From contig URTB01000015.1 of assembly GCA_900550595.1 (NCBI GenBank), positions 1-15,879 on the forward strand: 15,879 nt of DNA. Direction: 5' to 3'. Shown piece after piece: positions 1 to 15,879 of the stretch (position 1 is its first letter; the number at the start of each line of letters is the position of its first letter). The DNA comes from an uncultured Collinsella sp. GTDB lineage: Bacteria > Actinomycetota > Coriobacteriia > Coriobacteriales > Coriobacteriaceae. Under the pieces are notes generated by a model. It was not told the DNA's origin and searched no databases. It saw only the letters and a program-made list of their open reading frames with translations. A program made the position numbers and the translations under genes.

Positions 1-1116
<1,116 letters not shown>

Positions 1117-1171
1117 GGGGGCGGGCCTGACCGCTGTGAATTTCGCGTGCTCATCCTCATGGCCTCCTGAC

Positions 1172-1209
1172 CAAGGCGCCCGGCGAGTATGTGCTCGCCG
1201 GACGCCTTG
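1172..1209. repeat. GC-rich hairpin before the sensor operon
   Basis: Sixteen-base arms at 1172-1187 and 1194-1209 pair with one C-A mismatch around the loop TATGTG. No T-run follows on either strand. It sits between the GH1 palindrome and the start of the 7TM sensor gene, so it may act as a factor-assisted terminator or as a leader structure. The rest of 1117-1260 shows no gene that I recognise. Confidence 0.5.
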
Positions 1210-1260
1210 CCGTCTGCGGATTTTGGGACATGCGGCCCGCTTTTTCGACCCATCTGTCGG

Positions 1261-1266
1261 TACACT
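1261..1266 (+). promoter_or_regulatory. Possible -10 box of the sensor operon
   Basis: TACACT lies 9 bases before the ATG at 1276 and resembles a sigma-70 -10 element. Transcription would then begin around 1273, giving an almost leaderless mRNA. No convincing -35 box is seen at 16-18 bp upstream (the closest T-rich stretch is 1240-1246). Tentative. Confidence 0.3.
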
Positions 1267-1275
1267 AAAGGCACT

Positions 1276-3159
1276 ATGGGTACCCGCGAGCGACATATCG
1301 GCCACGCGGCCGCCCGGACCGCGCCGGTTGCGGATCCCAGGGGCGGCAGGCTGTTCGCCATGCCGCGATTCCTAGTTGGTATAACGCACCGTGCATATCG
1401 CCACCGCGTCTTTGCTGTCGCCGGTGTCACCACCGCGCTGTTCCTTATACTTTTGGCAGTCTTGCCGGCGTTGTTCGCCTCCGATTCCAAGCTTTCCAAT
1501 GCCGTGCCCGCCTATAGCAAGGTGTCCGAAGAGGTCGTGGATGCGCTCGTCCACTCGAGCTCTCTCCCGCTGCTTGTCGCCGCAATTATATTTTCAATCT
1601 GGGGCGTGTCGGTCTATCTGCGCTGTTTGGACTATGTGTTGCGCCGCCGCCTTGTTGCCATCGCCACCATCTGCGCCCTGTGGATGATCGAAGTCATTCT
1701 CAAGTACAAGTCGTTCGCGCCGTTCTATGCCACCGTGCTGTGGTACCTGTACTACGTGCCCATGACGCTCATTCCGCTGCTCTATCAGCTGTGTGGTCTG
1801 CGCCTTGCGGGCCTGGAGCAACACCGCCTGGGTCGCCGCTACTGCGCTGCGCTGTGGATTGCGGCCATCCTGCTTATCGGATTTGTGCTCACCAACGATT
1901 TTCATCAGCAGGTCTTCCGCTTTGACCGTACAAGCGACACCTGGAGTAACGATTACACGTACGGCTGGGGTTATTTTGTCGTTCTCGTGTGGACGGTCTT
2001 CGACTTCGTGGCCTTTTTTATCCTGGTTGGTCGGTCCTCGTCCTTTCGCATCCAGCGTTTCTCGGGCACGGCGGCGCTCGTGCTGCTGGGCGGCGCATTC
2101 TTTGCCGTCTCGTATGCTCTGCGCGTGCCCTGGGCATGGAGGCTCAACTTTTCGCTCGTCTATTGCGTCCTGTGCGTGGTGGCGATGGAAATCTGTCTCG
2201 ATTGCGGTGTCATTCCGTCGTATCACGACATAGCCGGCATCTTCGACACCTTGCCGCTCGACCTCAAAGTTCTAACGCGCGACCTGCAGGAGGTCTATGC
2301 CACGCCGGTGTCAAAGCCAATGCCGGTAGGCGTGCGCGAGGAGTTGCGGACCCAGGAGCACGGCCGCGCCCATGCCTTTGCCGTGGCGTCCGATCCCAAT
2401 GTGATGTACCGTGCCTTTCCGCTGCTGGGCGGATCGGCCCTGCTTGCCCAAGACGTGTCGGAGCTCAACGAGCTTAACCGTGAACTGGCACATCGTCGCA
2501 TGGAGCTGCAGCGTCAAAACGAGCTGCTCACCGCCGACTACGACCTTAAGACGCATTTGGCAGATCAAGAGGCAGAGACCTTGCTTGCCCAAGACGTGGA
2601 CCAAGCACTTGCCCGCGCGCTCGAAGGGATGTACGACCTGCTGAGCTCGCTGCCGTCGTTGACCGACGAAGCGTCTTCGCACGAGCGTTACCGCATGCTG
2701 CAGCGCGCCAAGATGCTCGTCGCCTATTGCAAGCGCAAGGGGTCGCTCACGTTGGCACAGCACGGGGAGAGCGGTTTTGATCGCGATCGCATTCAGCTCA
2801 TCGCCAACGAGCTCGCAAGCGACCTGCGCACCATCGATATCGATTGCGCCTCGATTATCGCCATACGGCGCCCGTTGCACGCCAGTACGGTAAGCGCCCT
2901 GTACGACTGCGTGTATGACTTTGCGTTTTTTGCCTACGCCACCGACCATCCGGCGCTTATGTATCACTTGGGCGACCATGACCGATGCAGTGTCGAGCTG
3001 CGCGCCACGCTTTTTTCCAACGATGATGAAGATCTTTCGCAGACGCCCGCTGCGCAAGAGCTCGAAGGCGCTCTGCAAGGGCGAAACGTGGCATACCGCC
3101 TTGAGGGCGAGCCCGGTCAGCTGCGCATGATCGTCTTGATGCCGAGGGCGGGTGAGTGA
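1276..3159 (+). CDS. 7TM sensor with degenerate kinase-like C-terminus
   Basis: Translated from ATG 1276 it has 627 residues. Residues about 45-310 hold roughly seven membrane helices with the signature LTNDFHQQVFRF followed by YTYGWGYFVV, typical of the N-terminal 7TM region of histidine kinases. A probable coiled coil follows (about 395-450), then a helical region where an H-box and ATPase would be expected. Neither is recognisable: the dimerisation-like helix ALEGMYDLLSSLP has no HD motif, and the N-box position reads YDCVYDFAFFAYAT without the catalytic Asn. It is therefore probably a non-catalytic ligand sensor working with the next gene, with which it overlaps or abuts. The start is uncertain: ATG 1276 has AAAGG just upstream, ATG 1360 gives 599 residues and keeps all membrane helices; an in-frame ATG at 1189 lies inside a hairpin loop and is unlikely. 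Confidence 0.75.
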   Translation: MGTRERHIGHAAARTAPVADPRGGRLFAMPRFLVGITHRAYRHRVFAVAGVTTALFLILLAVLPALFASDSKLSNAVPAYSKVSEEVVDALVHSSSLPLLVAAIIFSIWGVSVYLRCLDYVLRRRLVAIATICALWMIEVILKYKSFAPFYATVLWYLYYVPMTLIPLLYQLCGLRLAGLEQHRLGRRYCAALWIAAILLIGFVLTNDFHQQVFRFDRTSDTWSNDYTYGWGYFVVLVWTVFDFVAFFILVGRSSSFRIQRFSGTAALVLLGGAFFAVSYALRVPWAWRLNFSLVYCVLCVVAMEICLDCGVIPSYHDIAGIFDTLPLDLKVLTRDLQEVYATPVSKPMPVGVREELRTQEHGRAHAFAVASDPNVMYRAFPLLGGSALLAQDVSELNELNRELAHRRMELQRQNELLTADYDLKTHLADQEAETLLAQDVDQALARALEGMYDLLSSLPSLTDEASSHERYRMLQRAKMLVAYCKRKGSLTLAQHGESGFDRDRIQLIANELASDLRTIDIDCASIIAIRRPLHASTVSALYDCVYDFAFFAYATDHPALMYHLGDHDRCSVELRATLFSNDDEDLSQTPAAQELEGALQGRNVAYRLEGEPGQLRMIVLMPRAGE

Positions 3160-3161
3160 CG

Positions 3162-4655
3162 ATGCAGATTTCGCTCATCCTTCCCCAAATCGTTGCGCTC
3201 GATGTTGTCTTTGCCCTGGCTGCGTGCCTGCAGACGATTCACGTCCCGCTCATCGCATCGCGCCGCTCGTCCTATAACCGTAATGTGATTTGCGTCTACG
3301 AGGCGAGCCTTGTGCTTCACCTGATGATTTCGGCGCTCATCTTATTCGCGTCGTCTGGCTCGTATTTGGTGGCACCGCTTGACGTTTGCGCCAGGGCAAT
3401 GGGCGGAGCGTTGTGGCTCAATGCCGCGATCTTTGCCTACGGCGTGGTACTTATGGTGCACTATCGTCGCCCCGTCATGCTGGTCGAGCTGCTGCTTGTT
3501 GTCGCCGTTACACCGCCGGTGGTTTTTGCCATGGGCTCGGCGTGGACCGTTGTCCTTATCGCAGAGGGAGCGTTCTTCCTGTTCCGTTCCATCGCGGCGC
3601 TCTTGATGGACGTCCGTAACCGCCAGGAGGATATCACCGCGTTCTCGACGATTGAAACCATCAACGTGATCCCCGTGGGCATCCTGTATCTGGACCCGAG
3701 GGGCCGTCCGCTGCTCATGAACCGCTGCATGCGCAAAAACCTCGTAGAGCTCCATATGCCCACCGACCTGGGCGATATGAGCAGTACGTGGAACGACCTT
3801 CGCAAACTCAGCATGCAAATGCCCGAAAGCAGTAGGAATCGTGTGCGGATTAACTTGGACCGTTTTGGTGAGGCTCGCGCGGTGGTCGAGATTTCTCCCG
3901 CCGAGATTCGCCTATTTGTGCACGACGAAGTTATGGTTTCGGGCCGCCTCTTTGAGCGCATTATTGGACTGGATGTGACGGAGTATGCGCATGCCCACGA
4001 CCGCCTGGCGCAAGCCAATCACCTGCTTGAGCTTGCGGGCAAAGAACTCCAGACCCAGATCGAAGAAGTCAAAAAAGTTGCCGACAATGCGGCCTACCTA
4101 CGTATGCGCGCCCGCGTTCACGATGTGATCGGGCAGCGCCTGTCCATTCTTCATCGCTATTTGGAGGAGGGGCGTCTGGACGATGAGTCGCTCGAGCAGA
4201 TTGACCCGTTGCTACGCTCAATTGCCGCCGATTTGCGCAGTGGCGGTGCCAGCGAGCCTGCAGAGCAGCTGGGTGATATCGTCCATGCTTTTGGCCTGGT
4301 GAGTGTGCAGATCGATGTCGAGGGTGTGCTGCCTGAGGACGCGCGTGTCGCCGCCGCATTTTTGCAGATTATCCGCGAGGCCTCGACCAATGCCACCAAG
4401 CATGCACAGGCGCATCGGGTCCACGTGCGCCTGTGGCAGGAGGGGACGGATGTTGGCACCGTCGCGCACATGACGATTTCTAACGACGGGTCCCCGGCCC
4501 CCGTATCGTATCGCGAGGGAACGGGTATCCCAGGTATGAGGCATGTCGCACAAGGTCTGGGTGGCAGCCTAGAGGTCCACGCCGCCCCGCCCTTTACGCT
4601 TGCGGTGTCCATTCCGCTTAACGCCAACGACACGCCCCAAAGGAGAAGCTCATGA
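3162..4655 (+). CDS. Membrane PAS sensor histidine kinase, HisKA_3 type
   Basis: 497 residues. Five or six membrane helices occupy about residues 5-148, a PAS-like domain about 163-275, a linker coiled coil about 276-312, then a HisKA_3 H-box RARVHDVIGQRLS with phospho-acceptor His320. The HATPase has an N-box REASTNATKHA (Asn410) and a G-box GTGIPGMRHVAQGLGG (about 453-468), so it should be active. It autophosphorylates and passes phosphate to the regulator encoded next. GGTGAG lies 5 nt before ATG 3162, inside the end of the preceding gene; a GTG at 3156 overlapping the upstream TGA is the alternative start. Coupling on both sides (ATGA overlap with the regulator) indicates one operon and equal expression. 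The signal is unknown. Confidence 0.88.
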   Translation: MQISLILPQIVALDVVFALAACLQTIHVPLIASRRSSYNRNVICVYEASLVLHLMISALILFASSGSYLVAPLDVCARAMGGALWLNAAIFAYGVVLMVHYRRPVMLVELLLVVAVTPPVVFAMGSAWTVVLIAEGAFFLFRSIAALLMDVRNRQEDITAFSTIETINVIPVGILYLDPRGRPLLMNRCMRKNLVELHMPTDLGDMSSTWNDLRKLSMQMPESSRNRVRINLDRFGEARAVVEISPAEIRLFVHDEVMVSGRLFERIIGLDVTEYAHAHDRLAQANHLLELAGKELQTQIEEVKKVADNAAYLRMRARVHDVIGQRLSILHRYLEEGRLDDESLEQIDPLLRSIAADLRSGGASEPAEQLGDIVHAFGLVSVQIDVEGVLPEDARVAAAFLQIIREASTNATKHAQAHRVHVRLWQEGTDVGTVAHMTISNDGSPAPVSYREGTGIPGMRHVAQGLGGSLEVHAAPPFTLAVSIPLNANDTPQRRSS

Positions 4656-5272
4656 TCCGCGTCCTTATAGTCGAAGACCAGGCCATCCTGCGCGAAAGCC
4701 TGGCGCGCTCCGTTGGCGACCAGCCCGATATGACCGTCGTCGCCGCGATCGCCGATGCCTCCGAGGCCTTGGGTGTCGCGCTCAAGGAGCGCCCTGACAT
4801 GATACTGATGGACGTGTGCACCGAACACGATTCAAACGGCATCGTGGCGGCGGCGCGCATCAAGGAGCAACTGCCCGAGTGTCGCATCATTATCATGACC
4901 GGCATGCCCGAGATCACCTTTGTCGATCAGGCCCGCGAGGCGGGCGTCGACAGCTTTGTGTACAAGAACGTCGGTATCGACGAGCTGTTCGCCGTGATGC
5001 GCTCTACGCTGGCGGGCTATTGCACGTTTCCCAAGCCGCCCGAGAGCATTTTTTCGGGTACGGCGGCACTCGACGATGTCGAGCTGTCGATTTTGCGCCT
5101 CGCCTGCGAGGGCAAGAGCCGCCGCGAGATCGCGGCCGAGCTGTTTATGAGTGAGGGCACCATCAAGCGCCGCATCTCGGAGATCCTGAGCAAGACCGGC
5201 TACGACAACATCATGCGTCTTGCCGTGCATGCGGTGACCGAAGGCAGCATCGTTCCCAACATGGAGCGCTAA
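4652..5272 (+). CDS. Response regulator, NarL/LuxR family
   Basis: 206 residues. Receiver domain at 1-120 with acidic pocket Glu8-Asp9, phospho-acceptor Asp54 (ILMDV), Thr83 and Lys105. The LuxR-type helix-turn-helix at about 137-200 (LACEGKSRREIAAELFMSEGTIKRRISEIL) binds DNA. The ATG overlaps the kinase TGA as ATGA, and AAAGGAG sits 6 nt before it. It is the output partner of the kinase just upstream. Its targets cannot be read from this window; self-regulation is common for the family. Nothing unusual in the key residues. Confidence 0.95.
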   Translation: MIRVLIVEDQAILRESLARSVGDQPDMTVVAAIADASEALGVALKERPDMILMDVCTEHDSNGIVAAARIKEQLPECRIIIMTGMPEITFVDQAREAGVDSFVYKNVGIDELFAVMRSTLAGYCTFPKPPESIFSGTAALDDVELSILRLACEGKSRREIAAELFMSEGTIKRRISEILSKTGYDNIMRLAVHAVTEGSIVPNMER

Positions 5273-5299
5273 CGCTCGTTGCGTATCGGCATAAAAACG

Positions 5300-5332
5300 A
5301 CGGGGCCGCAGGATCAACTCCTGCGGCCCCGT
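5300..5332 (-). terminator. Intrinsic terminator of the zinc-ribbon/lipoprotein operon
   Basis: A perfect 14-bp stem (ACGGGGCCGCAGGA with its complement) closes a 5-base loop. On the minus strand it is followed by CGTTTTTAT, the U-tract expected for the operon ending at 5382. It lies between converging genes, so it probably also stops transcription of the response regulator from the plus strand, where no U-tract is seen. Confidence 0.9.
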
Positions 5333-5381
5333 CTGGTGTGCGCGGATGTGTCCGCCAATCCGCGGCTGATGTTACGTGCCG

Positions 5382-6224
5382 TTACGCGATGGTTGCGGTG
5401 TAAGAGGCGACGTCCTCGTAGGAATCGGTCAGGTAGGCGTCGATGCCGATGGTCGTATTGACGAGGTCGTCAAGGCTGTCAAGCTCGCCGCTCGAGAACG
5501 TGAATTCCTCGGTGGCGTTGGTGCCGGGCATCAGGTGAGCCGAGAACCAGGGTTCCTTCATGGTGCCGTTGACGTTGGTCTTGCCGGAAGGAGCGTAGAA
5601 GGTCAGGTCCTTGTCGCTCTTGTTGGTGATGTTGACGACAAAGCCGATGTCGCCCCAGTCGTCCTTGAACTTCTCGGTGATGGTGATGGTGCACAGGTCG
5701 TCATCGGCGACGGTGACGGCGGGGGAGATTTCGATGCTCTGGACGTCGTCGTCTTCGACGGCCTCATCGATCTCTTCTTCCTTCTCGGCGTTCTCGCGAT
5801 CCTTCTTCACCGTACCGGACAGATCCTTGTCGGACTTCGTAAAGATAAGCTTGTCGCCTTCCACCTCCAGGACGAGCTTGTCGTCCTTGAGCTTCAGGTC
5901 GTGCGACTCATCTTCGGCGGTAATCGTTACGGTGGTGGCGTCCTTGGCCTCCCATTTCAGGTCGGCGACCTCAAGGAACATGTCGAGGACGCCCGTGCCG
6001 TCTTCGTCGAGGATCAGGATACAGTTGAGGCCCCACTCCTTGAGCATATCCATGTACTCATCGGTGAGCTCTTCGCCGTCCAAGGCTCCACCCGAGTACT
6101 GCCAGCTGCCGACGAAGTTGGCCTTGGGGTCTTTGCCGCCGCCGCTGCAGCCCGTCAGGGCAAAGGCGAGCGCCAAGATACATGTCAGGAATGCGAGCGC
6201 GGACTTTTTGAACGTTGTCTTCAT
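5382..6224 (-). CDS. Secreted lipoprotein, unknown function
   Basis: 280 residues from ATG 6224, chosen because AGGAGG lies 5 nt upstream; an in-frame ATG at 6239 would bury that ribosome site inside the gene. The signal peptide MKTTFKKSALAFLTC... ends in the lipobox LTGC, so the mature protein should be lipid-anchored outside the membrane. The N-terminal part (GSWQYSGGALDGEELTDEY, then beta-strand-rich sequence with ILDEDGTGVL) resembles lipocalin-like domains of small Actinomycetota and Firmicutes lipoproteins. A very acidic linker (KEEEIDEAVEDDD) leads to a second beta-rich domain resembling the DUF4352/Ig-like type. It is last in the zinc-ribbon operon, 80 bases after the SPFH gene. The ligand is unknown. 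Confidence 0.8.
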   Translation of the reverse strand: MKTTFKKSALAFLTCILALAFALTGCSGGGKDPKANFVGSWQYSGGALDGEELTDEYMDMLKEWGLNCILILDEDGTGVLDMFLEVADLKWEAKDATTVTITAEDESHDLKLKDDKLVLEVEGDKLIFTKSDKDLSGTVKKDRENAEKEEEIDEAVEDDDVQSIEISPAVTVADDDLCTITITEKFKDDWGDIGFVVNITNKSDKDLTFYAPSGKTNVNGTMKEPWFSAHLMPGTNATEEFTFSSGELDSLDDLVNTTIGIDAYLTDSYEDVASYTATIA

Positions 6225-6263
6225 GGTGTCCTCCTTCATCGAACGAAACCCATAGAAGCAAAT

Positions 6264-6285
6264 GCGGGGGTGGCGGATCCCCCGC
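6264..6285 (-). promoter_or_regulatory. Hairpin between SPFH and lipoprotein genes
   Basis: GCGGGGG (6264-6270) pairs with CCCCCGC (6279-6285) over an 8-base loop. On the minus strand it is followed by ATTTGCTTCT, a poor U-tract, so it may act as a partial terminator that lowers lipoprotein transcription relative to the upstream genes, or simply as an RNA processing or stability structure. Confidence 0.4.
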
Positions 6286-6304
6286 CAATTACCAGATAGA
6301 GGGG

Positions 6305-7540
6305 TTAGGGCCTGGGCGTTCCGCAGTTGCTGCAGAACTTGCCGACGTTTTCGCTACCGCAATTGGGGCAGAACCACTTGGCCGGTGCCGGGGCGGGTGC
6401 GGGGCTGCCGCACTCGGAGCAGAACTTGCCGGTGTTGGTGGCGCCGCAGCTGCAGGTCCATGCGCCGGCCGCAGGTACGGCAGCGGGTGCCGGTGCGGGG
6501 GCGGGAGCCGGCTGCGGGGCAGCCTGCTGCTGTGCCTGACCGGCGGCGAACAGCTGGCTAGCGTTCATGCCGCCCATGCCACCTGCCATGCCCATGCCCA
6601 TAAAGCCTGCCATCGCGCCGTTGGGGTTGGCCGCTGCCGCGCGCATCGCGTCGCTCTGGGCGCTGGCGATGTTGGCGGCCGCCATGGTGGGATCGCGCAT
6701 GACTGCGGCCTTCTGCAGGTCCTTGATCATCTGCTCGTCTTCTTGCGAGGCGGCGATGGAGTTGACGCCAAAGCTCACGATCTCGACGCCACGTAGGTCG
6801 CGCCAGTCGGCCGAGAGGACCTCGTTGAGCGCGCGGGCGAGCTCGGTGGTGTGACCGGGGATGGCGCTGTAGCGAATGCCCATTTCCGAGATCTTGGCAA
6901 AGGCGGGCTGCAGAGCGGTGAGCAGCTCGGACTTAAGCTGGCTGTCGATCTTATCGCGCGTGTAGCTATCGGTCACGTTGCCGCACACGTTGGTGTAGAA
7001 CAGCAGCGGGTTGGTGATACGGTACGAATACTCGCCGTTGCAGCGAACGGAGATGTCGACGTCCAGGCCAATGATGTTATCGACCACGCGGAAAGGCACG
7101 GGCGAGGCGGTGCCGTACTTGTTACCGACGATCTCCTTGGTGTTGATGAAGTAGACGCGCTGGTCCTTGCCTGCGTCGCCGCCAAAGGTAAAGCGGCTGC
7201 CGATATTGGCGAACGTCTCCTTGATGGAGTCGCCCAGGTTGCCGCTAAAGACGCTCGGCTCGCTGCCGGTGTCAAAGACGAACTCGCCGGGCTCCAGCGC
7301 GACCTCGATGATCTTGCCGTTTTGCACCACGAGCATGCCCTGGCCGTCGTTGACGGCGATGACGGAGCCGTTTGAGATGACGTTGTCCTCGCCGCGCGTG
7401 TTGGAGCTGCGGCCGCCGGTGCGCTTGCTGCCCTTGCAGGCCAAGACGTCAGCGGGCATCGATTCGCAATAGATAAATTCCTTCCACTGGTCGGCCATGA
7501 CGCCGCCGGCAGCGCCCAATCCAGCTTTCAAGAGTCCCAT
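6305..7540 (-). CDS. SPFH-domain protein with two C-terminal zinc ribbons (YdjI-like)
   Basis: 411 residues. About residues 15-280 form the SPFH/virion-core-protein-like domain (DQWKEFIYCESMPADVLACKG ... VPFRVVDNIIGLDVDISVRCNGEYSYRITNPLLFY), as in Bacillus subtilis YdjI. Then comes a Met/Gly/Ala-rich helical stretch, a Pro-Ala linker, and two zinc ribbons: CSCGATNTGKFCSECG and CPNCGSENVGKFCSNCG. SPFH proteins build oligomeric scaffolds at membranes; no transmembrane helix is obvious, so attachment probably needs a partner such as the YdjG-like protein encoded just upstream. AAAGGAAG precedes the ATG. In Bacillus the related genes sit with pspA; none is seen here. Family assignment is good; the cellular role in this organism is inferred. 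Confidence 0.88.
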   Translation of the reverse strand: MGLLKAGLGAAGGVMADQWKEFIYCESMPADVLACKGSKRTGGRSSNTRGEDNVISNGSVIAVNDGQGMLVVQNGKIIEVALEPGEFVFDTGSEPSVFSGNLGDSIKETFANIGSRFTFGGDAGKDQRVYFINTKEIVGNKYGTASPVPFRVVDNIIGLDVDISVRCNGEYSYRITNPLLFYTNVCGNVTDSYTRDKIDSQLKSELLTALQPAFAKISEMGIRYSAIPGHTTELARALNEVLSADWRDLRGVEIVSFGVNSIAASQEDEQMIKDLQKAAVMRDPTMAAANIASAQSDAMRAAAANPNGAMAGFMGMGMAGGMGGMNASQLFAAGQAQQQAAPQPAPAPAPAPAAVPAAGAWTCSCGATNTGKFCSECGSPAPAPAPAKWFCPNCGSENVGKFCSNCGTPRP

Positions 7541-7588
7541 GGTGATCTTCCTTTCTCGTCAAAGGCCGGGTGGTATTGGTCAGAATGG

Positions 7589-8911
7589 CTAATCGTCCTT
7601 GTTGTCCTTCATGACAACGGTGGTCTCGGTGTGGCTGAAGGTGTCGTGCTTCTCGGTCAGGTCGAGCTCGCCGCAGTAGCAATCGGCGTGGGTGGCCTCG
7701 TTGGCCGTCTTGAGCTGGCCCACCAGCAGCACGTCTGCGATGATCACGATGATCAGCGGCGCGACGATGTTGATGAGGATGCCCTCGACATCGAAGGTGA
7801 GGTAGTCCGGATTGAAGGCGTTCTCTCCCATAAAGAGGATCTGGGAGAGGACAAACCCGATCGCAAAGAACAGCACCGAGGCGATGGCGAGCTTGGGCTT
7901 GGAGCAGGGGAGCTCGCCGACCATGCGACCGGTCTGGCCGTTCATGGCAAACAGGTAACTCTTGCCGTTCCACGAGGTGGAGAGCATCCACACGGGGAAC
8001 AGGGCGTAGTCGCTGTCTTCCCAGGTGTAGTCGAGCTGCTTGCTTTCAACCGTGGCGTCGTCATACTCGTCGACGACGGTCTCGCGCAGGGCCGAAATCG
8101 TACTTTCTTCCATACGACGCTCGGCGCGCGCCTTGCAGGTTTTGCAATCCTCGTCGTAGCGGTTGGCGATGTAGCCGGGCATATAAGCGACCGAGAACGG
8201 GCGCAGCGCGTCGTAGTCAAACGGCTCGATGGCGTCCATATGGCCGTCGGGCATCTTGGACGATCCGTCGACGGGCACGCGCTCAAACGAGATATTTCCC
8301 TTGCGGTAGGCATCGTAGTGGTCGGTGGTCGTGACGGTGCGGTCGGATTCTTCGGTTACGGTCTCGTTGGTCGCATCAAAGTACACTTCGCCGTCCACGC
8401 GGGCGCCGTAGAGCCAAAACGGCACGTAAACGCCTTGGACCTCGTCGATGTGGTTGCCGGTGGCAAAGCTCTTGGGCAGCAGGATTTTGCCCTTGTAGTG
8501 GTCTTTGAGCGCGGCCATGACATCGTCGCGCCCGAGCTTAAACGGAATCACCAGGTCGGGTGAGAAATCGCCCGAGAGCTGTCCGGGTGCCACGGCAGAG
8601 TTGCCGCAGTATGGGCAGGTGGTGACGGCGACGGTGCCGTCCGAGACCAGCTCGGCACCGCACGACGAGCAGATGTAGCCGGCGTTTTGAGCCAGCTCCT
8701 GCACGGCATCGTCGACAGCAGGTTTGGGAGCCGCGGCTGCGGCATCGGCTTTGGCATCGGCCTTGTCCTGGCGCTCGCGATAGAGGGCCTCGACTTCTTC
8801 GACTTCAAAGCGCGAGTCGCAGTAGTCGCAGACGAGCTTTTGCTCGGCACTGGCAAAGTGAAGGGGGCCGCCACACGCGGGGCACTGATAGTTGACGCTC
8901 TCGAAGGCCAT
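7589..8911 (-). CDS. Zinc-ribbon membrane protein (YdjG-like)
   Basis: 440 residues. Two N-terminal zinc ribbons: CPACGG...CDYCDS (about 10-32) and CSSCGAEL...CPYCGN (about 81-103), separated by an Ala/Lys-rich linker. A long beta-rich domain follows (IPFKLGRDDVMAAL, YVPFWLYGARVDGEVYFDA, ALFPVWMLSTSWNGKSYLFAMNGQTG), then two membrane helices (about 345-365 and 380-403). This order matches TFIIB-type zinc-ribbon proteins of the YdjG group, which partner SPFH and PspA proteins in Bacillus. An extra CKTCKARAERRM near residue 255 might add a metal ligand. AAAGGA precedes the ATG by 6 nt; the next gene follows after 48 bases. It probably anchors the SPFH protein to the membrane. Confidence 0.82.
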   Translation of the reverse strand: MAFESVNYQCPACGGPLHFASAEQKLVCDYCDSRFEVEEVEALYRERQDKADAKADAAAAAPKPAVDDAVQELAQNAGYICSSCGAELVSDGTVAVTTCPYCGNSAVAPGQLSGDFSPDLVIPFKLGRDDVMAALKDHYKGKILLPKSFATGNHIDEVQGVYVPFWLYGARVDGEVYFDATNETVTEESDRTVTTTDHYDAYRKGNISFERVPVDGSSKMPDGHMDAIEPFDYDALRPFSVAYMPGYIANRYDEDCKTCKARAERRMEESTISALRETVVDEYDDATVESKQLDYTWEDSDYALFPVWMLSTSWNGKSYLFAMNGQTGRMVGELPCSKPKLAIASVLFFAIGFVLSQILFMGENAFNPDYLTFDVEGILINIVAPLIIVIIADVLLVGQLKTANEATHADCYCGELDLTEKHDTFSHTETTVVMKDNKDD

Positions 8912-8935
8912 GATCGGTCCTTTCGCTGCCGGAGG

Positions 8936-9673
8936 CTATGCGCCGATGGCGCCGCCGCAGTATTCGCAGCGCCCGCTGGCATCGGGAATGGTGGTTGCAC
9001 CGCAGAAGGGGCAGGTGACCGCGGTCTTGGGGGCCTTGGCGGCCACGACGCTGTCGCGCGTCTCCTGGCGCAGCTGCACCAGCGCGTCGCGGACCTCGGT
9101 TGCTTGGCGCTTGGCCTCGCGGTATTCGATGGAACCGCGCTGATCGATGGTGGAGTCGTTCACGCGTAGGTTGATCTCGGTAAAGTACGGCGTGTTGACA
9201 TGGATGGTCAGATTGAAGTCGTAATCCAGGTCATAACGCGGCGGGTTGTAGCTCTCGCGTTCGCCGTCCTTGGTCTCGCGATAGATCTCGGTGCGATGCT
9301 CGTCGATATCCATGTCGCAGCCAAGTACCTGCGAGAACTCGATGATGTCGGGATTGGCGTCACGCCAGCGGCTCTGCGAAGTGATGATCAGCAGGCCCGC
9401 GTCTTCGTCGAGCATGATGTTGGTGCGCCCGGCAGAAAGCGTGCGCGTGGGGTTGAACGACGCCAGGCGCTCGGCATTGGCCTCTCGGTAGGCGAGCTGC
9501 TCACGGATATCGTTCGCGGTGCTGGAACGATATCCGCCAAAGAAGGGGGAGAGCTTGCCGACGCACTCTTTGCACAGGTAGCCTTCGTTGATCTTGGTCT
9601 TCCCCAAAAGCCCCAGCTCGGTACCGCAAATCGCGCACTCTTTCTTCTCGAACATCTTGTCAAAGAAGCCCAT
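8936..9673 (-). CDS. DUF4428 protein with N- and C-terminal zinc ribbons
   Basis: 245 residues. The N-terminus KKECAICGTELGLLGKTKINEGYLCKEC (Cys13, 16, 34, 37) is a DUF4428-type metal knuckle. The middle (NIMLDEDAGLLIITSQSRW...IIEFSQVLGCDMDIDE) is a beta-rich region usual in this family. The C-terminus CPFCGATTIPDASGRCEYCGG is a second zinc ribbon. No membrane helix. First gene of the minus-strand operon; GGGAGG lies 5 nt before the ATG, and the YdjG-like gene begins 24 bases after its end. Function unknown; the shared ribbons suggest the three products assemble together. Confidence 0.82.
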   Translation of the reverse strand: MGFFDKMFEKKECAICGTELGLLGKTKINEGYLCKECVGKLSPFFGGYRSSTANDIREQLAYREANAERLASFNPTRTLSAGRTNIMLDEDAGLLIITSQSRWRDANPDIIEFSQVLGCDMDIDEHRTEIYRETKDGERESYNPPRYDLDYDFNLTIHVNTPYFTEINLRVNDSTIDQRGSIEYREAKRQATEVRDALVQLRQETRDSVVAAKAPKTAVTCPFCGATTIPDASGRCEYCGGAIGA

Positions 9674-9702
9674 GGCTGCCTCCCATCAACAGGTAGCGTG
9701 TG

Positions 9703-9780
9703 TCACTTTTGATGATGGGGGAGTGCACGATCTTTCACGATACCCAGACGGCTCAAGGAGCCTCCACAACTGGGACACAT
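9703..9780 (-). other. Micro-ORF with a CPSCGG knuckle before the zinc-ribbon operon
   Basis: A 25-codon frame, MCPSCGGSLSRLGIVKDRALPHHQK, ends 29 bases before the DUF4428 start. Half a zinc knuckle right upstream of three zinc-ribbon genes is suggestive, but no ribosome site is seen before the ATG, and the frame may be a remnant of a longer gene or part of a dispersed repeat. The direct repeat CACGAT-CTTT-CACGAT (about 9725-9740) lies within it. Confidence 0.25.
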
Positions 9781-9791
9781 GGCCCATTTTT

Positions 9792-9826
9792 GACTGGTCA
9801 TTGGGGACGTACTTAAATGAGTGGTC
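9792..9826 (+). repeat. REP-like 35-bp unit, copy 1
   Basis: GACTGGTCATTGGGGACGTA... matches the unit read on the minus strand at 11732-11698 at 30 of 35 positions. Its ends are imperfect inverted copies of GACTAGTC. The ATG used by the ROK frame (9817) lies within this repeat, and ROK-like sequence begins where the repeat ends. Confidence 0.75.
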
Positions 9827-10539
9827 TCTACGAGGGAGACGTCGCGGGAACGATCCATCGCGGCGGTGCGCTCACGTTTATGGACGGCTGCCCACTGGGA
9901 AAGCTCATGCGCGAGGCGCTGGGGGTGCCGGTTGCCGTCAATAACGACGGTAAGTGCTGTGCACTCGGTGAGTATGCGGCTGGCGCTCTGCGTGGGACGC
10001 GTTTTGGCGTGGTGCTCGCTATCGGCACGGGCATCGGCGGCGGTATCGTCATCGACGGCAAGGTCCTGCGCGGCGCGCACTGCTTTGCAGGCGAGTTCAG
10101 CTTCTTGTGCAATGATGTCACGACTTCCGCGAGCACGGAAAACTCCTTTGCGGGTTCGGGCGGTTGGCGTGCGCTCCGTGATGCCGCCATTGCCGAGAAG
10201 GGCCTGCCTGCGGGTTCTCCGGTGGACGGCCGCCGCGTCTTTGAGTGGATCGCGGATGGCGACATGGCGGCGCAGCGCGCGCTCGACCGCTACGCTCGCG
10301 CCTTTGACGGACAGCTCATCAACCTGCAGGCCGTGCTCGACCCCGAGGTCTTTGTGATCGCAGGCGGCATCTCGTGCCATCCCGAGCTCGTCGATGCCCT
10401 GCGTGCGCAGATGCCGCTGGCCCTCGCGGGTTACGAAGGGACCCTTGCCGGCATTCCTGTGCCGCAGATAAAGGTGGCCGAGCTCGGCAACGACGCCAAC
10501 CTTTACGGTGCTGTCCAGGAGGCCATGCGCCTGGTGTAG
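9817..10539 (+). pseudogene. ROK-family sugar kinase, N-terminus missing
   Basis: The 240-residue frame matches the later part of ROK proteins: IHRGGALTFMDGCPLG, the catalytic-Asp segment VAVNNDGKCCALGEY (Asp44), the ROK signature AIGTGIGGGIVIDGKVLRGAH with FAGEFSF, and the C-terminal VFVIAGGIS and LGNDANLYGAV. About 70-80 N-terminal residues with the DxGGT phosphate-binding motif are absent, and no frame between 9674 and 9816 restores them. The ATG comes from a REP-like repeat, and no clear ribosome site precedes it. The remaining frame is undamaged, so the loss may be recent or the fragment may still be made, but without the ATP-binding lobe start it should not be an active kinase. The usual ROK zinc cluster (CxCG...C) is also not seen. 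A 17-bp terminator follows. Confidence 0.8.
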
Positions 10540-10582
10540 CGCGAGTCAAACGAGGCTGTCGAAAAAGATAAAGGCCGGTGTG

Positions 10583-10625
10583 AACCGCCCCCATTTCCTT
10601 AGCACAGGAAATGGGGGCGGTTTAA
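10583..10625 (+). terminator. Intrinsic terminator after the ROK remnant
   Basis: A perfect 17-bp stem (10583-10599 with 10606-10622, AACCGCCCCCATTTCCT and complement) with a 6-base loop, followed by TAAT. The U-tract is short but the stem is very stable. It separates the ROK remnant from pyrE. Between here and the pyrE start I see no convincing gene. Confidence 0.8.
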
Positions 10626-10771
10626 TCTCGTGCCCCTTTTTAATCCGCTCGGATTCTTGATGAGGGAGTTTGCCATGTTAACCCCATTGTTCAGAAAACC
10701 ATTGCCCCTGACAAAGCCTTTACTGAATGCCGTGGCCTCAAAGCGCGCCCGCATCGACGCCCTGCCTGCGC

Positions 10772-10777
10772 TAAACT
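10772..10777 (+). promoter_or_regulatory. Possible -10 box of pyrE
   Basis: TAAACT lies 35 bases before the pyrE ATG, leaving a short leader with GAGAGGAG as ribosome site. No good -35 element was found at 16-18 bp upstream. Tentative. Confidence 0.3.
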
Positions 10778-10811
10778 GGAAGGCACGTACGCGATTACGA
10801 GAGGAGCCCGC

Positions 10812-11495
10812 ATGGAGGCTTACAAGCAAGAGTTCATCAAGTTTATGGTTGAGTCCGACGTCCTTAAGTTCGGCAGCTTTACGCTCAAGAGCGGCCGTCA
10901 GTCTCCGTTCTTTATGAATGCCGGCGCTTACGTGACGGGCTATCAGCTCAAGAAGCTGGGCGAGTATTACGCCCAGGCCATCCACGATAACTTTGGCGAC
11001 GATTTTGATGTACTGTTTGGACCGGCCTACAAGGGTATTCCGCTGGCCGTCGTGACCGCGATTGCCTACCACGAGCTGTACGGCAAGGAGGTCAAGTATT
11101 GCTGCGACCGCAAGGAGGCCAAGGACCACGGCGCCGACAAGGGCAACCTGCTGGGCTACGAGCCCCAGGACGGCGACCGCGTGGTCATGGTCGAGGATGT
11201 CACCACCAGCGGCAAGTCTATCGACGAGACCTATCCCAAGGTTAAGGCTGCTGCCGACGTCGAAATCAAGGGCCTGATCGTGTCCCTCAACCGCATGGAG
11301 GTCGGCAAGGGCGGCGTGACCACCGCACAGAAGGAGATCGAGGCCAAGTACGGTTTCCCCGTCGCGAGCATCGTTTCCATGGCCGAGGTCGTCGAGACCC
11401 TCTACAACCACGAGATCGATGGCAAGGTCGTCATCGATGACGAGCTCAAGGCCGCCATCGACGCCTACTACGAGCAGTACGGGGCTCGGGAGTAG
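10812..11495 (+). CDS. pyrE: Orotate phosphoribosyltransferase
   Basis: 227 residues, normal family length. It joins orotate and PRPP to form orotidine 5'-monophosphate, the fifth step of de novo pyrimidine synthesis, in the cytoplasm. Visible motifs: FTLKSGRQSPFF (orotate site, 23-34), GPAYKGI (70-76), the flexible catalytic loop DRKEAKDHGADKGNLLG (99-115) and the PRPP-binding loop VVMVEDVTTSGKS (124-136). GAGGAG precedes the ATG by about 6 nt. It stands alone here rather than with other pyr genes. The TAG stop is followed after 3 nt by a structured repeat element. Confidence 0.97.
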   Translation: MEAYKQEFIKFMVESDVLKFGSFTLKSGRQSPFFMNAGAYVTGYQLKKLGEYYAQAIHDNFGDDFDVLFGPAYKGIPLAVVTAIAYHELYGKEVKYCCDRKEAKDHGADKGNLLGYEPQDGDRVVMVEDVTTSGKSIDETYPKVKAAADVEIKGLIVSLNRMEVGKGGVTTAQKEIEAKYGFPVASIVSMAEVVETLYNHEIDGKVVIDDELKAAIDAYYEQYGARE

Positions 11496-11498
11496 GTA

Positions 11499-11670
11499 GT
11501 TACGCGGGTTTACCAACCCGCGTAACCAGTTGACGCTGCAAGCCCGCCAGAGCGGCAATCTGCCTTTCAGCTCCGGCGGCATGACCAGAAGGTCAATGCC
11601 GCCTCGTTTCAAGGCACCTTGCTCGCTCTGACGGGCTTTCGCTGTCGTTGCCAAAACATCGGCGTTGCCG
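11499..11670 (+). repeat. Structured element (candidate RNA), copy A
   Basis: Three helices. P1: GTTACGCGGGTT/AACCCGCGTAAC with a TACC loop (11499-11526). P2: AAGCCCG-C-CAGAGCG-GCAA (from 11540) with TTGC-T-CGCTCTG-A-CGGGCTT (to 11638), one mismatch and one bulged T. P3 inside P2: GGCGGCAT...ATGCCGCC capped by GACC-AGAA-GGTC with a bulged A (11575-11603). Conserved single-stranded blocks shared with copy B include CAGTTGACGCTGCAA, CGGCAATCTG, CACCTTGCTCGCT and CGGCGTTGCC. It starts 3 nt after the pyrE TAG and runs into a REP-like palindrome. No protein is encoded. The right boundary is set by where similarity to copy B changes into the REP. Confidence 0.85.
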
Positions 11671-11673
11671 TAG

Positions 11674-11732
11674 TAGTCATTGGGGACGTTCTTGTTTGAC
11701 TAGTCGTTTAAGAACGTCCCCAATGACTAGTC
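11674..11732. repeat. REP-like palindrome, copy 2
   Basis: Perfect 20-bp arms, TAGTCATTGGGGACGTTCTT (11674-11693) and its complement (11710-11729), enclose a 16-base loop holding GACTAGTC. Read on the minus strand, 11732-11698 is the 35-bp unit also seen at 9792-9826. A G precedes the left arm (GTAG), the tetranucleotide typical of REPs mobilised by RAYT transposases; no such gene is in the window. Confidence 0.85.
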
Positions 11733-11734
11733 AG

Positions 11735-11806
11735 AAATGAGCGTGGATAATCTCCCGTTTTTGGCCCCCGTGTGGACTCAAAGTGGGAGATTATCCACGC
11801 TCGTTT
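11735..11806. repeat. Long palindrome flanking fic, left copy
   Basis: Arms of 22 bases with core GAGCGTGGATAATCTCCC (11739-11756) and complement (11785-11802) enclose a 28-base spacer. The same arms and a similar spacer (TTTTGGCC...CTCAAAGT) recur at 13189-13256 on the other side of the Fic gene. It lies 22 bases after the Fic stop and could end its transcript as a hairpin, although no strong U-tract is present for the minus strand. Confidence 0.88.
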
Positions 11807-11828
11807 TAATATGGCTGGGCTGCGGTGC

Positions 11829-13001
11829 CTATCTAATCGGCTCAGCGTCTTCCCTGAGAATCGAAAGATACTCTTCATACCCGTACTGTCGGTATCTCTG
11901 TCTTGACTCGTCGAGTGGACGGAGGATACCCAATTCTTCGAATGATTTGACGAGCGAGCTCGCGGTGCTCCTACCGATATCGAGTCGGGCAGCGATAAAT
12001 GCGGTGTCGAGGATGGGATGCTCTTCAAGAAGGCTCAGCAGCCTTTGTCCGTTTGCGGCAGTCCTTCCGAGATTTTCGGTAATAGCTGCCGTGGAACGGT
12101 TATGGAGGTCAACAAGGTTTTTTAAAGACCCTACCGAGTCCTTCGCACTCTCAAGAAGACTGGCGCAGAAAAACTCTATCCATTCCTCGTAAGTGCCTCG
12201 CTCCCTTACGGATGCGAGTTGCCGGTAGTACTCGCTTCGATTTTTCTTGAACTGGAACGATGGGTAGAACAAGCAAGAATGAAGAACGCCATCATTGATG
12301 AGCATAAGTGTAATGAGAAGCCTGCCCAGGCGACCGTTTCCGTCTAGGAATGGATGGGCAGTTTCAAATTGGTAATGGACGAGCGCCGCCCGCACGATCG
12401 GATCCATTTCGACTTGAGGCTCATTGATAAATCGTTCGAGGTCCTGGAGCGTGTTGCTCAAATCTTCAATGTTTGGAGGGACGAACGATGCAGTTGCAAT
12501 GGTGCAGCCTGAAGGGCCAATCCAGTTTTGTGAGGAGCGCAGCTCGCCTGGATTCTTCTCCGTTCCGCGCACTCCGTCCAGCAGGACCGCATGAACCTGC
12601 CTGAGAAGCCTCGTACACAAGGGCATCTTTTTGAGCAGTTCTACGCCGCGGTCGACAGCACGGACATAATTCACGACATCTGCGACATCTTTATGATGGA
12701 GTTGGGTTTGCGATGGACTAAGTAGGTCGTCAAACGTGCACTGGGTTCCCTCAATTTGCGAAGAAAGGAGTGCTTCTTTGCGCACATACATTGTCAGATA
12801 CATGTCGGCGTTGGGAACAAAGTAGAGCATGCCTTCAAGCTCTCCAAGCTTTCGTGAGCATGTGGAAAGCGTGCGATAGGTTTCCTCAGTGAGGTTTAGC
12901 TGCCTCAATGATTGCAAGGGCGTTGGCAAAAACGAATAGTAAGCCAATTTCCCCGATAGATTATTGCGGAGCGTTCCCTGGCCGTTCTCCTCGATTTGCA
13001 T
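11829..13001 (-). CDS. Fic-family AMPylase with inhibitory motif and winged helix
   Basis: 390 residues from ATG 13001, chosen because GGAGGG lies just upstream; the ATG at 13013 is four codons earlier and poorly placed. Fic proteins transfer AMP (or another nucleotide part) to a target side chain. The core motif HPFLDGNGRLGR (216-227) is complete, with catalytic His216. The flap region QNWIGPSG...FVPP is present. SSQIEG (80-85) fits the (S/T)xxxE(G/N) inhibitory helix, placed N-terminal to the core as in class II Fic proteins, so activity should be self-restrained. Residues about 325-375 form a winged-helix-like segment (FIAARLDIGRSTASSLVKSFEELGIL). Base composition is visibly less GC-rich than the neighbours, and two long palindromes flank it, suggesting acquired DNA. 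Target unknown. Confidence 0.92.
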   Translation of the reverse strand: MQIEENGQGTLRNNLSGKLAYYSFLPTPLQSLRQLNLTEETYRTLSTCSRKLGELEGMLYFVPNADMYLTMYVRKEALLSSQIEGTQCTFDDLLSPSQTQLHHKDVADVVNYVRAVDRGVELLKKMPLCTRLLRQVHAVLLDGVRGTEKNPGELRSSQNWIGPSGCTIATASFVPPNIEDLSNTLQDLERFINEPQVEMDPIVRAALVHYQFETAHPFLDGNGRLGRLLITLMLINDGVLHSCLFYPSFQFKKNRSEYYRQLASVRERGTYEEWIEFFCASLLESAKDSVGSLKNLVDLHNRSTAAITENLGRTAANGQRLLSLLEEHPILDTAFIAARLDIGRSTASSLVKSFEELGILRPLDESRQRYRQYGYEEYLSILREDAEPIR

Positions 13002-13030
13002 CGCGCCCTCCATATCTTTAGTGCCGGAAA

Positions 13031-13130
13031 CTAGCTATTAGGCTAATCATATCAATTCTAATAACGAGTTTATGGCGAAAATAGTTATTAGAGTCGATTT
13101 GAATAATCTAATGACGAGAAGTCGTTATTG
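13031..13130 (-). promoter_or_regulatory. Alternating operator-like sites and promoter of fic
   Basis: Five copies of a CTAATAACGAG-like motif alternate in orientation: 13031-13041 (-), 13058-13068 (+), 13082-13091 (-), 13108-13118 (+), 13119-13130 (-). Copies 2 and 3 form the inverted repeat TCTAATAAC/GTTATTAGA. On the minus strand TATGAT (13051-13046) is a good -10 box, so copies 1 and 2 flank it on either side. This is the layout of an autoregulated promoter; the winged helix of the Fic protein is the obvious candidate binder, by inference. Confidence 0.6.
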
Positions 13131-13188
13131 CTTTGGTGCAAGGTGGTCGAGTGGTCCCTCGGGCGCAGAGGAAAACGGAGCATTCAAC

Positions 13189-13256
13189 ACGAGCGTGGAT
13201 AATCTCCCGGTTTTGGCCTGTGTGCGGGCTCAAAGTGGGAGATTATCCACGCTCGT
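13189..13256. repeat. Long palindrome flanking fic, right copy
   Basis: Perfect 20-bp arms, ACGAGCGTGGATAATCTCCC (13189-13208) and its complement (13237-13256), with a 28-base spacer like that of the left copy. A further single arm fragment, ATCCACGCTCGT, occurs at 13274-13285, ending 2 bases before the stop codon of the SIS-domain gene. Between 13131 and 13188 nothing recognisable is seen. Confidence 0.88.
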
Positions 13257-13287
13257 TAGATATTCGTCCGAAAATCCACGCTCGTCG

Positions 13288-13851
13288 CTACTTGAGCCCG
13301 GGCAGACGGGTGTAGGGAAACGAGCGCTCCAGGAATTCGGAGCGGCGGGCGTAGTCTTTGGCGAGGTAGCTGCTGTAGAGCGAATCGAGCACGTATTGCA
13401 CGGCGATGTGGCTGGCGAACTGCGTGATGCGATGCGTCATACTCTCGTGGTCACTCACCGTGAGGTAGGCGGCAAAGCCAGGGTGAATGCGAGCGCAATA
13501 AGGCGTGCCGATGACGATGACCGGGACATGCCGGCTGCTGAGAATCGGCAAGATGTCCTTGAGGTTGGGGGCAAGGCCGCTGTAGGAGATGACGATCGCC
13601 ACATGGTCGGTGCCCGAGGCGAGCGCCGTACGCACCTGGGCCTCGCCACCGTCGTGGCACGTCGCGCTTTTACCGGCGGAGAGCAAGCGATCACGGAACA
13701 TTCCCGCTGGATAGAGGTTGTGCGAGCCTGTGTAGATGTCGACCTGTCGGGCGTTCGCGATGAGCTTGGCGGCGTGGTCAAGCTGCGTGGGGTCGAGCAG
13801 CTCCTGCGTTTCGGCCAGCGTGGTCTGGTAGAGCCCCTCCATGCGTTCCAT
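13288..13851 (-). pseudogene. MurR/RpiR-type regulator reduced to its SIS domain
   Basis: 187 residues. RpiR regulators are about 270-290 long, with an N-terminal helix-turn-helix and a C-terminal SIS domain that senses phosphosugars. Here only the linker and SIS domain remain: VDIYTGSHNLYPAGMFRDRLLSAG, then HVAIVISYSGLAPNLKDILPIL and VPVIVIGTPYCARIH. Upstream, in frame, AEYRLQV (a typical continuation of the HTH end) is readable but a TAA at 13875-13873 precedes it, and no HTH is found in any frame up to the PTS promoter. The ribosome site is poor. It may be a dead gene or make a SIS-only protein. It lies divergent from the EIIA gene, whose control it may once have served. Confidence 0.75.
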
Positions 13852-13948
13852 AACCTGCAGGCGATACTCGGCTTATCGACCCGCGATGCAAAGGAGATGC
13901 TCATCCCAAGAGCGCTACCGGGAAGGGCTTGCGATTCGAGCCCTCACC

Positions 13949-13977
13949 TTAGCAATTTGATCATTTGGCACTATAAT
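13949..13977 (+). promoter_or_regulatory. Promoter of the PTS EIIA gene
   Basis: TATAAT (13972-13977) is a perfect -10 box, and TTAGCA (13949-13954) stands 17 bp before it as a 4-of-6 match to the -35 consensus. Transcription should begin near 13984, giving a leader of about 43 nt with the GAGGAG ribosome site. Confidence 0.65.
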
Positions 13978-14026
13978 CACCATAGGCATGCGCATAACGT
14001 TGCGCTTAATCAAGAGGAGAAAACAT

Positions 14027-14563
14027 ATGGGTCTGTTTGACATGTTTAAGAAGAAGGCTGAGCCCGCGGCAGCTGCTGCTCCGGCCTCCATCTCTGCTTC
14101 TGCTGGCGCCGACGTGCTGTGCTCGCCTGTCACGGGCAAGGTCATCAAGATGGCCGACGTGCCCGATCCCGTCTTTGGTGGCGAGGTTCTGGGCAAGGGC
14201 TGCGCTGTGTGGCCCGAGGACGACCTGGTCTACGCTCCCTGCGACGGCAAGGTGACCGTCACCATGGGTCACGCCGTGGGCCTGCAGTCCGATAGCGGCA
14301 TCGAGGTTCTGGTACACGTTGGCGTCGATACCGTCAACATGAACGGCGACGGCTTCGAGGGCTTCGTCAAGGCCGACGACGTCGTGAAGGCTGGCCAGCC
14401 CTTGCTCAAGATTGACCGCGCCAAGATCGCTGCCGCCGGTTACAAGGACTGCGTCGTCGTGGCCGTGTCCAACACCGCCGAGTTCGCCGACGTCGAGCTC
14501 GCCGTCGAGGCCGAGTCTGCCGTCGCCGCCGGTGACGCCATCTTTAGGGTCGTCCGCAAGTAG
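14027..14563 (+). CDS. crr: PTS EIIA component, glucose type
   Basis: 178 residues. It takes phosphate from HPr and passes it to an EIIB domain of a glucose/beta-glucoside-class PTS permease, in the cytoplasm. The two active-site histidines are in GHAVGL (His82) and VLVHVGVDTV (His97, the phosphorylated one), 15 residues apart as His75 and His90 in E. coli EIIA-Glc. An amphipathic N-terminus MGLFDMFKKK and Ala-rich linker precede the domain, as in free-standing Crr proteins. AGAGGAG precedes the ATG at 14027; an earlier in-frame ATG at 13988 has no such site. It is monocistronic, between its own promoter and a terminator. It could serve the permease feeding the 6-phospho-beta-glucosidase. The symbol is by family, not by proven orthology. 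Confidence 0.92.
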   Translation: MGLFDMFKKKAEPAAAAAPASISASAGADVLCSPVTGKVIKMADVPDPVFGGEVLGKGCAVWPEDDLVYAPCDGKVTVTMGHAVGLQSDSGIEVLVHVGVDTVNMNGDGFEGFVKADDVVKAGQPLLKIDRAKIAAAGYKDCVVVAVSNTAEFADVELAVEAESAVAAGDAIFRVVRK

Positions 14564-14586
14564 TCTGCGGCAACATAAGGATGTGC

Positions 14587-14619
14587 AAGGGTGGTCGGGT
14601 TATCCGGCCACCCTTTTTT
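14587..14619 (+). terminator. Intrinsic terminator of the EIIA gene
   Basis: AAGGGTGGTCGG pairs with CCGGCCACCCTT (12 bp, one G-T pair) over a 5-base loop, and TTTT follows. It lies 23 bases after the stop. From here to 14796 no gene is seen; TAATAT at 14729-14734 might be the -10 box of the following lipoprotein gene, but no good -35 box accompanies it. Confidence 0.92.
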
Positions 14620-14796
14620 AATAGGCTAAACAGGTGCATTTTATTGCAGGGGGCTTGTTTTACGGGCCATTCGCTCGTCAAATTGAGCCGCCTGCGCTTT
14701 TGCGACGCAGGGGGTTGGGCCGGGCCGCTAATATGGACTTGCTGTTACGACGTGCGCTGCGCAGGGAACGCGGCGCCGCTTGTTTGGAGGAATGTC

Positions 14797-15354
14797 ATGA
14801 AAAAGAAGCTGCTGCTTGCGCCTCTGATGGCCGCCCTGGTCGCGTGCGTGGTTTTGCTTTCAGGCTGCGGAGGGCCTTCGGTGGAAGAGCTCATCACCAA
14901 CGACCTTACGAGCCAGTTTGACGAGATCAAGAACGGCGGCGATGACTTCCTTGCCGGTCTGGAAGAGGCTTCGGGCGACGAGTTTGAGCAACTGGGTATC
15001 GATCCCAAGGAGTACGCCAAGAGCTATCTCGAGGGTTTTGATTACAAGATCGGCGATGTGACGGTCGATGAGGACAAGGGCACTGCGACCGCCGAGGTTA
15101 CCATCACCTGCAAGTCCATGAATAAGATCGTCGAAGATTTCGCCACCCAGTATCAGGAGAAGGCCGCCGCGCTCGATACGATGCCTTCCGAGGACGACCT
15201 GTACAAGATGGCCGGCCAGGTCATGGTCGACGTGACCAAGGCCGCTAAGACCAAGGACACCAAGGTCACCTTTAAGTATTCCGCCAACGAGGATAACGAG
15301 TGGTCTGCCGACGATTCCGCAACCACCGAGATGATGAATGCGATGATGAGCTAG
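14797..15354 (+). CDS. Small secreted lipoprotein, unknown function
   Basis: 185 residues. The signal peptide MKKKLLLAPLMAALVACVVLLSGC ends in the lipobox LSGC (Cys24), so it should be anchored on the outer face of the membrane. The mature part alternates helical stretches (VEELITNDLTSQFDEIKNG) and beta-rich sequence (GDVTVDEDKGTATAEVTITC), resembling DUF5105/DUF4878-type lipoproteins; I cannot place it more closely. GGAGG lies 7 nt before ATG 14797. The longer in-frame start at 14581 lies before the EIIA terminator hairpin and is rejected. A structured repeat begins 2 nt after the TAG stop. Confidence 0.85.
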   Translation: MKKKLLLAPLMAALVACVVLLSGCGGPSVEELITNDLTSQFDEIKNGGDDFLAGLEEASGDEFEQLGIDPKEYAKSYLEGFDYKIGDVTVDEDKGTATAEVTITCKSMNKIVEDFATQYQEKAAALDTMPSEDDLYKMAGQVMVDVTKAAKTKDTKVTFKYSANEDNEWSADDSATTEMMNAMMS

Positions 15355-15356
15355 GG

Positions 15357-15528
15357 GGTTACGCGGTTCTACGAACCGCGTAACCAGTTGACGCTGCAAA
15401 CGCCCCTAAGCGGCAATCTGACGTTCAATTTCAAGGGCGCGACCAGAAGGTCAGCGCCCTTTCATTTCACGTCACCTTGCTCGCTTAGGGGCGTTTTCGC
15501 TGACCGTCCTCTACCTGCGGCGTTGCCA
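15357..15528 (+). repeat. Structured element (candidate RNA), copy B
   Basis: Same architecture as the copy after pyrE. P1: GGTTACGCGGTTC/GAACCGCGTAACC with a TAC loop (15357-15385). P2: AAACGCCCCTAAGCG-GCAA (15398-15416) with TTGC-T-CGCTTAGGGGCGTTT (15477-15496), fully paired but for the same bulged T. P3: AAGGGCGC/GCGCCCTT capped by GACC-AGAA-GGTC with the same bulged A (15433-15461). The junction blocks are nearly identical to copy A although the stems differ. P2 ends in TTTT. It is followed by TAGTCATTGGGG (15533-15544), the left half of the REP-like repeat. Confidence 0.85.
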
Positions 15529-15532
15529 TGGT

Positions 15533-15544
15533 AGTCATTGGGGC
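15533..15544 (+). repeat. REP-like repeat, partial copy 3
   Basis: TAGTCATTGGGG, preceded by G (GTAG), matches the left end of the palindrome at 11674. Afterwards the sequence diverges to CGGCACTTGGGGACACTCC, which has a second TTGGGGAC block. The right arm is missing, so this copy cannot fold like copy 2. Confidence 0.6.
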
Positions 15545-15574
15545 GGCACTTGGGGACACTCCTTTGGTGCGGGG

Positions 15575-15611
15575 GGGCAGCTAAAAGAGTCCCGTCCCAC
15601 ATTAGCTGCCC
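15575..15611. repeat. Inverted repeat after the HAD gene
   Basis: GGGCAGCTAA (15575-15584) and its perfect complement TTAGCTGCCC (15602-15611) enclose 17 bases. It lies 17 bases beyond the HAD stop on the minus strand. No U-tract follows, so it is more likely another dispersed palindrome than an intrinsic terminator, though it may do both. Confidence 0.6.
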
Positions 15612-15628
15612 GTGGGAGGGATGAGCGG

Positions 15629-15879
15629 TTACTCGCCCAGAATCAGCGCCGCGAGCTCTGCCTGGCTATCCACCACGTAGTCGGCGCCGGCGGCCTCCAG
15701 CTCTGCGCGGCCGCGGAAGCCCCAGCTGACGCCCGCGCTCTTAAGGCCGGCGTTGTGGCCGGTCAGGATATCGACATTGGAATCGCCCACATAGAGCGTG
15801 GTTGCCGGATCGGCGCCCAGCTCCTCCATCACATGCAGCGTGACGGGTGCTTCGGGCTTGGGCGGAAACGCATCGACAC
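15629..15879 (-). CDS. HAD-superfamily phosphatase, phosphoglycolate-phosphatase-like (5' partial)
   Basis: The C-terminal 83 residues are in the window (frame from 15877); the start lies beyond the right edge. FPPKPEAPVTLHVMEELGA holds the motif III lysine, and LYVGDSNVDILTGHNAG is motif IV with its metal-binding acidic residues. The ending GVSWGFRGRAELEAAGADYVVDSQAELAALI is typical of Gph-like HAD phosphatases. The nucleophile Asp motif is outside the window. Substrate cannot be told from this part; phosphoglycolate or another small phosphate ester is likely. The reading frame is open at the edge, so the GTG/ATG codons near 15830 are internal. Confidence 0.9.
   Translation of the reverse strand, partial: VDAFPPKPEAPVTLHVMEELGADPATTLYVGDSNVDILTGHNAGLKSAGVSWGFRGRAELEAAGADYVVDSQAELAALILGE

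Follow-up and report, generated by a model that had tools for sequence, protein, structure and literature searches.

Two copies of a covarying hairpin repeat in a Collinsella contig: members of a dispersed family docked at gene 3' ends, possibly mobile

What is the structured element that occurs twice, each time directly behind a gene, in contig URTB01000015.1 of an uncultured Collinsella species, of which we analysed a stretch of 15,879 nucleotides (hereafter, the window)? A sequence-only reading had recognised two copies with three common helices, which copies an alignment confirmed at the positions given there; their folded parts span 11499-11644 (copy A) and 15358-15502 (copy B), each followed by a less conserved tail (Table 1). 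When aligned, the two are identical at 112 of 145 letters.

Table 1. Positions of the two hairpin-repeat copies and of the stop codons before them in the window
Feature	Position	Strand	Remark
TAG stop, phosphoribosyltransferase gene (ORF 10812-11495)	11493..11495	+	3 nt upstream of copy A; PF00156; gene presumably pyrE
Copy A P1 hairpin, 28 nt	11499..11526	+	
Copy A linker	11527..11539	+	ends in GACGCTGC
Copy A large hairpin, P2 topped by P3	11540..11638	+	folds better on the opposite strand
Copy A TCGCTG box	11639..11644	+	IS110-family element directly 3' of its TCGCT in other genomes
Copy A tail	11645..11669	+	less conserved; right border not fixed
TAG stop, lipoprotein-like gene	15352..15354	+	3 nt upstream of copy B
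Copy B P1 hairpin, 27 nt	15358..15384	+	
Copy B linker	15385..15397	+	ends in GACGCTGC
Copy B large hairpin, P2 + P3	15398..15496	+	
Copy B TCGCTG box	15497..15502	+	
Copy B tail	15503..15529	+	less conserved; right border not fixed

With the helix pairs taken from the RNAalifold structure of the alignment (A2), the two-sided changes in P1 and P3 came to the two and five counted earlier, whereas those in P2 numbered eight instead of five, to give a total of 15 rather than 12; one pair had changed on one side only (G-T versus A-T), and the sole position unpaired in a single copy was indeed the C-A in copy A. The minimum free energies were -85.3 kcal/mol (copy A) and -88.5 kcal/mol (copy B), with z-scores of -10.3 and -12.4, and none of 200 shuffles folded as well. 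In an alignment of 23 copies—the two from the window plus 21 from genome G001—32 of the 55 pairs exhibited two-sided changes; 96.3% of the stem cells were paired, as against 33-41% with the partners slid; and the covariation score was 0.454, a value that none of 500 shuffles reached (mean, 0.149) and that fell to 0.053-0.100 once the partners were slid by 1-3 columns. The bulges, internal loops, and junctions remained constant while the stem letters varied among the copies. The conserved, covarying structure with fixed junctions proposed earlier is thus borne out with many further copies; to that proposal must be added, however, that the element is a dispersed gene-end repeat, that it has a strand bias, and that the differences between the stems arose independently only in part, since within the C. 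aerofaciens complex a single gene end bears different stem types in different strains, which turnover looks like the replacement of whole units. At the end of a gene that we take to be purC, in a site that looks common by descent, the paired changes were stepwise.

Nor did the element acquire a name, just as the first reading had failed to supply one: no Rfam family, Collinsella-1 included, reached the gathering threshold in the window, and at 15 loci whose copies are divergent the only gathering matches were to RNase P, SRP, and tRNA genes, none of them overlapping the element, nor did any family overlap it in 12 further loci. Weak sub-gathering matches, for the most part with microRNA families of animals or plants, were rejected as palindrome artefacts. 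Within those portions of the texts that the literature search gave access to, nothing was recognised as this hairpin repeat.

A covariance model, for its part, found many more copies among Collinsella and other Coriobacteriia genomes: 36 of 43 genus genomes matched, as did 55 of 197 class genomes, every one in a single order; at the level of the phylum the figure was 15 of 396, again confined to the order of Collinsella. Many genomes contain some twenty or more genes whose ends directly adjoin the repeat, which is small, non-coding, and dispersed in many copies in the manner of a miniature inverted-repeat element (MITE). Copy A had no match in 50,697 phage records, and of nine pattern hits in viral contigs the covariance model confirmed none; among plasmids a single record matched, an 899,693-base C. 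aerofaciens replicon with 10 places. A short-form pattern matched in 19 of the 197 class genomes, although several of these matches fall outside families f1 and f5 and look like chance. Along the chromosome, a single strand switch fits 29 of 31 (G107) and 29 of 30 (G125) among the matches listed.

The layout common to the family consists of the gene 3' end, the P1 hairpin, a linker of approximately YCGACGCTGC, the large hairpin—at times much shortened—then TCGCTG, and the tail; full copies are mostly 145-148 nt in length with two hairpins, the family unit being some 146 nt. Among 16 irregular copies, about 10 had a shortened middle with both sides retained and two were without the far side, while some copies possess almost no large hairpin.

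New to this analysis is the docking of P1, in sense, at gene 3' ends. At 51 of 70 distinct sites an in-frame stop ended at -6 to +1 or at +15 of P1, which stop window had been chosen after an earlier inspection of the data; the identical window at random positions captured 527 of 14,000 (3.8%), and at another, REP-like repeat 0 of 67, though the latter repeat often lies directly behind an element and is accordingly not an unbiased control. The stop positions came from ORF scans, a simple gene finder being unreliable in the GC-rich genome G107; in NZ_OY725717, the six copies inspected lay between a 1-nt overlap with and a 3-nt gap from the annotated gene end. Two copies adjoin RNA genes, at the ends of the RNase P and SRP RNAs, and no tRNA or tmRNA gene was present in 14 loci holding copies without a stop codon. 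The letters before P1 are variable, and GTAG, as judged by eye, occurs in only some copies, there overlapping the stop codon.

If, as one possibility, the repeat were a functional 3'-end element by which the upstream transcript is terminated, protected, or tuned, selection would keep the structure directly behind the gene. The strict position and sense orientation are in agreement with such a role, as are the upstream genes, which by annotation include tyrS, queA, and lysS and many of which presumably belong to the core; likewise, loci with the element can lack the ordinary terminator found in a related strain, and paired changes accumulated at the shared purC site. E. coli REPs at most 15 nt from a stop codon, moreover, stall ribosomes, according to PMC12306157. 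The fold nevertheless points elsewhere: in the large hairpin both the energy and the mismatches indicate the strand opposite the upstream gene, which asymmetry is likewise new, as among thinned copies the gene's strand gives the poorer fold of that hairpin in 33 of 33 and in 45 of 47 cases, and 40 distinct hairpins contain 39 A-C versus 13 G-U mismatches. The large hairpin does not show the pairing constraint on the gene's strand expected of a regulatory 3'UTR RNA, and a plain RNA of that kind is not the simplest reading, although P1 is without this bias and leans to the gene's strand (G-U 10, A-C 4). Also adverse to a role in the transcript are the occurrence of the full element in just three of 21 related strains at one gene, the hairpins' lack, upon reading, of a following U-run, the copies with hardly any large hairpin, and a gene—presumably carA—that reads in frame through the element in three genomes; a functional 3'-end element we accordingly consider possible, but rather unlikely.

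With moderate confidence, we favour instead the reading that the two copies are non-autonomous mobile palindromic repeats, REP- or MITE-like, that land or survive at gene 3' ends. The copy number and spread, the docking, the turnover at fixed sites together with the partly nested units at one gene end, and the strand asymmetry all argue for mobility. So, too, does the patchy presence at the ends of purC and secY in the f5 genomes, where the element occurs in some genera, is absent from others, and differs in its junction points, though the loss of ancestral copies may underlie that pattern. Between CCCC repeats, a hairpin allele without P1 differs from one that looks empty. In addition, the repeat itself serves as a target for an IS110-family element, which in other genomes is inserted precisely behind the TCGCT of copies. 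The copies would spread by a transposition-like process handling the folded strand opposite the upstream gene, and would land at gene 3' ends or else survive only there; if the features recognised were the hairpin shape, the tandem G.A mismatches, and the junctions, the stem letters could drift in pairs.

Certain observations run counter to mobility. In one close pair of loci—L002 with and L260 without the element—the native 3' region, terminator included, has given way to the element and a repeat behind it, rather than being interrupted by a clean insertion with target duplication. The strand bias does not extend to P1, and no transposase adjoins the copies as a rule: only two of 40 Y1-transposase loci contained a covariance-model match, and Y1_Tnp was absent from four of 10 other-genera genomes with 16-41 matches (G107, G154, G143, and G201). 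Within the genus, by contrast, the six of 42 genomes without Y1_Tnp have zero or one match, which speaks for a Y1 link. Reverse-transcriptase genes (PF00078), scored for presence while the covariance-model scan covered the Y1 loci, were found in just 12 of the 42 genus genomes and were missing from many copy-rich ones (among them G003, G004, G007, and G008). Both RAYT and reverse transcriptase thus have little support as partners.

A mobile element might, alternatively, recognise gene 3' ends as such—mRNA stops as well as the ends of the SRP and RNase P RNAs—and be itself recognised via the folded opposite strand, perhaps through RNA-templated joining at the ends of genes or transcripts, which proposition strikes us as improbable. 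We find it quite improbable, too, that the paired changes arose mainly from DNA processes, such as template switching in palindromes or whole-unit exchange, with little selection on shape: nested units would fit, as would the different stem types that close strains carry at a single gene end, and the further pair types in the 23 copies exceeded the shuffles only weakly (47 of 500 reached the observed value), but template switching should erase the bulges and loops that, together with the junctions, are fixed, and the one-strand lean of the mismatches and the stepwise changes at the purC site likewise disagree. A SINE-like joining, in which an opposite-strand RNA was copied, P1 first, onto a free 3' terminus where the gene ends, would suit the better-folding strand and the position of P1—which forms the 3' end of that strand and which, in the copies inspected, is the side joined to the gene, also where that gene encodes an RNA—but is highly improbable given the scarcity of PF00078, the fact that mRNAs normally do not end at the stop codon, and irregular copies shortened mostly in the middle rather than at the far side.

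Collinsella and its relatives commonly inhabit the gut. If the hairpin repeat moves, the gene ends at which it docks would be an unusual choice of target and a natural safe harbour already used by an IS110-family element; if it acts on transcripts, many genes would have one 3'-end part in common. The strand asymmetry provides a directly testable prediction as to which nucleic acid folds.

Among known systems, attC sites lie behind genes, form a one-strand hairpin of variable length, and serve some IS1111-family elements as targets; the hairpin repeats, however, are dispersed behind what we take to be core genes and were not seen in cassette arrays. Like a MITE, the repeat is small and non-coding and has an in-gene case in the presumed carA, but it is bound to gene 3' ends in one orientation, and neither an autonomous partner (in the Y1 loci or by reverse-transcriptase presence) nor, in the one pair, a target duplication was found. 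The MITE-like RU elements of enterobacteria are non-coding repeats of about 100-170 bp located between and inside genes, as PMC2759123 describes. Collinsella-1 RNA (RF01700), known from Actinobacteria and the human gut (PMC2864571), had no gathering match to the repeat in the window or in the 15 divergent-copy loci. From REPs and BIMEs the repeat differs in its approximately 146 nt and two hairpins, as against 20-40 bp for a REP (PMC3733652), in having no fixed GTAG or CGTC tag before P1, and in the matches at only two of 40 Y1 loci, along with copy-rich genomes without Y1 genes. With REPs and BIMEs, nonetheless, it shares the form of dispersed intergenic palindromes next to stop codons, at 51 of 70 distinct sites: GTAG REPs often provide the TAG stop of neighbouring genes (PMC3733652), and 260 of 496 E. 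coli REPs have been proposed to act near stop codons, in earlier work cited in PMC12306157. Finally, REPs are the targets of the IS110-family IS621, as stated in PMC11208160, and the hairpin repeat is likewise the target of an IS110-family element.

Each of the two copies of the element in the window (copies A and B, whose positions are collected in the table) begins with a hairpin of 27–28 nt, P1, which is followed by a linker of 13 nt ending at its 3' side in GACGCTGC, a 99-nt hairpin formed by P2 with P3 on top, a TCGCTG box, and a tail. The sequence-only reading had described two structured copies with covarying stems and had counted 12 compensatory pair changes: the compensatory nature of the changes was borne out, with a count here of 15 pairs rather than 12 that have a two-sided change and retain pairing, and the fold z-scores of the two copies were −10.3 and −12.4. 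The gene upstream of copy A, a phosphoribosyltransferase gene, we take to be pyrE.

Positions of the features discussed
Feature	Location	Strand	Remark
Stop codon upstream of copy A	window 11493-11495	+	TAG; phosphoribosyltransferase gene, PF00156 match
Copy A, folded part	window 11499-11644	+	first base 3 nt past that TAG
Stop codon upstream of copy B	window 15352-15354	+	TAG; lipoprotein-like gene
Copy B, folded part	window 15358-15502	+	first base 3 nt past that TAG
Two 67-nt palindromes	window 11739-11805 and 13191-13257		GAGCGTGGATAATCTCCC...; 91% identical
Fic/DOC-family gene	window 11829-13013	−
Another dispersed repeat	window 11670-11732 and 9797-9826		GTCATTGGGGACGT hairpins
IS110-family insertion	L047:9271-10678		after TCGCT

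Many more copies were found in the nearest of the genomes searched (G001) by blastn with copy A as the query, and in an alignment of 23 copies (the two from the window plus 21 from G001) two-sided changes occurred in 32 of the 55 pairs, while 96.3% of the cells paired, as against 33–41% when the partners were slid. A covariance-model search of further genomes had been proposed as a check; the model used here, R1, matched 36 of the 43 genomes of the genus at E ≤ 0.001, with 26–40 matches in 21 genomes, 2–14 in nine, one in six, and none in seven, the true copy numbers being lower than these counts because one palindrome can be matched on both of its strands, as was seen in the data. In the class, at least 55 of 197 genomes matched (no more than 16 candidates entered scoring in any genome), all in f1, f3, and f5, which are family labels within one order, with a single match in each of three f3 genomes; in the phylum, at least 15 of 396 did so, every one f1 or f5, where at most seven candidates were scored per genome and weak relatives may escape. 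The f5 family is probably the Eggerthellaceae, and its copies are mostly 145–148 nt long, yet the majority of their stem letters differ. Named records with matches included C. aerofaciens strains and C. tanakaei An791 (L054), as well as Slackia isoflavoniconvertens (L062), which match was weak. The structured repeat is real and widespread, and is unnamed as far as the searches reached.

The position of the element at gene 3' ends is unusually strict. Of the copies, 123 had 400 nt or more of upstream sequence, and these gave 70 sites with upstream flanks less than 80% alike; at 51 of the 70, a reading frame that had stayed open for 60 codons or more stopped either at −6 to +1 of the P1 start (46 sites) or exactly at +15, within the P1 loop (5 sites). 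Such a stop was found at 527 of 14,000 random positions in the same loci, for antisense frames at the far end of the element in 9 of the 70 sites, and at none of 67 copies of another repeat of the same genomes (GTCATTGGGGACG and its GTCG form). Of the 19 sites without a docked stop, L007 and L008 hold nested copies, the elements of L144 and L151 are read in frame from the preceding gene, that of L158 lies 7 nt past the Rfam match of an SRP RNA, and that of L148, weak and truncated, lies 1 nt past the Rfam match of an RNase P RNA; the remaining 13 fit none of these cases. In-frame read-through was observed in three genomes of different genera (L144, L151/L234, L159) at the end of what is presumably carA, to which putative gene the element adds some 50 codons and more. 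In NZ_OY725717 (899,693 bases), where blastn with copy A found 10 places, each of the six copies examined had the annotated upstream gene ending anywhere from 1 nt inside P1 to 3 nt short of it, those genes being tyrS, a DAHP synthase gene, an SDR gene, queA, a hexose kinase gene, and lysS. This C. aerofaciens record is named plasmid 6, and may be a piece of chromosome since it bears tyrS, lysS, and queA. The genes upstream in f5, as we recognised them from their sequences, would be secY, purC, carA, sigA, and tsf. Along single contigs of G107 and G125, one strand switch fits 29 of 31 and 29 of 30 copies, respectively, among the matches listed, which pattern may be mere gene orientation.

This docking does not require the large hairpin, because copies with a shortened middle exist: among 16 irregular matches, classified by eye, about 10 retained a TCGCTG-like end as well as P1 and the linker but had a middle hairpin that was short or nearly absent, the tail being recognisable in some; two others lacked the far side, three were full with insertions, and one was a different hairpin array.

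At single gene ends the repeat turns over. At the pyrE end, P1 or a remnant stood at the stop codon, as judged by eye, in all 19 C. aerofaciens-complex loci (L031–L048, L066; two are truncated where the contig ends) and in none of 17 from other Collinsella and relatives (L049–L065), and the stem type varies from strain to strain at that one site. The lipoprotein gene end carried a copy, of several stem types, in 15 of 16 complex rows, several of which are the same G001 site, L048 being the row without one. A third gene, in 21 complex loci (L368–L388, sorted by eye), was followed by three full elements of two types, four large hairpins without P1, one partly deleted element, and 11 P1-like remnants merging into another palindrome, while two loci had neither and a normal terminator instead. 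The similar-looking P1-less hairpin lies directly 3' of the stop codon in L369, L370, L376, and L388, and is missing in two strains, between CCCC repeats. In some loci a newer unit is nested within or alongside an older one. Detailed reading of the one close pair showed the element, together with a repeat that follows it, standing in place of the native 3' region and terminator, and therefore neither clean insertion nor target duplication was seen there.

In 60-genome family samples purC was matched in 51 genomes and secY in 59, and from the 30 loci fetched for each gene the element was found directly 3' of purC in six (L274–L276, L278, L285, L290), among them a degenerate and an interrupted copy, and of secY in three (L304, L322, L325), at slightly different junction points; four further R1 matches lay elsewhere in those loci. 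These copies look like separate arrivals, the alternative being the loss of old copies. Five aligned purC rows, two of which are the same G143 copy, showed paired stepwise differences, such as C-G to T-A in P1.

As to the strand that folds, 184 model-aligned matches gave 124 full copies (112 unique), which were thinned at 95% to 33 from Collinsella and 47 others. In all 33 of the former and 45 of the latter, the strand opposing that of the upstream gene had the lower RNA minimum free energy, the mean difference being 8.0 and 12.8 kcal/mol, respectively; with DNA parameters 121 of the 124 unthinned copies favoured that strand and one disagreed. On the gene's strand, the mismatches within the helices of the large hairpin were A-C in 76 instances versus G-U in 26, and 39 versus 13 when each hairpin type had one representative (40 retained, less than 80% alike, four putative carA loci removed), with 18 hairpins leaning to A-C and three to G-U (sign test 0.0015). 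This bias comes almost wholly from the 31 non-Collinsella hairpins, the nine from Collinsella giving 5 and 4, and is absent from P1 (G-U 10, A-C 4). On the opposite strand, most copies shown have tandem G.A in place of the T.C/T.C loops and C(UUnn)G in place of the nnAA loop. Coding-strand deamination would, by reasoning, push in the direction opposite to the observed A-C bias.

Other repeats were also noted: the 67-nt palindromes border the Fic/DOC-family gene on both sides, and the GTCATTGGGGACGT-hairpin repeat occurs in many Collinsella loci, often immediately 3' of the element.

From the spread, nesting, and turnover of the element we infer that it is mobile. Within the genus, six of 42 genomes lacked a match to the Y1 transposase profile (Y1_Tnp), and these had 0–1 R1 matches, which is suggestive of a link between the two; but two Y1-positive genomes (G027, G040) had zero matches, and the link breaks down in other genera. 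The same end of an IS110-family element stood exactly after the TCGCT of the repeat in seven loci (L017, L019, L032, L041, L044, L047, L122) and again, at the identical point, in L270; the one ORF read, in L047, matches PF01548 and PF02371, and an annotated IS110 transposase gene comes after the tyrS copy of NZ_OY725717. The element departs from the REPs in unit size, tag, and linkage to a REP-associated Y1 transposase (RAYT). In its location and its use by an IS110-family element it resembles the REPs described in PMC3733652 and PMC11208160.
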